Shown here one piece after another: positions 1-64,000 of a DNA stretch of 64,000 bases. Every line of letters starts with the position of its first letter. Within the stretch, counting starts at the first letter, position 1. The notes beneath the pieces were generated by a model. That model did no database searches and was not told the origin of the DNA. It saw only the letters and a program-made list of their open reading frames with translations. This DNA is from Microbacterium sp. 8M. Its GTDB lineage: Bacteria > Actinomycetota > Actinomycetes > Actinomycetales > Microbacteriaceae. Made by a program: the position numbers and the translations under genes. The DNA lies in the NCBI RefSeq assembly GCF_902506375.1, contig NZ_LR733284.1, forward strand, positions 3,100,222 through 3,164,221, given 5' to 3'.

Positions 1-990
1 ACGGCCGCAGCGACATCGGCCGGAAAGGCGAGCGGCTACGCGGACGGCACGGTCTCCGGCCTCGCACAGTTCAACACCGCAGCAACGGGCACTCTCGCCG
101 GCAAGTTCCGCGCCGCGGCCGACGGCGTCAACCAGCTCTCCTCGGGGCTCGGCCAGCTCGCCGATGGCACGACGCAGAGCGCGACCGGCGCAGGCAACCT
201 CGCCACCGGGGCCTCGGGGCTGCAGTCCGGGGCGGCACAGCTCGCCGACGGCGCCGCACAGCTCAGCACCGGCATCGGATCTCTCGCGACGGGCACGACG
301 AGCCTCGCCTCGGGCCTGCACCAGGCGGCGGACTCGCTGCCGAAGCGCACCGACACCGAGGCGTCCTCCCTGGCGGAGGTCGTCGCGGATCCGGTCAAGG
401 CCGACACCTCGGGCGGCATGTTCGGCCCCACGGCGATCCCGCTGCTCGCGACCGTCGTGCTGTGGTTCGGCGGACTCGTCTCGTTCCTGGTGATGCGGGC
501 CTTCACGGCGAGTGCGCTCACCTCGCGCCGCCCCTCGGCCCTGCTCGCCCTGCGCGCGTTCGCGCCCGCCGCCGCCCTCGGCGCCGGGCAGGGCCTGCTG
601 GTCGCGCTCGTGGTCGAGGTCATCGCGAAGTACGACCCCGCGCGGTGGTGGGGCTTCGCGGGCGTCGCCGTGCTGGCCGGGGTCGCGTTCGCCGCCGTGA
701 ACCAGGCGCTCGTCGCCGTCCTCGGCGGTGTCGGACGGTGGATCGCCGCGATCGTGGGCGTCGCCGCGCTCGGCGCCGGCATCATCTCGACCCTGCCCGG
801 GTGGCTCGCCACGATCGCGGGCTTCCTGCCGACGTCCCCGGCGGCGACGGCGCTGCTCGGCGACCAGGGCACTGGATCCGCGATCGCCGCCCTCGTGGTG
901 TGGACCGCGCTCGCGCTCCTCGCGACCACGCTGGCGGTCACCGCGCGCCGCACCACCAGCGCGAAGACGGTGCTCGCCCTCGCGGCCTGA
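1..990 (+). CDS. YhgE/Pip-family membrane protein, C-terminal part (5' end outside window)
   Basis: The reading frame is open from base 1 to a TGA at 988-990, so only the last 329 residues are visible. The first ~125 residues are a Gly/Ala/Leu-rich array with a heptad-like spacing (Gly-x-x-x-Leu-x-x-Gly), as in the extracytoplasmic coiled-coil region of YhgE/Pip (phage infection protein) and type VII-associated EsaA-like proteins. About five hydrophobic segments follow (from residue ~143 to the end), matching the ABC-2-like C-terminal membrane domain. The protein sits in the cytoplasmic membrane. The transported substrate of such proteins is not established. A strong hairpin follows directly, so this is the end of its transcription unit. 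The family call is confident; the role is not. Confidence 0.8.
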   Translation, partial: TAAATSAGKASGYADGTVSGLAQFNTAATGTLAGKFRAAADGVNQLSSGLGQLADGTTQSATGAGNLATGASGLQSGAAQLADGAAQLSTGIGSLATGTTSLASGLHQAADSLPKRTDTEASSLAEVVADPVKADTSGGMFGPTAIPLLATVVLWFGGLVSFLVMRAFTASALTSRRPSALLALRAFAPAAALGAGQGLLVALVVEVIAKYDPARWWGFAGVAVLAGVAFAAVNQALVAVLGGVGRWIAAIVGVAALGAGIISTLPGWLATIAGFLPTSPAATALLGDQGTGSAIAALVVWTALALLATTLAVTARRTTSAKTVLALAA

Positions 991-1019
991 ACCCCGGACC
1001 AGCGGGCCTGGCGCGCGGC

Positions 1020-1058
1020 GACAGGCGCGGCTCCCGCTCCCCCGGAGCCGCGCCTGTC
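1020..1058 (+). terminator. Perfect 15-bp hairpin terminator after the YhgE/Pip gene
   Basis: The arms 1020-1034 and 1044-1058 are perfectly complementary with a 9-base loop. There is no U-tract, as is common for actinobacterial terminators. It lies between convergent genes and could serve both strands. Confidence 0.75.
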
Positions 1059-1112
1059 CGCGGCGCGTCCGGGCGCCCGGCGCCGGGGCAGACGGTTCCA
1101 GGCAGACGGCCC

Positions 1113-1409
1113 TCAGGCGCTCGCGGTGCGGATCCTCACCTCGCGCTCCATGCGCTTCTCGTGCCGCTCGCGCCCCTTGATCGCCTCGGCCTCGCGGGTC
1201 TTCGGAGGGGCGTTCGTGACGAGCTGGTCGAGCATGCGCCGCGTCGCGGCCGCGATCTCGTCGATCGCCTGCTCGAAGGCGGGCGCGTTCGCGCGCGACG
1301 GGCGGGTGGATCCGCTCACCTTGCGCACGAACTGGAGGGCGGCCTCGCGCACCTCGTCATCGGTGGTCGGCGGCGCGAAGTTGTGGAGGCAGCGAATGTT
1401 CCGGCACAT
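1113..1409 (-). CDS. DUF2277 domain protein
   Basis: A 98-residue protein that starts with the MCRNIR signature and continues with a conserved FxPP and ALQFVRKVSG block, all diagnostic of DUF2277. Function is unknown; no signal peptide or membrane segment is visible. It is short, basic at the C-terminus and probably cytoplasmic. The start is supported by a TATCGT -10 box (1416-1421 on the minus strand) exactly six bases before the ATG, implying a leaderless mRNA. It converges on the YhgE/Pip gene. Confidence 0.9.
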   Translation of the reverse strand: MCRNIRCLHNFAPPTTDDEVREAALQFVRKVSGSTRPSRANAPAFEQAIDEIAAATRRMLDQLVTNAPPKTREAEAIKGRERHEKRMEREVRIRTASA

Positions 1410-1436
1410 GCCGCGACGATAACCCGGATCGGCGGA

Positions 1437-2615
1437 TCAGGAAACGGCTGCGAGCGCGAGCACGGCGACGACGACCGTCAACGACGCGGCGACCAGGCCC
1501 CACAGCGCGAACCGGCCCCACGGCACGGAGACGCCGAGCGCGGTGATCCGGTGGTGCCACAGCAGGATCGCGAGCGACGCCCACGGCGTCACCAGCGGGC
1601 CGAGGTTCACGCCGATGAGGAGGGCCATCAGCGCGACGGGATCGTGCGACGCGAGCGGCTCCAGCACGAGGTAGGCCGGGAGGTTGTCGATGCCGTTCGC
1701 CGCCAGAGCCCCGATGCCCGCCACCCGCAGCAGCTCCCCCACGTCGTGCCCGTTCGCCGCGAGCGGTGCCAGGAGCGCCGCGAGCCCGCGGGCGTGCGCC
1801 GCCTCGACGATCACGAACAGCCCGCCGGCGAGGCCGAGCGCCTGCCACGGCACGAGCCCCAGGCGCAGCGCCTGACGCCGCCGGAACGCGAAGAGCACCA
1901 CCAGGATGAGCGCGGCCGCCGCGGCCGGGATCCACACATCGCGCACGAGCGCCAGCAGCGGCAGCAGAGCGACCAGCACCGCGGCGGACACGAGGAACAG
2001 CACCCGGTCGGTCGGCCGCGCTGCAGGCGGCGCGGTGTAGCGGCCCCACAGCGTGCGGCGGTGCGCGACCGTGAGGATCAGCACGGGCACGAGCACGCCC
2101 GCGAGCGCGGGAGCCCAGCTCAGGGCGAGGAACGCGCCGGGATCGGTGCCGATCCGCGATGCGGCGAGCAGGTTGGTGAGGTTCGAGACAGGCAGCAGCA
2201 GGGATCCCGTGTTGGCGAGCCACACCGTCGCGAGCGCGAACGGCAGCGGCGAGACGCCGACCCCCTGGGCGAGGAGAACCACGACGGGGGTCACGATCAC
2301 CGCGGTCGTGTCCAGCGAGAGGAAGACGGTGCTGACCACCGCGAGCAGGATCACCGCACCCCACAGCGCGAGCACCCGGCCGCCGCCCCAGCGCGCCAGA
2401 TACTGGGCGACCACGTCGAACACGGCTGCGTCGCGGGCCAGCTCGGCGACGATGGTGATGGCGACCACGAAGCCGAGCACCGGGACCGTCCGCCCCGCCA
2501 GCGCTCCGGCATCCGCGGCGGGCAGGATCCCGGTCGCCACGACCGCGATCGCGACGACCACGAGGGCGATCACGAGCAGTGCCCCCGGGCGGATCCTGCG
2601 GGTGCCGGCGCTCAT
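1437..2615 (-). CDS. ArsB/SLC13-like ion transporter
   Basis: A 392-residue, almost wholly hydrophobic protein with about ten membrane segments. It has the layout of the ion transporter superfamily (SLC13/ArsB/CitM): two halves each with a re-entrant region, and conserved SLDTTAVIVTPV and NLTNLLAASR segments. Probable activity is export or symport of an oxyanion or dicarboxylate across the cytoplasmic membrane. No ArsR, ArsA or ArsC lies nearby, so arsenite specificity is not supported by context. I chose the ATG at 2615 because GAGG lies eight bases upstream; an in-frame GTG at 2624 is the alternative. It follows ccsB on the same strand after a short gap and may be read through from it. Confidence 0.8.
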   Translation of the reverse strand: MSAGTRRIRPGALLVIALVVVAIAVVATGILPAADAGALAGRTVPVLGFVVAITIVAELARDAAVFDVVAQYLARWGGGRVLALWGAVILLAVVSTVFLSLDTTAVIVTPVVVLLAQGVGVSPLPFALATVWLANTGSLLLPVSNLTNLLAASRIGTDPGAFLALSWAPALAGVLVPVLILTVAHRRTLWGRYTAPPAARPTDRVLFLVSAAVLVALLPLLALVRDVWIPAAAAALILVVLFAFRRRQALRLGLVPWQALGLAGGLFVIVEAAHARGLAALLAPLAANGHDVGELLRVAGIGALAANGIDNLPAYLVLEPLASHDPVALMALLIGVNLGPLVTPWASLAILLWHHRITALGVSVPWGRFALWGLVAASLTVVVAVLALAAVS

Positions 2616-2673
2616 CGACCGCACCTCGAATCGCGGAGCCTGCTCATGGCGTCGCGCCGGGCGTCCCGGCGGT

Positions 2674-3666
2674 TCAGCTCAGACCCGAATAGACGTGCAG
2701 GCCCTTGAAGAACAGGTTCACGATGGTGAAGTTGAACAGCACCGCCGCGAAGCCCACGATCGAGAGCCACGCCGAGCGGGATCCGCGCCAGCCGCGCGTG
2801 GCACGCGCGTGGATGTAGCCGGCGTAGAGCACCCAGATGATGAACGTCCAGGTCTCCTTGGTGTCGAAGCCCCAGTACCGGCCCCAGGCGTCGTTGGCCC
2901 AGATGGATCCGGCGATCAGCGTGAACGTCCACAGGATGAATCCGACCGTCGCGAACCGGTAGGCGAGGCTCTCGAGCCGGTCGGCGGTGGGGAGCGTCGC
3001 GAGGAAGCGCGGGCCGGGCTTGGCGGCTTCGGCGAGGATCCGGGACTCGCGGCGAGCCTGCATCAGCTGGAAGACGCTCAGCGCGAAGGCCAGCGCGAAG
3101 AACGCCGTGCCGAGCGAGGCGACGAACACGTGGATCACGAGCCACACGCTCTTCAGCGGATCCGCCAGCGGCACGACCTGCGTGTAGAAGCCCGTGGCCG
3201 CGCCGCCGAGCAGCACCACGACCAGGCCCACGATGAAGGTGCCGAGGTACTTCAGGTCGAACCAGATGTTCACGCCGAGGTACACCGCGACGATCAGCAC
3301 GGTTCCCGTCATCGAGAACTCGTACATGTTCGACCACGGCACCCGACCCGCGGCGATCCCGCGCAGCACCACCCCGGCGAGGTGGAAGAGGAAGCCGAGC
3401 GTGGTGAGCGCGGTGCCGATGCGCGCCATGACGTAGCGCGGTGCGGCGGCGGGCGCGACATCCGCGCTCGGGCCCGATGCGGTGCCGGGAGTCCGGGCGG
3501 AACCGCCCACGGAGGCCCCGACGAGCTCGCGCTCGGGGACCGCGGCCTTCGCGTCCGCGGCCAGCTGCGAGCGCCGGGAGAGATCGAGCGCGTAGGCGAT
3601 GAACGCAGCCGCGTAGATCGCGACGGCGGTCCAGATCGTCAGGATCGACATCGAGTCGAAGTTCAT
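2674..3666 (-). CDS. ccsB: Cytochrome c biogenesis protein CcsB (CcsA/ResC-type heme handling subunit)
   Basis: A 330-residue membrane protein of the CcsA/ResC family. With ResB it forms the System II synthetase that exports heme and ligates it to CXXCH apocytochromes on the outer face of the membrane. The Trp-rich heme-binding (WWD-type) signature WGRYWGFDTKETW is present near residue 265, with candidate heme-ligand histidines before and after it (HLAG, HVFV, IHAR). The N-terminal ~100 residues hold one membrane segment and a low-complexity linker. It starts ten bases after the resB stop. A TAGGCT box six bases before the ATG, overlapping the resB stop codon, could give it its own leaderless transcript. 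Confidence 0.92.
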   Translation of the reverse strand: MNFDSMSILTIWTAVAIYAAAFIAYALDLSRRSQLAADAKAAVPERELVGASVGGSARTPGTASGPSADVAPAAAPRYVMARIGTALTTLGFLFHLAGVVLRGIAAGRVPWSNMYEFSMTGTVLIVAVYLGVNIWFDLKYLGTFIVGLVVVLLGGAATGFYTQVVPLADPLKSVWLVIHVFVASLGTAFFALAFALSVFQLMQARRESRILAEAAKPGPRFLATLPTADRLESLAYRFATVGFILWTFTLIAGSIWANDAWGRYWGFDTKETWTFIIWVLYAGYIHARATRGWRGSRSAWLSIVGFAAVLFNFTIVNLFFKGLHVYSGLS

Positions 3667-3714
3667 GGTGTCAGCCTACTTCCGCGGTTTTCCGCTGTCA
3701 TCGGGCTCGTAGCC

Positions 3715-3778
3715 GGTCGCTGAGCGCGTCGAAGCGCCCGCGGCTCCGGGCCGGGTCCCTTCGACGGGCTCAGGGACC
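3715..3778. repeat. Inverted pair of REP-like elements inside the resB C-terminal coding region
   Basis: 3715-3736 (GGTCGCTGAG... type) and 3757-3778 (its inverted relative, containing TTCGACGGGCTCAGGGACC) can form a long stem. They belong to a family also seen at 5695-5716, 22746-22770, 24677-24735 and 56537-56580. Here they encode the PEPVEG and STRSATG peptides of the ResB tail. Confidence 0.75.
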
Positions 3779-5077
3779 GACGCGTCCTCGGCCGCCGCCG
3801 TGGTGCCCGCGGCGTCGAGCAGCCTCGCGTGCCCGTCGCGCAGGTCGTTCACGGCCGCGGCGAGGGTCGGATCCTCGCCGCGCGCGAGTCCGGCGTACTC
3901 CAGGTGCACGGCCCCGTCGACGACGGCGGCCTTCACCCACATCCGGCGGCGCGGCACGAACAGCGCCAGCACGAGTCCGAGCACGGCGAGCGCCGCGAAC
4001 ACGAGCACCCACTGCTCGGAGGGGTCGTGGTGGATCTGCAGCGACACGTAGCGCTTCACCGACTGCGCGTAGTCCTTCGCGCCCTGCGGCGCCTCGTTCT
4101 CGAACGTGATGGTGCCCATGCCGTTCGGCAGCGCGGTGGTCTCCCCCGGCGCCAGCTCGATCGGCTTCACGCCGGTCTTGCCGCCGGTGAGCTGGGTCAT
4201 CCCGGCCGTGTCGAGCACGTACACCGATCGGGGCGTGCCGTCATCGATGCCCAGGTCTCCTGCGTACACGTTGAGCGTGAGCGTCGGGTTGATCAGGGCC
4301 GGATAGACCGATGTGAGCGCGCCGGTCGTCAGCGGCGCAGCGGTCGGATAGAAGAAGCCCTGAAGGCCGAGCTGCTGCGGCAGCCCGTCGGTGACCTTGA
4401 CGATCCCGATCGACATCATCGTGCTGTTGTTCTGCGGCAGGAACGGGACGGAGTCGTGGTAGACGACCTCGCCCTTCGCGTTCTTCACCGTGATCGTCGG
4501 CGCATAGCCGTTGCCGAGCAGGTAGACCCGGTCTCCCGCGATGCCGAGGGGATGGTTGACCCGCACCGACGCGTCGTGCGGCTTCTGGCCCGGCTCCGAG
4601 ACGGTGACGTTCGCGGAGAAGTCGCCGGCGAGACCCGAGGACGGGCTGCCCTGCTCGAACGGCTGATACGTGACGTCGAACGAGTCCAGCGTCATCCGGT
4701 AGGGCGCCAGCGCGTCATCGGAGACGAACCGGCCGCGGTTCATCGACGAGTAGTCCAGCAGCGTGTTCACGAAGCTCGTGCCCTGCACGACCACCCGCTG
4801 CCCGGTGTACGCGAAGCTGCCGCCCACCCCGACGGAGATCAGCACGCCGACGAGGGCGAGGTGGAACAGCAGGTTGCCGGTCTCCCGGGCGTATCCGCGC
4901 TCGGCCGACACCGAGAAGCCGCGCTTGTCGTCGTAGCGCTCCACGCGGTAGCGCAGCGCGCGCAGCTGCTTCTCCGCGATCGCGATCGCCTCGGCGGCGG
5001 CCGCCTGCGCATCGGATCCGGAGACCGTCCGCACGACCCGGCGGTGATCGTCGAGCCGGGACAGGTGCACGGGGGTG

Positions 5078-5307
5078 CGGGGTGGGCGGCAGCTTCGCGT
5101 ACACCGGGCAGCGGGTGGTCGTGCAGGGCACGAGCTTCGTGAACACGCTGCTGGACTACTCGTCGATGAACCGCGGCCGGGCGTGGAGCGCTACGACGAC
5201 AAGCGCGGCTTCTCGGTGTCGGCCGAGCGCGGATACGCCCGGGAGACCGGCAACCTGCTGTTCCACCTCGCCCTCGTCGGCGTGCTGATCTCCGTCGGGG
5301 TGGGCGG
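5078..5307. repeat. Circularly permuted inverted duplication of resB sequence
   Basis: 5078-5180 is the exact reverse complement of 4729-4831, and 5181-5307 is the exact reverse complement of 4820-4946. Together they equal the inverted 218-bp segment 4729-4946, cut open at a 12-bp sequence and rejoined end to end, flanked by that 12-mer as a direct repeat. I found no mismatch over the whole length. Confidence 0.95.
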
Positions 5308-5694
5308 GAGCGCAGCGCCTTGAAGTGGTGCTTAATGCGCGGGATCACGCAGCCGACCAGCGACAGGAACAGCAGCAGGTAGATCGCCGAGAACCACGCC
5401 GACAGGTAGACATCGAACAGCTGCAGCGAATCCATGATCGGGAACAGGTCCGGATGGTCGACCTTGTACTGCGTGACGCCGTTCGGATCCGCCATCCGCT
5501 GCGGGAAGATCGAGCCGGGGATCGCCGCGATCGCGAGGATGAGCAGCAGGACGAGGGCCGTCCGCATGCTGGTCAGCTGCCGCCAGCCCCAGCGCAGCCA
5601 GCCGACCACCCCGAGGCGGGGCGATTCGATGCCGTCGCCGGATCCGTCGACGTGGTCGCTGGGGCGCAGCGGATCCGTCGCGCGGTCCTCGGCC

Positions 5695-5716
5695 GGTCGC
5701 TGAGCCTGTCGAAGCG
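5695..5716. repeat. REP-like element inside the resB N-terminal coding region
   Basis: A copy of GGTCGCTGAGCCTGTCGAAG on the plus strand. On the coding strand it gives the LRQAQRP peptide, which interrupts the otherwise charged N-terminal tail of ResB. Confidence 0.75.
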
Positions 5717-5775
5717 TCTTCGGGTCGTTCTTCTTCACGTTCGGCCCCTGCGGGTCTCGGAGGGTCGCGGACTGG

Positions 5776-6537
5776 TCAGAGCGGGAGTTCGACACTGCCG
5801 ACCACCGCCCCGATGCTCGACATGATCGCCTTCCAGATCCCGGTGACCATGAGCAGTCCCAGCACGATGAGCAGTGCGCCGCCGACGATGTTCACGACGC
5901 GCACGTGGCGGCGCAGGAACGACACCGACCGGGTCGCCCAGCCGAAGCCGAGCGCGACGAGCAGGAACGGCACGCCGAGCCCGAGCGAATAGGCCACGCC
6001 CAGCCACACCGCGCGGCTCACGTCGCCGACGTTCACCGACAGCGCGACGATCGCCGACAGCGTGGGGCTCAGGCACGGGCTCCACCCGATGCCCAGCGCG
6101 ATGCCGAGCAGCGGCGCGCCGATGAGCCCGGCCCGGCCGGAGACGTTCATCCGGATCGTGCGCTGCGCGACGCCGAAGACGCCGATGAAGACGAGGCCCA
6201 TCACGATGATGACCGCGCCGAGCACACGCGTGATCACGTCGCCCCAGCGCAGCAGGAACACGCCTGCGGCGCCGCCGACGACGGCCATGAGGATGAACAC
6301 CACCGTGAAGCCCAGGATGAACAGCAGCACGCCGAGCACCATCTGCCGCCGGGTCGGGGCGTCGGTCGTCCCATCCTGACGCCGCGCGGATCCGCTCACC
6401 GCACCGCCGACGAAGCCGAGATAGCCCGGCACGAGCGGCAGCACGCAGGGCGAGAGGAACGACAGGAGCCCGGCGAGCATGGCGACGGGCACGGCCGCCC
6501 AGAGCGCGCCGGTTCCGACGATGGCGTCGATGTTCAC
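5776..6537 (-). CDS. ccdA: Thiol-disulfide transporter CcdA
   Basis: A 253-residue protein with six membrane segments. It carries electrons from cytoplasmic thioredoxin across the membrane to reduce TlpA/ResA and thereby keep apocytochrome CXXCH cysteines reduced. The two redox-active cysteines lie in SPCVLPLVPGYLG (N-terminal helix, near residue 31) and GWSPCLSPTL (near residue 155), as expected for CcdA. It follows tlpA by 15 bases and overlaps the resB start by 20 bases, so the genes are translationally linked. Confidence 0.95.
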   Translation of the reverse strand: MNIDAIVGTGALWAAVPVAMLAGLLSFLSPCVLPLVPGYLGFVGGAVSGSARRQDGTTDAPTRRQMVLGVLLFILGFTVVFILMAVVGGAAGVFLLRWGDVITRVLGAVIIVMGLVFIGVFGVAQRTIRMNVSGRAGLIGAPLLGIALGIGWSPCLSPTLSAIVALSVNVGDVSRAVWLGVAYSLGLGVPFLLVALGFGWATRSVSFLRRHVRVVNIVGGALLIVLGLLMVTGIWKAIMSSIGAVVGSVELPL

Positions 6538-6552
6538 GACTGGGTGCTCACT

Positions 6553-7230
6553 TCAGTTCTCGTCCAAGGCGTCCTGGACGAGGGTCTCCAGGATCGACGC
6601 GGATCCGATCGGGCCGATCACGCGCGCCGCGACGCGGCCCTGCTTGTCGAGGACGAGGGTGGTCGGGGTGGCCTGGATCGAGGTGACCTCGGCGAAGGCG
6701 AGCTTCGCATCGCCGGTGTTCACGTCGATGATGCTCGGGTAGGTCACGCCGTACTTCTCGTTGAACGCGGTGGCGGTGCCGGGCTGATCGTAGGTGTTGA
6801 CGCCCACGAACGAGACGCCCTTGCCGTCGAACTTCTGCCACACGCTCTGCAGATCCTTCGCCTCCACGCGGCACGGGCCGCAGGCGGCGTACCAGAAGTT
6901 CACGACGGCGACGTCGCCCGCGATGTCCGTGCTGCTGAACTTCTTCCCGTTCTCGAGAGTTCCCCCGAACGTGACCGGCTTGCTGCGGTCGGCGGGCTTG
7001 ATCTCCTCGACGCGCATGCCGTCGGATCCGATGTAGCCCTTGTTGTCGCCGTTGCGGTACTGGTCGGCGACGGGATCGCTCGCGCAGGCGGCGAGGCCGC
7101 CGGCGAGCGCGGCGCCGATCACGATCAGGGCGCCGGCCTTCGCGATGCGCGGGCGGCGGGTGCGGCGTGCCCGCGGACGATCAGCTGCAGTCTCCGGGGG
7201 CGCGGACGGGCGCGACGAACTCAGAGGCAT
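6553..7230 (-). CDS. TlpA/ResA-type thiol-disulfide oxidoreductase lipoprotein
   Basis: A 225-residue protein with an N-terminal signal segment ending in a lipobox (GGLAAC, near residue 50), so it is anchored outside the membrane. A thioredoxin fold follows with the active site WYAACGPCR near residue 117 and the cis-Pro segment QATPTTLV further on. It reduces apocytochrome c cysteines with electrons from CcdA. The ATG at 7230 was chosen because a TAGGAT -10 box lies seven bases upstream; a longer upstream frame exists but covers repeat-rich intergenic DNA. First gene of the tlpA-ccdA-resB-ccsB operon. Confidence 0.92.
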   Translation of the reverse strand: MPLSSSRPSAPPETAADRPRARRTRRPRIAKAGALIVIGAALAGGLAACASDPVADQYRNGDNKGYIGSDGMRVEEIKPADRSKPVTFGGTLENGKKFSSTDIAGDVAVVNFWYAACGPCRVEAKDLQSVWQKFDGKGVSFVGVNTYDQPGTATAFNEKYGVTYPSIIDVNTGDAKLAFAEVTSIQATPTTLVLDKQGRVAARVIGPIGSASILETLVQDALDEN

Positions 7231-7450
7231 GCTCTGAATCCTACGAAAGGACTCTATGCACCCGGTGGGCGCGGCCCGCACCCGCCGCACTCCGTCATCG
7301 CGCCGCGCCGAGCCAGCGCCGCGCCGCGCCGCGCCGCGGTCTCCCGTCGCGCCAGAACAGGCGAACACGCGCACACAGGCGGGTGCTTCCCGCGATCGCC
7401 TGTTCCGGCGCGTTCGCCTGTGCTCACGCGCGCCGTGAGGGCCGAACGGG
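7231..7450. repeat. Intergenic region with GCGCC tandem repeats and AACAGGCGAA-type inverted repeats
   Basis: 7316-7335 holds four GCGCC units. 7357-7366 (ACAGGCGAAC) pairs perfectly with 7412-7421. The 15-mer TCGCCTGTTCCGGCG at 7396-7410 recurs exactly at 38566-38580 in another intergenic region. No gene is seen. The inverted repeats lie 3' of menA and could terminate its transcript; the tlpA -10 box is at 7238-7243. Confidence 0.7.
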
Positions 7451-8452
7451 TCACACGGCCGGCGTGATGAACGCCCAGAGCAGCGCGCCCGCGTACAGCA
7501 GCGTGCCGAGCGAGGTGAGCGCGAGCGCGATCACCAGCTCCATCGGCTTGCGGTACGCCCACACGATCACGAGTGCGGGCAGCACCGCGAGGAGGGCCAG
7601 CAGGCCGACCCACGCGACCGGGTAGAACAGCGCCAGCAGCACGAGCCCCAGGAACGGCAGGATCACGAACAGCGTGTAGAGGACCTGCGTGGCGCGGCGG
7701 CCGATCACGACGGTGAGGGTGCGCTTGCCGACGAGGCGGTCCTGGTCGATGTCGCGGAGGTTGTTGGCCAGCAGCACGGCGCACGCGAACAGGCCGACCG
7801 CGACGGCGCCGATCCACGCCTCCTGCGGCAGCTTCAGCGACTGCACCCACGTCGTGCCGAGCGTGGCGACCAGGCCGAAGAACACGAAGACGAAGACCTC
7901 GCCGAGCGCGTTGTAGCCGTACGGGCGCTTGCCCCCGGTGTAGAACCACGCCGCCACGATGCACACCGCGCCGACCGCGATCATCCACCACTGCTGCGTG
8001 CGGATCACGATGCCCAGGCCGGCGATCGCCGCCAGCGCGAAGAACGCGAGGCCGGTGTACAGCACGCTCTTGGCGCTCACCCGGCCCGAGGCGGTGAGCC
8101 GGGCGGGGCCGACCCGGTGCGCGTCGGTGCCGCGCACGCCGTCGCTGTAGTCGTTCGTGAAGTTGACCCCGATCTGCAGGCACACCGCGACAGCGAGGCA
8201 GGCGAGCGCGATCACCCAGTGGAACTGCGGATCGCCGAGGCGTGCCGCGCCGGTGCCGACGAGCACGGGCGCGACGGCGAGCGGCAGGGTGCGCGGGCGG
8301 GCGGCGCCGATCCAGGCCCCGAGCGTGACCGGGGGCAGCTGCTCCACCGGGCGCTTCGCCGGGTTGCCGGACTTTCCGCGCGTCGCCGGGCGCGCGGACG
8401 CGGTCTTCTTGCTCTTGCCGTTCTTGGTGCGGTTCGTGTTGCGGTTCGCCAC
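7451..8452 (-). CDS. menA: 1,4-dihydroxy-2-naphthoate polyprenyltransferase MenA
   Basis: A 333-residue UbiA-superfamily membrane prenyltransferase. It attaches the polyprenyl tail to 1,4-dihydroxy-2-naphthoate to give demethylmenaquinone, the quinone used by the respiratory chain of these bacteria. The two Asp-rich prenyl-diphosphate/Mg binding motifs are visible: NFTNDYSDGVRGTD near residue 110 and NNLRDIDQDRLVGKRT near residue 220. Eight or nine membrane segments follow a Lys/Asn-rich N-terminal tail. The GTG start at 8452 is supported by a TAGGAT box six bases upstream (leaderless). Its position beside the cytochrome c genes groups respiratory functions. Confidence 0.95.
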   Translation of the reverse strand: MANRNTNRTKNGKSKKTASARPATRGKSGNPAKRPVEQLPPVTLGAWIGAARPRTLPLAVAPVLVGTGAARLGDPQFHWVIALACLAVAVCLQIGVNFTNDYSDGVRGTDAHRVGPARLTASGRVSAKSVLYTGLAFFALAAIAGLGIVIRTQQWWMIAVGAVCIVAAWFYTGGKRPYGYNALGEVFVFVFFGLVATLGTTWVQSLKLPQEAWIGAVAVGLFACAVLLANNLRDIDQDRLVGKRTLTVVIGRRATQVLYTLFVILPFLGLVLLALFYPVAWVGLLALLAVLPALVIVWAYRKPMELVIALALTSLGTLLYAGALLWAFITPAV

Positions 8453-8548
8453 GCCCGAATCCTAGCGGCGGCGGATATGGCCCTTCCCGAGCCGCGCGCC
8501 CGGATCCGGCGCATTCGGCGCTCGGGATCCGGCGCATTCGCACTCCCG

Positions 8549-8623
8549 CCCGCGAGACAGCAACTGAGCGACGAGACTGCAGCACCGTGTTGCCGTCTCG
8601 TCGCGTGGTTGCAGTCTCGCGGG
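8549..8623. repeat. 75-bp imperfect palindrome between menA and the MocR-like gene
   Basis: The two halves, centred near 8586, match at about 30 of 36 positions and contain the CGAGAC half-unit four times. It is 3' of the MocR-like gene and could end its transcript. Direct repeats of GGATCCGGCGCATTCG lie just to the left (8501 and 8525 areas), and a run of three GGATCC sites lies to the right near 8630-8650. Confidence 0.7.
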
Positions 8624-8662
8624 TCAGGGATCCGGATCCAGGGATCCGGGTCCGCCGAGCCG

Positions 8663-9982
8663 TCAGCGGCGGCGGGCGTCGTCGATCGCGGCGCGCAGGT
8701 CGTCGGCGAGCGTGCGCAGCTCCGCGTCGTCGAGGGTGTGCGCGGTGAGCCGGATCTGCGGCGACGCCTCGTCCGGCTCGAGCAGGAAGCCGCCGCCTGT
8801 GCGCACCAGCCAGCCGCGGCGCATCATCGCCTCGGACACGGAGCGGGCGTCCACGCCGCACTCGACCCACACGTTGAGGCCGTCGTCGCCGCGCACCGTG
8901 ATCCCGCGCTCCCGCAGCAGCGCGCGCAGGGCGTCGCCCCGCTCGGCGTAGTGGGCGCCCGCACGCTCCAGCGCCGCCGGGGTCTCCGGGTGATCGAGCA
9001 TGCCGACCGCGACGCGCTGCAGGATCCGGCTCACCCAGGTCTTGCCCGGCGAGAGTCGGGTGCGCAGCTGCGCGGCGGTGTCGGCGTCGGAGGCGAGCAG
9101 CGCGAGCCGGAGGTCGGGCCCCAGGAACTTCGACATCGAGCGCACCAGCGCCCAGCGCGGATGCCCCTCCGGGATGACCGAGTGGTACGGCCGCCGCGAC
9201 AGCAGGGAGTAGTGGTCGTCCTCGATGATCAGCACGTGCGGCGCTTCGGCGAACACCGCCCGGAGCTCTGCCGCACGTGCCGGGGTGAGGCTGATCCCGG
9301 TGGGGTTGTGCGCTCGGGGCGTGCAGACGACCGTGCGGGCGCCGGCGTCGATCGCGGCGCGCAGGCCGGCGACGGTCATGCCCTCGTCGTCGAGGGGGAT
9401 CCCGACGGGCCGGTATCCGCCGAGGCGGACGACGTTGATGCTGGACAGGAAGCACGGATCCTCGAGGCCCACCACGTCGCCGTGCGCCAGGGAGGCGACG
9501 AGCAGCCGCTCGAGCGCGTCGACCGCCCCCGACGTCACCGACAGTTCGAAGGGGCGCCCCGGCTCCGCTTCCTCGAGCCAGGCCGTGGCCCAGGCCCGCA
9601 GGCCCTCGTCGATGAGGGCGTCGCCGTAGAGCGCCGGCGTGCGCAGGTCGACCTCGGCGAGCACGGGCAGCGGCAGCAGATCCGGATCCGGGTTACCGCT
9701 GCCGAGGTCGCGCAGCACGGTCTCCGCCGCGAACCCCTCCTCTTCGGTGCGCAGCGGTTCGGTGACCACGGTGCCGCCGCGGCCGCGGCTCTCCACGGCG
9801 CCGGCGCGGGCGAGCGCACGGTACGCCGCGGCGACCGTGTTGCGGTTCACACCGAGGCGGTCGGCGAGGCCGCGCACCGTGGGCAGGCTCTCCCCCGGCG
9901 CGAGCATGCCGGACGCGATCAGGGCGCGGATGGAATCGGCGATCTCGTGCGCCGTGCTGCCCTGGATCCTCGCTTCTGCCAC
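8663..9982 (-). CDS. MocR/PtsJ-like GntR regulator with aminotransferase domain
   Basis: A 439-residue protein. Residues ~5-75 form a GntR winged helix (LPTVRGLADRLGVNRNTV recognition region). The remainder is a fold-type I PLP aminotransferase domain, with the PLP-lysine motif SMSKFLGPDLRLA near residue 285 and a conserved HNPTG segment near 235. Such MocR-type proteins use the aminotransferase fold mainly as a PLP or amino compound sensor. The segment TPRAHNPTGISLTPARAAEL resembles enterobacterial PtsJ, linked to vitamin B6. No pyridoxal gene is nearby. The GTG at 9982 was chosen because the HTH begins directly after it and TAGGCT lies seven bases upstream. Confidence 0.85.
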   Translation of the reverse strand: MAEARIQGSTAHEIADSIRALIASGMLAPGESLPTVRGLADRLGVNRNTVAAAYRALARAGAVESRGRGGTVVTEPLRTEEEGFAAETVLRDLGSGNPDPDLLPLPVLAEVDLRTPALYGDALIDEGLRAWATAWLEEAEPGRPFELSVTSGAVDALERLLVASLAHGDVVGLEDPCFLSSINVVRLGGYRPVGIPLDDEGMTVAGLRAAIDAGARTVVCTPRAHNPTGISLTPARAAELRAVFAEAPHVLIIEDDHYSLLSRRPYHSVIPEGHPRWALVRSMSKFLGPDLRLALLASDADTAAQLRTRLSPGKTWVSRILQRVAVGMLDHPETPAALERAGAHYAERGDALRALLRERGITVRGDDGLNVWVECGVDARSVSEAMMRRGWLVRTGGGFLLEPDEASPQIRLTAHTLDDAELRTLADDLRAAIDDARRR

Positions 9983-10035
9983 GGCTCTCAGCCTATGGGC
10001 AGGTGCGGCGGAGAGGCCCGCGCCGGAAGCTCGGC

Positions 10036-10491
10036 TCAGGATGACGCAGCCGGCACGATCGGGCGGTGCTCGTAGAACGTCTGCAGCACCACGGTGGTGC
10101 GAGTGCTGACGTTCGCGGCGAGGCGGATGTCGCGGACGAGCTGCTCCAGCGCCCGCGGGGAGGCCACCCGCACGAACAGCATGTAGCTCGCGTCGCCGGC
10201 GATCGAGTGGCACGCCTCGATGGCGTCGAGGTGCTCGAGCAGCTCCGGTGCGTTGTCGGGCTGCGCGGGATCGAGCGGGGTGATCTCGATGAACGCGGAC
10301 AGCGGCTTGCCCACGGCCTCCGCGTCGATCACGGGCCGGTAGCCGGTGATCGCGCCCCGCGACTCCAGGCGCTTCAGCCGCGACTGCACGGCGGACACCG
10401 ACAGCCCCGCGGCCTCGGAGAGCTGCGCGAGCGTGGCGCGCCCGTCCTGGGAGAGGGCGGCGAGGATCGCGAGGTCGACAGGATCGTCCAT
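10036..10491 (-). CDS. Lrp/AsnC family transcriptional regulator
   Basis: A 151-residue protein with an N-terminal HTH (residues ~5-50, containing LAQLSEAAGLSVSAVQSRLKRL) and a C-terminal RAM/ligand-binding domain (ending in VLQTFYEHRP). Such proteins form octamers that sense amino acids. It is divergent from the DUF6421 gene, with a perfect 15-bp dyad between the two starts, so that neighbour is its likely target. The ATG at 10491 has a TATTAT -10 box seven bases upstream (leaderless). Confidence 0.92.
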   Translation of the reverse strand: MDDPVDLAILAALSQDGRATLAQLSEAAGLSVSAVQSRLKRLESRGAITGYRPVIDAEAVGKPLSAFIEITPLDPAQPDNAPELLEHLDAIEACHSIAGDASYMLFVRVASPRALEQLVRDIRLAANVSTRTTVVLQTFYEHRPIVPAASS

Positions 10492-10524
10492 GTCTGGAAT
10501 AATACCTGAGACAAGGTCATTTCG

Positions 10525-10539
10525 CAGGAATATTTCCTG
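10525..10539. promoter_or_regulatory. 15-bp dyad, likely Lrp-type operator
   Basis: CAGGAA-TAT-TTCCTG is a perfect inverted repeat in the AT-rich divergent intergenic region of the lrp-like and DUF6421 genes. A partly similar GGAATAATACC lies at 10496-10506 over the lrp-like -10 box, which would allow autoregulation. Confidence 0.6.
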
Positions 10540-10563
10540 CCGTCCCCACGATCGGAGGTCCCG

Positions 10564-11991
10564 ATGTCCCTCATCACCACCAGCAACGCTCTCATCGGCG
10601 AGCCCGAGGTCGTCGAGGACGCTTCGACCGCCGAGCAGTCCGCCGCCTGGAAGCTGCTCAAGGACGCCGCCATCGCGATGCGCCCGCTGCAGATCAAGGA
10701 CGGATCCGTCCCGAACACCGACGACCACGACGCCGCCCGCGCCCATGTCGCCGCGATCATCGCCGGCATCCGCGCCCTGACTCCTGCGTTCCCCCACGAC
10801 GCCGAGTACCTCGAGGCCTCGATCAAGGACTTCCAGCGCTGGGCCGACGAGGGCTTCGGCGTGCCCGACTTCCTCGACTCGCTCGTGGCGTTCCAGCCGC
10901 AGCAGCACCGCGTCGACGGGATCCGTCACCTCGTCGTGTTCCCGATGTACACCCAGAACGGCTCGAGCGACCGCCTCGTCGAGGCGCTCATCGTCGAGAC
11001 CATCTGGCCCGAGTTCATCGCCGACCTGGAGGCGGGCGACTACGGCAACAAGCTGTTCGTGTCGCTGCGCCTGATCGACTTCACCCCCGGTTACGACACC
11101 AACTCGGCCGTGCTGTTCCCCGAGACGGTCGCGATGCGCGAGATCCCCTCGTTCACCTGGGGCGCCATCTTCCAGGACCGCGAGGCCGCGCGCTACCGCC
11201 GCGTCGTGCGCGCCGCGAGCGAGATCACGAACCTCGAGCTGCCCGAGCGCGCCGCCGCGATGCTCGACGACCAGGAGCTCGCCGAGAAGACGTTCGTGAT
11301 GTGGGACATCATCCACGACCGCACCCACATGCGCGGCGACCTGCCGTTCGACCCGTTCATGATCAAGCAGCGGATGCCGTTCTTCCTGTACTCCCTCGAG
11401 GAGATGCGCTGCGACATGACCGCGTTCCGCGAGTCCGTGAAGATCGAGCGCGCCTTCGACGCCCGCATCGCGGCGGGCGAGCAGCTGACCGAGACCGAGC
11501 AGGAGATGCACGACTACGCGCACCTGGTGCAGTACGCCGTGATCTTCGATCGCATCTTCCGGTTCGCGATCACCGGCACCCGCGTGCGCAACTACGACGC
11601 CGTCGGCGGCCAGCTGCTGTTCGCGTGGCTGCACCAGCGCGGCGTGCTGCACTGGACCGACACCGCGCTCGCCTTCGACTGGGAGAACGTCCCGGACGCG
11701 GTCGTCGCGCTCGGCGACGCGATCGACGACCTGTACTGGCACTCGATCGACCGCCCGAAGACCGCGCACTGGCTCGCCGCGTACGACCTCGTGCGCAGCA
11801 CGCTGACCCCGCACCCCGCGTCGAAGTGGGCCCGCGGTCTGTCGGACGAGATCCTCGCCGGCGCTCCGAAGGGCTACACCGACGCGGTGCTGGACGACGA
11901 GTTCCCGCTGTCGATGTTCTTCGAGACGCTCGACAAGAAGATGAAGCCGGTCATCGAGTCGACCGTGGGCATCCGCGGCACCGACGACTGA
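10564..11991 (+). CDS. DUF6421 family protein
   Basis: A 475-residue soluble protein with no signal peptide, recognised as the actinobacterial DUF6421 family. It has no characterised function. Visible conserved blocks include a His-rich WDIIHDRTHMRGDLPFDPF segment near residue 245, followed by KQRMPFF, EEMRCDMTAFRE, and an aromatic-rich C-terminal half; the His/Asp/Glu residues would suit a metal site, but this is inference. GGAGG lies eight bases before the ATG. It is transcribed divergently from an Lrp-type regulator across a dyad, which suggests control by amino acid status. Confidence 0.8.
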   Translation: MSLITTSNALIGEPEVVEDASTAEQSAAWKLLKDAAIAMRPLQIKDGSVPNTDDHDAARAHVAAIIAGIRALTPAFPHDAEYLEASIKDFQRWADEGFGVPDFLDSLVAFQPQQHRVDGIRHLVVFPMYTQNGSSDRLVEALIVETIWPEFIADLEAGDYGNKLFVSLRLIDFTPGYDTNSAVLFPETVAMREIPSFTWGAIFQDREAARYRRVVRAASEITNLELPERAAAMLDDQELAEKTFVMWDIIHDRTHMRGDLPFDPFMIKQRMPFFLYSLEEMRCDMTAFRESVKIERAFDARIAAGEQLTETEQEMHDYAHLVQYAVIFDRIFRFAITGTRVRNYDAVGGQLLFAWLHQRGVLHWTDTALAFDWENVPDAVVALGDAIDDLYWHSIDRPKTAHWLAAYDLVRSTLTPHPASKWARGLSDEILAGAPKGYTDAVLDDEFPLSMFFETLDKKMKPVIESTVGIRGTDD

Positions 11992-12018
11992 CCTCCATCC
12001 CACCCACCCCACTTCCGC

Positions 12019-12078
12019 CGAGCCACCCCTTTTCGCGCGAGCCGCCCTTTTGTGCAGCGCCCGAAAGGGGGTGGCTCG
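12019..12078. terminator. 17-bp near-perfect hairpin after the DUF6421 gene
   Basis: 12019-12035 pairs with 12062-12078 with a single G-U. The unit GAGCCxCCCCTTTT occurs four times between 12018 and 12095, twice in each orientation. The arms carry T- and A-rich tracts, unusual for this genome, consistent with a terminator. Confidence 0.65.
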
Positions 12079-12128
12079 CGCAAAAAGGGGTGGTTGGATG
12101 AGGGCACACGATGACTCAGGGAGACACC

Positions 12129-12830
12129 ATGACCGTCGCAGGACGCACCGTCCTCCTCGCCGGGGCCACGAGCCCCTCGGGCCTCGTGATCGCCCGGGCC
12201 CTGTCGTCCGCCGGCGCGCGGGTGATCGCCGTCGGCCGCGATCAGGGCAAGCTCGATGCCCTCGCTGCCGCCGCGCGCCCGGCCGATCCCGCATCGGGAG
12301 ACCGCGACGCCGGGTCGATCCGCATCGAGCGCTGCTCCCTGACGAACGAGGCCGAGGTCGCCGCCCTCGCCGACCGGCTCGCGGCCGACGGCGTACGGGT
12401 GGACGGGCTGGTCCCGCTCGTCGGCGGATGGCGCGGTGGAGGCGGACTCGCCGGCCAGACCGAGGAGGACTACCGCGCACTCGAGCAGGCGTTCACGGCC
12501 GTGCGGGTGACGAGCCGCGCCTTCGACGCCGACCTGCGCGCCTCCGACGCCGGCCGGTTCGCGATCCTCTCCTCGACCGCCGTCGCCCGGCCGCTCGCCG
12601 GCGGGGCGAACTACGCCGCCGTGAAGGCCGCGAGCGAGGCGTGGACCCGCGCGGTCGCCCAGGGGTTCGCCAAGGCCGCACGGGACGCCGGGGAGCCCCT
12701 GCGCGCCGCCGCCGTGGTGCTCCGCGTGCGCAGCCTGGACGACGTGATCGACGCCGTCGCCGCGCGCATCCTCGCGCTGTGGGACGAGGACGCGACCGAG
12801 CTGAACGACCGCATCGTCGACGTGGCCTGA
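12129..12830 (+). CDS. Short-chain dehydrogenase/reductase family protein
   Basis: A 233-residue Rossmann-fold protein. The cofactor loop reads LLAGATSPSGLVIARAL near residue 10, a variant of TGxxxGxG, followed by a basic RDQGK that suggests NADP(H). The catalytic-type Ser-Tyr-Lys set appears as LSST and NYAAVKAAS near residue 160. The substrate is unknown. The ATG at 12129 has GGGAG eight bases upstream and is preferred to the in-frame ATG at 12111. It is convergent with the TMEM175-like gene, only four bases apart. Confidence 0.85.
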   Translation: MTVAGRTVLLAGATSPSGLVIARALSSAGARVIAVGRDQGKLDALAAAARPADPASGDRDAGSIRIERCSLTNEAEVAALADRLAADGVRVDGLVPLVGGWRGGGGLAGQTEEDYRALEQAFTAVRVTSRAFDADLRASDAGRFAILSSTAVARPLAGGANYAAVKAASEAWTRAVAQGFAKAARDAGEPLRAAAVVLRVRSLDDVIDAVAARILALWDEDATELNDRIVDVA

Positions 12831-12834
12831 GCCG

Positions 12835-13521
12835 TCACCGGGCTCTCGCGTGCCCCGCGTGCTGACGCTCGCGCCACGCGCGTGCGATGAGCGCCTGCGC
12901 GGGACCGGAGAGCAGCAGCAGGAACATCGCCGCGTAGCCGACGTCCGGCAACAGCACGGCGACCACGAGCGCGACGGCGAACAGCGTGCTCATCACCACC
13001 TCCGCGATGATGCCGCGACGCAGCGACGCCGACGGGATCCGATGCAGGTCGGGATGACGGCGCAGGTAGAGCCGCGTCACGAGCATGAGCAGCGAGGAGA
13101 GCAGCAGGGCGCCGATGTAGAGCACCTTCTGCGTCGCGTCGTTGTCCATCGATCCGAGCATGGCCGTGGCGACCGGCAGCCACACGATCGTGAACATCCA
13201 GCCCACCTGCAGCCAGACGAGCAGCGTGGTCACCTTCTCGACGCGATCGAACACACGGTGATGGTTCATCCAGAAGACCGCGATGATGAGGAAGCTCAGC
13301 CCGAAGCTGAACAGCTGGCCGCCCTCTTGCTGCACGTAGTCGAGCGCGCCCTTGTGCTCGCGGGCGAACTCCGCCACGTTCTCCAGCAGCGGCAGGATCA
13401 GCAGGGTCATCGCGATCGCGACCACCGCATCCACGAACGCCTTCAGCCGCTCGGCGGACAAAGGCGGCCTGTCCGGACGGGCGGCGATCGGGGGCTGCGG
13501 ATCCTCGGCGGGCTGGCTCAC
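12835..13521 (-). CDS. TMEM175-like (DUF1211) membrane protein
   Basis: A 228-residue protein with about six membrane helices. The first helix carries the RLKAFVDAVVAIAMTLLIL motif that marks prokaryotic TMEM175 potassium-selective channels, whose selectivity lies in the hydrophobic TM1. It probably forms a tetrameric leak channel in the cytoplasmic membrane. The GTG start at 13521 has GAGCAT six bases upstream. Confidence 0.88.
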   Translation of the reverse strand: MSQPAEDPQPPIAARPDRPPLSAERLKAFVDAVVAIAMTLLILPLLENVAEFAREHKGALDYVQQEGGQLFSFGLSFLIIAVFWMNHHRVFDRVEKVTTLLVWLQVGWMFTIVWLPVATAMLGSMDNDATQKVLYIGALLLSSLLMLVTRLYLRRHPDLHRIPSASLRRGIIAEVVMSTLFAVALVVAVLLPDVGYAAMFLLLLSGPAQALIARAWRERQHAGHARAR

Positions 13522-13596
13522 TCCCGAATGCTCGCGTACCTGCCCGACCGGGTCAAGCGCACTCGCCTGGTTCGCGGGCGCGCAACGCCGTCTCCG

Positions 13597-15033
13597 TCAG
13601 CCGCGCTCATCGGCGTCTTCCCGTGCGGGCGGCTCGACCTCCGCCCGGCCGCCGCGCGCCGAGATCGGGTCCACCGCGATCGCCGTGTCGTCCGGTGACT
13701 CCTCGCCGGGGAGCACCTGCGCCGGCGCCTCGGCGTACAGCGTCGTGAGCCGGCGGTACGACCGGGTGAGGAACGCGAGACCGGCCGCGATGACCATGAC
13801 GATCCCGGCCCACAGGCAGATGAGGGCGATGCCGCGCGCTTCGCCCTCGCCCAGCAGCCACCCCCACTGCCCGCGCCCGGCGTCGCTGTTCATGTACGGG
13901 ATGATCAGGAACTGGGCCAGCGGGGCGATGAGGAAGGCCGTGACGGGTGCGGCCGCCGCTTCCATGGCCGCCGCGACCCCGAACACGCGCCCCTGCCGCT
14001 CGAACGGCACGACCTTCTGGATCACGGTCTGCTCCGCCGCCTCGACGGGCGGCACCAGGGCCATGTAGACCCACATCCCCACCACGAAGAGCGGCCACCA
14101 CTCCCGGAGCATGAAGACCGCGCCGAGCACCCCCATCGCCATGACGAGCAGCAGCAGGGTGCGCATCGGCTTCGCGCCCAGGCCGAACTTCGCCACCAGC
14201 GCCCCGCCGATGAGGAACCCGGTCGACGCGAAGGCGAGGGCGAAGCCCCACATCTGCGCGTCGAAGAGCGTCAGGCCATAAGGATCCATGAGCGCCATGT
14301 AGACGCCGCCGATGAGGTTGTTGAACGTCGAGAAGATGATGAGCGCGAACAGCCCCGGCGCCTGCCGGATGGCCTGGGCGCTGCCGCGGAGGTCGAGGGC
14401 GCTCGGCGCGTCGGGATCCGGCTGCGGGCGCTCCTCCGGGATGCGCAGGAACAGCAGGTGAACGAGGGTGAGCAGCATCGCCGCGATCGCGATCACCAGG
14501 GTCCAGCCCATGCCGAGGAAGCCGATCGACAGCCCGGAGAACACGCTCGTGACGAGGAATGCGATGCCCTGCACCGTGCCGACGAGGCCGTTCGCGTTGG
14601 CGTGCTTCTCCTCCGGCACGAGCAGCGTGACCGTCGTCGACAGCGCGATGTTGCGGAGCTGCTCGATCACTCCGCCGAACAGGATCACGGCGGAGAAGAG
14701 CCAGAACCACGGCCCGCCCAGGTCCAGCAGCGACGACTCGGGACGGGCGAGGTAGAGCGCGCCGGCGACGAGGAACGCCGCGGCCGACACCACGCTCGAC
14801 AGCAGCATGACCGTGTGCTTGCGGTGCCGGTCGACGATGGTCCCGAAGGCCATCGCGAAGAACGCGATGAAGAGCATGTACGCACCGCCGATGACGCCGG
14901 TGGCCAGCACCGACCGCGTCTCGATGTAGACCCAGAAGGTGAGCGCGAACCAGAGGAAGCTCGTCGTCACGTTGGCGATCAGCGTGTTGACGAGCACTCC
15001 CGCGAATGCCCGTGAGGCCACGGTGCTCTTCAT
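13597..15033 (-). CDS. MFS transporter
   Basis: A 478-residue protein with twelve predicted membrane helices, a central loop between helices 6 and 7 (IPEERPQPDPDAPSALDL) and the MFS loop signature GTIVDRHRKH after helix 2. It resembles the enterobactin exporter/multidrug group of proton antiporters. The substrate is unknown. The ATG at 15033 was chosen because the first membrane helix starts about ten residues later and a TACCCT box lies six bases upstream (leaderless). Its regulator is not adjacent. Confidence 0.88.
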   Translation of the reverse strand: MKSTVASRAFAGVLVNTLIANVTTSFLWFALTFWVYIETRSVLATGVIGGAYMLFIAFFAMAFGTIVDRHRKHTVMLLSSVVSAAAFLVAGALYLARPESSLLDLGGPWFWLFSAVILFGGVIEQLRNIALSTTVTLLVPEEKHANANGLVGTVQGIAFLVTSVFSGLSIGFLGMGWTLVIAIAAMLLTLVHLLFLRIPEERPQPDPDAPSALDLRGSAQAIRQAPGLFALIIFSTFNNLIGGVYMALMDPYGLTLFDAQMWGFALAFASTGFLIGGALVAKFGLGAKPMRTLLLLVMAMGVLGAVFMLREWWPLFVVGMWVYMALVPPVEAAEQTVIQKVVPFERQGRVFGVAAAMEAAAAPVTAFLIAPLAQFLIIPYMNSDAGRGQWGWLLGEGEARGIALICLWAGIVMVIAAGLAFLTRSYRRLTTLYAEAPAQVLPGEESPDDTAIAVDPISARGGRAEVEPPAREDADERG

Positions 15034-15156
15034 GGTTCGAGGGTAGGACGGGGCACCGACATCCGTCACCCTGTCCGCGATGACGGGCGACAGACGGGGC
15101 GCCGCACGAGCGGGACGCGGCACGGCCGGCCGCACGCCGCCGAATAGACTTGATCG

Positions 15157-16224
15157 GTGAACATCGAGCACGACCCCGCGATCCGGGGCTTCGCATCCGA
15201 CAACTACTCCGGCATCCACCCCGAGGTGCTCGCGGCGATCACGGCGGCCAACGGCGGCCACCAGATCGCGTACGGCGAGGATCGGTACACCGAGCGTCTG
15301 CAGGAGGTGTTCCAGCAGCACTTCGGCGAGGGCGTCGAGGCCTACCCGGTGTTCAACGGCACCGGTGCGAACGTCACCGGCCTGCAGGCGATGCTGCCGC
15401 GCTGGGGTGCAGTGATCGCGGCCTCCACCGCGCACATCAACGTCGACGAGGGCGGCGCTCCGGAGCGCATCGGCGGGTTCAAGATCCTGTCGGTGCCCAC
15501 CGAGGACGGCAAGCTCACTCCCGAGCTCGTGGATCGCGAGGCGTGGGGCTGGGGCGACGAGCACCGCGCCCAGCCGCTGGTGGTCTCGATCACCCAGTCG
15601 ACCGAGGTCGGCACCCTCTACACGGCCGACGAGATCCGGGCGCTCGCCGATCACGCGCACGAGCGCGGCATGAAGCTGCACCTCGACGGCGCGCGCCTGT
15701 CCAACGCGGCGGCGGCGCTCGACCTGCCGCTGCGCGCCTTCACCCGCGACGCGGGTGTCGACGTGCTGAGCTTCGGCGGCACCAAGAACGGCGCCATGCT
15801 CGGCGAGGCGATCGTGGTGTTGACGCCCGGGGCGGCGGACGGCCTCGTCTACTCCCGCAAGTTCAACATGCAGCTCGCCTCGAAGATGCGCTTCGTCTCG
15901 GCGCAGCTCATCGCGCTGCTCGAGGGCGACCTGTGGCTGCGCAACGCGCGGCACGCGAACGCCATGGCGCAGCGCCTGCGCTCGTCGCTCGAGGCCGGGA
16001 TCGCCGACGGATCCATCCAGGGCGTCGGCTTCACGCAGCCGACCCAGTCGAACGGTGTCTTCGCGACGCTCCCCGACGGCGTCGCCGACCGCCTGCGCGA
16101 GACCTTCCGGTTCTACGACTGGGACGCGGCCCGCAACGAGGTGCGCTGGATGTGCGGCTTCGACACGGCCGAGGAGGACATCGACGCGCTCGTCGCCCTC
16201 GTCGCGCAGGAGACGAGCCGATAA
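15157..16224 (+). CDS. Low-specificity L-threonine aldolase
   Basis: A 355-residue fold-type I PLP enzyme that cleaves L-threonine (and beta-hydroxy amino acids) to glycine and an aldehyde. Family features are the N-terminal FASDNYSGIHPEVL block, HINVDEGGAPER, the HLDGARLSNAAAAL Asp that contacts the PLP ring nitrogen (near residue 175), and the PLP lysine in LSFGGTKNGAMLGE (near 208). Length is typical. The GTG start at 15157 lies six bases after TAGACT, so the mRNA is probably leaderless. It is a single-gene unit convergent with the NUDIX-like gene. Confidence 0.93.
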   Translation: MNIEHDPAIRGFASDNYSGIHPEVLAAITAANGGHQIAYGEDRYTERLQEVFQQHFGEGVEAYPVFNGTGANVTGLQAMLPRWGAVIAASTAHINVDEGGAPERIGGFKILSVPTEDGKLTPELVDREAWGWGDEHRAQPLVVSITQSTEVGTLYTADEIRALADHAHERGMKLHLDGARLSNAAAALDLPLRAFTRDAGVDVLSFGGTKNGAMLGEAIVVLTPGAADGLVYSRKFNMQLASKMRFVSAQLIALLEGDLWLRNARHANAMAQRLRSSLEAGIADGSIQGVGFTQPTQSNGVFATLPDGVADRLRETFRFYDWDAARNEVRWMCGFDTAEEDIDALVALVAQETSR

Positions 16225-16294
16225 GGCGGATCTGAGCGGATCCGGATCCCGACCGAGCGGATCCGGATCCCGAATGCGCGGTCCGGATCCGACC
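16225..16294. repeat. GGATCC-rich tandem repeat between convergent genes
   Basis: A 19-base unit (GAGCGGATCCGGATCCCGA) is repeated at 16234-16252 and 16255-16273 with a 21-bp period, and a further GGATCC follows near 16284. There are five GGATCC hexamers in 70 bases. No U-tract terminator or gene is seen. Confidence 0.8.
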
Positions 16295-16921
16295 TCAGCG
16301 CAGGAGGCCCAGGTGGGCGAGCGCCTGCCGGATGAGCGTGCCGCGGCCGCCCTCCATCTCGGCGGCGAGCGCGTCGCTCGCGGCCTCCTCGGGGGTGAAC
16401 CAGGTCACCTCCAGCGCGTCCTGGCGCGGCTCGCAGGTGCCCGTCACCGGCACGACGAACGCCAGCGAGACGGCGTGCTGGCGGTCATCGTGATAGGCGC
16501 TGACGCCGGGGAGCGGGAAGTACTCCGCCACCGTGAACGGCTGCGGGGACGGCGGCAGCATCGGGAACGCCATCGGTCCGAGGTCGTTCTCCAGGTGCCG
16601 GAACAGCGCGTCGCGCACGGTCTCGCCGTAGCGCACCCGGCCGGACACGATCGTGCGGGTGATCTCGCCGAGCGGCGTCGCGCGCAGCAGGATCCCGATG
16701 TCGGTGACCACGCCCGATCCGTCGGTGCGCACCGGCACCGCCTCGACGTAGAGCATCGGCAGCCGGCGGCGCGCCTGGGCGAGCTCGAAGTCGGTGAGCC
16801 AGCCGGGGTTCGCTCCGCCGGAGGCGCCGAGACCGCCGAACCCGGAGGGCAGCGCGCTCGACAGCGCGTCGGGGAGGCCGTCGTCGTCGGCCGGATCGGG
16901 GTCGGGTGTGCGTACCGCCAT
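16295..16921 (-). CDS. NUDIX hydrolase-like (DUF4916) protein
   Basis: A 208-residue cytoplasmic protein. After a disordered acidic N-terminus (~40 residues) comes a region typical of the DUF4916 branch of the NUDIX fold (GWLTDFELAQARRRLPMLYVEAVPV, RVRYGETVRDALFRHLENDLGP). The Nudix box is degenerate: the usual RExxEE core reads RDALFRHLENDLG, so hydrolase activity may be altered or lost. AAAGGA precedes the ATG at 16921. It is divergent from the esterase gene. Confidence 0.8.
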   Translation of the reverse strand: MAVRTPDPDPADDDGLPDALSSALPSGFGGLGASGGANPGWLTDFELAQARRRLPMLYVEAVPVRTDGSGVVTDIGILLRATPLGEITRTIVSGRVRYGETVRDALFRHLENDLGPMAFPMLPPSPQPFTVAEYFPLPGVSAYHDDRQHAVSLAFVVPVTGTCEPRQDALEVTWFTPEEAASDALAAEMEGGRGTLIRQALAHLGLLR

Positions 16922-17040
16922 GGTCCTTTTCTATCAGCGTCTCCCGTGGACGACGATGTGGCCGCGCCCGTGGCCGCTCCGCCGCCACGGCCTCCAGGCC
17001 CGGCGACCGCGACGTCGGCGCCCTGGGGCAGGATGGATGC

Positions 17041-17718
17041 ATGGCCGAACCGGTGGACATCGATCGCGAGGCGGTGCGCTGGGCGCGCCGCGACGAGGGG
17101 CTGCCGCTGCTCGTGCTGCTGCACGGCTACGGTTCCGATGAGCGCGACCTGTTCGCCCTCGTCCCGTTCCTGCCCGAGGGAGCCGCGGTCGCCTCGCTGC
17201 CCGCGCCACTGCCGGCGCCGTGGCCGATGCCGGGCCGCTCCTGGTACTCGATCGACGAGCTCGAGCGGCGGGATCCCGCTTCCGTGACCGCCGCTGCGGA
17301 CGCCGTGCTGCGCTGGCTCGAGGCCGAGGCCGCGGCGGCACCGTCGATAGCCCTGCTCGGCTTCTCGCAGGGCGCCTCCGTGGCGTTGCAGGCGATGCGG
17401 CGGGCCCCGGAGCGCATCGCGGCGGTCGTGAACCTCAGCGGATACGCGGCGCCCGGCGATCTCGCCGGCGACGACGCGCTGCGCGAGCGCCGCACGCCCG
17501 TGTTCTGGGGGCGGGGCACGCACGACGACGTCATCCCGCCCGCACTCGTGGACCACACCGCGCAGTGGCTGCCCGATCACGCCGAGCTGACGGGGCGCGT
17601 GTACCCCGGACTCACGCACAGCGTCTCGGAGGACGAGCTGGGCGACGTGCGCCGGTTCCTCGACGGCTGGCTTGCCTCGGTTCAGGCGCCGGCGTCGCGG
17701 GAGTCCGTGGACGGCTGA
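17041..17718 (+). CDS. Alpha/beta hydrolase (carboxylesterase/phospholipase type)
   Basis: A 225-residue single-domain hydrolase of the small carboxylesterase family. The triad is visible: Ser in GFSQGAS near residue 105, Asp in GRGTHDDVIP near 162, His in GLTHSVSE near 195; the HGYGSDERD oxyanion segment is near residue 24. No signal peptide, so it acts in the cytoplasm. The ATG at 17041 was chosen because a CAGGAT box lies six bases upstream and the family begins here; a longer frame upstream runs antisense to the NUDIX-like gene. Its 3' end overlaps the next, convergent gene. Confidence 0.88.
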   Translation: MAEPVDIDREAVRWARRDEGLPLLVLLHGYGSDERDLFALVPFLPEGAAVASLPAPLPAPWPMPGRSWYSIDELERRDPASVTAAADAVLRWLEAEAAAAPSIALLGFSQGASVALQAMRRAPERIAAVVNLSGYAAPGDLAGDDALRERRTPVFWGRGTHDDVIPPALVDHTAQWLPDHAELTGRVYPGLTHSVSEDELGDVRRFLDGWLASVQAPASRESVDG

Positions 17719-18011
17719 TCCGGCTCCGCGTCGGAGACGGCATCCCGGCGCGCATCTTCGCCGCCGTGCCCCGTTGCCGCTTCCGGTCCGTCCTCGGCGC
17801 GGCGGCGCTGCTCGTCGCGCTGCAACCGCGTACCCGCCCACGTGAACAGCACCATCACGGCCGCACCGAACACGAGGCCGAGGGCCAGCCCCGTCCCCAT
17901 GTTGTGCAGTGCGACGCCGAGCGCCACCCCCACACCCATGCCGATCGCGAGGCCCACGCCGAGCCCGATCCGGCGCATCGTCTCGCCGGATCCCGGCCGC
18001 TGCTCCACCAC
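17682..18011 (-). CDS. Small two-helix membrane protein with glycine zippers
   Basis: A 109-residue protein of unknown function. Residues ~14-40 and 44-62 form two membrane helices rich in GxxxG spacing, followed by a charged, probably cytoplasmic tail. The layout resembles AtpI-like or DUF-type actinobacterial proteins, but I do not recognise a family. The GTG start at 18011 lies six bases after TAGCCT, supporting a leaderless gene. It overlaps the convergent esterase gene by 37 bases. Confidence 0.65.
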   Translation of the reverse strand: MVEQRPGSGETMRRIGLGVGLAIGMGVGVALGVALHNMGTGLALGLVFGAAVMVLFTWAGTRLQRDEQRRRAEDGPEAATGHGGEDARRDAVSDAEPDQPSTDSRDAGA

Positions 18012-18114
18012 GGATCCAGGCTAGATCCACCGTCGGTCGCCGGCATCCCCCGCACGACGGATCCCGCCCGGCGCACCCTCGTGCCGCCGCCCGGCGGTCC
18101 GCGACACGCCCGGG

Positions 18115-18143
18115 TTGCGTCCGCGCCATCGTGCCGGTATCGT
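18115..18143 (+). promoter_or_regulatory. Sigma-70-type promoter for the ABC-F leader
   Basis: TTGCGT (18115-18120) and TATCGT (18138-18143) are separated by 17 bases. The predicted start near 18150 gives a 210-base untranslated leader, unusually long for this window, where most genes appear leaderless. Confidence 0.55.
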
Positions 18144-18149
18144 CGTCCG

Positions 18150-18360
18150 GGTCCTGTCCGCCGTGTAAGGAAGTCCCTTGATCTGAGTCGTCGCCTCCGC
18201 GTTCCATCCACGCGCTGATCCGACGCTCCTTCCTGCCCCTCGCTTGCTGCGGCACAGGCATCTCCGATCCGAGAGATCGTCCCCTTCGTGACGACCCGCC
18301 TACGGCGGCTCCCGGACGGATCCGGCATCAGCGCACCCGAACACTTCCGGGAGTCGCCCC
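18150..18360 (+). promoter_or_regulatory. Probable ribosome-mediated attenuation leader of the ABC-F gene
   Basis: The leader has a candidate minimal upstream ORF: AAGGAAG at 18167-18173 followed after four bases by TTG-ATC-TGA at 18178-18186. A 13-bp hairpin at its end pairs 18304-18316 with 18346-18358 (one G-U). The 3' arm contains GGGAG (18349-18353), the ribosome binding site of the ATG at 18361, so the folded state would block translation. This fits known drug-responsive leaders of ABC-F genes, where a stalled ribosome frees the downstream gene. The upstream ORF is the weaker part of the inference. Confidence 0.6.
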
Positions 18361-20067
18361 ATGTCATCACCGATTCTGTCTTCCGCGGTCGTGCTCGACC
18401 GCGTCACCTTCCGCTGGCCCGACGGATCCACCGCGCTCGATGCGGTCTCCGGCGCGTTCGGCACCGGCCGCACCGGCCTCGTCGGACGCAACGGGTCCGG
18501 CAAGTCGACGCTGCTCCGGCTCATCGCCGGCGAGCTCGCCCCGACGTCCGGACGCATCACCGCGACCGGCGACGTGGCGTACCTGCCGCAGCGCCTCACC
18601 CTCGACACGCACGCCCGCGTGGCCGAACTGCTCGGCGTGGCCCGCGCCCTCGACGCGGTGCGCGCGATCGCGGCCGGCGACGTCGACCCCGCCCGGTTCG
18701 ACGAGGTCGGCGACGACTGGGACGTCGAGGCGCGCGCCGAGGCGGCGCTGGCCGAGGCGGGGCTGGATCCGTCGTTCCTCGACCGCACCGTCGGCGAGCT
18801 GTCCGGCGGCGAGGCGGTGCTCGTCGCGATCGCGGGCATCCGTGCGCGCCGGGCGCCGATCACCCTCCTGGACGAGCCCACCAACAACCTCGACCGGGAC
18901 GCCCGCGCGCGACTCGGCGAGATGGTGCGCTCCTGGCGCGGCACGCTCGTCGTGGTCAGCCACGACGTGACCCTGCTGGAGCTGATGGACGACACCGCAG
19001 AGCTGTACGAGCACGAGCTCAGCGTGTTCGGCGGGCCCTACTCCGCCTGGCGCGCCTGGCTGGACGCCGAGCAGGATGCGGCCCGGCAGGCGGAGCGCGA
19101 CGCCAAGCAGGCCTTCAAGAAGGAGAAGCGTCAGCGCATCGAGGCCGAGCTGAAGCTCGCGACCCGGTCGCAGATGGCGAAGAAGGCGTACGAGCAGAAG
19201 CGTGAGCCGAAGATCGTCATGAACGGCCGGAAGATGGCCGCGCAGGTCTCCGCGGGAAAGCTCCGCACCGAGGTCGCCGAGAAGGAGGGCACGGCCCGCG
19301 CCGCGCTCGATGAGGCCGGCCGGAGGGTGCGGGACGACGCCACGATGAAGATCGAGCTGCCGGATCCGGGGGTCTCGCGGAGCCGGCGCATCGCGACGAT
19401 CGGCGACGCGGAGCGCTCCTGGACCATCCAGGGTCCGGAGCGGATCGCCCTGATCGGCCGCAACGGCGTGGGCAAGACGACGCTGCTGCGGCGGCTCGTC
19501 GACGATGCCCGAGCCGACGCGACCGAATCGCCTGCGGAGCCGCCCGCGGATCCGTTCTCGGGATCGATCGCCGGTTGGACGGACGGCGGCTCCGATCTCC
19601 GCGGATCCGAAGAATCCATCCTGAGAACCGTCGCGCACACCGACCGCATCGGGTATCTGCCGCAGCGGATCGACGGTCTGGATGAGAGCGCCACCGTCGT
19701 GCAGAACGTCGCGGCGCGCGCCCCGGAGATCCCGGAGAAGGAGCTTCGCAACCGCCTCGCCCGGTTCCTCATCCGCGGCGCGGCGATGGACCGGCCGGTC
19801 GGCGCCCTGTCGGGCGGGGAGCGGTTCCGGGTCGCGCTGGCGGCACTGCTGCTGGCCGATCCCGCCCCGCACCTCGTGGTGCTCGACGAGCCGACCAACA
19901 ACCTCGACCTCGACACGGTCGACCAGGTGGTGCAGGCGCTGCGCGCGTATCGCGGGGCCGTCCTCGTGGTGAGCCACGACGACGCGTTCCTGCGCCGGCT
20001 GGAGCTGGATCTCGCGCTCGAGCTCGGGCCGGACGGCCTGCTCACCGAAGTCGACCTCGGCTCCTGA
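18361..20067 (+). CDS. ABC-F family ATPase, ribosome protection type
   Basis: A 568-residue protein with two ABC ATPase domains and no membrane segments. Domain 1: Walker [11 protein letters not shown] near residue 42, signature LSGGEAVLV near 150, Walker B LLDEPTNN near 174. The inter-domain linker (~residues 240-320) is Lys/Arg-rich and helical, the part that reaches the ribosomal exit site. Domain 2: Walker [11 protein letters not shown] near 370, signature LSGGERFRV near 485, Walker B VLDEPTNN near 512. It carries a ~35-residue low-complexity insert after the second Walker A. ABC-F proteins either tune translation or eject macrolide, lincosamide or pleuromutilin antibiotics; the structured leader favours the latter. 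Confidence 0.88.
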
Positions 20068-20090
20068 TCCGGGGTTTCCGCCGAGACGCT

Positions 20091-20124
20091 CGCCCGGCCG
20101 ATCCGCCTCCGGACCGGCCGGGCG
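20091..20124 (+). terminator. Hairpin terminator after the ABC-F gene
   Basis: CGCCCGGCCG (20091-20100) pairs perfectly with 20115-20124 across a 14-base loop. No U-tract. Confidence 0.6.
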
Positions 20125-20188
20125 CGCTGCGTCGCGCGACTGCGGCGCGTCGGGAATGCCGGCGCGGGAGGCTGCTGTTGCGCACGTC

Positions 20189-20830
20189 ATGACAACCATC
20201 GGAATCATCGGAGCAGGACACATCGGCAGCGCCCTCGCGGAGGCGTTCGCAGGACTCGGCTACGACGTCGTGATCGCGAACTCCCGAGGTCCGGAGACGC
20301 TCGCCGACCTCGTGGCGCGACTCGGACCGCGGGTGACCGCGTCCACCGCGACCGGGGCGGCTGAGGCCGCGGACGTCGCCGTCGTCACGGTTCCGCTCAA
20401 GGCCCTCAAGGACATCCCGGTGGCCCCGCTCGCCGGGAAGGTCGTGCTCGACACGAACAACTACTACTTCGAGCGGGACGGTCGCATCGACGCGCTCGAT
20501 CGCGGCGAGACCACCACGTCGCAGCTGCTGCAGGAGCACCTGCCCGAGTCGACGGTCGTGAAGGCGTTCAACCAGATCAGGGCCGGAGAGATCCTGACGA
20601 CGGGCTCGCCGGCGGGCACGCCGGATCGACGCGCCCTCGGCACGGCGAGCGACGACGACGAGGCGATCGCGTTCGTGACCGACCTCTACGACCGGCTGGG
20701 GTTCGACACCGTGAGCGCGGGCCCTCTGAGCGAGTCGTGGCGCCTCGAGCGCGACCGTCCCGCCTACGTCACCCGGCAGAACGCCGAGGAGCTGCGCGCC
20801 AACCTCGCCATCGCCAACCGCCTGCCCTGA
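20189..20830 (+). CDS. NADPH-dependent F420 reductase-like dinucleotide-binding oxidoreductase
   Basis: A 213-residue Rossmann protein starting with the classical IGIIGAGHIGSALAEAF cofactor loop, followed by the NSRGPETL segment after strand 2 (Ser-Arg suggests NADP). It belongs to the COG2085 group (NADP oxidoreductase, F420-dependent) but, without a visible F420-specific motif, the second substrate is uncertain. I chose the ATG at 20189 because the Rossmann strand begins at once; an upstream ATG at 20156 adds eleven residues of no recognisable kind. No clear ribosome binding site or -10 box supports either. Confidence 0.8.
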   Translation: MTTIGIIGAGHIGSALAEAFAGLGYDVVIANSRGPETLADLVARLGPRVTASTATGAAEAADVAVVTVPLKALKDIPVAPLAGKVVLDTNNYYFERDGRIDALDRGETTTSQLLQEHLPESTVVKAFNQIRAGEILTTGSPAGTPDRRALGTASDDDEAIAFVTDLYDRLGFDTVSAGPLSESWRLERDRPAYVTRQNAEELRANLAIANRLP

Positions 20831-20868
20831 TCCAGGCGTCGTCCAGGAGGCGGGGGCAGGATGAAGCC

Positions 20869-21051
20869 ATGAGCGACCTCGTCCGCCCCCGCAAGGGCCG
20901 TTTCATCGCCGGCGTCTGCGCCGGCCTCGCGCGCCGCTTCGGCATGCCCGTCGCGCTCGTCCGGATCATCGCGATCATCGCGATGGTGTTCGCCGGGCTC
21001 CCGCTGTGGGTCTACCTCGTTCTCTGGATCATCATCCCGAACGAGCGCTGA
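20869..21051 (+). CDS. PspC domain protein
   Basis: A 60-residue membrane protein that is a minimal PspC domain: RPRKGRFIAGVCAGLARRFG, then one long helix with the VRIIAIIAMVF and PLWVYLVLWIIIPNE features. PspC proteins take part in membrane stress responses; this short form has no sensor kinase domain. A CAGGAT box lies six bases before the ATG. Confidence 0.9.
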   Translation: MSDLVRPRKGRFIAGVCAGLARRFGMPVALVRIIAIIAMVFAGLPLWVYLVLWIIIPNER

Positions 21052-21101
21052 CGCGTCCGCGTCCGGCGCCGCGGGTCGTCGCCCGCTCGCCGCCCGCTCT
21101 C

Positions 21102-21512
21102 TCAGCCCCGCTTCGATCGCATCGCACGCGTGTGCCCGAGGGCGGGGTCGGCGGCGAGCAGCGCGTACTCCTCCGACTCCCGGGGCACGAGGGCGACGCG
21201 CCCTTCGGCATCGCTGAGCACGCCCCAGCCGTAGCGCTTGCCGAGCGGCGAGGAGCGCAGGCAGGCCTGGCCCTTGGAGAAGAACCGCTTCCGCGCGTCG
21301 GGATCGGCCGGGTCCGTGTCGTGCCGCAGCGCCCAGGTGGTGAAGACGACGTCGTCGGAGGTCAGCTCGAACGGGTGCTCCGCGATCAGGCGGTAGTGCA
21401 GCGCGGCGATCGTGGGTGTCCCGCCGGCGGGCGGCTCCTCGGCGTGGTCCGTGGGGCAGTCCTCCGCCACCTCGATGAACGTGCTCGCGTAGTTCGTCGT
21501 GTGATCGGCCAT
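21102..21512 (-). CDS. DUF6157 family protein
   Basis: A 136-residue cytoplasmic protein with the N-terminal TTNYASTFIEVAEDCP block of DUF6157, then a Thr-Trp-Ala-Leu-Arg-His segment and a KGQACLRSSPLGKRYGWG motif. Function is unknown. ATG at 21512 with GAGCAT six bases upstream. Convergent with pspC. Confidence 0.85.
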   Translation of the reverse strand: MADHTTNYASTFIEVAEDCPTDHAEEPPAGGTPTIAALHYRLIAEHPFELTSDDVVFTTWALRHDTDPADPDARKRFFSKGQACLRSSPLGKRYGWGVLSDAEGRVALVPRESEEYALLAADPALGHTRAMRSKRG

Positions 21513-21630
21513 GCCCCCATGCTCGCACCGCGCGCCGACGCCGGGCTTGGAGATCCGCGACAGCGCACCGCACGTTGCGCCGTAGGCGGATCCCGACCCG
21601 GATGTCGGCGGCAGCGGCGAAGATGGACGG

Positions 21631-24600
21631 ATGAGCGATACGGCGACCGGGGCGCGGCACGATGTGCTCGACCGGTTCACGCCCGCGACCCAGGACTGGT
21701 TCCGCGGGGCGTTCACCGCGCCCACCGCGGCGCAGGCGGGTGCGTGGGAGGCCATCTCCGGCGGGAAGCACGCGCTCGTCGTCGCGCCGACCGGATCCGG
21801 CAAGACCCTGTCGGCGTTCCTGTGGGCGATCGACCGGGTGTTCCGGGAACGCACGGCGGAGGCTGCCGGATCCGAAGCCGGCTCCCCCGGCACGGCGTCC
21901 GCCGGATCGAGAGGCCGGAAGAAGGCCGTGCCGGAGCGCCCCGGCCGCACCCGGATCCTCTACATCTCACCCCTCAAGGCCCTCGGCGTCGATGTGGAGC
22001 GCAACCTGCGCTCCCCTCTCATCGGGATCGGCCAGTCCGCGCGCCGGCTGGGCCAGCCCGCCCCGGCGGTGACCGTGGGCGTGCGCTCGGGCGACACGAC
22101 CTCGTCCGACCGGCGCAAGCTCGTCACGGATCCGCCCGACATCCTCATCACGACGCCCGAGTCGCTGTACCTCATGCTCACGAGCCGCGCCGGCGACACC
22201 CTGCGCGACGTGCACACCGTCATCATCGACGAGGTGCACGCGGTCGCGGCGACCAAGCGCGGCGCCCACCTCGCCGTGAGCCTGGAACGGCTCGACCAGC
22301 TGCGACGCGCCGCGGGGCACGACACCCCGGTGCAGCGCATCGGACTGTCGGCGACAGTGCGGCCGATCGACGAGGTCGCGCGGTTCCTCGGCGGCGCGCA
22401 GCCGGTGGAGATCGTGGCGCCGCCCGCATCGAAGACCTTCGACCTGCAGGTGGTGGTGCCCATCGAGGACATGCTGAATCCGCCGCCCCCACCCGGCACC
22501 GACGAGACGCCGAGGCCGCCCGGCGCGGAGCGGATCGATCAGACGACCGGCGGCGCCGACGCGTTCGGTGAGAACACCGAGATGACGGGATCCGTCTGGC
22601 CGCATGTGGAAGAGGCGATCGTCGACCGGATCCTGCAGAACCGCTCGACGATCGTGTTCGCCAACTCCCGGCGGCTGGCGGAGCGACTCACCGGACGGCT
22701 CAACGAGATCTACAGCGAGCGGATCGGCCTCGACCGTCCTGCGGCCGCCCTTCGACAGGCTCAGGGGCCGCCCGCGGCGATGATGGCGCAGGCCGGGTCG
22801 ACGGCGGGTGCGGGCCCGGTGCTCGCCAAGGCGCACCACGGCTCCGTCTCCAAGGAGCAGCGCGCGATCGTCGAGGAGGAGTTGAAGTCGGGCGTGCTGC
22901 GCTGCGTCGTGGCGACGAGCAGCCTCGAGCTCGGCATCGACATGGGGGCGGTCGACCTGGTCATCCAGGTGGAGGCGCCGCCCTCCGCCGCATCCGGCCT
23001 GCAGCGCGTGGGGCGCGCCGGGCACCAGGTCGGCGAGATCAGCCGCGCCTCGCTCTTCCCGAAGCACCGCGGCGACGTGCTGCACACCGCGATCGTGACC
23101 GAGCGCATGCTCGCCGGTCAGATCGAGGCGATCAGCGTGCCGCGCAATCCGCTCGACATCCTCGCGCAGCAGACAGTCGCCGCCTGCGCGCTGGATCCCC
23201 TCGACGTCGAGCAGTGGTTCGACACCGTGCGCCGCAGCGCGCCGTTCGCGTCGCTCCCCCGATCGGCTTACGAGGCGACGCTCGACCTCCTCGCCGGCCG
23301 CTTCCCCTCGGACGAGTTCGCCGAGCTGCGCCCGCGCCTGGTGTGGGACCGCGACGCGGGCACCCTGACCGGGCGGCCCGGCGCGCAGCGCATCGCCGTC
23401 ACGAGCGGCGGCACCATCCCCGACCGCGGACTGTTCGGCGTGTTCGTGGCCGGCGAGACCACGGGCGCCCGTGTCGGCGAGCTCGACGAGGAGATGGTGT
23501 ACGAGTCCCGCGTGGGCGACGTGTTCACGCTCGGCACGACGAGCTGGCGGATCGCCGAGATCACCCACGACCGCGTCAACGTGATCCCCGCGTTCGGGCA
23601 GCCCGGCAAGGTGCCGTTCTGGCACGGCGACGGGCTGGGCCGTCCCTTCGAGCTCGGCGAGGCGCTCGGCGCGTTCAACCGGGAGGTGCACGGCGCCCCG
23701 GAGCCCCAGGCTCGGGAACGGCTCGCCGCCGCGGGACTCGACGCGCTCGCCCAGGACAACCTCCTGGCGCATCTGAATGAGCAGAAGGCCTCCACCGGCA
23801 CCCTGCCGACGGACCGCACGCTCACCGTGGAGCGCAGTCGCGACGAGATCGGCGACTGGCGGGTGATCCTGCACTCGCCCTTCGGGCAGACCGTACACGC
23901 GCCGTGGGCCCTCGCCGTGAACGCGCGCATCCGCGAGCGCCTCGGCGTGGAGGGATCCGCGGTCGCGAGCGACGACGGCATCATCGTGCGGGTGCCGGAC
24001 GCCGACGCGGAGCCGCCCGGCGCCGAGCTGTTCGTCTTCGACCCCGACGAGCTGGAGCGGATCGTCACCGACGAGGTCGGCGGATCCGCCCTGTTCGCCT
24101 CGCGGTTCCGCGAATGCGCCGCCCGCGCGCTGCTCATGCCGCGGATGAATCCGAACCGGCGCACGCCGCTCTGGCAGCAGCGACAGCGCTCGGCCCAGCT
24201 GCTCGAGGTCGCGCGCAAGCACCCGACGTTCCCGATCATCCTGGAGACCCTGCGCGAGGTGCTGCAGGACGTCTACGACCTGCCGGCGCTGCGGCGCCTG
24301 ATCACCGGGATCGCGGAACGGCGGATCCGGCTCGTCGAGGTGCAGACCGCGCAGCCGTCGCCGTTCGCCCGCGATCTGCTGTTCGGCTACGTGGGCGCGT
24401 TCATGTACGAGGGCGATTCCCCGCTCGCCGAGCGCCGGGCCGCCGCCCTGTCGGTCGACCCCGCGCTGCTCGGCGAGCTCCTCGGCACGGTCGAGCTGCG
24501 GGAGCTGCTGGATCCGGACGTCATCGCGCAGTTCGAGCGCGAGGCGCAGCGGCTGGATCCGGCCCGCCGCGCCCGGGGCGTGGAGGGCGTCGCGGATCTG

Positions 24601-26493
24601 CTGCGGATCCTCGGCCCGCTCGATGCGGCGGAGGTCGCGGCGCGGCTGGAGCCCGAGTCGGACGCGGAGTCGGGCCGGTCCCTGAGCGAGGAGCGCAGCG
24701 ACGAGACGAAGGGCGCTTCGACAGGCTCAGCGACCGACGCTGTGGCCGCGGCGCACCTCGCGACGCTCGTCGAGGCCCGCCGCGCGATCGAGGTCACGAT
24801 CGGCGGGGCGCGCCGCGTCGCCGCGATCGAGGACGCCGGGCGCCTGCGCGACGCCCTCGGCGTGCCGCTGCCCGTGGGAATCCCGGTGGCGTTCCTGGAG
24901 CCGGTCGCGGATCCGCTCGGCGATCTCGTCGCCCGGCACGCGCGCACGCACGGTCCGTTCCTGGGATCGGCGGTGGCGGCACGGTTCGGACTCGGCACCG
25001 CCATCGTGCGACAGACGCTGCAGCGCCTCGAGGCCGACGGGCGCGTCACGAGCGGGTACTTCCTGCCGGATCCCGCGGCCGGCGTGACGGGAGCCCGCGC
25101 CTCCGCCACGTCCGCCGGTCCGGACGAGACGGAGTGGTGCGACACCGAGGTGCTGCGCCGGCTGCGGATGCGCTCCCTCGCCGCCATCCGGGGCAGCGTC
25201 GAGCCGGTGCCCCCGGCCGCGTTCGCGCGGTTCCTGCCGGAGTGGCAGCACGTGGCGCGTCCGCTCGAGGGCATCGACGGCGTCGCGACCGTGATCGAGC
25301 AGCTCGCCGGCGTGCCGATCCCCGCCAGCGCGTGGGAGTCGCTGATCCTGCCGCAGCGCGTGCGCGACTACGCCCCGGCGATGCTCGACGAGCTCACCAG
25401 CTCCGGCGAGGTGGTCTGGGCCGGCCACGGAGCGCTGCCGGGCCGCGACGGCTGGGTGTCGCTGCACCCCGCCGACCTCGCCCCGTTCACGGTGCCGTTC
25501 GCCGAGGACGCGCCCGAGGCGGGATCGCTGGAGGCGCAGCTCCTCGCGGCCCTCGCCTCCGGCGGGGCCTATTTCGCCGCGCAACTGCGGGAGACGGTCG
25601 GCGCGGAGAACGAGGCATCGGTGGTCGAGGCGCTGTGGAACCTCGCCTGGTCGGGGCACGTCACGAACGACACGTTCGCCCCGATCCGCGCGCTGCTGAG
25701 CGGCGGCAGCCAGGCGCACAAGGTGACGCGCCGCGCCCCGCGCGCCCGCACGTTCCGCGGGATGTCCCCGGCCCGCCCGGCCTCAGCGCCGCGCCCGCTG
25801 TCCGTCGGCGGCCGCTGGTCGCTGCTCCCGGAGGCGGAGACGGATCCGGCGCGGCGCGCCACGGTCTCGGCGGGACTGCTGCTCGACCGGTACGGCGTCG
25901 TCACCCGTGGATCTGTGCAGGCCGAGGGCGTGCCCGGCGGTTTCGCGCAGGCGTATCGTGTGCTGGCGGGCTTCGAAGAGGCCGGGCACTGCCGCCGCGG
26001 ATACGTGATCGAGAAGCTGGGCGCGGCGCAGTTCGCCGCGTCGGCCACGATCGACCGGCTGCGCACGTTCGCCGGGCTCGCCGACCCGCCGCCGCGCATG
26101 GCGCGCACGCTCGCGGCCACCGATCCGGCGAACCCGTACGGCGCAGCCCTCGGCTGGCCCCGGATGGACGAGGTCTCGCACCGCCCCGGACGCAAGGCCG
26201 GCGCGCTCGTGGTGCTCGTGGACGGCGCCCTCGTGCTGTACCTGGAGCGGGGCGGCAAGACGGTGCTCGCGTTCTCGGGCGACGAGGAGGAGCTGCGCGC
26301 CGCGACGGCCGACCTCGCCGCGACCGCGAAGGCGCGACGCCTGGAGACCCTCACCGTGGAGAAGGTGAACGGCACCAGCCTGTACGACCGCGGCGCCGAC
26401 GGATCGGGGCTCGGCCCCCGGCTCGGCGGGCTGCTCCAGGAGGCGGGCTTTGTGGCGACGCCGCGGGGATACACCCTGCGCAAGGCGCTGTGA
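21631..26493 (+). CDS. lhr: Lhr-family ATP-dependent helicase
   Basis: A 1620-residue superfamily 2 helicase, the size of actinobacterial Lhr proteins. Motif I VAPTGSGKT is near residue 52, motif II IIDEVHAV near 198, motif III LSATVRP near 238, motif VI LQRVGRAGHQ near 460; then the winged-helix and beta-barrel Lhr core, and the long C-terminal Lhr region (900-1620). Lhr unwinds 3'-tailed DNA or RNA-DNA hybrids and is induced by DNA damage in mycobacteria. Two REP-like repeats are embedded in frame: LRQAQGP near residue 376 and SLSEERSDETKG...STGSAT near 1016-1034. It heads a lhr-EI24-nei2 cluster, the last a DNA repair glycosylase. Confidence 0.93.
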   Translation: MSDTATGARHDVLDRFTPATQDWFRGAFTAPTAAQAGAWEAISGGKHALVVAPTGSGKTLSAFLWAIDRVFRERTAEAAGSEAGSPGTASAGSRGRKKAVPERPGRTRILYISPLKALGVDVERNLRSPLIGIGQSARRLGQPAPAVTVGVRSGDTTSSDRRKLVTDPPDILITTPESLYLMLTSRAGDTLRDVHTVIIDEVHAVAATKRGAHLAVSLERLDQLRRAAGHDTPVQRIGLSATVRPIDEVARFLGGAQPVEIVAPPASKTFDLQVVVPIEDMLNPPPPPGTDETPRPPGAERIDQTTGGADAFGENTEMTGSVWPHVEEAIVDRILQNRSTIVFANSRRLAERLTGRLNEIYSERIGLDRPAAALRQAQGPPAAMMAQAGSTAGAGPVLAKAHHGSVSKEQRAIVEEELKSGVLRCVVATSSLELGIDMGAVDLVIQVEAPPSAASGLQRVGRAGHQVGEISRASLFPKHRGDVLHTAIVTERMLAGQIEAISVPRNPLDILAQQTVAACALDPLDVEQWFDTVRRSAPFASLPRSAYEATLDLLAGRFPSDEFAELRPRLVWDRDAGTLTGRPGAQRIAVTSGGTIPDRGLFGVFVAGETTGARVGELDEEMVYESRVGDVFTLGTTSWRIAEITHDRVNVIPAFGQPGKVPFWHGDGLGRPFELGEALGAFNREVHGAPEPQARERLAAAGLDALAQDNLLAHLNEQKASTGTLPTDRTLTVERSRDEIGDWRVILHSPFGQTVHAPWALAVNARIRERLGVEGSAVASDDGIIVRVPDADAEPPGAELFVFDPDELERIVTDEVGGSALFASRFRECAARALLMPRMNPNRRTPLWQQRQRSAQLLEVARKHPTFPIILETLREVLQDVYDLPALRRLITGIAERRIRLVEVQTAQPSPFARDLLFGYVGAFMYEGDSPLAERRAAALSVDPALLGELLGTVELRELLDPDVIAQFEREAQRLDPARRARGVEGVADLLRILGPLDAAEVAARLEPESDAESGRSLSEERSDETKGASTGSATDAVAAAHLATLVEARRAIEVTIGGARRVAAIEDAGRLRDALGVPLPVGIPVAFLEPVADPLGDLVARHARTHGPFLGSAVAARFGLGTAIVRQTLQRLEADGRVTSGYFLPDPAAGVTGARASATSAGPDETEWCDTEVLRRLRMRSLAAIRGSVEPVPPAAFARFLPEWQHVARPLEGIDGVATVIEQLAGVPIPASAWESLILPQRVRDYAPAMLDELTSSGEVVWAGHGALPGRDGWVSLHPADLAPFTVPFAEDAPEAGSLEAQLLAALASGGAYFAAQLRETVGAENEASVVEALWNLAWSGHVTNDTFAPIRALLSGGSQAHKVTRRAPRARTFRGMSPARPASAPRPLSVGGRWSLLPEAETDPARRATVSAGLLLDRYGVVTRGSVQAEGVPGGFAQAYRVLAGFEEAGHCRRGYVIEKLGAAQFAASATIDRLRTFAGLADPPPRMARTLAATDPANPYGAALGWPRMDEVSHRPGRKAGALVVLVDGALVLYLERGGKTVLAFSGDEEELRAATADLAATAKARRLETLTVEKVNGTSLYDRGADGSGLGPRLGGLLQEAGFVATPRGYTLRKAL
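22746..22770. repeat. REP-like element inside lhr
   Basis: CCTTCGACAGGCTCAGG core; translated in frame as LRQAQGP between the two RecA-like halves of the helicase. Confidence 0.75.
24677..24735. repeat. Double REP-like element inside lhr
   Basis: It starts GGTCCCTGAGCGAGGAGCG and ends TTCGACAGGCTCAGCGACC, so the two ends are inverted relatives and can pair. Translated in frame it lengthens the linker before the C-terminal Lhr region. Confidence 0.75.
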
Positions 26494-26531
26494 CGGCGCC
26501 CGACCGCGGCGCCCGCGCTTACCCTGGTGGC

Positions 26532-27299
26532 ATGATCCGCGAGTTCGCCGCCGGCGTCGGCACCCTGCTGCGCGGGTTCGCGCTGTGGCGCACGCGCCCT
26601 GGGCTGCTCGCATGGGGCCTCATCCCCGCGGTGATCAGCTTCCTCCTGCTGGCCGCGCTCCTGATCCCCCTCGCATTCTCGCTCGGCGCGATCACCGCCT
26701 GGATGACGCCGTTCGCCGACGGCTGGGTCTCCGGCTGGCGCGACGCCCTGCGCATAGCGCTCGGCATCGTGCTGTTCGTGGCCGGTGCCGTGCTGTCGGC
26801 GCTCGTCTTCACCGCTCTGACCCTGACGATCGGGGATCCGTTCTACCAGCGCATCTGGCGCGAGGTCGAGCGCAGCCTGGGAGGGCCCGAGCCCACGGGC
26901 GAGACCGGGTTCTGGGCGACAGTCGGCGAGGGGCTGCGCCTCGTGGTGCTCGGCGCGCTGATCGCGCTGCTGACCCTGGTGCTGGGTCTCATCCCGGTCG
27001 TGGGCGGAGTGCTCGCGACCGTCGTCGGGGTGCTGCTCTCCGGACGCCTGCTCGCGCGGGAGCTCACGGGCCGCGCCTTCGACGCCCGCGGCCTGAGCCG
27101 CCACGACCGCGCCCGGCTGCTCGCCTCCGGACGGGCGCGAGTGCTCGGCTTCGGCGTCGCCACACAGCTGTGCTTCATGGTGCCGCTCGGCGCGGTCATC
27201 ACGATGCCCGCCGCCGTCGCAGGATCCACGATGCTTGCCCGCGCCCTGACCGAGCGCGCGGCGGTCGGGAGCACGACCCCGGCGGCGCCCGGTGCCTGA
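26532..27299 (+). CDS. EI24 (CysZ-like) domain membrane protein
   Basis: A 255-residue integral membrane protein with about five hydrophobic segments and the EI24/CysZ hallmarks: an N-terminal GFALWRTRPGLLAWGLIP, a GDPFYQRIWREVE segment near residue 98 and a LSRHDRARLLAS loop near 195. CysZ imports sulfate in enterobacteria; the actinobacterial EI24 proteins are uncharacterised, so no substrate is assigned. A TACCCT box lies six bases before the ATG. It overlaps the nei2 start by 8 bases. Confidence 0.85.
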   Translation: MIREFAAGVGTLLRGFALWRTRPGLLAWGLIPAVISFLLLAALLIPLAFSLGAITAWMTPFADGWVSGWRDALRIALGIVLFVAGAVLSALVFTALTLTIGDPFYQRIWREVERSLGGPEPTGETGFWATVGEGLRLVVLGALIALLTLVLGLIPVVGGVLATVVGVLLSGRLLARELTGRAFDARGLSRHDRARLLASGRARVLGFGVATQLCFMVPLGAVITMPAAVAGSTMLARALTERAAVGSTTPAAPGA

Positions 27300-28065
27300 G
27301 GGCGACACCGTCTACCGCGTGGCGCACCGCCTCGACCGGGCGCTGCGCGGCGGCGAGGTGACGCGTTTCGACCTGCGGGTGCCCGATCTGGCGAACGCCG
27401 ACCTGACCGGATCCGTCGTGCACGCCGTGATTCCGCGCGGCAAGCACATCCTCATGCGCATCGGCGGCTGGACGCTCCGGTCACACCTGCGCATGGACGG
27501 CGCCTGGCACCTGTACCGGCCCGGCGAGCGCTGGCGGGCGCCCGCGCACACCGCCCGCGCGATCGTCGGCACGGCCGCGGTGGAAGCCGTCGGCTTCGAG
27601 GTCTCGATGCTGGCGCTCGTGCCGACGGCCGAGGAGGCGACCCTGGTCTCGCACCTCGGACCGGATCCGCTCAGCGATGACTGGGATCCGGCGGAGGCGG
27701 CACGCCGGTTGGAGGCGGACCCGCGGCCGATCCACGTGGCGCTGCTGGATCAGCGCAACGTAGCCGGGTTCGGCAACGAGTACGCCGCCGAGCTGCTGTT
27801 CCTGCGTGGCGTGCTGCCGACGCGCCCTGCCACGGAGGTGGACGCGGCGGCGCTCCTCGATCTCGGGGCGCGCACGATCCGCGCCAACCGGAACCGGGTC
27901 GACCGCACGTTCACCGGGGTCGCGCTGCGCGGCCGCACCACCTGGGTCTACGGAAGAGCCCGCCGCCCCTGCCGCCGCTGCGGCGCTCTCATCCTGACGG
28001 GCGAGCTGGGCGCCGACCCCACCGAGGAGCGCCGCACGTTCTGGTGCCCGAACTGCCAGCGCTGA
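27292..28065 (+). CDS. Endonuclease VIII-like DNA glycosylase (Nei2 type)
   Basis: A 257-residue Fpg/Nei-family base excision repair enzyme that removes oxidised bases and nicks the abasic strand. The catalytic N-terminal Pro2-Glu3 (MPEGDTVYR) is intact, with the conserved Lys in PRGKHILM near residue 48, the helix-two-turn-helix QRNVAGFGNEYAAELLFLRG, and the C-terminal zinc finger with two CxxC pairs (CRRCG and CPNCQR). It resembles mycobacterial Nei2. GTG start inside the end of the EI24 gene, so translation is coupled; co-transcription with lhr would fit a DNA repair operon. Confidence 0.92.
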   Translation: MPEGDTVYRVAHRLDRALRGGEVTRFDLRVPDLANADLTGSVVHAVIPRGKHILMRIGGWTLRSHLRMDGAWHLYRPGERWRAPAHTARAIVGTAAVEAVGFEVSMLALVPTAEEATLVSHLGPDPLSDDWDPAEAARRLEADPRPIHVALLDQRNVAGFGNEYAAELLFLRGVLPTRPATEVDAAALLDLGARTIRANRNRVDRTFTGVALRGRTTWVYGRARRPCRRCGALILTGELGADPTEERRTFWCPNCQR

Positions 28066-28107
28066 CCGCGCGGTGGTGCGGGCGCTGAGTTCACGGCGCC
28101 GGATACG

Positions 28108-28143
28108 CGAAGACGCGCACCTCCGCAGAGATGCGCGTCTTCG
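28108..28143. terminator. Bidirectional hairpin terminator
   Basis: A perfect 12-bp stem, 28108-28119 with 28132-28143, and a 12-base loop, placed between the convergent nei2 and beta-helix genes. Confidence 0.75.
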
Positions 28144-28167
28144 GTGCGGCCTCGATGGCCGCGGCGT

Positions 28168-28575
28168 TCAGGCCGCCAGCCAGAGGCCCTTGCGGTCGGT
28201 GTCCAGATTCATGCCGGCGGCGACGGTCTCGTCGTCGCCGATCTTGGCGCCCCGCGCGATGTGCGCGCCGGTGCCGACCTCGGTGCGCACGCCGATGGTG
28301 GCGCCGTCTCCGATCACGGCCCCCTGCCCGATGTGGGCATGGGCCTCGATCCGGGCGTTCACGCCCACGATCGCCTCGGGCTCGATCCAGGCGCCGCGCG
28401 CGACGTACGCGCCGGCCCCGACCTTCGCCCCCGGTTCGACGTAGGCACCGGCTTCCACGACCGCCTGCGGGTGCACCTTGGCACCGTGCGCGATCAGCCC
28501 GCGGCCATTGGCGTGCTTGCGGTAGCGCAGCGTGCCGCCGTGGCCGTCCTCGATGTCGACGTAGTTCTTACCCAC
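28168..28575 (-). CDS. Small left-handed beta-helix (hexapeptide repeat) protein
   Basis: A 135-residue protein made of a ~30-residue polar cap (MGKNYVDIEDGHGGTL...) and about 15 hexapeptide-like turns ([AIV]-G-x-G-A-x), from AHGAKVHPQAVVEAGAYV to GDDETVAAGM. This is the fold of acyltransferases and gamma carbonic anhydrases, but the acceptor domain and catalytic His of transferases are not visible. It may be a stand-alone structural or carbonic-anhydrase-like trimer. The next 170 bases upstream hold no gene, only its promoter region. Confidence 0.7.
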   Translation of the reverse strand: MGKNYVDIEDGHGGTLRYRKHANGRGLIAHGAKVHPQAVVEAGAYVEPGAKVGAGAYVARGAWIEPEAIVGVNARIEAHAHIGQGAVIGDGATIGVRTEVGTGAHIARGAKIGDDETVAAGMNLDTDRKGLWLAA

Positions 28576-28745
28576 GAAAACCTCCCGTGCCCGGGACTTT
28601 CCCCGGATACATCTGCAACCTCGGCCGGGCCGGATCTATTCCCGCGCACGCATTTCGCGCGTGTCGGTCCTCCGTGGCACCCCGCGACGGCGCGCACCCC
28701 CGAGATGCACGCCGTCGCAGTCCCCAGCTCCTGCGGGGCCGCCGC

Positions 28746-29177
28746 TCAGCGCCAGCGCCCACCGCGCTGCGCCGCCGCGAGGCTGGAGAGGGCGAGCGCG
28801 CCCACCAGCAGCCCGAAGTCGCGCAGCGCGATGTCGAGGAAGCCGCCCGCGGTCACCAGGCTCACGATGATGCCGAGCAGCCACGCGGCGACCACGTAGC
28901 CGCCGATCCGTGGCAGGAAGGCGACCAAGATCCCCGCGACGATCTCGACAGCGCCCACGATGTACATGAAAGTGTGCGCATCCAGGCCGATCATGCCGTT
29001 GATCCACGGGGCGAGATACACCTCCCAGTCCGGCTTGAGGATGCGGACGAACTTGTCGAGACCGAAGAGGATCGGCGCGACGGTGAAGACGGTGCGCAGC
29101 AGGAGGAAGGCCTGCCGGTTTCCGTCCTGCAGCAGCGGCGAACGCGCCGCGGTTCTGGTCTGGGCCGAGGTGGTCAT
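28746..29177 (-). CDS. DoxX-like four-helix membrane protein
   Basis: A 143-residue protein with four membrane helices, including FTVAPILFGLDKFVRIL near residue 35 and a YIVGAVEIVAGILVAFLP helix, as in the DoxX/DoxD family. Such proteins are linked to thiol and oxidative stress balance in actinobacteria. GGGAG precedes the ATG at 29177. It is divergent from a cysteine-bearing regulator across an AT-rich region with two long dyads, so it is probably that regulator's target. Confidence 0.8.
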   Translation of the reverse strand: MTTSAQTRTAARSPLLQDGNRQAFLLLRTVFTVAPILFGLDKFVRILKPDWEVYLAPWINGMIGLDAHTFMYIVGAVEIVAGILVAFLPRIGGYVVAAWLLGIIVSLVTAGGFLDIALRDFGLLVGALALSSLAAAQRGGRWR

Positions 29178-29187
29178 GACAGCTCCC

Positions 29188-29217
29188 TTCTAAAAGGTGA
29201 TAGATCACAAATTAGAA
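29188..29217. promoter_or_regulatory. 30-bp dyad operator 1 (TTCTAA-N18-TTAGAA)
   Basis: Outer arms 29188-29193 and 29212-29217 are perfect complements. Inside, GTGAT-AG-ATCAC forms a second, concentric dyad. It lies over the likely DoxX-like gene promoter. Confidence 0.65.
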
Positions 29218-29225
29218 CCATCAGT

Positions 29226-29255
29226 CTCTAAAATCAAGGGAATCTTCAGTTAGAG
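29226..29255. promoter_or_regulatory. 30-bp dyad operator 2 (CTCTAA-N18-TTAGAG)
   Basis: Arms 29226-29231 and 29250-29255, with exactly the same 18-base spacing as operator 1 and centred 38 bases away. The right arm overlaps the TAGAGT -10 box of the regulator gene, so binding should repress it. Confidence 0.65.
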
Positions 29256-29262
29256 TGAGCAC

Positions 29263-29970
29263 ATGAGCATCTCGGAGCAGGCCGCGGGGATCGGGGCCCT
29301 GGCGGACCCCACCCGGCGGGCGCTGTACGAGCACGTCATCGCACAGCCGGACGCCGTCACGCGGGAGAGCGCCGCCGACTCCGTGGGCGTGGCAGCGCAC
29401 GTCGCGCGCTTCCAACTCGACCGCCTCGTCGAGCTCGGCCTGCTCGACGTGGAGTTCCGCCGCCTGACCGGCCGTACCGGCCCCGGCGCCGGGCGCCCGT
29501 CGAAGCTCTACCGGCGCGCGGAGCAGACCATCGCGGTCTCCCTTCCGCCGCGGCGCTTCGACCTGGCCGGGCACCTGCTCGCGCGCGCGATCGAGCACGC
29601 TTCCGACGACGTGCCGATCGACGCGGCGCTCCGCGAGGTCGCCCGCGACGAGGGCAGCGCGTACGGCGCACGGATCGCCGAGGGGGCAGGGCATGCCGAC
29701 GCCGGTCCCGCCGACGCCTCGCACGAGTACGAGCGGATCCGGCCCGCCCTCGCCGATCAGGGCTACGAGCCGCGCTCGACCGAGGACGGGCTCGTGCTCG
29801 CGAACTGCCCGTTCCACGACCTCGCGCGCGGCCACACGGCGCTCATCTGCGGGATGAACCAGGCGTACGTCGCGGGGGTCGCCGAGGGCCTCGGATGCCG
29901 CCACCTCGACGCGCAACTGGACCCCGGCGCCGAACGGTGCTGCGTCGTGATCCGCGCCGCGGAGGCCTGA
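29263..29970 (+). CDS. HTH regulator of the COG2345/SufR-like group with conserved cysteines
   Basis: A 235-residue protein: winged HTH in residues ~5-75 (ADPTRRALYEHV, then AAHVARFQLDRLVELGLL) and a C-terminal sensor half. That half has cysteines arranged C-x13-C-x15-C-x13-CC (NCPFHD..., LICGMNQ, LGCRH, ERCCV), close to the Fe-S binding set of SufR-type repressors. It probably senses redox state or iron-sulfur supply; no suf genes are near. The ATG lies six bases after TAGAGT (leaderless). Divergent from the DoxX-like gene, with two matched operators between them. Confidence 0.82.
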   Translation: MSISEQAAGIGALADPTRRALYEHVIAQPDAVTRESAADSVGVAAHVARFQLDRLVELGLLDVEFRRLTGRTGPGAGRPSKLYRRAEQTIAVSLPPRRFDLAGHLLARAIEHASDDVPIDAALREVARDEGSAYGARIAEGAGHADAGPADASHEYERIRPALADQGYEPRSTEDGLVLANCPFHDLARGHTALICGMNQAYVAGVAEGLGCRHLDAQLDPGAERCCVVIRAAEA

Positions 29971-30010
29971 GCCGGTCGGTGCGGCGGGGCAGCGCCGGTA
30001 CGCTGAACGC

Positions 30011-30835
30011 ATGAGCAGGCGAGGCGCATCCGGCGGACGCAAGCCCGCGGTGCGCTCCGCCAAGGGCGGTGCGCGCAGCACCGCCAGCGGCAGGAACGCC
30101 GGCAAAGCCCAGAACGTCGGGAAGGCCGCGGCGAAGGGCGCCGGGAAGGCCGCGGCGAAGGGCGGGGGGAAGGGCGCGCCGCAGCGCGCGACGAAGAAGA
30201 CCGAGAAGGTCGTCTTCGACGCTCCCGCCGCGCGGGCCGAGGAGCCGCGGGTCCTGCGCCTGGGCGCGGTGCCGGGCGCGACCCCGGGTCGCTGGATCGA
30301 CGCGTGGAACGCCCGGATGCCGGACGTGACGCTCGAGCTCGTGCCGGTCCCGTTCAGCGCGCAGCGCACCGCCCTCACCGCGGGGAGCGTCGACCTCGCC
30401 CTGGTGCGGGATCCGTTCGACCGGGACGGCATGCACGCGATCGCGCTCTACGAGGAGCTGCCGGTCGTGATCGCCTCCGCCGAATCGCACCTGCTCGCCG
30501 CCGATGAGCTCTCCCCCGCCGACCTGGAGGGCGAGACCCTCCTGACGACCCGGGAGGACGTGCTCGGAGAGCTGGACCTTCCGGCCCAGGCGGCCGCGAT
30601 CGGTCCGCTCGACACGGTCGAGGACGCGGTCGCGACGGTCGCCGCGGGTGTCGGCATCCTGGTCGCCCCGATGTCACTGGCCCGCCTGCATCACCGCAAG
30701 GACGTCGAATACCGGATCCTGCGCGATGCGCCGGTGTCCCCGGTGCTGCTGGCCTGGCCGCGCGACGCGACCACGCCCGACGTCGAGGCGTTCGTCGGCG
30801 TCGTCCGCGGCCGCACCGCGAACTCCTCCCGCTGA
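30011..30835 (+). CDS. LysR substrate-binding domain protein with a histone-like basic tail and no HTH
   Basis: A 274-residue protein. Residues 1-70 are extremely rich in Lys, Ala, Gly and Arg (GKAAAKGAGKAAAKGGGKG), like the tails of histone H1-like or HU/Lsr2-associated proteins, and contain no helix-turn-helix. Residues ~80-270 match the type 2 periplasmic-binding fold of LysR effector domains (LRLGAVPGATPGRWIDAWN..., LALVRDPFDRDGMH, TVEDAVATVAAGVGILVAP). The protein may bind DNA non-specifically through its tail while sensing a ligand. The ATG lies six bases after TACGCT. Confidence 0.82.
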   Translation: MSRRGASGGRKPAVRSAKGGARSTASGRNAGKAQNVGKAAAKGAGKAAAKGGGKGAPQRATKKTEKVVFDAPAARAEEPRVLRLGAVPGATPGRWIDAWNARMPDVTLELVPVPFSAQRTALTAGSVDLALVRDPFDRDGMHAIALYEELPVVIASAESHLLAADELSPADLEGETLLTTREDVLGELDLPAQAAAIGPLDTVEDAVATVAAGVGILVAPMSLARLHHRKDVEYRILRDAPVSPVLLAWPRDATTPDVEAFVGVVRGRTANSSR

Positions 30836-30843
30836 TTCACAGC

Positions 30844-30906
30844 GTTTCGAAGCGCGCAAATGGCTGGATCCAGGCTCTGGATGGGACCAGATGCGCGCTT
30901 CGAAAC
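30844..30906. terminator. Bidirectional terminator with 15-bp perfect stem
   Basis: GTTTCGAAGCGCGCA (30844-30858) pairs perfectly with 30892-30906, between convergent genes. The 33-base loop contains a further CTGGATCCAG palindrome. Confidence 0.72.
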
Positions 30907-30918
30907 AAGTGGAGACGG

Positions 30919-33471
30919 TCAGGCGGCCTGAGCGACCTCGAACGGAACGGTGACGCGCAGGGCACCGTCGACCGCGTCCACCTGCACCCGGCCGCCGTCG
31001 CGGAGCTCGCCCGAGACGAACAGGTCGGCGATGCGGTCGTCGACCTCGCGCTGGATCAGGCGGCGCAGCGGCCGCGCGCCGTACTCCGGCTCGTAGCCGT
31101 GCTCGCCGAGCCAGGCCACGGCCGCGTCCGTCACGTCGAGCGACACCTCGCGGCCCGCGAGCCGGTCCGCCGTCGCCTGCAGCAGCAGTCGGACGATGCG
31201 GCTCAGCTCGTCGCGCCCGAGCTTCGAGAACAGCACGATCTCGTCGATGCGGTTCAGGAACTCGGGCCGCATGGCCTCGCGCAGCTTGCCCATCACCCGG
31301 GCCCGCAGGTCCTCCTGCGAGGCGAAGCCGTTCGCAGAGGCATCCTGCGAGGCCACGAAGCCGAGCGCACCCGAGCGCGAGGCGAGGAACTCGGATCCGA
31401 TGTTCGAGGTCATCACGATCACCGTGTTGCGGAAGTCGACCGTGCGGCCCTGACCGTCGGTGAGCCGTCCGTCGTCGAGCACCTGCAGCAGCAGGTTGAA
31501 CACGTCGGGGTGGGCCTTCTCGATCTCGTCGAACAGCACGATCGAGTACGGGTTGCGCCGCACCCGCTCGGTGAGCTGCCCCGCCTCGTCGTAGCCCACG
31601 TATCCCGGAGGGGCACCGACGAGCCGCGACACCGTGTGCCGCTCGCCGAACTCGCTCATGTCGAAGCGGATCACGGCGGTCTCGTCGTCGAAGAGACGGT
31701 CGGCAAGGGCCTTCGCCAGCTCGGTCTTGCCGACACCGGTGGGGCCGAGGAAGAGGAACGAGCCGACCGGGCGCCGGGCGTCGCCCATGCCGGTGCGACT
31801 GCGCCGCACGGCGCGGGCCACGGCGGTGACCGCGTCGTCCTGACCGATCACGCGGGCGTGCAGGTCGGCCTCGAGGTCGGTCAGACGCTCGCGCTCGCTC
31901 TCCGAGACACGGCTGACCGGGATCCCGGTCGCACGGGAGATCACCGCGGCGATCTCGGCCTCGTCGACCACGGCGGCCTCCGCGTTCATCACCACGGCGG
32001 GGCGGCCGGCGGCGTCGATCCGGCGCTGCACCGCGGCGATCTCGTCGCGGATCCGCGACGCCTCCTCGTAGTGCTCGGCGCCGACCGCGGCGTTCTTGCG
32101 CGCCTCCAGGTCGGCGAGCTCCGTGAGCAGCGCCTCGACGTCGTCGACCACGCCGAGCCGCAGCCGCAGCCGGGCGCCGGCCTGGTCGATGAGGTCGATC
32201 GCCTTGTCCGGCAGCACGCGGTCGGGCAGGTAGCGGGCGCTGAGCTCCACCGCGGCGCGGATCGCGTCCTCCGTGTAGGTCACGGCGTGGTGCTGCTCGT
32301 AGACGGGCTTGAGCCCGTCCAGGATGCGCACGGCGTCCTCGATCGAGGGCTCCGCGACCTTGACCGGCTGGAAGCGGCGCTCCAGCGCCGGATCCTTCTC
32401 GATCCGCCGGTACTCGGCGAGCGTCGTCGCGCCGACGAGGTGCAGGTCGCCCCGCGCCAGGCGCGGCTTCAGGATGTTCCCGGCGTCCATGCCGCCGCCC
32501 TCGCCGGAGCCGCCGGCGCCCACGACGGTGTGCACCTCGTCGATGAACACGATGATCTCGCCCTTGTGGGCGGCGATCTCGTCCATCGTCTGGGTGAGGC
32601 GCTCCTCGAAGTCGCCGCGGTAGCGGGTTCCGGAGAGCATGGCGGGCAGGTCGAGCGCCACGACGCGGCGGTCCTTCAGCTGCGCCGGAACGGCGCCGTC
32701 GACGATCGCGCGGGCCAGGCCCTCCACGATCGCGGTCTTGCCGACGCCGGCCTCGCCGATCAGGACGGGGTTGTTCTTCGTGCGGCGACTGAGGATCTCG
32801 ATCGTCTGCTCGATCTCGTCCGCGCGGCCGATCACGGGATCCAGTTCGCCGGCGCGGGCACGGGCCGTGAGGTCCAGGCCGAAGCGATCCAGCATCGGGG
32901 TCTCGGACGCGCCCGTCGCGGTCTCCGCCTCGGGGGCGGCACCCGCAGGCACCGGCTCGCGGAGGCTCTGCGTGAGCGCCTCGGCCGTGACCCCGGCGCG
33001 TGCCAGGATCTGGCCCGCGGGCACGTCCTGTCCGAGCACGAGCGCGAAGAAGACGTGCTCGGGCTCGATGTAGGTCGCGCCCGAGGAACGGGCGACCTGG
33101 TAGGCGTGGAACAGAGCCCGGCTGGCACCGGGGGTGATCGTGGCGGCGTCCACGTCGGACGCCGGCCCCGGAGCAGGCAGCCGCGTCTCGACCGCGTCGA
33201 TGATGGCCTGCGGGGAGACGCCGATGTTGCGGATCGCCTGGACGACGGCGTCGTCCTCGACGACGGTGCGGAGCACGTGCAGCGCGTCGAGCTCGGTCTG
33301 GCCGCGCTCGAGCGCGAAACGGCCCGCGCGCTGCAGCGTCCGCTGCGTGCGCACGGTGAGGAACCGGCTGAGGTCGATCGACCGGGTCTGCCGGGCCTGC
33401 TCACCGGCGAGATAGCGTGCCAGGAACTCGTCGAACGAGCCCGAACCCGCGTCGGTGAAGTCGTTGGGCAT
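30919..33471 (-). CDS. Hsp100/Clp AAA+ unfoldase (ClpC/ClpB-like)
   Basis: An 850-residue ATPase with an N-terminal Clp_N double-repeat domain (residues ~35-165), AAA-1 (Walker A GEAGVGKT near 242), a short middle segment with a UVR-like helix (EEASRIRDEIAAVQRRI near 460), AAA-2 (Walker A GPTGVGKTE near 577) and a C-terminal D2-small domain. The short middle segment resembles ClpC more than ClpB, but the N-terminus differs from housekeeping ClpC, so this is probably a stress-inducible paralogue; whether it feeds ClpP is not decided. The ATG at 33471 has GGAAG nearby. A HAIR-like HspR operator lies just upstream, implying heat-shock control. Confidence 0.88.
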   Translation of the reverse strand: MPNDFTDAGSGSFDEFLARYLAGEQARQTRSIDLSRFLTVRTQRTLQRAGRFALERGQTELDALHVLRTVVEDDAVVQAIRNIGVSPQAIIDAVETRLPAPGPASDVDAATITPGASRALFHAYQVARSSGATYIEPEHVFFALVLGQDVPAGQILARAGVTAEALTQSLREPVPAGAAPEAETATGASETPMLDRFGLDLTARARAGELDPVIGRADEIEQTIEILSRRTKNNPVLIGEAGVGKTAIVEGLARAIVDGAVPAQLKDRRVVALDLPAMLSGTRYRGDFEERLTQTMDEIAAHKGEIIVFIDEVHTVVGAGGSGEGGGMDAGNILKPRLARGDLHLVGATTLAEYRRIEKDPALERRFQPVKVAEPSIEDAVRILDGLKPVYEQHHAVTYTEDAIRAAVELSARYLPDRVLPDKAIDLIDQAGARLRLRLGVVDDVEALLTELADLEARKNAAVGAEHYEEASRIRDEIAAVQRRIDAAGRPAVVMNAEAAVVDEAEIAAVISRATGIPVSRVSESERERLTDLEADLHARVIGQDDAVTAVARAVRRSRTGMGDARRPVGSFLFLGPTGVGKTELAKALADRLFDDETAVIRFDMSEFGERHTVSRLVGAPPGYVGYDEAGQLTERVRRNPYSIVLFDEIEKAHPDVFNLLLQVLDDGRLTDGQGRTVDFRNTVIVMTSNIGSEFLASRSGALGFVASQDASANGFASQEDLRARVMGKLREAMRPEFLNRIDEIVLFSKLGRDELSRIVRLLLQATADRLAGREVSLDVTDAAVAWLGEHGYEPEYGARPLRRLIQREVDDRIADLFVSGELRDGGRVQVDAVDGALRVTVPFEVAQAA

Positions 33472-33487
33472 TTCGCTTCCTCTCAAA

Positions 33488-33508
33488 CTTGAGCGTAGTG
33501 CTATCAAG
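33488..33508. promoter_or_regulatory. HAIR-like HspR operator of the clp gene
   Basis: CTTGAGC-N7-TATCAAG (33488-33508) matches the actinobacterial HAIR consensus CTTGAGT-N7-ACTCAAG at 11 of 14 arm positions with correct spacing. It lies 17-37 bases upstream of the clp start. A second overlapping inverted repeat CTCAA-AC-TTGAG is at 33482-33493. Confidence 0.65.
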
Positions 33509-33589
33509 TTCAACAGATACCACTCGACTGTATTCCCGACCATTTCATCCGGGCCTCGTCCGGATCCACCGCTCCCCTAGAATCCAGGG

Positions 33590-34318
33590 ATGGCCTCGCT
33601 TCTGTACGTCGGCGTGCGCCCTGAGCTGGATGCGGCGACGGCGGAGCGCGCCTCCTTCCGCGTCGCCCTCGGCGTCGACGCCGACGCGCTGGACCGGATC
33701 GACCTCACCACCACCGCGCTTCCGGACGACGCCTTCGACCGGTACGCCGGATTCGTCATCGGCGGCTCTCCGTTCAACGTCACCGACGTGCGCAAGTCCG
33801 CGACACAGCTCCGCGTGGAGGCGGACCTGGAGCGCATCGCCGCGCGCGCGATCGACGGCGCCACGACCGCATTCTTCACCTGCTTCGGGATCGGCGTGGT
33901 GACGCGGCTCCTCGGCGGCAGCGTCGGCACGGAGAATCCGGAGGAGGCGACGGCAGCGGAGATCCGGACGACGCCGGAAGGCGCGGCCGATCCCCTGTTC
34001 GGCCCGGCGGGCGCCACGTTCCACGCCTTCACCGCGCACAAGGAGGGCTCGACCCAGCCTCCCCCGGGTGCGGTGCTGCTCGCCGGCAACGACTCCTGCC
34101 CCGTGCAGGCCTACCGCGTGGGCGCCGACCTCTACGCGACCCAGTTCCACCCGGAGCCCTCGCCGCGCGACTTCGCCGACCGGATGGTGTTCTACCGCAC
34201 GACCGGCTACTTCGACCCGGACGCGTTCCACACTGTTCAGGAGGCCGTGCTGGCGTCCGTGGTGACCGAGCCCGCCCGCATCCTGCACCGCTTCGGCGAG
34301 CGCGCGCTCGCCCGCTGA
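33590..34318 (+). CDS. Class I glutamine amidotransferase-like protein
   Basis: A 242-residue stand-alone GATase domain, GuaA/TrpG-like. The nucleophile Cys is in FFTCFGIGV near residue 98 and the His-Glu of the triad in QFHPEPS near residue 184. Its synthase partner is not adjacent, so the acceptor of ammonia is unknown; some such proteins cleave other gamma-glutamyl compounds. A TAGAAT box lies six bases before the ATG, indicating a leaderless mRNA. Divergent from the clp gene. Confidence 0.87.
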   Translation: MASLLYVGVRPELDAATAERASFRVALGVDADALDRIDLTTTALPDDAFDRYAGFVIGGSPFNVTDVRKSATQLRVEADLERIAARAIDGATTAFFTCFGIGVVTRLLGGSVGTENPEEATAAEIRTTPEGAADPLFGPAGATFHAFTAHKEGSTQPPPGAVLLAGNDSCPVQAYRVGADLYATQFHPEPSPRDFADRMVFYRTTGYFDPDAFHTVQEAVLASVVTEPARILHRFGERALAR

Positions 34319-34356
34319 TCCCCGAGAACCGGCGTTCCTCCCTCAGGGACCGGGCG

Positions 34357-34839
34357 TCACTGCCCTTGGCGCAGCAGCGCGATCCGCTCGTTCAGGTAGG
34401 TCTCCAGCGACATGAGCCCCGCGGCGGGCGACCATCGCACCGACGGCACGCCGTCCACCACCGCGAGGGGGCCGGAGGATCCGCCGGCCGCGACCGCGTC
34501 CAGGTCGATCCGGGACCACCCGACGTGCACAGTCTCGCCCTCGCGGAATCCGCCGCGCGACGCCTCCGCGCGCCTTTCGGCGCGGGCACGTGCAGACTCC
34601 GCGGCGTACCCGCGGCGCACCGGTGCCGCAGCGCGCAGCACCTCCGCCGTGGCGAACACGGCGTCGTCGGCGATCAGCAGCACTCCGACGTGCCAGGCGG
34701 ATCCGCTGCGCACGATGCGCGGCGCACGCCAGCGGGAGAGCTTCTCGCGGCCGAGCGCCTCCTGCGGCACGTCCCGCAGCGCCGCGCGAGCGGCGTCGAG
34801 GAGGGCGCCGAGCGTCGGGGCCGATGCAGACGGGGTCAC
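34357..34839 (-). CDS. Hypothetical protein
   Basis: A 160-residue soluble protein I do not recognise. It starts with a helical segment (LGALLDAARAALRDVP), followed by a mixed region containing WHVGVLLIADDAVFATAEVLRA, an Arg/Ala-rich basic helix (SARARAERRAEAS) and a C-terminal WSPAAGLMSLETYLNERIALL. No signal peptide or membrane segment is seen. The GTG start at 34839 is supported by TAGCCT six bases upstream. It is convergent with the amidotransferase gene. Confidence 0.7.
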   Translation of the reverse strand: MTPSASAPTLGALLDAARAALRDVPQEALGREKLSRWRAPRIVRSGSAWHVGVLLIADDAVFATAEVLRAAAPVRRGYAAESARARAERRAEASRGGFREGETVHVGWSRIDLDAVAAGGSSGPLAVVDGVPSVRWSPAAGLMSLETYLNERIALLRQGQ

Positions 34840-34962
34840 GCGTCCAGGCTATGCCTCCGTGCTCCGCACGCCAGCGCCGCCATCGGCGGCTCCGCGACCG
34901 CAGCGTCCCGGATCCGCATGTTTGCGATATCTAGATCCGCGGGAGAACCGTAAGTTTTCGGG

Positions 34963-34998
34963 AAACATCTTGATGTTTGCGCTAACCCAGCGTTAGCG
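34963..34998 (+). promoter_or_regulatory. Promoter embedded in two adjacent palindromes upstream of the secreted lectin-domain protein
   Basis: AAACATC-TT-GATGTTT (34963-34978) and CGCTAAC-N5-GTTAGCG (34980-34998) are both perfect dyads. A -35-like TTGATG (34970-34975) sits in the first and a -10-like TAGCGT (34994-34999) in the second, 18 bases apart. The arrangement suggests one or two repressors of the following gene, as is usual for secreted glycan-active enzymes. Confidence 0.6.
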
Positions 34999-35041
34999 TA
35001 GCCGTGTTCTCCCCGCCTCGACGATGCAGCAAGAAAGACCG

Positions 35042-37435
35042 ATGCCCCCACAGACCCTGTCCCTCTCCCGCCGCTCGCACGGCGCGATCGCCGGGGGTGC
35101 CGCCCTCGCGATCGCCGCCACGACGCTGGCCCTCTGCGCGGTGGCCCCGGCGCACGCCGCGAGCACCCCGCCCGCCGGCGCCGCGCTCCCCGACACGGGC
35201 TACACGCTGCTCGACGTCGACTCCGAATCGGCGCCCTACCCGGCGCCGCCCTCGCTCGACGGCACGGCGAAGGGAGCGTTCGACGGCGACTACTCCACCC
35301 AGTGGGCCTCGAACTACAACGGCGGATCACCGGATCCGATGCCGCACCACCTGACCTTCGACATCGGCGCCCCGCACGCGCTCACCGGGCTCGGCTACTC
35401 CGTCAAGGTGCAGAACAACGGCCCGGCCAAGAACGTGCAGGTGCTCACCACGAACGACCCCGCCGTCGCGAAGGACGGCGAGAGCAGCGCATGGACGCCT
35501 GCGGGAACCGCCACGTTCTCGCAGCCCACGAGCAGCACCCAGATCCAGTACGTCACGTTCGCCCAGCCGGTGACGGCGCGCTACGTGGAGTTCAAGATCC
35601 TCGACGCCGTCAACGGCTCGAACAACGCCTCGGCCTCCGAGATCGTCGTCTACACCACCGACCCGATCGTCACGCCCACGCCCACGCCGACCCCCACGCC
35701 GACGCCCAAGCCCGCCGCTGCCACGGTGACGACCGACTCCGTCGACAACAGCACATGGCAGTACCCCGACGACACGCCGGCCAGCCCCTTCATCGACGCC
35801 GACGGCACGTTCCACTTCGGCGAGTCGCACGCGAATTACTACAACGAACCCGACGGCAGCAACGGCGACATCCGGCAGTGGAACTGGTACACCGGCACGG
35901 ACTTCGACACCGCGAAGCCGGACGCGGCGCTCAACGCGGCCGGCACCAACCCCGACACCACCGACTTCTGCAACGCCAGCCCGACCGGCGTGGAGTCGAC
36001 GAAGGCGCCCGCCGGATCCAGCTACACCCAGCCGAACTACTGCGACATCACGCAGATGTGGGTCGACCCCGATACCGGCGACTGGTACGGCCTCGTGCAC
36101 AACGAGTTCACGCCCAAGCCGTTCGGCGACGGTCTGCACTACGACGCGATCGACTACGCGGTCTCGACGGATCAGGGCAAGACCTGGACCATCCCGGGCC
36201 ACGCGATCACCTCGCCGTACAGCACCGAGCGCGGTGACACCGCGGCGTTCCCGCAGCAGACCTACTATTACGGCGACGGCGACCCGCGCCTGTACGTCGA
36301 CTACGCGTCCGGTTACTTCTACGCGTTCTACGGCTCCCGCGTGGTGAACAAGACCGGCAGCTGGGTGGCCTTCTACGAGCACGTCGCCCGTGCCCCGATC
36401 TCCGGCAAGATGGCGACCGGCACCTGGCAGAAGTGGTACGACGGCACCTGGACCGAGCCGGGAATCTCCGGCAAGGAGAGCAACATGGTGCCCGTCACGG
36501 ACGACAGCCAGACCGGGTACACCCCGGTCGACGAGGAGTACGACCCGAACACCCCGGGCACCGCGCAGCAGCAGATCAAGAAGGGGCAGATGCCGCCGAC
36601 CTCGCCGCTGTTCGTGATGGACGTGACCTACGACGCCTACCTCGGCCTGTACATCGGCCAGCCGCAGAACCCGGACCAGTCGGGCAAGGCTCCCCAGGAG
36701 TTCTACGCCACGAAGAACCTCGCGACGCAGAAGTGGTTCCGCCTCGGCGACACCGGATCCGCGTACACGACCGCGTCCTGGTACCGGTGGTTCGTCGACC
36801 CGGCCAACAAGACGAGCTCGGCGATCGTGGGCAAGTCGTTCCGTTCCTACTGCTCGTTCGGCTGCATGGGCGACGCCTACGCCCAGCTCGCCAACATCAC
36901 GATCGACGCCGGCCCCTCGGTGACGCCTGCGGCGCCGATCGACACGAGCAAGGCCTACACGATCGCCAACGCGGACGGCCGCAAGCTGTCGGTCGCCGGC
37001 GACGGCGCCACGCTGAAGACGGCCGGTGCCGTGAACCGCAAGAACGGCGCGTGGACGTTCACGGCGACGGGCGACGGCGCGTACACGATCGCCACGCAGG
37101 CCGGCACGCTGCTGGGCGTCGACGCCTCCTCGACCGCCGGCCGCGCCTGGGGCGCCACGCTCACGCTCACCGACGCGGCATCGGCCGGAGTCGGGCAGCA
37201 GTGGTTCGTGGTGCCGAACACCGACCCGGTCAGCGGAGAGCCGACCGGATCCATCCGGCTCGTGAACCGCTACTCGGGGCTCGTGCTGGGCATCGACACC
37301 TCCGCGGCGGCCACCACCCCCGGCCGCTCGTGGGACAAGCCCGCAGCGCACGGTGCTTCGCGCACCGCGCAGGCGGGTTCGTTCACCCGGCCCGGCGACC
37401 AGACGCTGACCCTGGCCGAGTTCGGCGGCAACTGA
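35042..37435 (+). CDS. Secreted multidomain protein: discoidin (F5/8 type C) domain, central domain, ricin-B lectin
   Basis: A 797-residue exported protein, probably a glycan-active enzyme. Residues 1-40 form a signal peptide with a polar twin-Arg-like start (SLSRRSHG) and an AHAA cleavage site. Residues ~50-208 match a discoidin/CBM32 domain (FDGDYSTQWAS, ARYVEFKILDAVNG). A Thr-Pro linker (~210-222) leads to a ~400-residue central domain rich in Trp, Tyr and Asp (WVDPDTGDWYGLVHNEF, DGDPRLYVDYASGYFYAFY) that looks like a beta-propeller as in GH43/sialidase-like enzymes; no exact family is recognised. Residues ~635-790 form a ricin-B beta-trefoil. ATG 35042 was preferred to 35024 for its upstream AAGAAAG. 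Confidence 0.78.
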   Translation: MPPQTLSLSRRSHGAIAGGAALAIAATTLALCAVAPAHAASTPPAGAALPDTGYTLLDVDSESAPYPAPPSLDGTAKGAFDGDYSTQWASNYNGGSPDPMPHHLTFDIGAPHALTGLGYSVKVQNNGPAKNVQVLTTNDPAVAKDGESSAWTPAGTATFSQPTSSTQIQYVTFAQPVTARYVEFKILDAVNGSNNASASEIVVYTTDPIVTPTPTPTPTPTPKPAAATVTTDSVDNSTWQYPDDTPASPFIDADGTFHFGESHANYYNEPDGSNGDIRQWNWYTGTDFDTAKPDAALNAAGTNPDTTDFCNASPTGVESTKAPAGSSYTQPNYCDITQMWVDPDTGDWYGLVHNEFTPKPFGDGLHYDAIDYAVSTDQGKTWTIPGHAITSPYSTERGDTAAFPQQTYYYGDGDPRLYVDYASGYFYAFYGSRVVNKTGSWVAFYEHVARAPISGKMATGTWQKWYDGTWTEPGISGKESNMVPVTDDSQTGYTPVDEEYDPNTPGTAQQQIKKGQMPPTSPLFVMDVTYDAYLGLYIGQPQNPDQSGKAPQEFYATKNLATQKWFRLGDTGSAYTTASWYRWFVDPANKTSSAIVGKSFRSYCSFGCMGDAYAQLANITIDAGPSVTPAAPIDTSKAYTIANADGRKLSVAGDGATLKTAGAVNRKNGAWTFTATGDGAYTIATQAGTLLGVDASSTAGRAWGATLTLTDAASAGVGQQWFVVPNTDPVSGEPTGSIRLVNRYSGLVLGIDTSAAATTPGRSWDKPAAHGASRTAQAGSFTRPGDQTLTLAEFGGN

Positions 37436-37449
37436 TCGGACGACGACAC

Positions 37450-37490
37450 GGAGGGGACCCGGGCACGGGCACCGCGCCCGGGTCCCCTCC
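37450..37490 (+). terminator. Perfect 15-bp hairpin terminator
   Basis: 37450-37464 pairs with 37476-37490 without mismatch across an 11-base loop, directly after the secreted protein gene. Confidence 0.8.
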
Positions 37491-37608
37491 GCGCGTCTGC
37501 CGAACAGGTGCGGCCGCGAGCGATTCGTCGTGCGGGCGCGGGCGATTCGCCTCGCGCCCGCGGGCACGGCAGAATCGACGCACACCCCCGTTGCAAGGAG
37601 ACGATGCC

Positions 37609-38460
37609 ATGGCGCAGCCCGACACCGCCCGACTGCTGATCACGTGCGCCGATCAGCCCGGCATCGTCGCGGCCGTCGCCGGTGTGCTCGCCGCGCACGA
37701 GGTGAACATCATCTCGCTCGACCAGCACTCCACCGATGCGGAGGGCGGGCGCTTCTTCCAGCGCACCGTGATCCACCGCGAGGGTCTTGCCGCCGCCCGT
37801 CCGGCTCTCGAGACCGACCTCGCCGCGGTCGCCGAGCGCTTCGGCATGGACTGGTCGCTGCACGACGCCTCCAAGCGCAAGCGCGTGGCCATCTTCGTCT
37901 CGAAGTACGACCACTGCCTGATGGAGCTGCTCTGGCGCACCCAGCGCGGGCAGCTCGACATCGACGTCACCATGGTCGTCTCCAACCACCCCGACCTCGC
38001 CGAGTCGGTGCGCTCGTTCGGCGTCCCGTTCGTGCACATCTCGTCGGGCGACAAGCCGGAGATGGAGCGGCGCCAGCTCGAGCTGCTGCAGGGCAACGTG
38101 GATCTGGTCGTGCTCGCCCGCTACATGCAGATCCTCACCGACGACTTCATCGAGCGCCTGGGCGCACCGGTGATCAACATCCACCACTCGTTCCTGCCTG
38201 CGTTCATCGGCGCGAACCCTTACGCCCGCGCCAAGGAGCGCGGCGTGAAGCTCATCGGCGCCACCGCGCACTACGCCACGGCCGACCTCGACGAGGGCCC
38301 GATCATCGAGCAGGACGTCACCCGAGTGACGCACGCCGACTCCGCCGCGGAGCTGCAGGCCCGCGGCGCCGACGTGGAGCGCCTCGTGCTCGCGCGCGCG
38401 GTGCAGTGGCACGCCGACGACCGCGTCATCGTGCACGGCCGCTCCACCGTCATCCTCTGA
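37609..38460 (+). CDS. purU: Formyltetrahydrofolate deformylase
   Basis: A 283-residue enzyme that hydrolyses 10-formyl-THF to formate and THF, supplying formate to PurT and balancing one-carbon pools. An N-terminal ACT domain (residues ~7-80, LLITCADQPGIVAAVAGVL) is followed by a formyltransferase-like domain. The catalytic set is visible: the NIHHSFLPAFIG His near residue 207, and the Asp in HYATADLDEGPIIEQD near 230. AAGGAG lies eight bases before the ATG. It appears monocistronic. Confidence 0.96.
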   Translation: MAQPDTARLLITCADQPGIVAAVAGVLAAHEVNIISLDQHSTDAEGGRFFQRTVIHREGLAAARPALETDLAAVAERFGMDWSLHDASKRKRVAIFVSKYDHCLMELLWRTQRGQLDIDVTMVVSNHPDLAESVRSFGVPFVHISSGDKPEMERRQLELLQGNVDLVVLARYMQILTDDFIERLGAPVINIHHSFLPAFIGANPYARAKERGVKLIGATAHYATADLDEGPIIEQDVTRVTHADSAAELQARGADVERLVLARAVQWHADDRVIVHGRSTVIL

Positions 38461-38659
38461 CGCGCGCAGCCGCCGCGATCACAGGGCGCACGGACGTCGC
38501 CCCCCCCCCGGACGATCATCGCGATAACAGGCAGACGCGCCGGAACAGGCAGGGATGCTGCGCGGTCGCCTGTTCCGGCGTGATGGCCTGTTCCCGCGTG
38601 GTGGTCGGGTCCCGTACCCTGGCCTGACGCGGCGCGGTCGCCTGTTCCCGCGTGCGGGG
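38461..38659. repeat. Intergenic region with CCTGTTCC repeats and a C10 run
   Basis: 38500-38509 is ten consecutive C. CGCCGGAACAGGC (38538-38550) and its perfect complement at 38568-38580 form a 13-bp stem. Two further CCTGTTCCCGCGTG copies lie near 38590 and 38641. The 15-mer at 38566-38580 is identical to 7396-7410. It separates convergent genes; no coding capacity is seen. Confidence 0.7.
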
Positions 38660-39703
38660 TCAGTCCCGCGGCACGCCTGCGGCCAGTTCCGTGAACGCCT
38701 CCGCGGCGGTGCCGTACCGGGCGAGCGGGGCCGACTGCCCCATCCACAGCGACTGCAGATCGCCCCGGTTCTGCTCCCCCGCCGGCGTGCGGAAGCGCCC
38801 TGTGATCCAGTTCTGGGCCGGGAACGGCGCGATGGATCCGGCGGCCTCGATCTCGGCGACCACCCGGTTGCGCGCGCCGCGGGCGAGCCGCCCGCTCATC
38901 GCGCGCGTCAGCACCGTGCCCTCCGCCGGGGTCGCGCGGATCGCGTCGCGATGCGCGGCGGTGGCCGCCGACTCCGCCGTGCCGAGGAAGGCCGTGCCCA
39001 CCTGCACGCCCTGCGCGCCCAGGGCGAAGGCCGCGGCCACTCCGCGGCGGTCCGCGATGCCGCCCGCCGCGATCACCGGCACCGCGACGGCGCCCACGAC
39101 CTGGGGCAGCAGCGAGAAGAGGCCGACCAGCGACTCCTCCGCCGGTCCGAGGAACGACACCCGGTGCCCCGCGGCCTCAGCGCCCGTCGCGACGATCGCG
39201 TCGACACCGCCCTCCGCGAGCACGCGGGCCTCGGCGACGGTCGTGGCCGTGCCCACCACGCGGATGCCGCGCCGGTGCGCCTCCTCGACCAGCGCCGCCG
39301 AGGGCACGCCGAAGACGACGCTCAGTACCGGCGGCGCCGCCTCGAGGATCGCATCCACCTGCTCCTCGAGCGGAGGCAGGTACCGTTCGGGGCGCGCCGG
39401 GGCCTCGACGCCGACCTCGGCGAAGAACGGCGCGAGCGCGGCCGCGTACCCCTCGTGCTCGGGCCCCGGCGCGACCTCGTCGCCCGTGGGCAGCCAGATG
39501 TTCACGGCGAACGGCGCCCCGGCGGCCGCCCTCAGCTCCGCGATCGTGGCGCGGATCCGGTCGGCGTCATAGCCGTACAGCCCGTATGAGCCGAGCCCGC
39601 CGGCCTCGCTCACCGCCGCCGTGAGCCGGACGGAGCTGAGGCCGCCGAACGGCCCGAGGATCACGGGGGTGCGGATGCCGAAGAGATCGGTGAGGGCGCT
39701 CAT
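38660..39703 (-). CDS. Nitronate monooxygenase family flavoprotein
   Basis: A 347-residue TIM-barrel FMN enzyme of the NMO/2-nitropropane dioxygenase family, which oxidises alkyl nitronates such as propionate-3-nitronate. Visible are the N-terminal PVILGPFGGLSSVRL block, AVNIWLP, VVGTATTVAEARVLAEGGVDAIVATGAEAAGH split over two segments and the FMN phosphate loop VIAAGGIADRRGVAAAFALG. The residues after the barrel (GRLARGARNRVV) are as expected. The ATG lies six bases after TAGCCT (leaderless). Confidence 0.88.
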   Translation of the reverse strand: MSALTDLFGIRTPVILGPFGGLSSVRLTAAVSEAGGLGSYGLYGYDADRIRATIAELRAAAGAPFAVNIWLPTGDEVAPGPEHEGYAAALAPFFAEVGVEAPARPERYLPPLEEQVDAILEAAPPVLSVVFGVPSAALVEEAHRRGIRVVGTATTVAEARVLAEGGVDAIVATGAEAAGHRVSFLGPAEESLVGLFSLLPQVVGAVAVPVIAAGGIADRRGVAAAFALGAQGVQVGTAFLGTAESAATAAHRDAIRATPAEGTVLTRAMSGRLARGARNRVVAEIEAAGSIAPFPAQNWITGRFRTPAGEQNRGDLQSLWMGQSAPLARYGTAAEAFTELAAGVPRD

Positions 39704-39732
39704 GCTCCGAGGCTACGCCGTCGGGGATCCGG

Positions 39733-40662
39733 TCAGTCCGGGACGACGGGGATGGACCCGGTGAGCGGCGACGGGGGCTCCTCGTCACGGCCCGCGCCCT
39801 GGCGGCGCGCCCCGGCGGTCACCCCGATGCTCGCGACCACGACGAGGGCGATCGCGACCAGCCGCAGCGGAGACGCGTGCTGGCCCAGCACGAGCAGGCC
39901 GGCGAGCGTCGCGAAGACCGGCTCCAGGCTGAGCAGGATCCCGAAGACCCGCTGCGGCAGCCGGCGCAGGGCCGCGAGCTCCAGGATGTACGGGATGACC
40001 GAGGCGAGCAGGGCGGTGAGGGCGGCGAGTCCGAGCACGCGCGGATCCCCCACCGCGGTGATGGCGGCCGGCACGCCGAACGGCAGCAGCAGCACCGCCG
40101 CGACCGCGAGCGCCACGGCCAGCCCTTCCGTGCCCGTGGTGAGCGCGCCGACACGGGTGCTCATCCGGATGTACATGACCCAGAACGCCGCCGCGACGAG
40201 GGCGAACAGGACGCCCATCGGATCGAGCGCCGCCGTACCGGTCAGCCCGTCCACGCCGAGCAGCGCCATCCCGACGAGTGCGACGCCCACCCAGATCGCG
40301 TCGGCGAGGCGGCGGGTGAGCACGGCCGCCAGCACGAGCGGCCCGAGGAACTCGATCGCGACGGCCGGACCGATCGGGATCCGGTCGATCGCCGCGTAGA
40401 AGCAGCCGTTCATGGCGGCCAGCGAGATGCCGAACAGCACCGCGGCCGTCCACTGCCGCCGGTTCCACCGGCTCAGCCGCGGACGGGCGATGAGCAGCAC
40501 GACGATCGCGGCGATGAGCACGCGCAGCGCCGTGACGCCCCACGATCCGAGCGCCGGGAAGATCGTCGTCGCCACGGATGCGCCGAACGGGAGCGAGAAG
40601 CAGGATCCGACGACGAGCAGCACCCCGAGCGCGGGCTGCTGCCGCGGTTCCTGAGAAGTCAC
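39733..40662 (-). CDS. EamA family (RhtA-like) exporter
   Basis: A 309-residue DMT-superfamily protein with ten membrane helices in two EamA repeats. The PIGPAVAIEFLGPLVLAAVL segment and the ALxRLPQRVFGILLSLEPVFA segment match the RhtA threonine/homoserine exporter subgroup. The likely role is efflux of an amino acid or similar metabolite. GTG start at 40662 with GGAGGG just upstream. Confidence 0.87.
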   Translation of the reverse strand: MTSQEPRQQPALGVLLVVGSCFSLPFGASVATTIFPALGSWGVTALRVLIAAIVVLLIARPRLSRWNRRQWTAAVLFGISLAAMNGCFYAAIDRIPIGPAVAIEFLGPLVLAAVLTRRLADAIWVGVALVGMALLGVDGLTGTAALDPMGVLFALVAAAFWVMYIRMSTRVGALTTGTEGLAVALAVAAVLLLPFGVPAAITAVGDPRVLGLAALTALLASVIPYILELAALRRLPQRVFGILLSLEPVFATLAGLLVLGQHASPLRLVAIALVVVASIGVTAGARRQGAGRDEEPPSPLTGSIPVVPD

Positions 40663-40978
40663 CCCTCCAGCCTGGCACGGACCGGGGCATCGCCCGCATC
40701 CGCGCTCCTCGCTCGCCCCTCCTGTCGCTCAGATCCTGTCGCTCAGGTCCTCTCGCTCAGGTCCTCTCTCAGGTCCTCTCCCTCAGTTCCTCTCCCTCAG
40801 TTCCTCTCCCTCAGGTCCTCTCTCAGGTCCTCTCTCAGTTCCTCTCGCTCAGGTCGCAAAAACGGTCGCAAAAAGGCGCCCGGAAGCGCAGATATTGCGA
40901 CCTGAACGGGATGTGCGCCTCAGGGCGGCGCGCGCCCTCAGCAGCGGGCGTGCGCCTCCAACAGCGGGCGTGCGCGCC
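40663..40978. repeat. Intergenic region with a CTCAGGTCCTCTC tandem array and a 10-bp inverted repeat
   Basis: 40729-40848 contains nine units of 12 or 14 bases of the type TCAGGTCCTCTCGC, with G/T and C/G variants. CAGGTCGCAA (40850-40859) pairs perfectly with 40895-40904, enclosing two GGTCGCAAAAA copies. CAGCGGGCGTGCGC is repeated twice near 40940-40975. No gene is seen on either strand; the strand carrying the array is almost pure pyrimidine outside the CAG. Confidence 0.75.
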
Positions 40979-42136
40979 TCAGCGGAGCGTGAGGCCGATC
41001 CGCAGCGGCGCGCCGGGTGCGGCCGCCTCGACGAGGGCGGCGTCCACCGCTGCCAGCGGATGCACGGCGCCCACGGCATCGGCGAACGGATACGCACGCC
41101 CTCGCCCGCCCATGAACGCGGCTGCGGCCTGCAGCTCGGCGCCCGTGTAGTTGTGCACCCCCGCGACCGCGATGAGGCCGCGCACGATGCGCTCGGCGTC
41201 GAGGGGCACCGGCTCCGCCGGGAAGACGCTGCCGAGCAGCACCACCGCACCACCCACGTCGACGGCGTCGAGCGCCGCGCGCACGGCGTGCCCCGATGCC
41301 TCCACCACGAGGTCGAACCCCTCCTCCGCGACGTCGTCCGGGGCGAGCGCGGCGAGCCCGAACCGCTCGGCGAACGCGCGCCGGCCCGGATCCGGATCCA
41401 CGATGCGCACCTGCCCGCCCAGCTCAGCGGCGATCACAGCCGCCGTCAGCCCGACCAGCCCCGCGCCGAGTACGAGCACGCGCTCGCACGCGAGCACGGC
41501 GGTCTCCTCCGAGCCGGCGGCAGCCGGATCCGGACGGCCGCGGCCGCGCAGCGCGGCGCCCCGCGCGATGCCGGCCCAGGCCGTCGCGGTCGCACACGAG
41601 ACCGGTGCCAGGGCGGCCGCGGGGAGCGCCTCCGGCACGCGCACGATCGCCGTCCCCTCCCGCAGGTGCACGTGACCGGCGAACCCGCCGGTGAGCTCCC
41701 AGCGCGGTTCGATGCGCGCGTGCCCGTACTTCGCGAGCGTCCGGCACTTCTGGCTGAGGCCTGCCAGGCAGCGGTCGCAGTGCCCGCAGGAGACGGTCAC
41801 CGACCAGACCACCCGGTCGCCGGCGTGCAGCTCCGCACCGTCCACGGCGCGCGCGCCCTCGTCGCCGATCGCGATGATCCGGCCGACGCTCTCGTGTCCG
41901 AGGATGAGCGGTGCCGGAGCGTGGCGTCGTCCCTGCACGGTGTGGATGTCGGATCCGCAGATCGTCGACATCTCCACGGCGATCAGCACGTCGTGCCGGC
42001 CGAGTGCCACGCCCGGAACGGCGAGCACCTCGTGCGGGATGCCGACGCCGAGCCACGCCATCGCGACGGCGGCGGGCCGCAGGGGCACGTCGTGCCGGTG
42101 CACTCCCTCGGCGGGGCGGACCAGGGCCGCGCGCAC
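40979..42136 (-). CDS. Zinc-dependent alcohol dehydrogenase, phosphonate-cluster type
   Basis: A 385-residue medium-chain dehydrogenase. Catalytic zinc ligands are in STICGSDIH (near residue 60) and LGHESVG (near 80); the structural zinc cysteines are in CGHCDRCLAGLSQKC (near 117-131); the NAD-binding loop is VLVLGAGLVGLTAAV near 245. It corresponds to the subfamily proposed to act in phosphonate catabolism (TIGR03366-like). It starts one base after the HAD gene ends and is last in the phn operon, so it may reduce or oxidise the aldehyde released after C-P cleavage. Confidence 0.85.
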   Translation of the reverse strand: MRAALVRPAEGVHRHDVPLRPAAVAMAWLGVGIPHEVLAVPGVALGRHDVLIAVEMSTICGSDIHTVQGRRHAPAPLILGHESVGRIIAIGDEGARAVDGAELHAGDRVVWSVTVSCGHCDRCLAGLSQKCRTLAKYGHARIEPRWELTGGFAGHVHLREGTAIVRVPEALPAAALAPVSCATATAWAGIARGAALRGRGRPDPAAAGSEETAVLACERVLVLGAGLVGLTAAVIAAELGGQVRIVDPDPGRRAFAERFGLAALAPDDVAEEGFDLVVEASGHAVRAALDAVDVGGAVVLLGSVFPAEPVPLDAERIVRGLIAVAGVHNYTGAELQAAAAFMGGRGRAYPFADAVGAVHPLAAVDAALVEAAAPGAPLRIGLTLR

Positions 42137-42137
42137 G

Positions 42138-42860
42138 TCAGCCCGCCGCGCTCGGCGTCAGGGCGGGGACGAGCCCACGCTCGGCGAGCACCGCGGCCAA
42201 GGCCGTCACGTCGGGGATCACCGCGTCGGGTTCCGCCGCTGCGAGCGCGGCCGCGTCGTGCGCTCCGCTCAGTACGCCGGCCACGAACCCGGCGCCGGCC
42301 CTGCGACCGGATTCCACGTCGCTGACGGTGTCCCCGACGACGGCCACCGCCCGCACCGACGTCGCGCCCGCGCGCAGCAATGCGGTGAGCACGAGGTCGG
42401 GCGCCGGCCGGCCGCGTCCTGCGTCCACCGGGGAGAGCGCCCCGTCGACGAGGTCATGCCAGCCCAGGGCATCCAGCAGCGCGTCGCGGGTGACGGGGGC
42501 GAAGCCGGTGGTCAGCCACACCTTGAGCCCCGCGGCTCGCAGCGCACGGATGGCATCCGCGGCGCCCGGGATCTCCGTCGCCCCCTGCTCGGCCACGATC
42601 TCGGCGTAGGCGGCCTCGAACTGGGCGGTCGCCCGTTCCGCGGCGGCGACGTCGCCGCCGGCGAGGTGCGTGAACACGTCGATCTTCGACTGCCCCATGG
42701 TGTCGCGCACGTACTGCAGCGCGTCGTCCCCGCCGATGCGCGCGGCGACACCGGTGCGCTCGGCGGCGCGCTGGAACGCCTGCTCCACGACGCCGTCGTC
42801 GAGCACGGTGGTGCCCGCCATGTCGAGCACGACCAGTTCGATCGGGGTGTGCGGGCTCAT
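42138..42860 (-). CDS. Phosphonatase-like HAD hydrolase
   Basis: A 240-residue HAD-IA enzyme. The nucleophile motif is LDMAGTTV (Asp13) with Ala where ordinary HAD phosphatases have the second Asp, exactly as in phosphonoacetaldehyde hydrolase (PhnX). Lys59 in TMGQSKIDVF aligns with the Schiff-base lysine of PhnX (MGxxKID). The acidic loop VVGDTVSDVESG is near residue 175. Together these support cleavage of the C-P bond of a phosphono-aldehyde. Start overlaps the FAD enzyme stop (ATGA). The family is the phosphonatase-like TIGR03351 group; the true substrate is unproven. Confidence 0.87.
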   Translation of the reverse strand: MSPHTPIELVVLDMAGTTVLDDGVVEQAFQRAAERTGVAARIGGDDALQYVRDTMGQSKIDVFTHLAGGDVAAAERATAQFEAAYAEIVAEQGATEIPGAADAIRALRAAGLKVWLTTGFAPVTRDALLDALGWHDLVDGALSPVDAGRGRPAPDLVLTALLRAGATSVRAVAVVGDTVSDVESGRRAGAGFVAGVLSGAHDAAALAAAEPDAVIPDVTALAAVLAERGLVPALTPSAAG

Positions 42861-44299
42861 GCGTTCTCCTCCTGTGCGATGCCGCCGGCGGTGGCGGACG
42901 TTCCGATGCCGCCGGCGGTGGCGGGCTGTGCGATGCCGCCGGCGGTGGCGGACGTTCCGATGCCGCCGGCGGTGGCGGGCTGTGCGAAGCCGCCGGCGGT
43001 GGCGGACGTTCCGATGCCGCCGGCGGTGGCGGGCTGTGCGAAGCCGCCGGCGGTGGCGGGCGATCCGATGCCGCCGGCGGTGGCGGACGTGTGCGGGGCT
43101 GCGGATCCGACGATCGATGCGGATCCGGGTGCGGATTCTGCCGCGTCCCAGCCGAAGACGCGCGACGTCTCGAGCTCGGCGAGGCCGAGCCCCGTGGTCA
43201 TGCCGATGCCCGTGGTGGCGGCGAGCGCGAGCACGCGCGGTGCGACCTCCTCGACGAGGAACTCCGAGCCGGCTGCGGCATAGACGCCCTGCCAGCGCTC
43301 CAGCACGCGGATGTCGCGCACGTCGAAGAGCGCCTCCGCCTCGGAGAGGAACGCGTCGAAGGCCGCTTCCGGCTGGAACGGGCCCGGCTGCACGGCCTTG
43401 TGGTGCGAGTCGCCCACGAGCAGAGTCCCGTCGGGGAGCTGCGTGTACATCTGGTTCAGGTCGAGCGCGGCGAGCTCCGGCCGCTCGGCGTGCAGCCGCT
43501 CGCGCAGCGCCGTCGCCGACCGGAGCTCCGCGAACCGGCGGTAGCGCACGAGCGACCAGCCCGTGAGCAGCGGAGCCGACAGCGGCGCCCGCAGGTCGGC
43601 GGAGACGCGCATCATGTCCAGGGCGCAGCGGATGACGCCGGCGCGCTCCGCGACCTCGGGCAGCAGCTGGTCCAGGTCGTGGTTGACCGCGACGACCACG
43701 TGGTCGGCCGCGACGTCGCCCCGGGTGGTCCGCACCACGCCGGTGCGCACGGCGGTGACGGCGGTGCGGAAGCGGAACTCCACGCCGAGAGCGACCAGGT
43801 GGCGCACGATCGCGCCCGCGGCCTCGCGCGGGTTCACCTGCAGGTCGCCGAGCACGTGCGCGCCGCCCCGCGCCACGTCCGACCGCACGGGGGCGAGCGC
43901 GGCGATCTCGGCGGCGGTGAGCAGCCGGATGCCCTCCTCGCCGCGGGCGGACTCGGCATCCGCCGCCTCCCCCAGAAGCGCGAGCTCGTCGTCGGCGCGG
44001 GCGACCACCAGCGTGCCGCTCTCCCGCACCCAGAAGCCGGCGTCGGCGGCGAGGCGCAGCCACAGCGCCCTGGAGGCCTCGCCGTACGCACGTGCGGGCC
44101 CGTCCTGGGCGCCGATGCAGAGGTGCCCGAAGTTGCGGATCGTCGCGCCCACCGGGCGGTCGGTGCGATCCACCACGACCACGCGCAGGCCGCGGCGCAC
44201 GGCCGCATAAGCCGCGCCGAGTCCGACGATCCCGGATCCGACGACCGCGACGTCGAGGCGGTCGCGCACGGGGCACAGCCCCGAGTCGAACGCGCTCAT
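42857..44299 (-). CDS. FAD-dependent oxidoreductase (phosphonate-cluster, TIGR03364-like) with a repeat-extended C-terminus
   Basis: A 480-residue DAO-superfamily flavoenzyme. The FAD loop is VAVVGSGIVGLGAAYA near residue 20, and TIRNFGHLCIG follows near 55. The family normally ends about residue 385-395 (TTGIGMTTGLGLAELETS); here ~85 further residues consist mainly of eight copies of a 9-residue ATAGG(I/F)(G/A)xx repeat. It probably oxidises the C-N bond of an aminoalkylphosphonate to yield the aldehyde for the neighbouring HAD enzyme. The ATG at 44299 overlaps the phnE end by 4 bases. The catalytic part looks intact; the tail is probably disordered. Confidence 0.87.
   Translation of the reverse strand: MSAFDSGLCPVRDRLDVAVVGSGIVGLGAAYAAVRRGLRVVVVDRTDRPVGATIRNFGHLCIGAQDGPARAYGEASRALWLRLAADAGFWVRESGTLVVARADDELALLGEAADAESARGEEGIRLLTAAEIAALAPVRSDVARGGAHVLGDLQVNPREAAGAIVRHLVALGVEFRFRTAVTAVRTGVVRTTRGDVAADHVVVAVNHDLDQLLPEVAERAGVIRCALDMMRVSADLRAPLSAPLLTGWSLVRYRRFAELRSATALRERLHAERPELAALDLNQMYTQLPDGTLLVGDSHHKAVQPGPFQPEAAFDAFLSEAEALFDVRDIRVLERWQGVYAAAGSEFLVEEVAPRVLALAATTGIGMTTGLGLAELETSRVFGWDAAESAPGSASIVGSAAPHTSATAGGIGSPATAGGFAQPATAGGIGTSATAGGFAQPATAGGIGTSATAGGIAQPATAGGIGTSATAGGIAQEENA
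42875..43090. repeat. 27-bp coding minisatellite, eight copies
   Basis: The core GCCGCCGGCGGTGGC begins at 42881, 42908, 42935, 42962, 42989, 43016, 43043 and 43070, an exact 27-bp period with partly alternating variants that give a 54-bp higher-order unit. It keeps the FAD oxidoreductase frame open. Confidence 0.95.
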
Positions 44300-46041
44300 C
44301 GGAAGACCCTCCGCATCCACATCGCCAGTCCCTCCACCACGAGCACCGTGGCGAGGATCATCAGCACGATCGCCGTCACCACCGGGTAGCGCGAGCCCTG
44401 TCCCGCGTTCAGCAGGTAGTAGCCGACCCCGCCGCCACCGACGATGCCGAGGATCGTCGCGGCGCGGATGTTCGTGTCGAGCATGTAGAAGCTGTGCCCG
44501 ATGAGGGCGCGCGTCCCCTGCGGCACGGTCGCGGCAGTGTAGGTCTGCAACCGGGTCGCCCCGACCGCGCGCAGCGCACGCTCCGGCCCGCGGTCGACCT
44601 CCTCGAACGAGTCGGCGATCAGCTTGCCGAGCAGGCCGATCCCGCCGACGGCGAGCGCGACGATGCCGGCGGTCGGCCCGAGCCCGGTGACGACGATGAG
44701 CACGATCGCGAGGATGAGCTCGGGGATGCCGCGGATGCCGACGAGCAGGAATCGGGCGGTCCCGCGCACCGTGCCGTTCGGGGCGACGTTGCGCGCGGCG
44801 AACGATCCGAGCAGCAGCGAGGGCAGCAGCGTGAGCACCGTGGCGGCGAGCGCGATCGCGATCGTGTCGCGCATCGCCCCGAGCATGACCGACGCGTCGT
44901 AGGCGCCGAAGCTCGGCGGCCAGAACTTCGCCGCGGTCTCCGGAATCTTCGCCCACACCGTGAGAAGGTCGCCCCACTGGATCTGACACACCAGCACGCT
45001 GCCGGCGACGATCGCCACGGCGATCCATCCGGCGATCGTGTTGCGGCGGCGCTCGGACGTCCACGGCCGGCGCACCGCGGCGGCCGGCGACGTCGCCCAG
45101 CCGGGTGTGGCGACGCTCCCAGGCGCCGCCGGCGAGGCCGGTGTCCTGGTTCCGAGCAGGCGCGGATGCAGGATCCGATCGATCCACGAACGCGTCTGCG
45201 CGGTCTCGCCGAGCATCGCCCCGCGCACCGCGCTGGAGACGATCTCCATCACGACGCAGAGCACGAAGATCACGAGGGCGATCCCGAGCCCGCGTCCGTA
45301 GTTCAGGGCCTTGAAGGCGTACGACATCTCCAGGCCCAGGCCCGCGACGCCCACATAACCGAGCACGACGCTGCCGCGCAGGTTGATGTCGTTGCGGTGC
45401 AGCACGGTGGCCACCCAGCTGGGCAGCACCTGCGGCAGCACTCCCGCCGTGAACTGCTGCAGCTTCGTGCCGCCGGCGGCGCGGATCGCGAGACGTGGGC
45501 CCTCGTCGATCTGCTCGATCGCGTCCGCGAACATCTTCGAGATCATGCCGATCGAGTGGATCCCGATGGCGAGGATGCCGGGGAGCGTGCCCAGCGAGAA
45601 GATCAGCACGAACGCCATCGCCAGCACGACGTCGGGGATCGAGCGGGTGAGCACGCCGAGGAAGCGGGCGATGCCGCGCCAGACCGGGCCAGGGGTCGTG
45701 TTCGCGGCGGCGAGATAGGCGATGGGCACCGAGAGCACGGCGGCGACCAGGGTGCCGACCAGCACGAGCCCGACCGTGAGGGCGATGAGCCAGAGCAGGT
45801 CGAGCGGGGCAGGGAAGCTCAAGGCCCCCACGCGGGTCATGAAGCGCTGGGCGTTGCCCCAGCTCTGGAACACGCCCGTGAGCGAGAAGCCGCTCTGCAC
45901 GAGCGATGCGATCCCGAGCCCGACGAGCGCGACGAGGGTGAGCGACGCCGCGACCCGCTCGGGCGAGACGCCCGGGCGCGGAGCGCGGGAGAGCAGCCCG
46001 CCGACGTACCCCTCGCGCCGGGGTGCGGCGACCGCGGTCAT
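44296..46041 (-). CDS. phnE: Phosphonate ABC transporter permease, fused double PhnE
   Basis: A 581-residue protein made of two complete BPD_transp_1 permease modules (residues ~60-275 and ~345-575) joined by a Pro/Ala-rich linker. The ATPase-contact (EAA-like) loops read EGPRLAIRAAGGTKLQQF and RGPERALRAVGATRLQTY. In most bacteria two PhnE subunits are separate. The ATG at 46041 overlaps the phnC stop (ATGA). Confidence 0.92.
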   Translation of the reverse strand: MTAVAAPRREGYVGGLLSRAPRPGVSPERVAASLTLVALVGLGIASLVQSGFSLTGVFQSWGNAQRFMTRVGALSFPAPLDLLWLIALTVGLVLVGTLVAAVLSVPIAYLAAANTTPGPVWRGIARFLGVLTRSIPDVVLAMAFVLIFSLGTLPGILAIGIHSIGMISKMFADAIEQIDEGPRLAIRAAGGTKLQQFTAGVLPQVLPSWVATVLHRNDINLRGSVVLGYVGVAGLGLEMSYAFKALNYGRGLGIALVIFVLCVVMEIVSSAVRGAMLGETAQTRSWIDRILHPRLLGTRTPASPAAPGSVATPGWATSPAAAVRRPWTSERRRNTIAGWIAVAIVAGSVLVCQIQWGDLLTVWAKIPETAAKFWPPSFGAYDASVMLGAMRDTIAIALAATVLTLLPSLLLGSFAARNVAPNGTVRGTARFLLVGIRGIPELILAIVLIVVTGLGPTAGIVALAVGGIGLLGKLIADSFEEVDRGPERALRAVGATRLQTYTAATVPQGTRALIGHSFYMLDTNIRAATILGIVGGGGVGYYLLNAGQGSRYPVVTAIVLMILATVLVVEGLAMWMRRVFR

Positions 46042-46928
46042 GCGCGCGCCCCGGTGGCCACGGGGCCGGCCGCTACGGCCGTTCCGGTCGACGCGGCCGT
46101 GGCGGGGGTCGCGATGCCCTGCTCGATGAGCTCGTGGGCGACCGCGGTGAGGTCGGCCGTGGTGGTGGCGACCCGGCCGTAGATCTCCATGACCTCGGCC
46201 TTGCTCAGATCCCTCGTCGGGGTGTTCAGCACGACCTCGCCGTGCCGCAGGCCCACGATGCGGTCGGCCCAGCTGATCGCGAGGTCGACCTGGTGCAGGC
46301 TGCACACGACGGTGAGGCCCTGATCGGCGGCGATCTCGCGGATGAGCGCCATCACCTGGTCGCTCGATTCCGGATCGAGCGAGGCCACCGGCTCGTCGGC
46401 GAGCAGGATCTCCGGGCGCTGCATGAGGGCGCGGGCGATCGCGACGCGCTGCTGCTGCCCGCCGGACAGGGTGTCGCTGCGCTGGTAGGCGCGCTCCAGC
46501 AGCCCCACGCGCTCCAGATGCCCCAGGGCGCGCAGCTTCGCGTCCTTCGCGTAGCCCCAGAGGCCGAGCCGCGGCCCGCGGACCGCGGAGAGCGACCCGG
46601 TCAGCACGTTCTCCAGCACCGTCAGCGATGGCACGAGCTCGAACTGCTGGAAGATGAAGCCCACACGGCTGCGCAGCGCCCGCAGCGCCTTGCCCTTCAG
46701 CGCGGGCACGGAGGAGCCGAGCACTTCGACCGCACCCGAGGTCGGCGTCTCCAAGCCGTCGAGGTGCCGCAGCAGCGTCGACTTGCCGGATCCGGAGAGG
46801 CCGAGCAGGACGACGATCTCCCCGCGCGCCACCTCGAGGTCGGCGCCCTTCAATGCGGTCGTGGTTCCGAACCGCTTGGTCACGCCGGCGAGGCGGATGA
46901 CCGGGTCGGGCGAGTCGGGGGTGCTCAT
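46038..46928 (-). CDS. phnC: Phosphonate ABC transporter ATP-binding protein
   Basis: A 296-residue ABC ATPase: Walker A LLGLSGSGKST near residue 45, Q-loop FIFQQFELVPSL near 95, signature LSGGQQQRV near 155, Walker B ILLADEPVASLD near 175, H-loop CSLHQV near 210. This pattern matches PhnC. The C-terminal ~35 residues are an Ala/Thr-rich extension. It drives uptake through PhnE of ligand delivered by PhnD. Confidence 0.94.
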   Translation of the reverse strand: MSTPDSPDPVIRLAGVTKRFGTTTALKGADLEVARGEIVVLLGLSGSGKSTLLRHLDGLETPTSGAVEVLGSSVPALKGKALRALRSRVGFIFQQFELVPSLTVLENVLTGSLSAVRGPRLGLWGYAKDAKLRALGHLERVGLLERAYQRSDTLSGGQQQRVAIARALMQRPEILLADEPVASLDPESSDQVMALIREIAADQGLTVVCSLHQVDLAISWADRIVGLRHGEVVLNTPTRDLSKAEVMEIYGRVATTTADLTAVAHELIEQGIATPATAASTGTAVAAGPVATGARA

Positions 46929-47004
46929 GATGTCGGGCTCCTGGGTCGGGGGTAGGCAGGAGGGCCGCCGGAGGATGCCGGCGGCCCGGGAAGGGATCCT
47001 CAGA

Positions 47005-47931
47005 TCACTTCTTGCACTGGTCGGCCTTCGTCTTCTCGCAGATGTCGCGGATGATGTCGTAGTACTTGTCGTCCACCGGCTTGGTGGCGTAGAACGTGGC
47101 CTTGAACGCGTCGCTGTCCGCGCCCTTGATGCCCGCCTTGACGATGTCGTCGATCGTGATCTCCTTGAGGGCGGAGACGACCTTGTCCGCGGTCTCCTTG
47201 GGCAGCGCCGAGTTGTAGACCAGCGGGGCCCCCGGCACCATCGTCTTGTCGACGACCGTGACCTTGTCGCTCTTGGCGACCTCGGAGTCCTCGGCGAAGC
47301 CCGCCTCGCACTCCGTGCCCTCGCCGACCTTCTGCACGCTCACGTCGTGCTTGCCCGCGAAGACCGGGGTGACTCCCGTCTTCGGGTCGATGCCGTCCTT
47401 GAGCAGGTTGTAGCTGGGGAACAGGTAGCCCGAGGTCGAGGAAGGATCCACGAAGCACACCTTCTTGCCCTTGAAGTCCTTGATCGAGGTGATCGAGGAC
47501 CCCTTCGGCACGATCGCCTCGGAGTAGTAGCCCGGCTCCTGGCCCTGCTTGGTGACGATCGACGAGATCGGGGTCAGCTTCGCGCCGGCGTTGGTGGCGG
47601 TGATGTAGGTGAAGCCCGAGAACGAGGCGACGTCGACCTTGCCGGCCACGGCGGCCTCGATGAGCGCCGCGTAGTCGGTCGACTCGTGGTACTCGACCTT
47701 CTTGCCGGTCTCCTTGGCGATGTAGTCCATGAGGGGCTGATAGTTGGTCTGCGTGTCGACCGAGTCGGGCACGACGCCGAAGACGAGGGTGTTCGCGTCG
47801 ACGGCGTAGCCGCCGTTCGCGGCGGCAGGCGTGTCGGTGCCGGTGGCGGCGCCGGCGGTGTCGGAGCACGCGGCGAGACCGAGGGCGAGCACGGCGGCGC
47901 CGCCCGCGAGGGTGAGAGCGCGAAGCTTCAT
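47005..47931 (-). CDS. phnD: Phosphate/phosphite/phosphonate ABC transporter substrate-binding lipoprotein
   Basis: A 308-residue lipoprotein (lipobox LALGLAAC, near residue 22) with the type 2 periplasmic-binding fold. The PhnD-type features are NTLVFGVVPDS, a VDVASFSGFTYITA segment, SITSIKDFKGKKVCFVDPSSTSGYLFP near residue 150 and ITIDDIVKAGI near the end. The SSTSGY loop is the usual oxyanion contact. AAAGG precedes the ATG. First gene of the phn operon, divergent from the GntR regulator. Confidence 0.93.
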   Translation of the reverse strand: MKLRALTLAGGAAVLALGLAACSDTAGAATGTDTPAAANGGYAVDANTLVFGVVPDSVDTQTNYQPLMDYIAKETGKKVEYHESTDYAALIEAAVAGKVDVASFSGFTYITATNAGAKLTPISSIVTKQGQEPGYYSEAIVPKGSSITSIKDFKGKKVCFVDPSSTSGYLFPSYNLLKDGIDPKTGVTPVFAGKHDVSVQKVGEGTECEAGFAEDSEVAKSDKVTVVDKTMVPGAPLVYNSALPKETADKVVSALKEITIDDIVKAGIKGADSDAFKATFYATKPVDDKYYDIIRDICEKTKADQCKK

Positions 47932-47988
47932 GAGGACCTTTCGGGTTCTGGTGCGGAGGGAATCCTCGACGACTCTCTCAAGGTCGAG

Positions 47989-48012
47989 CTCGAGATGTAT
48001 ACCTATCTCGAG
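47989..48012. promoter_or_regulatory. 24-bp dyad operator, likely for the GntR regulator
   Basis: CTCGAGAT-N8-ATCTCGAG (47989-47996 and 48005-48012) is a perfect inverted repeat. Its spacer holds GTATACCTAT, which recurs with one change as GTATGCCTAT at 48095-48104, immediately before the regulator start. One protein binding both would control phnD and itself. Confidence 0.65.
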
Positions 48013-48104
48013 CCTGTTCCCCGACTGTTCACCCGCGATTCTCCTGAGTGAACACCGCAGGAACGCGGATGTCTCCGCAGGTGATGACGAAGTAGTATGC
48101 CTAT

Positions 48105-48851
48105 GTGCCCGAGGTTGTCTACACCCAGATCGCCGACGACCTGCGCGCCAGGATCGCCTCCGGCAGCCTGCGACCGGGTGACGCCGTGCCCACCGAGGCC
48201 GAGCTCGCCGACCGCTGGCGCACCTCGCGAGGCCCGATCCGCAACGCCCTCGCGGCGCTGCGCGCGGAGGGCCTCATCGAGACCACCCGCGGCCGCCCCG
48301 CTCGGGTCGTCGAACGCAAGGCCACGCAGGCGGTGGACGTGTCGGTGCCGTTCACCCGGTGGGCGCGCGAACTGGGCGCACGCCCCGGCGCGCGCACCCA
48401 GGAGCTGAGCCTGCGCCGCGCCGGCGCCGAGAAGGCCCAGGCGCTCGGCGTGGATCCGGACGACACCATCGTGAGCGTCACCCGGCTGCGCTTCCTCGAC
48501 GACCGCCCCACCATGCTCGAGAGGCTCTGCTACACCGAGGAGGTCGGCCGGCTGCTGCTCTCCGTCGATACCGACGCGATCTCGATCACCGAGTTCCTGG
48601 CGTCGCAGGGACATCCCATCGTGGGCCTGCAGCACGAGATCGACGCGGTGGCCGCCGACGAGCAGGATGCGACGCTGCTGCAGGTGCCGCTGGGCACGCC
48701 GATCCTGCGCCTCAGCCGCACCTCGCGCGATGCCGACGGCCGGGTCTTCGAGGCCAGCGAGGATCGGTACCTCTCCAGCATCGTGCGGTTCACGGTCTCC
48801 GGCTCCGGGATCTCCCCCGACGGCCAGTACCTGCGCGCCGTCGGCGCCTGA
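48105..48851 (+). CDS. GntR family regulator with UTRA domain (PhnF-like)
   Basis: A 248-residue protein: GntR winged helix in residues ~5-70 (YTQIADDLRARIASGSLRPGDAVPTEAELADRW over two segments, TSRGPIRNALAALRAEGLIE) and a UTRA ligand-binding domain from residue ~90 to the end (PTMLERLCYTEEV, EASEDRYLSSIVRF). PhnF proteins of this type repress phosphonate or phosphate uptake genes. The GTG start lies six bases after TAGTAT (48093-48098), so the mRNA is probably leaderless. It is divergent from phnD. Confidence 0.9.
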   Translation: MPEVVYTQIADDLRARIASGSLRPGDAVPTEAELADRWRTSRGPIRNALAALRAEGLIETTRGRPARVVERKATQAVDVSVPFTRWARELGARPGARTQELSLRRAGAEKAQALGVDPDDTIVSVTRLRFLDDRPTMLERLCYTEEVGRLLLSVDTDAISITEFLASQGHPIVGLQHEIDAVAADEQDATLLQVPLGTPILRLSRTSRDADGRVFEASEDRYLSSIVRFTVSGSGISPDGQYLRAVGA

Positions 48852-48863
48852 GCATCCGGCGGC

Positions 48864-49772
48864 TCACACCGCGAGCAGCGCGATCCCGGCGACGACGACG
48901 GCCGAGGCGCCGATCCGCCACGCCGGACTGCCCTCGTGGAGGACGAGGGCGCCGAACAGGCTCACCAGCACCACGCTCACCTCGCGCAGCGGTGCGACGA
49001 GCGCGACCGGCGCGAGCTGCACGGCGTGCAGGACGAGGATGTACGACAGCGGAGAGAGGATCCCGAAGGCGAGGATCCGACGCCACTGCGCGCGTCCCAG
49101 CGCCGCCACGCCCTTCCAGCGCCCGCGCACGGCCACCGAGTAGAACGGGAGCTGCGCGAGCGTCGTGCCGACCATGAAGGCCACCGGGTTCAGCGACAGC
49201 GACCGCACGACGAACGCGTCCCAGACGGTGTAGCCCGCGATCGCGACGCCGGTGAGCAGCCCGAACAGGAGCCCGGGGTCGATCCCGCGGCGCGCCGCAC
49301 CGACCGGGGCGGAGTCGCCCGGCGCCGAGGACACCGCAGAGGCGGACCCCGCGCGATCCACGAAGCCGATCGCGACGATCCCCCCGATCACGACCGCCAC
49401 GCCGACCAGGGCGAGCGGCGACGGCCGCTCGCCGAACAGCAGCATCGCGACGATCACCGAGAGGAACGGCCCCGTCCCGCGCGCGGTGGCGTACACGGTC
49501 GAGAGAGCGCCCACGCGGTAGCCGTGCTGGAGCACCACCATGTACGCGACGTGCAGCGCGCTGGACACGAGCACGCCGAGCGCGAAGGCGCCGAGGTCGG
49601 CGGTCCCGAGGCCGCCCGTGAACGGGACCACCCCGATCCAGACGAGCGTGCTCGACAGGGCGCCCCACCACAGGAACGGATAGCCCGCGCGGCTCACGCC
49701 GTGCGCGATCACGTTCCAGCCGGCGTGGGCGAAGGCCGCGGAGAAGACGAGGACGAAAGCGACGAGCGACAT
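48864..49772 (-). CDS. EamA family transporter
   Basis: A 302-residue DMT-superfamily protein with ten membrane helices in two repeats (FAHAGWNVIAHGVSRAG at the start, ATARGTGPFLSVIVAMLLFGERPS at the end of repeat 1, LREVSVVLVSLFGALVLHEG in repeat 2). A flexible Ala/Ser-rich loop joins the halves. The substrate is unknown. The ATG at 49772 has GGAGG upstream; a longer upstream frame lacks any hydrophobic helix and is rejected. It converges with the GntR gene. Confidence 0.86.
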   Translation of the reverse strand: MSLVAFVLVFSAAFAHAGWNVIAHGVSRAGYPFLWWGALSSTLVWIGVVPFTGGLGTADLGAFALGVLVSSALHVAYMVVLQHGYRVGALSTVYATARGTGPFLSVIVAMLLFGERPSPLALVGVAVVIGGIVAIGFVDRAGSASAVSSAPGDSAPVGAARRGIDPGLLFGLLTGVAIAGYTVWDAFVVRSLSLNPVAFMVGTTLAQLPFYSVAVRGRWKGVAALGRAQWRRILAFGILSPLSYILVLHAVQLAPVALVAPLREVSVVLVSLFGALVLHEGSPAWRIGASAVVVAGIALLAV

Positions 49773-49991
49773 GGGAACCTCCGGTCCGCCGCGGGCGCGA
49801 CGGACGTGGTTCCTCCAGGCTTTTGTCCGTTCAGATGACGCCGCCCCCACGAAGAGCCGACGTGGCGCCGCTCGGACCAGTCGGGCGGACCCCGGAACCC
49901 TAGGCGCTGTCGCTCCCACCCTAGCCCGCCTCAGGATCCTCCTCAGCGGCCGATGGAATACTGGACGTGATCACGACGAGGAGGTCGCCCG

Positions 49992-50852
49992 GTGCCGGAC
50001 AGCAGGACCGCGAACGAACGCGCGCTCGAGGAGGGCATCGTCACCGATCTCAAGGATCGGATGACGTACGGCTCCTACCTCGATCTGGACCGGCTGCTCA
50101 GCGCCCAGCACCCCGTCAGCGTCCCGCAGCACCACGACGAGATGCTGTTCATCATCCAGCATCAGACCACCGAGCTGTGGCTCAAGCTCGTGCTGCATGA
50201 GCTCGGCACGGCCCGCGACCGTCTCGCCGAGGACGACCTGCGCTCGGCGCTCAAGCACATGGCCCGCGTGAAGCACATCCAGGAGGTGCTCACGCAGCAG
50301 TGGTCGGTGCTGGCCACGCTGACGCCGACCGAATACGCGCAGTTCCGCGGCGACCTCGGCAACTCCTCCGGCTTCCAGTCGGTGCAGTACCGCGCCGTGG
50401 AGTTCGCCCTCGGCAACAAGAACGAGCGGATGCTCAGCGTGTTCCGGGATCATCCCGAGAACCTCGCGCTGCTCACCGCCGAGTGGGAGCGTCCCACGCT
50501 GTACGACGAGTTCCTCCGCTTCGCCGCGCGGCGGGGTCTGCCGATCCCCGCCGAGATCCTCGAGCGCGATGTGCGCCAGCCGTATCGCATGCACGACTCG
50601 CTGGTGCCGGTGCTCACCGAGGTCTACGAGCACCCGCACGAGCACTGGGACCTGTACGAGGCGTGCGAGGAACTCGTCGACGTCGAGGACAACTTCCAGT
50701 TCTGGCGCTTCCGCCACCTGCGCACCGTGACCCGCACGATCGGACGCAAGATCGGCACGGGCGGATCCAGCGGGGTCGACTTCCTGCAGCGGGCGCTCGA
50801 TCTCACGTTCTTCCCGGAGCTCTACGCCGTGCGCACCGAGATCGGGCGGTGA
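49992..50852 (+). CDS. kynA: Tryptophan 2,3-dioxygenase
   Basis: A 286-residue heme enzyme that opens the indole ring of tryptophan to N-formylkynurenine. Family signatures are MTYGSYLDLDRLL, the catalytic His in FIIQHQTTELWLK near residue 56, and the heme-ligand His in FRHLRTVTRTIGRKIGTGG near residue 240, followed by the GTGGSSG loop that binds the carboxylate of tryptophan. GTG start with GAGGT seven bases upstream. First gene of a three-gene kynurenine operon. Confidence 0.96.
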   Translation: MPDSRTANERALEEGIVTDLKDRMTYGSYLDLDRLLSAQHPVSVPQHHDEMLFIIQHQTTELWLKLVLHELGTARDRLAEDDLRSALKHMARVKHIQEVLTQQWSVLATLTPTEYAQFRGDLGNSSGFQSVQYRAVEFALGNKNERMLSVFRDHPENLALLTAEWERPTLYDEFLRFAARRGLPIPAEILERDVRQPYRMHDSLVPVLTEVYEHPHEHWDLYEACEELVDVEDNFQFWRFRHLRTVTRTIGRKIGTGGSSGVDFLQRALDLTFFPELYAVRTEIGR

Positions 50853-50856
50853 CCGC

Positions 50857-51729
50857 ATGGCGGAACCCCTCTACATCGGCGGTTTCACCGACCACCACGT
50901 GCACCTGCAGCTCGTGGACATCACCCATCTGGAGTCGACCCGGCTCGGCCGCGGCCTCGATCTCGGATCCGCGCCCGACGAGATCGCCCGGATCGCCGGC
51001 GCCGTCTCGGCCCGCTTCGGGCACGACCCCGGCGGCATCTCGATCGCGTACGCCGGCGCCTTCCTCACCCCGCCCGGCGGGTATCCCTCGGATCGCGACT
51101 GGGCGCCGGCCGGATCCGTCCGCGAGGTCGCGACGCTCGAGGACGCGGCGGCCGCCGTCGCCGAGATGAAGGGCGCCGGGGCATCGGTCATCAAGGTCGC
51201 CAGCAACAGCACGGCGGGCCCCGTGTTCAGCGACGAGCTCGTCGCCGGGATCGTCCGCGCCGCCGACGAGCTCGGCCTGCCTGTCGTCGCTCACGCCGAG
51301 GGGCCCGGCGAGGCGCAGCGCATGCCGCGGCTCGGCGTGCGGGCCCTCGCGCACGCGCCGTTCACCGAGCGGCTGAGCGACGACGAGGTGGCGCGGCAGG
51401 CCGGCCGGATCGCCTGGATCTCGACCCTCGGCATCCACGACGGCGAGGCGCGCGAGATCGCGATCGACAACGTGCGCCGGTTCCACGCCCACGGCGGCAC
51501 CGTGCGCTACGGCACCGACATGGGCAACGGCGACACCCCGGTCGACCTGAACCCCGGCGAGCTCGACGCGCTGCGGGACGCCGGCATCCGCGGCGCGGCG
51601 CTGATCCGCGCCCTCGTGCCCGTCGCCGCCACCGACGGCCGGCGATTCCGGATGCCCGCTCGCGACGCCGACCCGTTCGACCTCGAACCCGTCCACCTCG
51701 AACCCGCCGACCCGGAGGGCATCCGATGA
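50857..51729 (+). CDS. Amidohydrolase-superfamily protein in the kynurenine operon (candidate formylkynurenine formamidase)
   Basis: A 290-residue TIM-barrel hydrolase. The metal-site pattern of the superfamily is complete: HxH in FTDHHVHLQL (His14, His16), a Lys in VIKVASN near residue 114 that could be carboxylated, His in VVAHAEG near 145, His in LAHAPF near 168, and Asp in YGTDMGNG near 222. It starts 4 bases after kynA and its stop overlaps the kynU start (ATGA). The pathway needs a formamidase between TDO and kynureninase and no KynB or arylformamidase is present here, so this enzyme is the best candidate. That assignment is inference from context. Confidence 0.82.
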   Translation: MAEPLYIGGFTDHHVHLQLVDITHLESTRLGRGLDLGSAPDEIARIAGAVSARFGHDPGGISIAYAGAFLTPPGGYPSDRDWAPAGSVREVATLEDAAAAVAEMKGAGASVIKVASNSTAGPVFSDELVAGIVRAADELGLPVVAHAEGPGEAQRMPRLGVRALAHAPFTERLSDDEVARQAGRIAWISTLGIHDGEAREIAIDNVRRFHAHGGTVRYGTDMGNGDTPVDLNPGELDALRDAGIRGAALIRALVPVAATDGRRFRMPARDADPFDLEPVHLEPADPEGIR

Positions 51730-52991
51730 GCGACCCCGCCCCCGTCTCCACCGACACCGCCGCCGGGCTGCTCGCCACCGCGCGCGCCCTGGACGCGGCC
51801 GATCCGCTCCGCGCGCACCTGGACGCGTTCCTGGAGGCGCCTGGGGTGCAGGCGTATCTCGACGGCAATTCGCTGGGCCGGCCGCTGGCGGTGTTGCCGG
51901 AGCGGCTCGCCGCGTTCGTGCGCGAGGACTGGGGCACCCGCCTCATCCGCTCCTGGGACGAGCAGTGGATGGCGCTCCCCGAGCGTCTGGGCGACCGGAT
52001 CGCCGAGGTGACCCTCGGTGCCGCCGCGGGCCAGACGATCGTGGCCGATTCGACGAGCGTGCTGCTGTACAAGCTCATCCGCGCCGGCGCCGCGGCGGCC
52101 GCCGCCGGCGACCCGGCGCGCACCCGGATCGTGATCGAGGAGGGGAACTTCCCGACCGATCGCTTCATCGCCGCGGGTGTCGCGGATGAGCTGGGCATGG
52201 AGCTGGCGTGGGTGCGGCCGGATCCCGTGCGCGGTGTGACGGTGGACGATCTCGCGCCCGAGCTCTCGGACCGCACGGCGCTGGTCGTGCTGAGCCACGT
52301 GGACTACCGCTCCGGCGCGCTGGCGGACATGGCGGCCATCACCGCCCGGGTGCACGACGCCGGCGCGCTGATGCTGTGGGATCTGTGCCACTCGGTCGGA
52401 TCCGTGCCGGTGCAACTCGACGCCTGCGGAGCGGACCTCGCCGTCGGCTGCACGTACAAGTACCTGAACGGCGGACCCGGATCCCCGGCCTTCGCCTATG
52501 TGCGCCACGACCTGCAGCCGCAGATCCGGCAGCCCATCCAGGGCTGGTGGAGCGCCGCGGACATCTTCGCCATGGGGCCGCAGTATGCACCGACCCCGGG
52601 CATCCGGCAGCTGCTCAGCGGCACGCCGCCGGTGACGAGCATGCTCGCCATGCAGGCCATGCTCGACCTGATCGCCGAGGCCGGCATCGATGCGGTCCGG
52701 GCCAAGTCCGTCTCGCTCACCGACTTCGCCGTGCGCGCCGCGGACGAGCTGCTCGCCCCGCTCGGCGTGCGGCTGCTGAGCCCCCGCGACAGCGCCCTGC
52801 GCGGCGGGCACATCACGATCGGTCACCCCGACTTCCAGGCGGTGACGCAGCGCCTGTGGGGCGAGGGCGTGATCCCCGACTTCCGGTTCCCGGACGGGAT
52901 CCGCCTCGGCCTCTCCCCGCTCAGCACCTCGCACGAGGAGACGCTGCGCGGGGTGGTCGCCGTGCGCGACACCCTGGTCGACGGGAGCTGA
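51726..52991 (+). CDS. kynU: Kynureninase
   Basis: A 421-residue fold-type I PLP enzyme cleaving kynurenine to anthranilate and alanine. Visible features: YLDGNSLGRPL near residue 40, SVLLYKLIRAG, the LSHVDYRSG block near 195, the Asp-Cys-His segment LWDLCHSVGSVPV near 218-230 and the PLP lysine in GCTYKYLNGGPGSP near 242. The length is typical. ATGA overlap with the preceding amidohydrolase indicates translational coupling; the operon ends here. Confidence 0.96.
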   Translation: MSDPAPVSTDTAAGLLATARALDAADPLRAHLDAFLEAPGVQAYLDGNSLGRPLAVLPERLAAFVREDWGTRLIRSWDEQWMALPERLGDRIAEVTLGAAAGQTIVADSTSVLLYKLIRAGAAAAAAGDPARTRIVIEEGNFPTDRFIAAGVADELGMELAWVRPDPVRGVTVDDLAPELSDRTALVVLSHVDYRSGALADMAAITARVHDAGALMLWDLCHSVGSVPVQLDACGADLAVGCTYKYLNGGPGSPAFAYVRHDLQPQIRQPIQGWWSAADIFAMGPQYAPTPGIRQLLSGTPPVTSMLAMQAMLDLIAEAGIDAVRAKSVSLTDFAVRAADELLAPLGVRLLSPRDSALRGGHITIGHPDFQAVTQRLWGEGVIPDFRFPDGIRLGLSPLSTSHEETLRGVVAVRDTLVDGS

Positions 52992-53018
52992 ACCCTCCGA
53001 AGCCGGACCGCGCCGGGG

Positions 53019-53642
53019 TCAGACCGCCCCGAGGTCGATCCCGGCGTCCGCGGGCTCGGCGTAGGCGACCTCGCGCCACACGTCGCCGACCCGTTCGAAC
53101 GAGGTGACGCTCGACAGCGCGCAGCGGCGGGAGCGCGGATCGTGCCGCAGCGGCAGCCCGGCGATCGACAGGTGCGCGATCCAGATCGGCGCCTGGTGCG
53201 ACACGAACACCACGTCGCCGCCGTCGGCCTCGTGCCAGGCGTCGTCCATGGCGGCGCGCATGCGGGCCGCGATCGAGGCATACGGCTCGCCCCAGCTCGG
53301 CACCGAGGGGCGGCGCAGGTGCCGCCAGTTCCACGGGTTCATCAGGGCACGGCGCATCCGCGTGCCCTCGAACACGTTCCACGGCTCGATGATCCGCTCC
53401 TCGAGGCGCGGCGCCAGGGCGAACGCCGCGGCGAACGGCTCCGCCGACTCCTGCGTGCGCTCCAGCGGTGAGCAGCGCAGGCCCGACACGGGCCGGCCCA
53501 GCGCGGCGACGTGGTCGGCCGCGGCCTGCGCCATCCGCCGGCCCGCCTCGCTGAGGTGGTAGCCGGGAAGACGCCCGTACAGCACGTGCGCAGGGTTGTC
53601 GACCTCGCCGTGCCGGACGAGGTGCAGTCGGGATGCGGGCAT
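53019..53642 (-). CDS. Histidine phosphatase family protein
   Basis: A 207-residue member of the phosphoglycerate mutase-like superfamily. The phosphoacceptor motif LVRHGEVDN is at residues ~8-16, followed by the SEAGRRMA and SPLERTQESAE segments (second catalytic Arg near residue 60) and the distal His in VFVSHQAPIW near 153. The substrate is unknown. In related genomes such a gene often sits upstream of the cytochrome c maturation genes, but here it is elsewhere. Convergent with kynU. Confidence 0.88.
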   Translation of the reverse strand: MPASRLHLVRHGEVDNPAHVLYGRLPGYHLSEAGRRMAQAAADHVAALGRPVSGLRCSPLERTQESAEPFAAAFALAPRLEERIIEPWNVFEGTRMRRALMNPWNWRHLRRPSVPSWGEPYASIAARMRAAMDDAWHEADGGDVVFVSHQAPIWIAHLSIAGLPLRHDPRSRRCALSSVTSFERVGDVWREVAYAEPADAGIDLGAV

Positions 53643-53663
53643 CAGCTCAGTGCGGCCGCCCGA

Positions 53664-54059
53664 TCAGGCGCGACGGTACTGCGCGGATCCGAATCCGATG
53701 ATGAAGTACCCGATGAACGAGAACAGCCAGAGCAGGAAGAACGAGAACACGCCGCCCTTGCCGAAGTTCTTGCCGACCTTCACCGCCACGACGATCGAGA
53801 AGATGATGTTCACGATCGGGATCAGGTAGAGCAGCGAGAACCAGCCGCTCATCCCGGCGACCTTGACGAGGAACACGAGGTTCACGATCGGGATGATCGC
53901 CAGGAACCCCGGGTAGCCGGCCTTGGTGAAGACCTTCCACAGGGCGATCGCGAGGAGGATGTAGAAGATCAGCGCCCAGACGCTGGTGGTGCCGGAGAAG
54001 ATCGCCGCGTAGACGTTGCCTGCGGCGTCGGTCGGGTCGTCGGTCGGAACGAGGTGCAT
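53664..54059 (-). CDS. DUF5684-type small membrane protein
   Basis: A 131-residue protein with four membrane helices and the motifs ALWKVFTKAGYPGFLAIIP and NLVFLVKVAG, typical of DUF5684 (annotated in some genomes as signal-peptidase-I-associated). Function is unknown. GGAGGG lies before the ATG at 54059. Divergent from aspS. Confidence 0.82.
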   Translation of the reverse strand: MHLVPTDDPTDAAGNVYAAIFSGTTSVWALIFYILLAIALWKVFTKAGYPGFLAIIPIVNLVFLVKVAGMSGWFSLLYLIPIVNIIFSIVVAVKVGKNFGKGGVFSFFLLWLFSFIGYFIIGFGSAQYRRA

Positions 54060-54153
54060 GGTCTGGCCCTCCGAAGTGAGTGGATGGTGCTGCTGCGGCG
54101 AGTCTAGTGATCCGCCCGGGCCCGCTCCCTCCGGGGCACACGGCGCGTCCCCG

Positions 54154-54159
54154 TAGAAT
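54154..54159 (+). promoter_or_regulatory. -10 box of aspS
   Basis: TAGAAT, 38 bases before the GTG start. No clear -35 is seen. GGAAG at 54184-54188 serves as ribosome binding site, so this gene, unlike many here, has a leader. Confidence 0.5.
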
Positions 54160-54197
54160 GGCCGGTATCCCTTTTCCCTCCTTGGAAGGCGTAATCC

Positions 54198-55997
54198 GTG
54201 CTTCGCACCCACACGGCAGGCTCCCTGCGAGCCGAGCACATCGGTCAGACCGTCACCCTCGCGGGGTGGGTCGATCGCCGTCGTGATCACGGAGGAGTCG
54301 CCTTCATCGATCTGCGGGACGCCAGCGGCATCGCCCAGGTGGTCATCCGCGACGAGGAGATCGCGCACCCGCTGCGCAGCGAGTTCGTGCTGCAGGTGAC
54401 CGGCGAGGTGTCCCGCCGTCCCGCCGGCAACGAGAACCCGAACCTGCCCTCCGGCGAGATCGAGATCGTCGCGCAGGACGTGGTCGTGCTCAACGAGTCG
54501 GCACCGCTGCCGTTCCAGGTGTCGTCGGGCCTCGCCGAGACCGACCCGGTGGGCGAGGACGTGCGGTTCAAGCACCGCTACCTCGACCTGCGCCGCCCGG
54601 CCGCCATCGCGCCGCTGCAGCTGCGCTCCCAGGTCTACAAGGCGCTGCGCGACGTGCTGCACGAGCGCGGTTTCACCGAGGTCGAGACGCCGACCCTGAC
54701 CCGTTCCACGCCCGAGGGCGCTCGCGACTTCGTCGTGCCCGCGCGCCTGCATCCGGGCAGCTGGTACGCCCTGCCGCAGAGCCCGCAGCTGTTCAAGCAG
54801 CTGCTCATGGTGGGCGGCGTGGAGAAGTACTTCCAGATCGCGCGCTGCTACCGCGACGAGGACTTCCGGGCCGACCGTCAGCCGGAGTTCACCCAGCTCG
54901 ACATCGAGATGGCCTTCGTCGACCAGGAGGACGTCATCGAGATGATGGAGGCCGTCATCCGCGCGATGTGGGCCACGATCGGCGTCGAGGTGCAGACCCC
55001 CCTGCCGCGCATCACCTACGCGGAGGCGATGGCGAAGTACGGATCCGACAAGCCGGACCTGCGCTTCGGCCTCGAGCTCGTCGAGGCGACCGAGTACTTC
55101 TCCGAGACGACGTTCCGCGTGTTCCAGGCCGACTACGTGGGCGCGGTCGTCATGCCCGGCGGCGCCTCGCAGCCGCGCAAGGCTCTCGACGCCTGGCAGG
55201 ACTGGGCCAAGCAGCGCGGCGCCCGCGGGCTCGCCTACGTCCTCTTCAACGAGGACGGCACCCTCGGCGGCCCCGTCGCGAAGAACCTGTCCGAGACCGA
55301 GCAGGCGGGCCTCGCCGCCCTCGTGGGCGCGAAGCCCGGCGACTGCGCGTTCTTCGCCGCCGGTTCCGCCAAGGAGTCCCGCGCGCTGCTCGGGGCCGCC
55401 CGCGTCGAGATCGGCCGCCGCCTGGGCCTCCTCGACCCCGACGTGTTCGCCTTCACCTGGGTCGTCGACGCGCCCATGTTCGAGCCCGCCGCCGACGCGG
55501 TCGCCTCGGGCGATGTGGCCGTCGGCGCGGGCGCCTGGACCGCCGTGCACCACGCGTTCACCGGCCCGAAGCCCGAGTTCGAGGACACCTTCGACACCGA
55601 CCCCGGATCCGCCCTCGCCTACGCGTACGACATCGTCTGCAACGGCTCCGAGCTCGGCGGCGGATCCATCCGCATCCACCGGGAGGACGTGCAGAAGCGC
55701 GTCTTCGAGGTCATGGGCATCTCCGACGAGGTCGCTCAGGAGCAGTTCGGCTTCCTGCTGGACGCCTTCAAGTTCGGCGCCCCGCCGCACGGCGGGATCG
55801 CGCTGGGCATGGACCGGGTCCTGCAGCACCTGTCGAAGACGGAGTCGATCCGCGAGGTCATCGCGTTCCCGAAGACCGGCAACGGCTTCGACCCGCTCAC
55901 GGCCGCGCCCGCCCCGATCACCCCGGAGCAGCGCAAGGAGGCCGGCGTCGACGTCGTCGCAGAGCCCGACGAGGCGCTCGAGACGGTCGAGGCCTGA
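54198..55997 (+). CDS. aspS: Aspartate--tRNA ligase
   Basis: A 599-residue class II synthetase that charges tRNA(Asp) in the cytoplasm. It has an N-terminal OB-fold anticodon domain (residues ~5-105, [23 protein letters not shown] in two segments), catalytic motif 1 near 145, motif 2 [15 protein letters not shown] near 222, a GAD insertion domain (~290-430) and motif 3 [11 protein letters not shown] near 535. This is the bacterial long form. It may be non-discriminating (also charging tRNA(Asn)), which depends on whether a separate asnS exists and cannot be seen here. Confidence 0.97.
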
Positions 55998-56004
55998 GCC
56001 GAGC

Positions 56005-56523
56005 ATGCTGACAGAGCTCACCCTTCCCGTTCCGCTGGACACCCGGATCGGGAGGGTGATGCTCCGTCGCGCCCGCCCGGACGACACCGCAGCCATCGTC
56101 TCGCTGCTCGCCGACGACGAGATCAGCGCCGCCCGCGGCGACACGGCCTCCGATGACGACCTGCCCGCCTATGCGGCGGGTCTGGAGTCGGTGCTCGCCG
56201 ACGGCTCCAACGATCTGCTCGTCGCCGAGCACGACGGCGCGGTCGTCGCCACCTTCCAGCTCACCCGCATCCCCGGCATGTCCCGTCAGGGCTCCACCCG
56301 GCTGCTCGTCGAGGCCGTGCGGGTGAGCTCGCGGCTGCGCTCGAGCGGCGTCGGATCCGCGCTGATGCGCTGGGTCATGGACGTGGCGACCGCCGAGCTC
56401 GGCAGTCCGCTCGTGCAGCTCACCTCCGACGCGAAGCGGGTCGACGCGCACCGGTTCTACGAGCGGCTCGGCTTCGCCGGATCCCATCTCGGCTTCAAGT
56501 ATCGCGCGCCCGTCGGCGGCTGA
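56005..56523 (+). CDS. GNAT family N-acetyltransferase
   Basis: A 172-residue acetyltransferase. The acetyl-CoA loop is RLRSSGVGSALMRWV near residue 110 (R-x-x-G-x-G/A), followed by LTSDAKRVDAHRFYERLGF near 135-152, the usual GNAT end. The substrate is unknown. It starts seven bases after aspS and is probably co-transcribed with it. Confidence 0.88.
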   Translation: MLTELTLPVPLDTRIGRVMLRRARPDDTAAIVSLLADDEISAARGDTASDDDLPAYAAGLESVLADGSNDLLVAEHDGAVVATFQLTRIPGMSRQGSTRLLVEAVRVSSRLRSSGVGSALMRWVMDVATAELGSPLVQLTSDAKRVDAHRFYERLGFAGSHLGFKYRAPVGG

Positions 56524-56536
56524 GCGCCCCGTAGTC

Positions 56537-56581
56537 GGTTCCTGAGCGAGCGAAGCGAGACGAAGGACGCTCAGGGACCGG
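56537..56581. terminator. REP-like hairpin terminator after the GNAT gene
   Basis: 56537-56548 pairs with 56568-56579 at 11 of 12 positions. It is the intergenic member of the GGTCCCTGAGCG family found inside resB and lhr, here between convergent genes where a terminator is expected. Confidence 0.7.
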
Positions 56582-56607
56582 TTCGTGATCGTCGGTTCGA
56601 CGAACGG

Positions 56608-57060
56608 TCAGGCCTCGTCCGGATCCGAGAGGTCCTCGATCGCGACCGGGGTGCGGCCGGCGAACATCACGCCGATGCCGTACTCGTCGCCGATCTGCAG
56701 GCCGGTCTCCGCGAAGCGCATCATCCAGGTGCCGTCCTGCCAGACGACCGCCTCAGGTGCCCCGAACGGCGGCTCCTCGGCCGCCAGCAGTGCGCGATCG
56801 TCGTCGGACAGACCGGGATCCTGCAGCTCCTGCACGAGGAAGCGGATCGCGGCGTCGCTGAGCGCCGCGAACTCGGCCACGACGCCCTGAGCAGTCTCGC
56901 GTGCTTCGTCGCTCGGCGGCTCCGCGGGCTCGGCGACGATGCTCACCGTCCATCCGCCGTCGCCTCCCGCGACGCCCGCCGTCCAGCAGGCGACATCTTC
57001 TGGCGCGTCGATGCGGATGAGGGTGGCGCCGTCGAGGTCGATCGCGTCGGGAAGATCCAT
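56608..57060 (-). CDS. Hypothetical acidic protein
   Basis: A 150-residue, very acidic soluble protein of unknown function. It has no signal peptide. The middle is helical (ALSDAAIRFLVQELQDPGL) and the C-terminal half holds AVVWQDGTWMMRFAETGL, which looks like a small alpha-beta domain. GGAG lies just before the ATG at 57060; an in-frame ATG at 57072 is possible. Convergent with the GNAT gene. Confidence 0.65.
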   Translation of the reverse strand: MDLPDAIDLDGATLIRIDAPEDVACWTAGVAGGDGGWTVSIVAEPAEPPSDEARETAQGVVAEFAALSDAAIRFLVQELQDPGLSDDDRALLAAEEPPFGAPEAVVWQDGTWMMRFAETGLQIGDEYGIGVMFAGRTPVAIEDLSDPDEA

Positions 57061-57181
57061 GCTCCGATCCAACCACCCCGACCCGCGACCGCGGCCATGG
57101 ACACCGGATCGCGCGAAGGATCCCCGGCGTTCATCGCTCGTTCACCCGTCTCCGTCACACCGGTAACCCGCCCGCCGTACA

Positions 57182-57227
57182 TTCCTCTCGACCCGACCCC
57201 GGCGCCCGCGCCGGACACCGAGAGGAA
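57182..57227 (+). promoter_or_regulatory. 5' hairpin covering the ribosome binding site of the ABC importer operon
   Basis: TTCCTCTCG (57182-57190) pairs with CGAGAGGAA (57219-57227), and an inner CCGGCGC-CC-GCGCCGG (57199-57214) gives a second perfect stem. The 3' arm contains the GAGAGGA ribosome binding site of the ATG at 57231. A -10-like TACATT at 57178-57183 overlaps the left arm, so whether the whole stem is transcribed depends on the true start. Confidence 0.5.
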
Positions 57228-57230
57228 ACC

Positions 57231-58376
57231 ATGCTCATCAGCAACCGTCGCGCCCGCATCGGCGCCGGCATCGCGCTGGCCGCCAGCGCCGCGCTCCTGC
57301 TCTCCGCCTGCTCCGGATCCGCTTCGGCCGACCCGAGCGGCACCGCCGGTACCGGCGCGAAGGCGTCCACCGCGACCTCCCTCAAGGACTTCGGCACCCT
57401 TGCCGACCTTCAGAAGGCCGCCGAGGCCGAGGGCAAGCTCAACGTGATCGCCCTCCCGCACGACTGGGCCAACTACGGCGAGATCATCGACGCCTTCAAG
57501 AAGAAGTATCCGAAGATCGCGATCAACGAGGCCTCCCCCGACGCGTCCAGCGCCGAGGAGATCCAGGCCGCCAAGACGAACGACGGCCTCGACACCGCTC
57601 CCGACGTCTTCGACCTCGGCCTGACCGTGACGCTGCAGAACACCGACAAGTTCGCGGCCTACAAGGTGGAGAAGTGGGACGAGATCCCCGAGAATCTCAA
57701 GGACAAGACGGGCCTGTTCACCGGCGACTACGGCGGGTTCATGTCGATCGGCTACGACTCCTCCAAGTTCCCGGAGCCCAAGAAGCTCGACGACCTGAAG
57801 AAGTCCGAGTACAAGGGCGCCGTCGCCCTCAACGGCGACCCCACCCAGGCCGGTGCGGCCTTCGCCGCGGTCGGCCTCGCCACCGTGCAGTCGGGCGGCA
57901 AGCTCGACGACTACCAGAAGGGCATCGACTTCTTCTCCGACCTGCAGAAGGCCGGGAACCTGCTCAAGGTCGACGTCACGACCGCGACCGTCGCGAGCGG
58001 GGAGACCCCGGTCGTCTTCGACTGGGACTACCTGAACGCCGCCCACGTCAAGGACAACAAGAACTGGAAGACGGTCGTGCTGCCGGGCACCGGCTACGCC
58101 GGGTACTACAACCAGGCGATCAACAAGTCCGCTCCGCACCCGGCGGCCGCGCGACTGTGGCAGGAGTTCCTCTACAGCGACGAGGGCCAGAACCTGTGGC
58201 TCAAGGGCGGCGCCCGCCCCGCGCGCATGGACGCCATGACCAAGGCCGGCACGATCGACAAGACGCTCGCCGCCGCCCTCCCCGCGGCTCCCAAGGAGAC
58301 CGTCGTGCCGACCGAGGCGCAGAGCACCGCGGCCGGCAAGCTGCTCGGCGAGAAGTGGGCCGCGGCGGTCCAGTGA
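57231..58376 (+). CDS. ABC importer substrate-binding lipoprotein (PotD/AfuA-like)
   Basis: A 381-residue lipoprotein (lipobox LLLSAC, near residue 27) with a type 2 periplasmic-binding fold. Typical elements are EGKLNVIALPHDWANYGEIIDAF split near residue 70, a hinge SIGYDSSKF near 170, and the ends-of-cleft segment ALNGDPTQAGAAFAAVG near 200. The group includes polyamine, iron(III) and 2-aminoethylphosphonate binders; I cannot choose among them from sequence. GAGAGGA precedes the ATG. First gene of a four-gene operon. Confidence 0.86.
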   Translation: MLISNRRARIGAGIALAASAALLLSACSGSASADPSGTAGTGAKASTATSLKDFGTLADLQKAAEAEGKLNVIALPHDWANYGEIIDAFKKKYPKIAINEASPDASSAEEIQAAKTNDGLDTAPDVFDLGLTVTLQNTDKFAAYKVEKWDEIPENLKDKTGLFTGDYGGFMSIGYDSSKFPEPKKLDDLKKSEYKGAVALNGDPTQAGAAFAAVGLATVQSGGKLDDYQKGIDFFSDLQKAGNLLKVDVTTATVASGETPVVFDWDYLNAAHVKDNKNWKTVVLPGTGYAGYYNQAINKSAPHPAAARLWQEFLYSDEGQNLWLKGGARPARMDAMTKAGTIDKTLAAALPAAPKETVVPTEAQSTAAGKLLGEKWAAAVQ

Positions 58377-59290
58377 CCTCCACCGCCGCTGCGGCGCCCG
58401 CCGCCACCCGTGCCGGGTCGGAGCCTCGCGCTTCGGCCCGGCGCGGCTCGTCCATCCTCGCGGCGCTCGGCCTGGTGCCGTTCGCCGCCTACCTGCTGCT
58501 GTTCCTCGCGCTGCCGACGCTGCTCGCCGTGGCGACCGGGTTCTTCACCCGTGACGGCGCGTTCACCTGGAGCAATCTCTCCGCGCTCGCGGATCCGACC
58601 ATCCTGCTCACGTTCACGAACTCGGCGGGGCTTTCGCTGCTCACCGCCGCGATCGGCGCCGTCGTCGGCGCCCTCGTCTGCTACGCCCTCCTCGGCCTGA
58701 ACCCGGCCGGCGCCGTGCGCACGGTCGTGGATGCCGCCTCCGGCGTGCTCGCCCAGACCGGCGGGGTGATGCTCGCCTTCATGTTCATCGCCTCGATCGG
58801 GCTGCAGGGCGTTATCACGCAGCTGCTCAAGGACGCGGGGATCTCCCTCTACGCCGACGGCCCGTGGATCTACGAGCTGCCCGGCCTGATCCTGCCCTAC
58901 CTGTACTTCCAGATCCCGCTCATGGTCATCACGTTCATGCCTGCGCTGTCGGCGCTGAAGCCGCAGTGGGCCGAGGCCAACCTCACGCTCGGCGGCACGC
59001 GCGCCAGCTTCTGGCTGCGGATCGGGATCCCCGTGCTCGCCCCCGCCTTCCTCGCCAGCTTCCTGCTGCTGTTCGCGAACGCGTTCTCGTCCTACGCGAC
59101 GGCCGCGGCGCTCGCGAGCCAGGGGGCGCAGATCGTGCCGCTGCAGATCCGGGCCGCCCTCACCAGCGAGACCGTGCTGGGACGGGAGAACCTCGCCGGC
59201 GCTCTCGCGCTCGGCATGATCGTCATCGTCGGGATCGTGATGTGGCTGTACTCGCTGGTCCAGCGCCGGGCTTCGAGGTGGCAGTCATGA
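58373..59290 (+). CDS. ABC importer permease 1 (PotB-like)
   Basis: A 305-residue permease with six membrane helices and a ~25-residue Ala-rich cytoplasmic start. The EAA loop reads WAEANLTLGGTRASFWLRIGIP near residue 205. The GTG start overlaps the stop of the binding-protein gene by 4 bases (GTGA), coupling their translation. Confidence 0.88.
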   Translation: MTSTAAAAPAATRAGSEPRASARRGSSILAALGLVPFAAYLLLFLALPTLLAVATGFFTRDGAFTWSNLSALADPTILLTFTNSAGLSLLTAAIGAVVGALVCYALLGLNPAGAVRTVVDAASGVLAQTGGVMLAFMFIASIGLQGVITQLLKDAGISLYADGPWIYELPGLILPYLYFQIPLMVITFMPALSALKPQWAEANLTLGGTRASFWLRIGIPVLAPAFLASFLLLFANAFSSYATAAALASQGAQIVPLQIRAALTSETVLGRENLAGALALGMIVIVGIVMWLYSLVQRRASRWQS

Positions 59291-60084
59291 ACCGCCTCGG
59301 CGCCTCCGCCCTCACCCGCTGGATCATCGGGATCGTCGTCGGCCTGTTCTTCCTGATCCCGCTGATCGCGACCCTGCTCTACACGTTCCGCGCCCAGGAC
59401 GGATCCTTCACCGTGAAGCACTGGGCCGCGCTCGGCGACCCCGCGCAGGCCTCGGTCTACCAGCCGATCTGGACGGGGCTGGGCAACTCGCTGATCCTCG
59501 CCGTGGTCACGGTGCTCATCGTGCTGCTCCTGTTCGCGCCGACGATGATCCTGGTGAACCTGCGCTTCCCGCGGCTGCGGCCGGTGTTCGAGTTCGCGGT
59601 GCTGCTGCCGATCTCGATCCCCGCGATCGTGCTCGTCGTGGGCCTCACCCCGATCTACCTGCAGATCGGGCGCGCGCTCGGCACCGGCGCCTGGACGCTC
59701 GCGTTCGCCTACGGCATCACCGTGCTGCCGTTCGCCTACCGCTCCATCCAGGCGTCGATCGACGCGGTGGACATGACCACGCTCGCCGAGGCCGCGCGCT
59801 CGCTCGGCGCCGGCTGGATCACCGTCGTGCTGCGCGTGCTGGCGCCGAACCTGCGCCAGGGCCTGCTGGCGGCATCGCTGCTGTCGATCGCGGTCGTGCT
59901 GGGCGAGTACACGATCGCCTCCCTGCTGAACCGCGAGGTGCTGCAGACCGCTCTCGTGGTCGTGCAGAAACAGGACGGCTGGGCCCCGGCGATGTTCGCG
60001 CTGATGGCCCTCGCGTTCAGCTTCCTCCTGCTCCTCATCATCGGACGCGCCGCCGGCGGCCGCTCCGGAAAGGCCGGCTCATGA
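59287..60084 (+). CDS. ABC importer permease 2 (PotC-like)
   Basis: A 265-residue permease with six membrane helices. The EAA loop is LAEAARSLGAGWITVVLRVLAP near residue 162. ATGA overlap with permease 1. Together the two permeases form the heterodimeric channel. Confidence 0.9.
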   Translation: MNRLGASALTRWIIGIVVGLFFLIPLIATLLYTFRAQDGSFTVKHWAALGDPAQASVYQPIWTGLGNSLILAVVTVLIVLLLFAPTMILVNLRFPRLRPVFEFAVLLPISIPAIVLVVGLTPIYLQIGRALGTGAWTLAFAYGITVLPFAYRSIQASIDAVDMTTLAEAARSLGAGWITVVLRVLAPNLRQGLLAASLLSIAVVLGEYTIASLLNREVLQTALVVVQKQDGWAPAMFALMALAFSFLLLLIIGRAAGGRSGKAGS

Positions 60085-61181
60085 GCGACATCGCGCTCCC
60101 CCGCACCGCGGACAACTCCCTGCTCGCCGATCGCGCCGACGGCACCCGCGTCCAGTTCGACGGCATCGTGAAGAGCTACGGCCGCACGCAGGTGCTGCAC
60201 GGGATCGACCTCGACATCGCGCCCGGCGAGTTCGTCTCCCTGCTCGGCCCCTCGGGCTGCGGCAAGACGACGCTGCTGCGCGTGCTCGCCGGGCTGGAGA
60301 GCGCCGACGGCGGCGCCGTGCTGCTGGGCGGCAAGGACGTCTCTGGCGTGCCGACGAACAAGCGCGACCTGGGCATGGTGTTCCAGTCGTACTCGCTGTT
60401 CCCGCACCTGCGCGTCGTCGACAACACCGCGTTCGGGCTGCGCCGGCGCCGCGTCGCCACGCCCGAGGCCCGCCGGCGGGCGCTGGACGCCCTCGCCCTG
60501 GTCGGCCTCGACGCGCACGCCGACAAGTACCCGCATCAGCTCTCCGGCGGACAGCAGCAGCGCGTCGCACTCGCCCGCGCCCTGGTGACCGAGCCCCGCG
60601 TGCTGCTGCTGGACGAGCCGCTGTCGGCGCTCGACGCGAAGGTGCGCGTGCAGCTGCGCGACGAGATCCGCCGGATCCAGCTGCGCCTCGGCATCACCAC
60701 CGTGTTCGTGACGCACGACCAGGAGGAGGCGCTCAGCGTCTCCGACCGGATCGCCGTGATGAACGCGGGGCGGATCGACCAGATCGGCACGCCGGAGGAG
60801 CTGTACCTGCGTCCCGCGACCGCGCACGTCGCGGCCTTCGTGGGCCTGTCCAGCGTGGTCCGCGGCGTCGCCGACGGCGCGTCCGTGCGCGTCTGGGGCA
60901 CCGACCTGCCGCTGCAGACGCCCGCCACGGGGGACGTCGACGTGCTTCTACGCCCGGAGAACGTGCGTCTCGTCGACGCCGCGGGGGCGGTCGTGACCGG
61001 ATCCGTCGAGGAGAGCATGTTCCTCGGGAGCATGCGCCGCACCCTCGTGCGCACCGCGGACGGCGCCCTGGTGCGCGTCCAGCACTCCGCGCGCATCCGT
61101 CCCGCCTACGGCGACGTCGTCGGTCTCTCGGTCGACGCCGAACCGGTGGCGGTGCGTCAGCAGGCGGACGAAGCGCGCTGA
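60081..61181 (+). CDS. ABC importer ATP-binding protein (PotA/FbpC-like)
   Basis: A 366-residue ATPase: Walker A LLGPSGCGKTT near residue 57, Q-loop GMVFQSYSLFPH near 100, signature LSGGQQQRVALARAL near 155, Walker B VLLLDEPLSALD near 175, H-loop VFVTHDQEEA near 212, then a C-terminal TOBE regulatory domain (residues ~255-360). ATGA overlap with permease 2. It completes the importer. Confidence 0.92.
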   Translation: MSDIALPRTADNSLLADRADGTRVQFDGIVKSYGRTQVLHGIDLDIAPGEFVSLLGPSGCGKTTLLRVLAGLESADGGAVLLGGKDVSGVPTNKRDLGMVFQSYSLFPHLRVVDNTAFGLRRRRVATPEARRRALDALALVGLDAHADKYPHQLSGGQQQRVALARALVTEPRVLLLDEPLSALDAKVRVQLRDEIRRIQLRLGITTVFVTHDQEEALSVSDRIAVMNAGRIDQIGTPEELYLRPATAHVAAFVGLSSVVRGVADGASVRVWGTDLPLQTPATGDVDVLLRPENVRLVDAAGAVVTGSVEESMFLGSMRRTLVRTADGALVRVQHSARIRPAYGDVVGLSVDAEPVAVRQQADEAR

Positions 61182-61188
61182 GCCGGGC

Positions 61189-63678
61189 TCACCCCGCCAG
61201 CGATCGGGCCAGCGCCACGTACTCCGCCGGCGACGCGTCCGGCAGGTAGGCGCGGCCGATCGCGAGCCCGATCGCGGGCAGCTGGGAGTTGTCCGCGTAG
61301 TACAGGTGCATCGGGCGGTACTCCGGATTGAACTTGCCCTTGTACCGCAGCAGCGAGGCGAAGCCGTATGCCGGCTCCAGCACCCGGCTCAGCCAGCCCA
61401 GCAGGCGGGTGATGGTGTCCCGGTCGGCATCGGCGGCGCCCTCTGCCGACGACTCCGGAGCCGACACGGTCTGGGCGAGCGGCGCCCCCGACAGGCTCAT
61501 CACCGCGAGCCCCTGCTCCTTCATGTGCAGGGCGGCCGTGGCGATCGCGAACTCCATCACGCCGGGCATCGCGCCGTCCGCGCGGCGCATGAAGTCGAGG
61601 GTCCGGCCGATCAGCTCGCCCTCGCGCCACACCGGCATCCAGCTGGTCACCGCCTGCAGCTCCCCCTCGGGGCCGATCGCGAGCAGCAGCTCGACGTCCG
61701 GATCCTTCAGCTCGTCGACACCGCCCAGCGTGAACCGCATCTCCGGCAGCGCCTTCTCCGCGATCCACTGCTCGCTGAGCGCGTCGAGCTGCGCGACGAG
61801 GCCGGCCGGCAGCTGCTCCCACGTCGTCCAGAGCGTGGTGAGCCCGTCGCGCTGGCCGCGGTTGTAGGGCTGGCGCACTTTCGTCCACACCTTGCCGGTG
61901 AGTTCGAAGCGGTCCAGCGGCACGACGGTCTCCTCGGCCACCGAGATGCTGCGCCAGCCCAGCGCGCGGAAGACCGGCATGAACTCCTCGTGGGTGCTGT
62001 AGAACACGGGCGTCCACGCGTTCGCGTCGCAGAAGTCGAGGAACCCGCGCACCGTCTTCGCCGCGTCGCCGGGGTGGCACACCGGATCGCCCACCGCGAT
62101 CGCGATGTCGTTGACCACGCGGTACGCGACCGCGCCCCGGCCGTCGGGCGTGAACCAGTGCTCGTTGCCCTCCCAGGTGCCGAGGAACCCGAGCGTGCCC
62201 CCGTCGGTCTCGCGGAGCTGGGTGCGGAAGCGCTCCGCCTCATCGGCCGTGCTGCGCGAGCGCGCGCGCAGCAGCGGGATCAGGGCGATGGCGAACACGA
62301 TCCAGAACAGCGCGCCGACGTCGCGGTGCAGCACGAGCGCCAGCCCGGTGAGCGGCGTGTGCGCGCCGGGGTGGCCGATGATGGTCGGCAGGAAGCGGCG
62401 CAGGGTGGTCAGCAGCGACGACCAGAACGAGGGCGAGTGCGACACCGCGGTGACCAGGATCATGTTCGTCGTCGTGAGCACCACGAAGGCGATCCCGATC
62501 GTGAGCGCGAACCGCCGCGCGGCCCGTCGGGACGCCCGCACCGCGAACCGCCGGTGCGTGACCGCCAGCAGGATGCACATCCCGACCGGTACGAGGATCG
62601 CGAGCACCGAGAAGCCGGGGAACTGACGGTCGAGCTGAACCACGTCGGTGGACGCCCTGAGGGAGCGCACCGCGACGCTGAGCCCCGTCAGCAGCGCCAT
62701 CACGGCGTTCACTCCGATCGCCAGGAACCACGCCGCCCGGCGCCCCGAGCGCAGGCCCCACGCGGCGATGAGGCTGAGCACCAGGGGCACGAGGCTCATC
62801 AGCACCACGCCGGTGCCCGCCGCGAAGGCCGTCGTCACGCCCGCGACGCAATGAGCGGACGCGTTGTTGCGCGCGCAGGCGTCTGCGATGCCCGAGATGT
62901 CCACGCCGCGCAGGCCGGCGACCACCGGCGCCAGCGGCCCGATCCCCACGCCGGTGAGCAGCACGATCAGCGGCCCGAGCCCGGTCACCGCCACCATGGC
63001 CGCGACCAGCGTCCTGGTCTCCCCGTAGGAGCTGCGGTAGACGGGCGGGCGCGGGGTGCCGCTCGTGAGCAGCACGCCGAGCAGGAGACCGACGAGGGCG
63101 GCGAGGAGCCGGTACACGCTGTCGGCGTCGCCGCCGTAGAGCGTGAACGTGACGAGCAGGGACAGGCCGATGAGGCGGATCCGGCGACGGTACAGCGCGG
63201 GTGCGTAAGCGCTGCCCGCCAGGATCGCCCCGAGGATCCCGATCGAGGGGTCGAACACCACGCCGCGCGCGTCGACGCGCGCCCACACCTGCCCCCAGGA
63301 CCAGGCCAGCGACTGGATCCCGACGCCGAGCAGCACGCCCAGGATGCCGGTGACGAGGAACGACACCACCACCCGGCGGGTGCCCATGAGGCGCTCCGCA
63401 TAGGCGAGCAGGGTGAGCGCGAGCAGCACCGCCAGCAGCAGTCCGCCCCAGGAGTTCGGCACAAGCAGCGTCGTCAGCGGCGTCCACCACTGGCGCTCCC
63501 GGCCCAGCACGAGCGGGCTGACGCCGATGCCTGCGGGGCGCCGTCCCCACAGCGTGCCGAACGAGAGGCCCGTGATCACGAGCAGGGCGCTCAGCGCCAC
63601 GGCGAACGGATGCCGTCGCAGGTAGTGCGCGGTCCGGCGTGCCACGGCGCCGGCGGTGATGCGCAGCCGACCGCTCAT
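61189..63678 (-). CDS. MprF-like DUF2156 protein with a rhomboid-like N-terminal membrane domain
   Basis: An 829-residue protein. Residues ~20-480 hold about a dozen membrane helices; residues ~485-829 are a DUF2156/phosphatidylglycerol lysyltransferase domain of two GNAT folds (GTLGFLGTWEGNEHWF, AIAVGDPVCHPGDA, FRALGWRSISVAEE, SLLRYKGKFNPEYRPMHLYY). Such enzymes move an aminoacyl group from tRNA to lipid, lowering membrane charge and raising resistance to cationic peptides. The first ~200 residues (WWTPLTTLLVPNSWGGLLL..., DPSIGILGAILAGSAYA) look like a rhomboid fold rather than the MprF flippase, without a clear catalytic His. It is 4 bases upstream-overlapping with the hydrolase gene, so they are coupled. 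Confidence 0.83.
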   Translation of the reverse strand: MSGRLRITAGAVARRTAHYLRRHPFAVALSALLVITGLSFGTLWGRRPAGIGVSPLVLGRERQWWTPLTTLLVPNSWGGLLLAVLLALTLLAYAERLMGTRRVVVSFLVTGILGVLLGVGIQSLAWSWGQVWARVDARGVVFDPSIGILGAILAGSAYAPALYRRRIRLIGLSLLVTFTLYGGDADSVYRLLAALVGLLLGVLLTSGTPRPPVYRSSYGETRTLVAAMVAVTGLGPLIVLLTGVGIGPLAPVVAGLRGVDISGIADACARNNASAHCVAGVTTAFAAGTGVVLMSLVPLVLSLIAAWGLRSGRRAAWFLAIGVNAVMALLTGLSVAVRSLRASTDVVQLDRQFPGFSVLAILVPVGMCILLAVTHRRFAVRASRRAARRFALTIGIAFVVLTTTNMILVTAVSHSPSFWSSLLTTLRRFLPTIIGHPGAHTPLTGLALVLHRDVGALFWIVFAIALIPLLRARSRSTADEAERFRTQLRETDGGTLGFLGTWEGNEHWFTPDGRGAVAYRVVNDIAIAVGDPVCHPGDAAKTVRGFLDFCDANAWTPVFYSTHEEFMPVFRALGWRSISVAEETVVPLDRFELTGKVWTKVRQPYNRGQRDGLTTLWTTWEQLPAGLVAQLDALSEQWIAEKALPEMRFTLGGVDELKDPDVELLLAIGPEGELQAVTSWMPVWREGELIGRTLDFMRRADGAMPGVMEFAIATAALHMKEQGLAVMSLSGAPLAQTVSAPESSAEGAADADRDTITRLLGWLSRVLEPAYGFASLLRYKGKFNPEYRPMHLYYADNSQLPAIGLAIGRAYLPDASPAEYVALARSLAG

Positions 63679-64000
63679 CGGGAGAGCCCCAGCCGCGGAT
63701 ACAGCACCTCGAAGGCCTTCTCCAGGCCGCCCTTCAACCCCGGCCCCGTGTGCGTCGCGTTCGGCACGAGGTAGAAGGTGGTGGTGAAGCCGGCCGCCTC
63801 GGCGCGGCGCGCCGAGACGCGGTTCGCCGGCCCGTACTTCTTGTCGAGCGCGCCTGCCGCGAAGATCGCGTAGTGCCCGGCGTACGCGCCGGGGTGCTCG
63901 GCGAGGATCGCCTCGGGCTTGCTCGCGTCGAACAGCGCCTTGTCGCCCTGGAACACCTTCTCCACCGACTTCGGATCCCCGAAGCCCGCCCAGGGCTCAC
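63675..64000 (-). CDS. Alpha/beta hydrolase-fold esterase, C-terminal part (5' end outside window)
   Basis: About 108 residues are visible, continuing past the right edge. The end of an esterase-type hydrolase is recognisable: AILAEHPGAYAGHYAIFAAGALDKKYGP and the catalytic His in VPNATHTGPG. It overlaps the start of the DUF2156 gene by 4 bases. In other bacteria hydrolases coupled to aminoacyl-phosphatidylglycerol synthases remove the aminoacyl group; that role is plausible here but rests on context. Confidence 0.7.
   Translation of the reverse strand, partial: EPWAGFGDPKSVEKVFQGDKALFDASKPEAILAEHPGAYAGHYAIFAAGALDKKYGPANRVSARRAEAAGFTTTFYLVPNATHTGPGLKGGLEKAFEVLYPRLGLSR

Follow-up and report, generated by a model that had tools for sequence, protein, structure and literature searches.

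Several described systems resemble the locus analyzed in this study. Chimeric reads formed at inverted repeats are a library artefact for which the PDSM model has been put forward (PMC10908179); as at our locus, the strand is switched where a short inverted repeat lies, the sequence beyond the repeat is copied in inverted form and mismatches carry the donor bases. In human capture libraries they were seen as soft-clipped reads of low frequency, and the finder used for them counts repeats of at least 8 bp. Circle-mediated duplications (PMC7450558, PMC7188851) share with the locus a rotated block and a closing join that may be free of homology. Small inverted triplications, which are described from mutant yeast cells and have also been annotated in cancers, contain an inverted local copy as our locus does, with averages of 148/160/148 bp and 6-bp junctions (PMC13334657), and an inverted local copy is also found in foldback inverted duplications (PMC10622511). 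A limited search of the literature for bacterial duplications that are both rotated and inverted gave no match that we recognized.

The window, the 64,000-nucleotide stretch of the genome of Microbacterium sp. 8M that was analyzed as a whole, carries resB among other genes of cytochrome c maturation:

2674-3666, minus strand: cytochrome c assembly protein (PF01578), intact, presumably of the CcsA/ResC type
3676-5077, minus strand: C-terminal part of resB; the ORF 3676-5070 matches positions 107-483 of the Pfam ResB profile
5308-5795, minus strand: N-terminal part of resB, matching positions 1-99 of the Pfam ResB profile
5776-6537, minus strand: DsbD_TM protein (Pfam), intact, which we take to be CcdA-like
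6553-7230, minus strand: thioredoxin-like protein (Pfam), intact, presumably of the ResA/TlpA type

The resB gene is the only broken member of this set. A continuous ResB profile (PF05140) in a single frame is absent, the minus-strand match being split between the two parts listed. The intervening insert of 218 bp shifts the frame, as 218 mod 3 = 2: the N-terminal frame as assembled ends at 4839 with 318 amino acids, 162 of which lie ahead of the insert, and an open frame of 464 amino acids beginning with a GTG at 5070 covers the C-terminal part. From the GTG at 5795 to 3676 there are 2,120 bases, and subtraction of 218 leaves 633 codons and a stop. The first-pass annotation had held that resB is broken and that removal of the 218 bp restores a gene of 633 codons; the frame shift and the split profile agree with the former and the arithmetic with the latter, if 5795 is the start. 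A compensating second resB was considered and rejected, because the profile search found none in this genome, which makes the gene single-copy. Among the matches listed, G004, G013, G018, G024, G027 and G032 each show at least two resB-like places, the extra ones being lower-scoring. The genome of the window also has an open and intact frame of 272 residues in which CXXCH occurs twice and which we take to be QcrC. The intact state of this cytochrome and of the rest of the operon argues for an event that is very recent or did not take place. The earlier view of the insert as very recent or an artefact is supported. A loss of cytochrome c maturation would follow only from an insert that is present in living cells.

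The insert and its donor stretch are arranged as follows:

4729-4946: donor stretch, 218 bp within resB, repeated inverted and rotated in the insert
4820-4831, plus strand: donor 12-mer CCGCCCACCCCG, inverted relative to (reverse complement of) the flanking copies; the rotation opens here
5078-5089, plus strand: flanking 12-mer CGGGGTGGGCGG, first copy; its centre T at 5083 is unusual for the site
5078-5180, minus strand: left half of the insert, the left strand-exchange junction read backwards
5180-5181: join of the two halves, with no bases in common
5181-5307, minus strand: right half of the insert, the right strand-exchange junction
5296-5307, plus strand: flanking 12-mer CGGGGTGGGCGG, second copy

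The left half is the exact reverse complement of 4729-4831 (103 nt, 100%) and the right half that of 4820-4946 (127 nt, 0 mismatches), the right pair extending to 131 nt at 99% (4816-4946 with 5181-5311); between donor and copy there is no base difference. The reverse complement of 4729-4946 is recovered by rotating either 5078-5295 or 5090-5307, so that the description of the insert as an exact, inverted, circularly permuted self-duplication of 218 bp with 12-mer direct repeats at its flanks is borne out by the sequence. The inverted copy is far above chance expectation; apart from it, exact inverted pairs in the 64-kb window reach at most 23 nt.

The two inverted 12-mers are separated by 246 bases, whose flipping would generate two junctions, and the two halves of the insert are exactly these junctions. 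The insert is therefore composed of two strand-exchange junctions between inverted 12-mers, placed back to back. At the 5180/5181 join, 0 bases are in common with the continuation of either side. Two ends that switched strand at the 12-mer, extended by 91 and 115 bases and were then joined would yield the observed sequence, which makes a circle unnecessary. These ends are either DNA ends in the cell or contig ends of the assembly, and the finished sequence does not distinguish between the two. Weighing the whole of the evidence, we suggest that the insert is probably an artefact that arose during library preparation and assembly.

The identity of the halves with the flip junctions could also point to a mixed population, in which some cells would carry the 246-bp stretch in flipped form and both orientations would have been stitched together during assembly. 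The flipped stretch is free of stops in the same register, although this is a weak argument, as two of the three registers are without stops. However, only 2-10 of the 12 bases of the inverted 12-mers match in 90 relatives, by which conserved inverted 12-mers were rejected as a candidate, and there is no recombinase among the Pfam-scanned genes at 2674-8452. We regard a mixed population as the least probable of the readings named in this study.

In a comparison with relatives, the insert was found in 0 of 111 related loci (53 named and 58 others, from partly overlapping genomes, 91 being unique by aligned sequence); the nearest aligned relative, L018, is about 87% identical over 4 kb, and none is of the same species. 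An alignment over the uninterrupted site with no gap within 70 bases was obtained for 106 of the loci; the other five show alignment gaps near the site, none with a match spanning the insert. In G004, G005 and G074 the sequences on either side of the site adjoin each other in register, and the net difference is exactly 218. Across the genus, 363 of 366 genomes were matched (the genome of the window counted; three without a match), and when the best E-value per genome among the matches listed is compared, no match in the other 365 genomes is better than E 5.8e-61, which is the score of a one-sided 155-base match. Inheritance of the insert in common with the relatives was rejected on the basis of the 111 loci. 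An origin as a mobile element or insertion sequence was also rejected: matches elsewhere in the genome do not exceed 52.7 bits, and the plus-strand ORF 5075-5323, which holds the inverted ResB piece, matches only ResB (profile 114-172) and no transposase. A tandem-repeat origin was likewise rejected, only unrelated direct repeats being present.

The bases of the 12-mer bear on how the strands were exchanged. The T at 5083 gives a CCA codon for proline; of the 92 proline codons counted in six gene pieces nearby, 0 are CCA. T occupies this position in 2 of 90 relatives, whereas the matching donor base (A at 4826) is kept in 90 of 91. Judged from these base frequencies, the T at 5083 may with moderate confidence have been copied from the donor on both sides, in which case the true match would be about 5 + 6 bases. 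This reading is no more than moderate because the donor base 4828 (C) is also rare (7 of 91 relatives) and because events are expected where the match is long by chance. With the same moderate confidence, a T copied from the donor disfavours a single reciprocal crossover with a circle; it is neutral as to biology or chimeric reads.

It had been proposed that a 218-bp circle from 4729-4946 integrated by 12-bp homology. The part of this proposal that stands is the geometry, since the order is indeed rotated and the donor ends are joined, as expected from a circular intermediate; the circle itself is unnecessary, and the 12-bp homology may be overstated in view of 5083. For segmental duplications in humans, a rotated order has served as the mark of circular intermediates (PMC7450558, PMC7188851); closures were directly adjacent or carried a 1-nt insertion or a 2-bp microhomology (PMC7450558). 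The same study reports non-tandem copies with microhomologies of 1-2 bp and an absence of short inverted repeats from the breakpoints, whereas our locus has an inverted 12-mer about 250 bp away. Integration would in addition require a free 218-bp circle and recombination on at most 12 bp, and a single crossover would keep the original base in one of the flanks if the T is not ancestral, yet both carry T. Thus, we consider the circle highly improbable.

The right 12-mer lies at a G-rich site:

5071-5089, plus strand: G-rich stretch which, continued by the bases after 5307, forms a four-run G-quadruplex motif

The four-run motif is present on the plus strand without the insert, whichever base occupies the centre of the 12-mer, and there is no G-quadruplex motif at 5071-5089 as assembled. 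Motifs of this kind make up 0.28% of the 400 kb sampled from the same genome, in which there are 45 others. A G-quadruplex-like site may cause replication trouble or sequencing dropout.

If the mutation were real, it would be very recent and could have arisen by two-ended copying repair without a circle. The DNA would break at the G-quadruplex-like site, leaving both ends with 3' tails similar to the 12-mer; each tail would be primed on the inverted 12-mer about 250 bp away and copied outward over 91 or 115 nt, and the copied ends would then be joined in a Ku-dependent manner. This model predicts both junctions, the rotation and the homology-free join, and copying from the donor would explain the unusual T in both flanking 12-mers. 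Ku (PF02735, E 5.2e-52) and cytochrome bd subunit I (E 3.8e-157) were found in this genome, and with the latter present the loss of ResB could be survived. Priming by foldback at breaks has been proposed for inverted duplications in yeast (PMC10622511). However, the genome is an unclosed draft, a lone resB is broken amid an otherwise intact pathway, and no second scar was found in the sampled stretches or in 400 kb of relatives. The argument from the T is open to ascertainment bias, because long matches are where such events tend to occur, and donor bases would likewise be copied in chimeric reads from a library (PMC10908179). Two-ended repair in the cell is therefore an unlikely explanation, although one with appreciable weight.

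Another possibility for a real mutation is serial template switching by one replicating strand, which would leave the right 12-mer for the inverted arm, copy as far as 4946, jump to 4729, proceed to the 12-mer again and then return home. The final sequence would be identical, 12 bases are in common at entry and exit, and template switching is known in both microhomology-primed and short-range forms (PMC2621351, PMC7954356). Yet the path needs an additional backward jump of 218 bases with no homology at 4946/4729, and the general objections to two-ended repair apply to it equally. Such switching appears decidedly unlikely. The remaining probability falls to other explanations.

The state of the assembly bears on the interpretation of the insert as an artefact. 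The assembly is composed of two contigs of 3,681,524 and 26,587 bases, neither of which shows an overlap of its ends; the first 30 bases of the larger one (C2) are absent from its last 6 kb, and the reverse comparison gave no recurrence either. At its start (L146:1-300) C2 is already within a G-rich, repetitive stretch, and assembly may have halted there for that reason. The 418,587 bases taken from this genome hold one single N and one run of 100 Ns, at L128:14076 (C2:434076) and L140:992-1091 (C2:2340992-2341091), whereas there are 0 Ns in 400,000 bases from 20 stretches of relatives, an uneven control because these were chosen as single-contig. The assembly is thus unclosed and probably scaffolded, a state in which wrong joins of contig ends can occur, although the Ns may reflect masking.

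We also looked for similar scars. Exact inverted pairs within 5 kb do not exceed 27 nt in the 400 kb of the same genome (10.8% of the genome) or 28 nt in 400 kb from the 20 relatives, and a BLAST comparison of the 418,587 bases and the window gave no other inverted pair of at least 50 nt at 92% or more. The longest inverted pair in 117 further loci, which comprise 776,423 bases, many overlapping, mostly from resB neighbourhoods and with six loci from the genome of the window, is 34 nt. The 20-kb stretches around the N sites (L128 and L140, the latter with just 991 bases to the left of its Ns) contain no exact inverted pair of at least 24 nt within 5 kb. Recurrence of the scar at other inverted repeats or gaps was thus not seen in this sample, a result that a lone event would also give.

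For the artefact, we propose the following course. Low coverage at the G-rich stretch by the right 12-mer would have caused the assembly to break there, and one or a few chimeric reads, strand-switched at 4820-4831 against 5078-5089, would have extended each contig end, adding 91 and 115 inverted bases from the opposite arm. Scaffolding or gap closing would then have butt-joined the two false ends, and resB in the living strain would be uninterrupted like that of the relatives. Some parts of this account were observed directly: the geometry, the absence of the insert in the relatives, the unclosed assembly with Ns and the otherwise intact pathway. The use of short reads is presumed by it; the halves of 103 and 127 nt are of short-read size, and their homology-free meeting is what abutting contig ends would give. 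Each half passes from one arm of the inverted repeat to the opposite strand of the other arm, as a library chimera does. We favour the artefact because of the draft state with Ns, the sizes of the halves, the known chimeras, the G-rich site, the intact pathway, the single-copy resB, the lack of the insert in the relatives and the complete identity of donor and copy.

Some observations stand against the artefact. A 3.68-Mb scaffold could derive from long reads, the Ns could be masking by the operator, and no second scar was found despite the 45 G-quadruplex motifs and 91 inverted pairs of at least 12 bp with loops of 20-400 in the 400 kb. An overlap of 12 bases is below what most assemblers accept, so that real chimeric reads would be needed. 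As to gap closing, GapFiller extends from both contig ends, and its authors report that it closes gaps only near the estimated gap size and adds few misjoins (from 1 to 1 in E. coli and from 12 to 18 in S. coelicolor); in favour of the artefact, the same authors call contig edges "often a source of misassemblies" (PMC3446322).

The window contains other repeats as well. At 42872-43095 there is a 54-bp tandem array (4.1 copies at 97%), from which the minus-strand ORF 42857-45187 derives its repetitive C-terminal tail; this ORF presumably resembles an FAD-dependent oxidoreductase, and we take the adjoining frame to be a phosphonatase-like hydrolase. A degenerate CTCAGGTCCTCTC-type array with periods of 14, 26, 40 and 54 bases lies at 40720-40855, between the minus-strand ORFs 39733-40662 and 40979-42136.

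Should the insert be an artefact, the genome that represents this species contains a cytochrome c maturation gene that only seems to be broken, and draft assemblies could be scanned for two back-to-back inverted-repeat junctions as a recognizable signature. If it is real, it is a clean case of a circle-free rotated inverted duplication and raises the question of how the strain lives without its sole ResB.

Compared with the known systems, the locus differs from each in its arrangement. The chimeras of the PDSM model are individual reads, whereas here two opposite junctions stand back to back and are fixed in a bacterial assembly. The circle-mediated duplications are large, human and non-tandem and, according to PMC7450558, are without short inverted repeats at the breakpoints. 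Inverted triplications and foldbacks take duplication-inversion-duplication or foldback forms (PMC13334657, PMC10622511); unlike these, the insert in resB is a single rotated inverted copy, 131 bp from its donor, with a homology-free inner join.
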